NCBI GenBank assembly: GCA_902806395.1
Contig: CADCWH010000134.1
Span: 1 to 5,996, forward strand
Length of the DNA: 5,996 nucleotides
Reading direction: 5' to 3'
Source of the DNA: an uncultured Thermomicrobiales bacterium
GTDB lineage: Bacteria; Chloroflexota; Chloroflexia; Thermomicrobiales; UBA6265
Shown here: positions 1 through 5,996 of the stretch, piece by piece
Layout: every line of letters starts with the position of its first letter
How positions within the stretch are numbered: the first letter of the stretch is position 1
Program-made: the position numbers and the translations under genes
The notes under the pieces: model-generated
What the model was told of the DNA's origin: nothing
What the model saw: the letters and a program-made list of their open reading frames with translations, nothing else
The model's database searches: none

Positions 1-2
1 GA

Positions 3-1766
3 TTACTCCTGGATCCAGACGTAGGTCAACTCAACGCCCCACGGCCCTGGCGTGTAGTTCTGCAGCCGGTCATTGTAGGCGACGATATCTTGGCTGAAGT
101 GAGTGACGATGACCGGCACCTCCTCGTTGACGATGTTGGACGCCTCGATCAGCAACTGCGCTCGCCGCTCCTCGTCGAACTCGCGACGTGCCGCGTTGTG
201 GATCTCGTCCAGTTGCGGGTTGCAGTACCGCATGTCATTGAAGCCGACCTGGTACTGGTCGCAGCCGAACATGGCGTCCTGGATGAAGCTGGCATCCCAG
301 GTGAACCCATAGTGCGCGACCGCGAAGGTCGGGGTGGTGGTGGTCGCCTCGATCAGCGCCGGGAACTCGAGGGCCCGCGGCGTCATCTCGACCCCGACTT
401 GCCCCCATGCGTCCTGGAGGTAGGCCACGATCTGGTCCGAGGTCGGCGACCCAGATGGGTAGAGGTACTCGAAGGCCATCTCTTGGCCCTCCCGGTCCAC
501 CGTCCCGTCGCCGTTCGTGTCGGTCCAGCCCGCCTCGGTCAGCAGTTGCCGCGCCCGTTCCTGGTCGAAGGTGTACTGGGTCGTGATCTGGTCCGGGGCA
601 TAGGCGTAGGAGATGACTGGCTGGGTGCCCTGGGCGACCTCGCCGTAGCCGAGCAGGATGTCGTTGACGATCGCCTCGCGATCCATCGCGTAGAAGAGCG
701 CCTGCCGCACCCGTGCGTCCTGAAACAGCGTGGTCACCGCGGGGTCGAGGTTGAATTCGATGTAGGTGAAGCCCTGGGTCGAGTAGTCAGTGACGACGAT
801 GCCCTCGGTGCCCTCGATGGCCGAGACATCGGCCGGCTCCAGCGCAGCGACGTCCAGCTCGTCATTCAGTAGGGCGTTGACCACCTGTTGCTGGTCCGGC
901 CAGATCCGGAGGCTGTAGCCGTCAATATACGGCACCTTGCCGTAGAAGTCGTCGTTGCGCACCAGGGTGACGCTCTCCCCCTGTCGCCACTCTTGGAACT
1001 TGAACGGGCCACTGCCGATGACCATGGACGTATCCTGACCGGTGCTGGCCGGGTGGGTCTTCCACTGGTCAAACGGGACGGTCCCCCAAATATGCTTCGG
1101 CACGATGTAGATGGCGAAGATGTCGTACAGGAAGCTGGCCAGTGGTTCGCTGGCCACGAGTTCGACCGTGTCTGCGTCGACCGCCCGGTAGGAGGTGACG
1201 GCGCTGTTGAAGGTTCCGGTGTAGGTGCTGCCCGTCGCCTCGTCGGCGAGGGCATCCATGCTGAAGACCACGTCCTCGGCGGTGACATCGACGCCGTCGT
1301 GGAACTTGGCGGCCTGGTTCAGATGGAAGGTGTAGGTGACGCGGTCCGGCGCGATCTCCCAACTATCCGCGAGGCCCAGCGGAGCCGGCTGACCAGTCCG
1401 GGGATCGCCCCCGATCAGCGAGTCGTAGATGAGTCCCATGACGGTAGACGTCTGCACTTCTTCAGAGAGCAGCGGGTTGAGCGTCTGGATATCGGAGATC
1501 CCCGCATCGATGAACGTCCCGCCCTGCCGCGCCGCCTCGGTGTAGCCCAGCTCGGCGTCGATCTCCCCCCGGAGCTGGTCCCGCGTCGGCGACTGGATCG
1601 TCTCCCCGAGCGCGACCGGCGACCCGGCGGGGGACGCGGCGGGTGATGCTCCTGGGGTGGCATCTTGGGCCAGCGTCGCCGCGGCCGGCGCCAGCAGCAT
1701 CGCGATCAGCAACGCCGTCAGCCAGCCGAACGGTCGAAAACGGGCACCACGCATCGTCCGGTCCAT
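3..1766 (-). CDS. ABC transporter substrate-binding protein, family 5 (dipeptide/oligopeptide type)
   Basis: This is a complete 587-residue extracellular solute-binding protein that would capture a peptide-like or other small ligand outside the membrane and deliver it to an ABC permease. Residues 1-33 form a Sec signal peptide: Arg-rich start, hydrophobic core at about 15-30, and likely cleavage after TLA. No lipobox cysteine is visible, so lipid anchoring is not supported. A low-complexity Ala/Ser/Pro/Thr linker (about 34-52) follows. The family-5 signature lies at about 144-172 (TYTFHL, then KFHDGVDVTAEDVVFSM). Other family landmarks are GSGPFKF (251-257), VRQALFYAMDREAIV (353-367) and the Ca-binding-like loop DTNGDGTVD (416-424). 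Cys502 and Cys515 could form a disulfide. The start at 1766 is favoured by a run of six G's five bases upstream; Met5 lacks such a site. The stop is TAA at the window edge, so any permease genes would lie outside. The fold is certain; the ligand is unknown. Confidence 0.96.
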   Translation of the reverse strand: MDRTMRGARFRPFGWLTALLIAMLLAPAAATLAQDATPGASPAASPAGSPVALGETIQSPTRDQLRGEIDAELGYTEAARQGGTFIDAGISDIQTLNPLLSEEVQTSTVMGLIYDSLIGGDPRTGQPAPLGLADSWEIAPDRVTYTFHLNQAAKFHDGVDVTAEDVVFSMDALADEATGSTYTGTFNSAVTSYRAVDADTVELVASEPLASFLYDIFAIYIVPKHIWGTVPFDQWKTHPASTGQDTSMVIGSGPFKFQEWRQGESVTLVRNDDFYGKVPYIDGYSLRIWPDQQQVVNALLNDELDVAALEPADVSAIEGTEGIVVTDYSTQGFTYIEFNLDPAVTTLFQDARVRQALFYAMDREAIVNDILLGYGEVAQGTQPVISYAYAPDQITTQYTFDQERARQLLTEAGWTDTNGDGTVDREGQEMAFEYLYPSGSPTSDQIVAYLQDAWGQVGVEMTPRALEFPALIEATTTTPTFAVAHYGFTWDASFIQDAMFGCDQYQVGFNDMRYCNPQLDEIHNAARREFDEERRAQLLIEASNIVNEEVPVIVTHFSQDIVAYNDRLQNYTPGPWGVELTYVWIQE

Positions 1767-1828
1767 TCTGTCCCCCCGTATTCGGGCACTATGACATCGA
1801 CCGCAGCGCGTCAGTGCGCCGGGGCGCG

Positions 1829-1837
1829 GAGTATACC
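1829..1837 (-). promoter_or_regulatory. Possible -10 promoter element of the solute-binding protein gene
   Basis: On the minus strand this reads GGTATACTC, with a TATACT hexamer 63 bases upstream of the start codon at 1766. No convincing -35 hexamer sits 16-18 bases further upstream. Two other candidate promoters in the window share the pattern GGTAnnnTC, which is the main support beyond position. Confidence 0.4.
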
Positions 1838-2032
1838 GTGCGACGAAAAGGGTGCGCGAGGGTCATCGGGGCAAGCACCCCAGCCCACTCCACACCATGT
1901 CGGCGCCGCGGCGGGTTCACGGCATGCACGGGACGATGACCCGGCCACGTGGCCCATCGCCCCTGTCCCACCAGGTGACGCGTGATGCCCGATCCGGACG
2001 ATCGCCGGCGACGACGGGGAGCGGGGGAGTCT

Positions 2033-2041
2033 GGTAAGGTC
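2033..2041 (+). promoter_or_regulatory. Possible extended -10 promoter element of the amidohydrolase gene
   Basis: The sequence reads GGTAAGGTC, preceded by CT, in an otherwise GC-rich stretch about 95 bases upstream of the chosen start codon. It matches the GGTAnnnTC pattern of the other two candidate promoters, and CTGGTA is identical to the nitrilase one. No clear -35 element is visible. If it is used, transcription would begin near 2047, at or just inside the longest possible reading frame, which supports a later start codon. Confidence 0.35.
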
Positions 2042-2116
2042 ACGTCGGATGGGCCAGCCTCCCGCTCACCGGGTGGGCTTGGTCCGGTCAGGACGGGGCG
2101 CCACGGCGCCGCACGC

Positions 2117-2124
2117 GGAAGGGA
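2117..2124 (+). promoter_or_regulatory. Ribosome binding site deciding the amidohydrolase start
   Basis: GGAAGGGA is a good Shine-Dalgarno sequence lying 8 bases before an in-frame TTG (2133) and 11 before a GTG (2136). The frame stays open back to an ATG at 2049, but that start lacks a comparable site and adds about 29 residues unlike the family N-terminus. Translation therefore very probably starts at 2133 or 2136. Confidence 0.7.
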
Positions 2125-2135
2125 CATTGACCTTG

Positions 2136-3326
2136 GTGACGACGGTACTCAAGAACGACGTGGACGAGATCCTGCCCGGGGTGATCGCCGACCGGCGATT
2201 CCTGCACGAACATCCCGAGTTGGGCTTCCAGGAAGTCGAGACCTCCCGCTTCGTCGCCGAGCGCCTGGCGGCGATGGGCGTCGAGGACATCCGGACCGGC
2301 ATTGCCAAGACCGGCGTCACCGGCCTCATCCGTGGCCAGGGCGGCTCCGGGCCTGGCAAGACCCTCCTGATCCGGGCCGACATGGACGCCCTCCCGATCC
2401 AGGAAGAGAACGACGTCGACTACCGCTCCAAGCACGACGGCGTCATGCACGCCTGCGGCCACGACGCCCACACCGCGATGCTGCTCGGCGTCACCCGCCT
2501 GCTCCAGGATCGGCGCGGCGACTTCGCCGGGACCGTCAAGGTCCTCTTCCAGCCCGCCGAAGAAGGTCCGGGCGGCGCCAAGCCGATGATCGAGGCCGGC
2601 GCCCTGGAGGACCCCAAGGTCGACGCCGCCCTCGGGCTGCACGTCGCCCAGGCGATGCCCCTCGGCAAGATCGGCGTCCGCACCGGCCCGGCGATGGCCG
2701 CCTCGGACCGCTTCGAGATCCGCATCCAGGGCAAGGGTGGCCACGGCGCCCGCCCCCAGGCCACGGTTGACCCGATCGCCATTGGTGCCCAGATCGTCGT
2801 CGCTCTCCAGACGATCGTCAGCCGCGAGACCGACCCGACCGTCCCGGCCGTGGTCACCGTCGGTGCCTTCCTCGCCGGCCAAGCCTTCAACGTCATCCCC
2901 GACACCGCCACCCTGCGCGGCACCGTCCGCTCGTTCGACAACGACGAGCGCCAGCGCCTGGCCGAGCGGATCCAGGCCGTCGCGACGGGCATCGCCGCGG
3001 CGATGCGGGCCGAGGCGACCGTGGACTACTCGTTCGGCTACCCACCGACGGTCAACGACGCCGCGATGACCGATATCGTCCGCGCCGCCGCGACCAGCGT
3101 CGTCGGGGCCGAGAACGTGGTCGACGAGGAACTGCACATGGGCGCCGAGGACATGAGCTATTTCCTCGAGGCCGTCCCCGGCTCCTTCTTCTTCGTCGGT
3201 AGCATGAACGAGGACCGGGGACTGGTGTGGGGACACCACCACCCCCGCTTCGACATCGACGAGGTCGCCCTCTCGACCGGGATGGCAACGATGGTCGAGT
3301 CTGCGCTCGGCTACCTGAACGGCTAA
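2136..3326 (+). CDS. M20-family metallopeptidase / N-acyl-amino-acid amidohydrolase
   Basis: This 396-residue cytoplasmic zinc (or Mn/Co) hydrolase belongs to the M20D group, whose members cleave N-acyl, N-benzoyl (hippurate) or auxin-amino-acid amides. The N-terminus has the usual RRFLHEHPELGFQE (20-33). The binuclear metal site is intact. RADMDALP lies at 80-87, ACGHDAH at 106-112 gives Cys107 and His109, the catalytic Glu pair is E142-E143 in QPAEEGPGGAKPMI, His169 sits in GLHV, and His367-369 lie in HHHPRFDIDE near the C-terminus. The dimerisation or lid domain occupies about 186-300, marked by GKGGHGARP (199-207). Length is normal for the family. The start is GTG at 2136, or the adjacent TTG at 2133. 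The stop is TAA, and a small membrane-protein gene starts 8 bases later. Sequence alone does not fix the substrate. The divergent peptide-type binding protein makes a peptide-derived or N-acyl compound plausible. Confidence 0.95.
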   Translation: MTTVLKNDVDEILPGVIADRRFLHEHPELGFQEVETSRFVAERLAAMGVEDIRTGIAKTGVTGLIRGQGGSGPGKTLLIRADMDALPIQEENDVDYRSKHDGVMHACGHDAHTAMLLGVTRLLQDRRGDFAGTVKVLFQPAEEGPGGAKPMIEAGALEDPKVDAALGLHVAQAMPLGKIGVRTGPAMAASDRFEIRIQGKGGHGARPQATVDPIAIGAQIVVALQTIVSRETDPTVPAVVTVGAFLAGQAFNVIPDTATLRGTVRSFDNDERQRLAERIQAVATGIAAAMRAEATVDYSFGYPPTVNDAAMTDIVRAAATSVVGAENVVDEELHMGAEDMSYFLEAVPGSFFFVGSMNEDRGLVWGHHHPRFDIDEVALSTGMATMVESALGYLNG

Positions 3327-3334
3327 CGACGGCG

Positions 3335-3805
3335 ATGCCGAAGCGACTCCTGCCCCGCCCGATCCGTCGCCGGACCGGGCGGCACCCCGGCCCGGCGACT
3401 GACCACATCGTCGATCACGGCCATGGCCCAACGGTGCCGCCCGCCCGGCGACCCGAACCGGGCGGGTATCCTGATCTCGATCTCGCCCGGGGATCGGCAC
3501 TGACGAATCCGGGCAACCGCCCAGGGTCGCAACCCCAGCGTCGCCGTCGCCGCCGTATTCGTCTGCCCCAACCTTTCCGCTCCGCCCTGCCCGCCGTGCT
3601 GGTCGGCCTGCTGGCGATCGCGGTGATCGCGGGATGCGGGGTCGTGGCGTCCACGTTCCCCGAGCCCACCCCACCGTCGACCGTGATCGTGCGCCCGATC
3701 AACGTGCGGGTCATCGGGACATCCGTTCCGGGGTCGCGCCCGCCCACTGGACGGAACAGGATCCCGCCCACCGTCCCGCCCACCATTCCCGGTGATAACC
3801 AGTGA
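3335..3805 (+). CDS. Hypothetical membrane-anchored protein or lipoprotein
   Basis: I do not recognise this 156-residue reading frame. It begins 8 bases after the amidohydrolase stop, in the same direction. Residues 1-80 are polar, rich in Arg and Pro, and end in six consecutive arginines (69-74). One hydrophobic segment (about 84-104) contains I98-A99-G100-C101, a good lipobox match, followed by a Pro/Thr/Ser-rich tail (105-156). This could be a lipoprotein with an abnormally long n-region, or a single-pass protein with a cytoplasmic Arg-rich domain. An undetected later start is also possible, though no in-frame alternative with a ribosome site stands out. The ATG at 3335 has only a weak GGCG upstream. 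Support comes from tandem placement, the coherent hydrophobic/lipobox pattern and the hairpin shortly after the stop. Lack of a known domain and the high GC keep confidence modest. Confidence 0.5.
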   Translation: MPKRLLPRPIRRRTGRHPGPATDHIVDHGHGPTVPPARRPEPGGYPDLDLARGSALTNPGNRPGSQPQRRRRRRIRLPQPFRSALPAVLVGLLAIAVIAGCGVVASTFPEPTPPSTVIVRPINVRVIGTSVPGSRPPTGRNRIPPTVPPTIPGDNQ

Positions 3806-3823
3806 CGGGCCGCTGGGGAACGA

Positions 3824-3865
3824 TGACGCGCTCACCCAACCGGAAGGCTTTGGGCGGGCGCGTCG
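3824..3865. terminator. Bidirectional terminator-like hairpin between convergent genes
   Basis: The arms 3824-3839 and 3850-3865 pair at 15 of 16 positions, including two G-T wobbles and one A/C mismatch. The 10-base loop contains CCGGAAGG, which could close a small GGAA tetraloop. The hairpin starts 18 bases after the TGA of the plus-strand gene and 3 bases after the TAG of the minus-strand redox operon, where a shared terminator would be expected. There is no T-tract on either side, so it is not a classical intrinsic terminator. It may act with Rho or protect 3' ends. Confidence 0.65.
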
Positions 3866-3868
3866 CGA

Positions 3869-4549
3869 CTACCCCGCCGTCGCCCGGATTGTCGCGGCCT
3901 GGGCGGCGATGAACCGCTCGGCCATGCTCGCCGTCCGCTCCGCCTCGGCCCGGTCGAACGGGTCGCGCACCCGTCCCGCCATGGCCCCCATCGCGAAGCG
4001 CACCCCGCGCATGTAGACCGCCAGGTTCGGCAGAGTCACCGCCCGGGGTCCCGGCGCGGACTCACCGTAGGGCACCGTTCCGACGGCCCGCTCGATCGGC
4101 GGCAGACCGAGCCCGTCGAGGGCCGCCAGCACCTCCCCGTCGTCCGGCCGATCCATGAAGTCGGCTCCGGCGTAGCGGTACACCTCGTCACCGGCCGGGG
4201 ACAGGACGACGATCGCCGGCCGTGCCATCGAGCCGGCCTCGTCCCAGGCATCGTGGGGCTTGATCAGTCGGTCGCCCGTCGGGTCGGAGAGGATCGGGAA
4301 GGGGAGGGCCAGCTTCTCGACCATCGCCGCGTTCTGTCCCGGGGTATCGATCACCACCGCGGCGATCGTCGCGCCGCGCCGGAGATATTCTCCGTACGCG
4401 CGCGCCATCACGGCCAACTGGCCGTTACAGTATGGTCACCAGTCTCCGCGATAGAAGACCAGGACCACCGCCCCGGTCCCGAGCGCGTTGTCGATGTCCC
4501 ATGGCTCACCCGCCTGGTCCCGAACCGGTTCTCTGCTGCCGTCTCGCAT
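3869..4549 (-). CDS. Peroxiredoxin-like selenoprotein (UxxC; in-frame TGA read as selenocysteine)
   Basis: This is a 226-residue AhpC/TSA-type thioredoxin-fold protein, likely a thiol-dependent peroxidase or reductase in the cytoplasm. Translation gives VVLVFYRGDW (28-37), then TGA (4436-4438, codon 38), then PYCNGQLAVMARAY. Cysteine homologues read F-Y-R-G-x-W-C-P-Y-C, so TGA replaces the catalytic Cys and leaves Cys41, the only Cys, as partner. The fold continues through LPFPILSD (82-89) and a likely cis-Pro at ARP (109-111), to an AALDGL helix near 142-147. Residues 155-226 form a tail of unknown role (YMRGVRFAMGAM, helical end). AAAGGA, five bases before the ATG at 4549, fixes the start. 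A SECIS-like hairpin follows the TGA. The gene lies 34 bases after the TlpA-like selenoprotein gene, surely one operon. Pseudogene or sequencing error is unlikely because both neighbours carry TGA exactly at the catalytic Cys. Gene callers may instead report 3869-4417 from a TTG. Confidence 0.87.
4405..4430 (-). promoter_or_regulatory. Putative bacterial SECIS element of the peroxiredoxin-like gene
   Basis: In the mRNA, ACGGCCAGUUGGCCGU (4425 down to 4410) folds into a perfect 6-bp stem with an AGUU loop. Beyond one A/G mismatch, four more pairs (U-A, G-U, U-G, C-G) extend the stem to 4405-4430. The loop begins 17 nt after the TGA and has G at its second position. This matches the known bacterial SECIS pattern (hairpin inside the coding region, loop about 16-37 nt downstream, G among the first two loop bases), which SelB recognises to insert selenocysteine. 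Confidence 0.75.
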
Positions 4550-4554
4550 CGTGG

Positions 4555-4560
4555 TCCTTT
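4555..4560 (-). promoter_or_regulatory. Ribosome binding site deciding the peroxiredoxin-like start
   Basis: On the minus strand AAAGGA sits five bases (CCACG) before the ATG at 4549, inside the 34-base gap after the upstream gene's stop. This is the best Shine-Dalgarno match in the window. It rejects the longer in-frame start at 4624, which would overlap the upstream gene. Confidence 0.8.
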
Positions 4561-4583
4561 CGCCGGCCAGTGGCCGGACCGGG

Positions 4584-5363
4584 TCATCGGCTCGCGGTCG
4601 TCGCCCACGGGATCGGACAGCCATCGGGACCGCAGATGCCGTCCGCGATCTCCCGCTCCCGCTCCATCCGGAGTTGCTCGCCTTGCCAGGCGAAGTCGAT
4701 CGTCGGGAAAAACTTCTCGGGGTGCTCGGCAGCCCAGATCTGCTTCCGGATCGTGAAGTTCTCCGGGTCCAGGCCCAACGCCTCGCGCCAGGCCACGACC
4801 GCCTCGTCCCGCCGTCCGGCCTCGTCGAGCAGACGCCCCAGCCGGACCTTGGTCGTCACCAGCTCCTGCTCCAGCGGCCCGAGCGCGTAGGGCGCGGTGG
4901 CCTCCGGGCTCGCCCCCGGGTCCTCACCGGCCAGGAACCGTTCGACGGTGGCCACGTCCTCCAGATCGTCGATCGAGAAGCCGCCGAACTTGGCCCAGCG
5001 GATGATGCCCGCCTCATCGACGAGCAGGCCATTCGGCACGACCTTGAGCCCAAGGTGGTGGCTCAAAGCGCCCTGGTCGTCGATCACCGTCGGGAACGTG
5101 GCCCCGGCCGCCTCGACGAACGGCCGCGCCGCATCGGCCCCCGTGTGCTCGATCGCGATCGAGATGAGCGCGAAGTCGTCAGCGTGGTGTCGTCGGTAGA
5201 AGTGCTGCCACCCGGGCAGCTGGTCACGGCATCGTCACCACGAGGCCCACATGAACAGCAGCGATCGCTTCCCCCGAAGGTCGGCAAGGCGGACCTCGCC
5301 GCCATCGAGCGCCGAGAGCCTCAGGTCCGGGAGTCCCTGCCCCACGTCGGTGGCCGTCGTCAT
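4584..5363 (-). CDS. TlpA/ResA-like thioredoxin-fold selenoprotein with TPR-like C-terminus (in-frame TGA read as selenocysteine)
   Basis: This is a 259-residue redoxin with no signal peptide, so probably a cytoplasmic thiol-disulfide or peroxide-handling enzyme. The N-terminus (GLPDLRLSALDGGEVRLADLRGK) is typical of the TlpA/AhpC redoxin group. SLLFMWASW (34-42) runs into TGA (5235-5237, codon 43), then RCRDQLPGWQ. TlpA homologues read W-A-S-W-C-x-x-C-R-x-E-L-P, so TGA replaces the first active-site Cys. Cys45 follows after one residue, giving UxC, one residue shorter than usual. The fold continues with DFALISIAIE and the cis-Pro110 loop (VVPNGLLVDEAG). A TPR-like helical pair follows (173-210, DEAVVAWREALGLDPEN), then a tail with C244-GPDG-C249. 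The ATG at 5363 has GGGGAG seven bases upstream; the ATG at 5369 is too close to it. The stop is TGA at 4584-4586. Gene callers would keep only 4584-5087 from a GTG. The selenoprotein reading is strong; the exact function is unknown. Confidence 0.86.
5204..5220 (-). promoter_or_regulatory. Putative bacterial SECIS element of the TlpA-like gene
   Basis: In the mRNA, GCUGCC (5220-5215), loop CGGGU (5214-5210) and GGCAGC (5209-5204) form a perfect 6-bp stem. The loop begins 21 nt after the TGA and has G at its second position, within the range known for bacterial SECIS elements. Below the stem, pairing is poor (three mismatches, then two pairs), so the lower part is weaker than in the neighbouring gene's hairpin. 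Confidence 0.7.
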
Positions 5364-5370
5364 GGTCATT

Positions 5371-5376
5371 CTCCCC
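5371..5376 (-). promoter_or_regulatory. Ribosome binding site of the selenoprotein operon
   Basis: On the minus strand GGGGAG precedes two in-frame ATGs. It is one base from the first (5369) and seven bases from the second (5363). Normal spacing therefore favours 5363 as the start of the TlpA-like protein, shortening it by two residues. Confidence 0.6.
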
Positions 5377-5559
5377 ACTACCCAGTCCGGGCGTCGTCTT
5401 CACACATGGCCAGGGCTGCACGTTTCGTTCCACTTCCAGGTCCCATCATCTCCCTAACGATGACCCCTGGCCAGAGACGTTCCCTTTTCATGCCAGCTTG
5501 GGCGTCCCTGGTATGATCGCGACGGGTCAACATGATGCGTGCGGTACGGGGTGACGACG
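5377..5559. other. Divergent intergenic region between the selenoprotein operon and the nitrilase gene
   Basis: About 180 bases with no supported gene. It must hold the promoter of the minus-strand redox operon and that of the plus-strand nitrilase. A -10-like site is visible for the nitrilase (separate entry). I could not find a convincing -10/-35 pair for the redox operon. A 9-base inverted repeat, TGGCCAGGG (5407-5415) and CCCTGGCCA (5465-5473), lies upstream of the redox operon and could be an operator or chance. Confidence 0.45.
5510..5518 (+). promoter_or_regulatory. Possible extended -10 promoter element of the nitrilase gene
   Basis: GGTATGATC contains TATGAT, close to the TATAAT consensus, preceded by TGG as an extended -10. 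It ends about 42 bases before the ATG at 5560, a sensible promoter-to-start distance. The sequence 17 bases upstream (CATGCC) is a poor -35. It matches the GGTAnnnTC pattern of the other two candidates. Confidence 0.5.
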
Positions 5560-5996
5560 ATGGGTGACGCATTCCCGACGTATAGGGTCGCGGCGGTGCA
5601 GGCGGCGCCGGTGTTCTTGGACCGGGACGCCTCCGTCGCCAAAGCTTGTCGCCTGATCACCGAGGCAGGCGCGCACGGAGCGCGGTTGGCGGTCTTTGGG
5701 GAGACGTGGCTGCCGGGCTACCCGATCTGGCTCGATATCGCGCCCGGCGCCGGCCTGTGGGACCATGAACCGGCCAAGGAGATCTTCGCGCGCTTCGTCG
5801 CCAACGCCGTAGAGGTGCCTGGCCCGGCGATCGATGCCCTCGGAATGGCCGCTGCCGAAGCGGGGTGTGCCGTGGTGATGGGCATCAACGAGCGGGAGCG
5901 CGGTCGCTCGTCCGGCACCTTGTACAACTCGATCATCTCCCTCGGTGCTGACGGCCGTCTGCTCGGCAAGCATCGGAAGTTGATTCCGACCTACAC
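5560..5996 (+). CDS. Nitrilase / carbon-nitrogen hydrolase, 5' part (runs off the window)
   Basis: The first 145 residues of a nitrilase-superfamily enzyme are present; the rest lies beyond the window. These enzymes hydrolyse nitriles or amides with a Glu-Lys-Cys triad. Visible landmarks are the opening strand YRVAAVQAAPVFLDRDASVAKA (8-29), the catalytic Glu48 in FGETWLPGYPIW, and the catalytic Lys140 in GKHRKLIPTY at the very end. LYNSIISLGADG (121-132) is the usual strand pair before that lysine. The catalytic Cys should appear roughly 30-40 residues further on. FGETWLPGYP with HRKLIPT fits true nitrilases and cyanide hydratase relatives better than amidases, so an organic nitrile substrate is likely but not proven. 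The ATG at 5560 has GGGG about eight bases upstream. In-frame GTGs at 5551 and 5539 are alternatives, and an in-frame TGA at 5533 caps the extension. The gene is divergent from the selenoprotein operon. Confidence 0.92.
   Translation, partial: MGDAFPTYRVAAVQAAPVFLDRDASVAKACRLITEAGAHGARLAVFGETWLPGYPIWLDIAPGAGLWDHEPAKEIFARFVANAVEVPGPAIDALGMAAAEAGCAVVMGINERERGRSSGTLYNSIISLGADGRLLGKHRKLIPTY

What the first reader, a model, noticed from the sequence alone, without database searches (positions are those of the whole stretch)
3869..5363. Tandem selenoprotein redox operon: two adjacent Sec genes of different thioredoxin-fold families
The two genes lie 34 bases apart on one strand, share a terminator-like hairpin and each carry one TGA at the catalytic Cys. 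Two independent TGAs at exactly the functional residue, each followed by a suitable hairpin, make nonsense mutation or sequencing error improbable. A TlpA-like UxC protein paired with a peroxiredoxin-like UxxC protein suggests an electron-transfer or peroxide/thiol stress module. I do not know of this pair as a described system.
Basis: inference. Interest (0 to 1): 0.92.

Follow-up and report, generated by a model that had tools for sequence, protein, structure and literature searches.

The report
Paired selenoprotein redox genes
Two neighbouring genes of a bacterium related to the Thermomicrobiales each appear to use a stop codon to insert selenium into a redox enzyme; the pairing recurs in relatives and seems to belong to a larger selenium-enzyme neighbourhood of unknown chemistry.

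Summary
The core observation holds. On the minus strand, gene 1 (5363-4584) is ResA/TlpA-like with an in-frame TGA in WASW-U-R-C; gene 2 (4549-3869) has a peroxiredoxin fold with TGA in FYRGDW-U-PYC. TGA stands at the gene 1 site in 21 of 21 sites of this subfamily (window plus 20 loci), and a hairpin after it is conserved. Relatives carry SelB (17 of 20). In 158 genomes of the closest relative's class, gene 2 is in 6; all 6 hold gene 1. Five have gene 1 directly before gene 2 on one strand (one of them broken); one has them 1.3 kb apart on opposite strands.

The peroxidase reading is weakened: gene 2 lacks the peroxiredoxin motif and Arg, and its Sec aligns with the ResA attacking Cys, not the peroxidatic Cys. 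I read both as thiol/selenol-disulfide oxidoreductases of one relay.

New: in some relatives the nitrilase beside gene 1 leads a block with a double-Sec (UPIU) PrdB-like selenoprotein; the window holds the start of an 81%-identical nitrilase. The broad families are known; this pair and neighbourhood were not found in the papers searched. Function is inferred.

The parts
4584..5363 (-). Gene 1: ResA/TlpA-like selenoprotein, 259 aa, start ATG, stop TGA; thioredoxin-fold domain with U-x-C, then TPR-like helices and a C-terminal CGPDGCP tail
   Evidence: AhpC-TSA and Redoxin domains over cut-off; AlphaFold2 pLDDT 91.6; top structural matches 3kcm and ResA
5235..5237 (-). TGA codon read as selenocysteine (U43) of gene 1
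   Evidence: TGA in 21 of 21 subfamily sites read
5204..5220 (-). SECIS-like hairpin of gene 1 (GCUGCC / GGCAGC, loop CGGGU), starting 14 bases after the TGA
   Evidence: 96.8% of cells paired over 21 sequences (0 of 500 shuffles as high); covariation weak; Leu codon CTG/TTG in 21 of 21
4614..4634 (-). CGPDGCP: conserved C-terminal Cys pair of gene 1, possible second redox site
   Evidence: 28 of 30 rows and 106 of 120 listed homologues; absent from L020, L021 and the WAxxUGC_long paralogue. Part of the locus scan used this motif, so the loci are not an independent sample
4550..4583 (-). 34-base gap with a ribosome-site-like AAAGGA before gene 2; no terminator-like site found
   Evidence: gaps in relatives 37, 39, 41, 42 bases
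3869..4549 (-). Gene 2: peroxiredoxin-fold UxxC selenoprotein, 226 aa, stop TAG, with a two-helix C-terminal extension
4436..4438 (-). TGA codon read as selenocysteine (U38) of gene 2
   Evidence: TGA in 6 relatives at 45% identity or more
4410..4425 (-). SECIS-like hairpin of gene 2 (ACGGCC-AGUU-GGCCGU)
   Evidence: folding energy alone not unusual (z 0.57)
5539..5996 (+). Divergent nitrilase-family gene (likely ATG 5560), cut by the window end; in some relatives it leads the PrdB-like block
   Evidence: CN_hydrolase 82.9 bits; 81-82% identical to the nitrilases of L001 and L014

Best explanation
Genes 1 and 2 form a conserved two-selenoprotein unit of Thermomicrobiales-type bacteria. Shown: each has one in-frame TGA at the attacking position of a thioredoxin-type active site, and the two genes stay together in relatives. 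Inferred: both TGAs are read as Sec through the hairpin just downstream. Gene 1, a probably cytosolic ResA/TlpA-like U-x-C protein with a TPR-like arm and a conserved C-terminal CGPDGCP Cys pair, takes electrons from a general dithiol reductase and passes them on by selenol-disulfide exchange, the tail Cys pair acting as an internal shuttle or resolving site. Gene 2, a U-x-x-C oxidoreductase on a peroxiredoxin scaffold without the peroxidase motif, is a partner in the same relay. In some relatives the relay probably serves the double-Sec PrdB-like reductase of the nitrilase block.
For: Sec: TGA 21 of 21 at the gene 1 site. Public gene models lack the site in 118 of 120 listed gene 1 and 113 of 120 listed gene 2 homologues by a pattern search; of those aligned, 27 of 29 and 23 of 29 start after it, as expected when TGA is taken as a stop. 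Hairpin: 96.8% of cells paired (0 of 500 shuffles as high). Machinery: SelB over cut-off in 17 of 20 relatives, including all 6 with gene 2 (controls 2 of 14); tRNA-Sec at 64.7 bits or more in 13 of 19. Pairing: all 6 gene 2 genomes have a copy within 1.4 kb of gene 1. Chemistry: gene 1 aligns and folds with ResA/TlpA; gene 2's U aligns with the first Cys of a ResA variant's CPHC and with Ser of FSPVC in a peroxiredoxin. PrdB link: of 6 genomes with gene 1 and the UPIU gene, 4 have them on one contig within about 1.7 kb.
Against: No whole genome is held for the window, so its own Sec machinery is untested. Gene 1 lacks gene 2 in 8 of 14 genomes. In G009 the genes lie on opposite strands with other genes between. 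G146 has two further gene 2 pieces on other contigs, and G003 a gene 2-like fragment apart from its gene 1. Hairpin energies are not special; on covariation 13 of 500 shuffles reach the observed value, two slid controls exceed it (0.096 and 0.127 against 0.084), and the count of pairs changed on both sides is ordinary (177 of 500). Two gene 1 homologues read W at the site; six gene 2 homologues read C and one W. tRNA-Sec was below 48 bits in 6 of 19 relatives, including G002, G009 and G017 with gene 2, and 5 of 14 control genomes also pass the gathering score. Electron flow, partners and the tail's role are inferred only.
Confidence: 0.55

Rival explanations
1. Peroxide-stress module: gene 2 is a Sec peroxiredoxin and gene 1 its reductant.
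For: Gene 2 has a clear peroxiredoxin fold and lies beside a ResA-like protein; some thioredoxin-type selenoproteins reduce peroxides (recalled).
Against: U38 aligns with the Ser of FSPVC, not with the peroxidatic Cys; the first Pro of PxxxT is absent; Pro111, invariant in 29 of 29 aligned sequences, stands where peroxiredoxins have Arg (which residues are catalytic in the solved proteins is recalled).
Confidence: 0.18
2. Gene 1 is mainly the electron donor of a PrdB/GrdB-like selenoenzyme system (nitrilase, 94-aa protein, UPIU PrdB-like protein); gene 2 is a lineage-specific addition.
For: UPIU PrdB-like gene in 7 of 158 genomes; 6 of these hold gene 1, 4 on the same contig within about 1.7 kb. 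G012 has a second gene 1-like copy next to a single-Sec PrdB-like gene. The 94-aa gene lies directly before PrdB in 7 of 7 (in two frames in G012).
Against: G002, G015 and G017 carry genes 1 and 2 but no PrdB-like match at E 1e-10. The window ends before any PrdB gene could be seen.
Confidence: 0.3
3. Two thiol-repair selenoproteins that share a promoter but not a pathway.
For: Gene 1 occurs alone; G146 and G003 have gene 2 pieces away from gene 1; no direct evidence of interaction.
Against: All 6 genomes with a gene 2 match at 1e-49 or better have a copy by gene 1; in G009 order and strand differ but nearness is kept.
Confidence: 0.2
4. Nonsense mutations, sequencing error or another stop-codon reassignment (TGA = Trp).
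For: Three public proteins show W at the site (P0007, P0009, P0133); L014 and L015 carry a further in-frame stop.
Against: TGA is held at exactly these codons over 39-77% protein identity; SelB and tRNA-Sec are present in most relatives.
Confidence: 0.03

Closest known systems
UGC-containing TlpA / Prx-like selenoprotein (PMC13188914 Table 1; 'Prx-like (UGC-containing)' in PMC2398784) and NCBIfam NF041054 WAxxUGC_long
   Same: ResA/TlpA-type domain with Sec two residues before Cys (U-x-C)
   Different: Here U-R-C (R 8, G 9, N 2, S 1, H 1 of 21); 145.8 bits against the 300-bit cut-off of NF041054; CGPDGCP tail, which the NF041054 member in L001 lacks
Prx-like thiol:disulfide oxidoreductase, UxxC (PMC13188914 Table 1)
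   Same: PF00578 domain with Sec as first residue of UxxC
   Different: Two-helix C-terminal extension in the model; the NCBIfam SelL-related model scores 31.8 against a cut-off of 120. Not compared directly with that class's sequences
[quoted passage not shown] grdA-grdB, prdB-prdC, SAO and Tso operons (PMC13188914, passages)
   Same: Co-located Sec genes thought to share a redox pathway
   Different: This combination (UxC ResA-like plus UxxC Prx-like), and its nitrilase/UPIU-PrdB-like neighbourhood, are not among those named in the passages read
D-proline reductase PrdB / GRDB selenoproteins (TIGR04483, PF07355)
   Same: The neighbouring gene in relatives matches both models (GRDB 43.5 bits over its cut-off of 22)
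   Different: Two TGAs in UPIU; PrdB equivalog score 138.4 against a cut-off of 300

Membership tests
Bacterial selenoprotein | In-frame TGA conserved at a redox-active position across homologues | tested here: met
   Gene 1: 21 of 21; gene 2: window and 6 relatives
Bacterial selenoprotein | SECIS-type hairpin just downstream of the TGA | tested here: inconclusive
   Conserved hairpin, but energy z-scores 0.09 and 0.57, weak covariation and no Rfam match over a gathering score
Bacterial selenoprotein | SelB and tRNA-Sec in the same genome | tested here: inconclusive
   No genome held for the window; in relatives SelB 17 of 20, tRNA-Sec at 64.7 bits or more 13 of 19
NF041054 WAxxUGC_long | Score over the 300-bit curated cut-off | tested here: not met
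   145.8 bits; the paralogue in L001 meets it with 476.9
UGC-containing TlpA/Prx-like selenoprotein | ResA/TlpA-type domain with U-x-C | tested here: met
   the middle residue is R in the window, so a strict UGC reading is not met
Canonical peroxiredoxin (gene 2) | Peroxiredoxin fold | tested here: met
Canonical peroxiredoxin (gene 2) | PxxxT/SxxC motif and active-site Arg | tested here: not met
   RGDW-U-PYC at the motif and Pro111 in place of Arg by alignment
SelL-related redox protein NF040769 (gene 2) | Score over the 120-bit cut-off | tested here: not met
   31.8 bits
Selenoprotein operon | Conserved co-directional adjacency of Sec genes | tested here: met
   Window plus G001, G002, G015, G017, G146; in G146 gene 1 is a C-terminal piece and gene 2 is frameshifted
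Selenoprotein operon | One transcript | not testable with these tools
   Needs RNA; only gap lengths and the absence of a terminator-like site are known

The most novel reading that the evidence does not exclude
The window shows one side of a two-sided selenoprotein locus: UxC ResA-like and UxxC Prx-like redox proteins on one side, and on the other a nitrilase, a 94-aa protein and a double-Sec (UPIU) PrdB-like enzyme, together carrying out an undescribed reductive step on a nitrogen compound, with the ResA-like selenoprotein as electron donor.
Probability: 0.35. Interest if true: 0.75.

Novelty: new variant of a known kind. Interest (0 to 1): 0.6.

Why it matters
Public gene models of the listed homologues nearly always leave out the Sec site (118 of 120 and 113 of 120), so two selenoprotein subfamilies, and the neighbourhood that links them to a double-Sec PrdB-like enzyme and a nitrilase, are easily missed in normal annotation. 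If the relay is real, it gives a testable selenium-dependent pathway in uncultivated bacteria. No Cys form of the gene 1 subfamily was met in the loci read, so it may show why Sec is kept.

Tried and rejected
Nonsense mutation, sequencing error and TGA=Trp were rejected; three homologues with W at the site stay unexplained. A peroxidase reading of gene 2 was made unlikely. Shared contig lengths between homologue lists as a sign of adjacency: 14 shared against a shifted-control mean of 3.95 and maximum of 10 (lists typed by hand); too weak and not used. A search for homologues covering gene 1 residues 1-75 gave none at E 1e-3, though P0007 covers that region, so this negative is not trusted. 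Rfam gave only three matches, all below their gathering scores. A gene 2 search over the phylum did not complete, so its spread outside the class is unknown. The structure lists hardly cover gene 2's C-terminal helices, so nothing is said of their fold. Paper searches with words for the two families and the nitrilase listed no paper on the pair (listings).

Full report
OBSERVATION. Both genes read as described. Gene 1, 5363-4584 on the minus strand, is open for 259 codons with one in-frame TGA (5237-5235); gene 2, 4549-3869, for 226 codons with one TGA (4438-4436). The gap is 34 bases. Pfam finds AhpC-TSA (60.3 and 68.9 bits against 26) and Redoxin in both. Gene 1 resembles ResA/TlpA; gene 2 is peroxiredoxin-like. 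A terminator-like hairpin shared by the genes was not found.

MORE THAN CHANCE. A scan of the genome collection (84,980 species by the tool's description) for two peptide patterns of the gene 1 alignment, one in the thioredoxin domain and one in the CGPDGCP tail, gave 24 loci. L022 and L023 are remote (24-26% identity) and have Cys at the site; L024 is a C-terminal piece; L019 is cut before the site; these four are left out. The other 20 loci and the window all have TGA: 21 of 21, the loci at 39-77% identity to the window. Two genomes supply two sites each (L012/L018, L009/L015). L014 and L015 also carry a further in-frame stop. For gene 2 the site is TGA in L001, L002, L016, L019, L033 and L009; the gene in L033 is frameshifted. 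A fragment in G003 (L047) has the TGA plus a TAG. Of 120 listed homologues each, a pattern for the site is present in 2 (gene 1, both W) and 7 (gene 2: C in 6, one of which has lost the second Cys, and W in 1); of the 29 homologues aligned for each gene, 27 and 23 start after the site.

HAIRPINS. A stem GCUGCC/GGCAGC with loop CGGGU (or a close variant) begins 14 bases after the gene 1 TGA. Over 21 sequences 96.8% of cells pair (0 of 500 shuffles as high). Covariation is weak: one pair changes on both sides, in two sequences; 13 of 500 shuffles reach the covariation score, 177 of 500 the number of such pairs, and two slid controls score higher. The Leu codon in the stem is CTG or TTG in 21 of 21, against 54% of Leu codons elsewhere in the same genes (kinship not corrected). 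Gene 2 has ACGGCC-AGUU-GGCCGU. Folding energies do not stand out from shuffles. That a G early in the loop is typical of bacterial SECIS elements is recalled knowledge.

SEC MACHINERY. No whole genome is held for the window. In 20 relatives SelB passes the curated cut-off in 17 (not in G011, G014, G016), including all 6 with gene 2; 2 of 14 control genomes pass. tRNA-Sec reaches 64.7 bits or more in 13 of 19 relatives; 2 more pass the gathering score narrowly, 4 do not; 5 of 14 controls pass. G146 was not in that search.

CONSERVED PAIRING. Among 158 genomes of the class of G001 (the genome of L001, the nearest locus, 77% identity in gene 1), gene 2 at E 1e-49 or better is in 6: G001, G002, G009, G015, G017, G146. 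G146 has two more gene 2 pieces on other contigs at 6e-49 and 1e-47, and G003 a fragment at 1e-12 (L047). Gene 1 of this subfamily is in 14: 13 genomes from 8e-138 to 2.5e-62, and G146 with a C-terminal piece at 1.9e-26. The other 131 of the 145 genomes with a match at 1e-10 have only weaker matches (3.6e-23 or worse), taken as the general ResA family; among them G160 has a C-terminal piece at 48% identity that was not counted. All 6 gene 2 genomes are among the 14. In 5 of 6 gene 1 stands directly before gene 2 on the same strand; in G009 they lie 1.3 kb apart on opposite strands. Gaps are 34, 37, 39, 41 and 42 bases in the window, L001, L019, L002 and L016. Eight gene 1 genomes lack gene 2 at this level.

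GENE 1. AlphaFold2 (pLDDT 91.6) gives a thioredoxin-fold domain to about residue 145, then helices that match designed TPR proteins by whole-sequence score, no stretch alone, then a short tail with CGPDGCP. The tail stands in 28 of 30 aligned rows and 106 of 120 listed homologues; it is missing from L020, whose frame ends before it, from L021, and from the WAxxUGC_long paralogue. One of the two scan patterns was this tail, so its frequency in the loci is partly selected. The best structural matches are 3kcm and ResA. No signal peptide is visible by eye, so a cytosolic place is inferred. The shuttle role of the tail is inference.

NEIGHBOURHOOD. The window holds, divergent from gene 1, the first part of a nitrilase-family gene (5539 or 5560 to the window end), 81% identical to that of L001 and 82% to that of L014. 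In L001 the nitrilase, at the same divergent place, is followed by a 94-aa protein and a PrdB/GRDB-like protein with two in-frame TGAs, ALLAPA-U-PI-U-HQSVAL. In L014 nitrilase, 94-aa gene, PrdB-like gene, membrane protein and gene 1 follow on one strand. In L009 nitrilase and gene 2 are on one strand, 94-aa gene, PrdB-like gene and gene 1 on the other. The PrdB-like gene at 75% identity or more, with two TGAs, is in 7 of 158 genomes, all 7 reading UPIU, with the 94-aa gene directly before it in 7 of 7 (in two frames in G012). Six of the 7 hold gene 1, 4 of these on the same contig within about 1.7 kb (G001, G009, G012, G014); G010 and G146 have them on different contigs, and G072 has no subfamily member. 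The PrdB-like protein passes the Pfam GRDB cut-off (43.5 against 22) but not the PrdB equivalog (138.4 against 300). G002, G015 and G017 carry genes 1 and 2 without a PrdB-like match at E 1e-10, and no nitrilase match was listed in L002, L016 or L019.

MECHANISM. Most likely the two proteins form a selenol/disulfide relay, gene 1 passing electrons through U-x-C and perhaps the tail Cys pair, gene 2 acting as partner. Where the PrdB-like gene is present, gene 1 may reduce it, as thioredoxin systems do in clostridial glycine and proline reductases (recalled). Confidence: Sec in both genes 0.95, conserved pairing 0.9, the relay 0.4-0.5, the PrdB link 0.35.

LITERATURE. PMC13188914 (passages, and part 1 of 3 of section 7) lists UGC-containing TlpA and Prx-like UxxC families and names selenoprotein operons; PMC2398784 (12 of 14 passages) reports 46 UGC-containing Prx-like sequences and neighbouring Sec genes of other families; PMC9312934 and PMC5029168 (passages) add no such pair. 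Full-text searches (listings only, most papers not opened, among them PMC1088965) showed no title or abstract start on this pair or on a nitrilase with a PrdB-like selenoprotein. The 2025 paper on selenoprotein neighbourhoods cited in the review is not held, so a description there cannot be excluded.

Noticed in passing
5539-5996 (+): Nitrilase-family gene cut by the window end; in some relatives it leads a block with a double-Sec (UPIU) PrdB-like gene.
   Followed up: partly
L001:3560-4345 (-), L009:2421-3227 (+), L014:1715-2524 (+), L012:4219-5001 (+): PrdB/GRDB-like protein with two in-frame TGAs (UPIU), preceded by a 94-aa protein without Pfam or NCBIfam match.
   Followed up: partly
L001:1610-2494 (+): A WAxxUGC_long selenoprotein (NF041054, 476.9 bits) lies about 4.4 kb before gene 1, so five Sec codons fall within about 6 kb.
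   Followed up: no
P0007, P0009 (gene 1 family), P0133 (gene 2 family): Public proteins with Trp at the Sec position; true TGG or TGA translated as Trp could not be told apart.
   Followed up: no
G012:C12:104756-106329: A further gene 1-like copy, in two frames, next to a single-Sec PrdB-like gene in the same genome.
   Followed up: no
L047 (G003): Gene 2-like fragment with the TGA and a TAG, apart from gene 1: possibly a decaying copy.
   Followed up: no
G146:C118:1-399 and G146:C259:47876-48265: Two further gene 2 C-terminal pieces (63-65% identity) away from gene 1 in the same genome.
   Followed up: no
3-1766 (-) and 2049-3326 (+): Ordinary neighbours: an ABC-type solute-binding protein (SBP_bac_5) and an M20 family amidohydrolase.
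   Followed up: no
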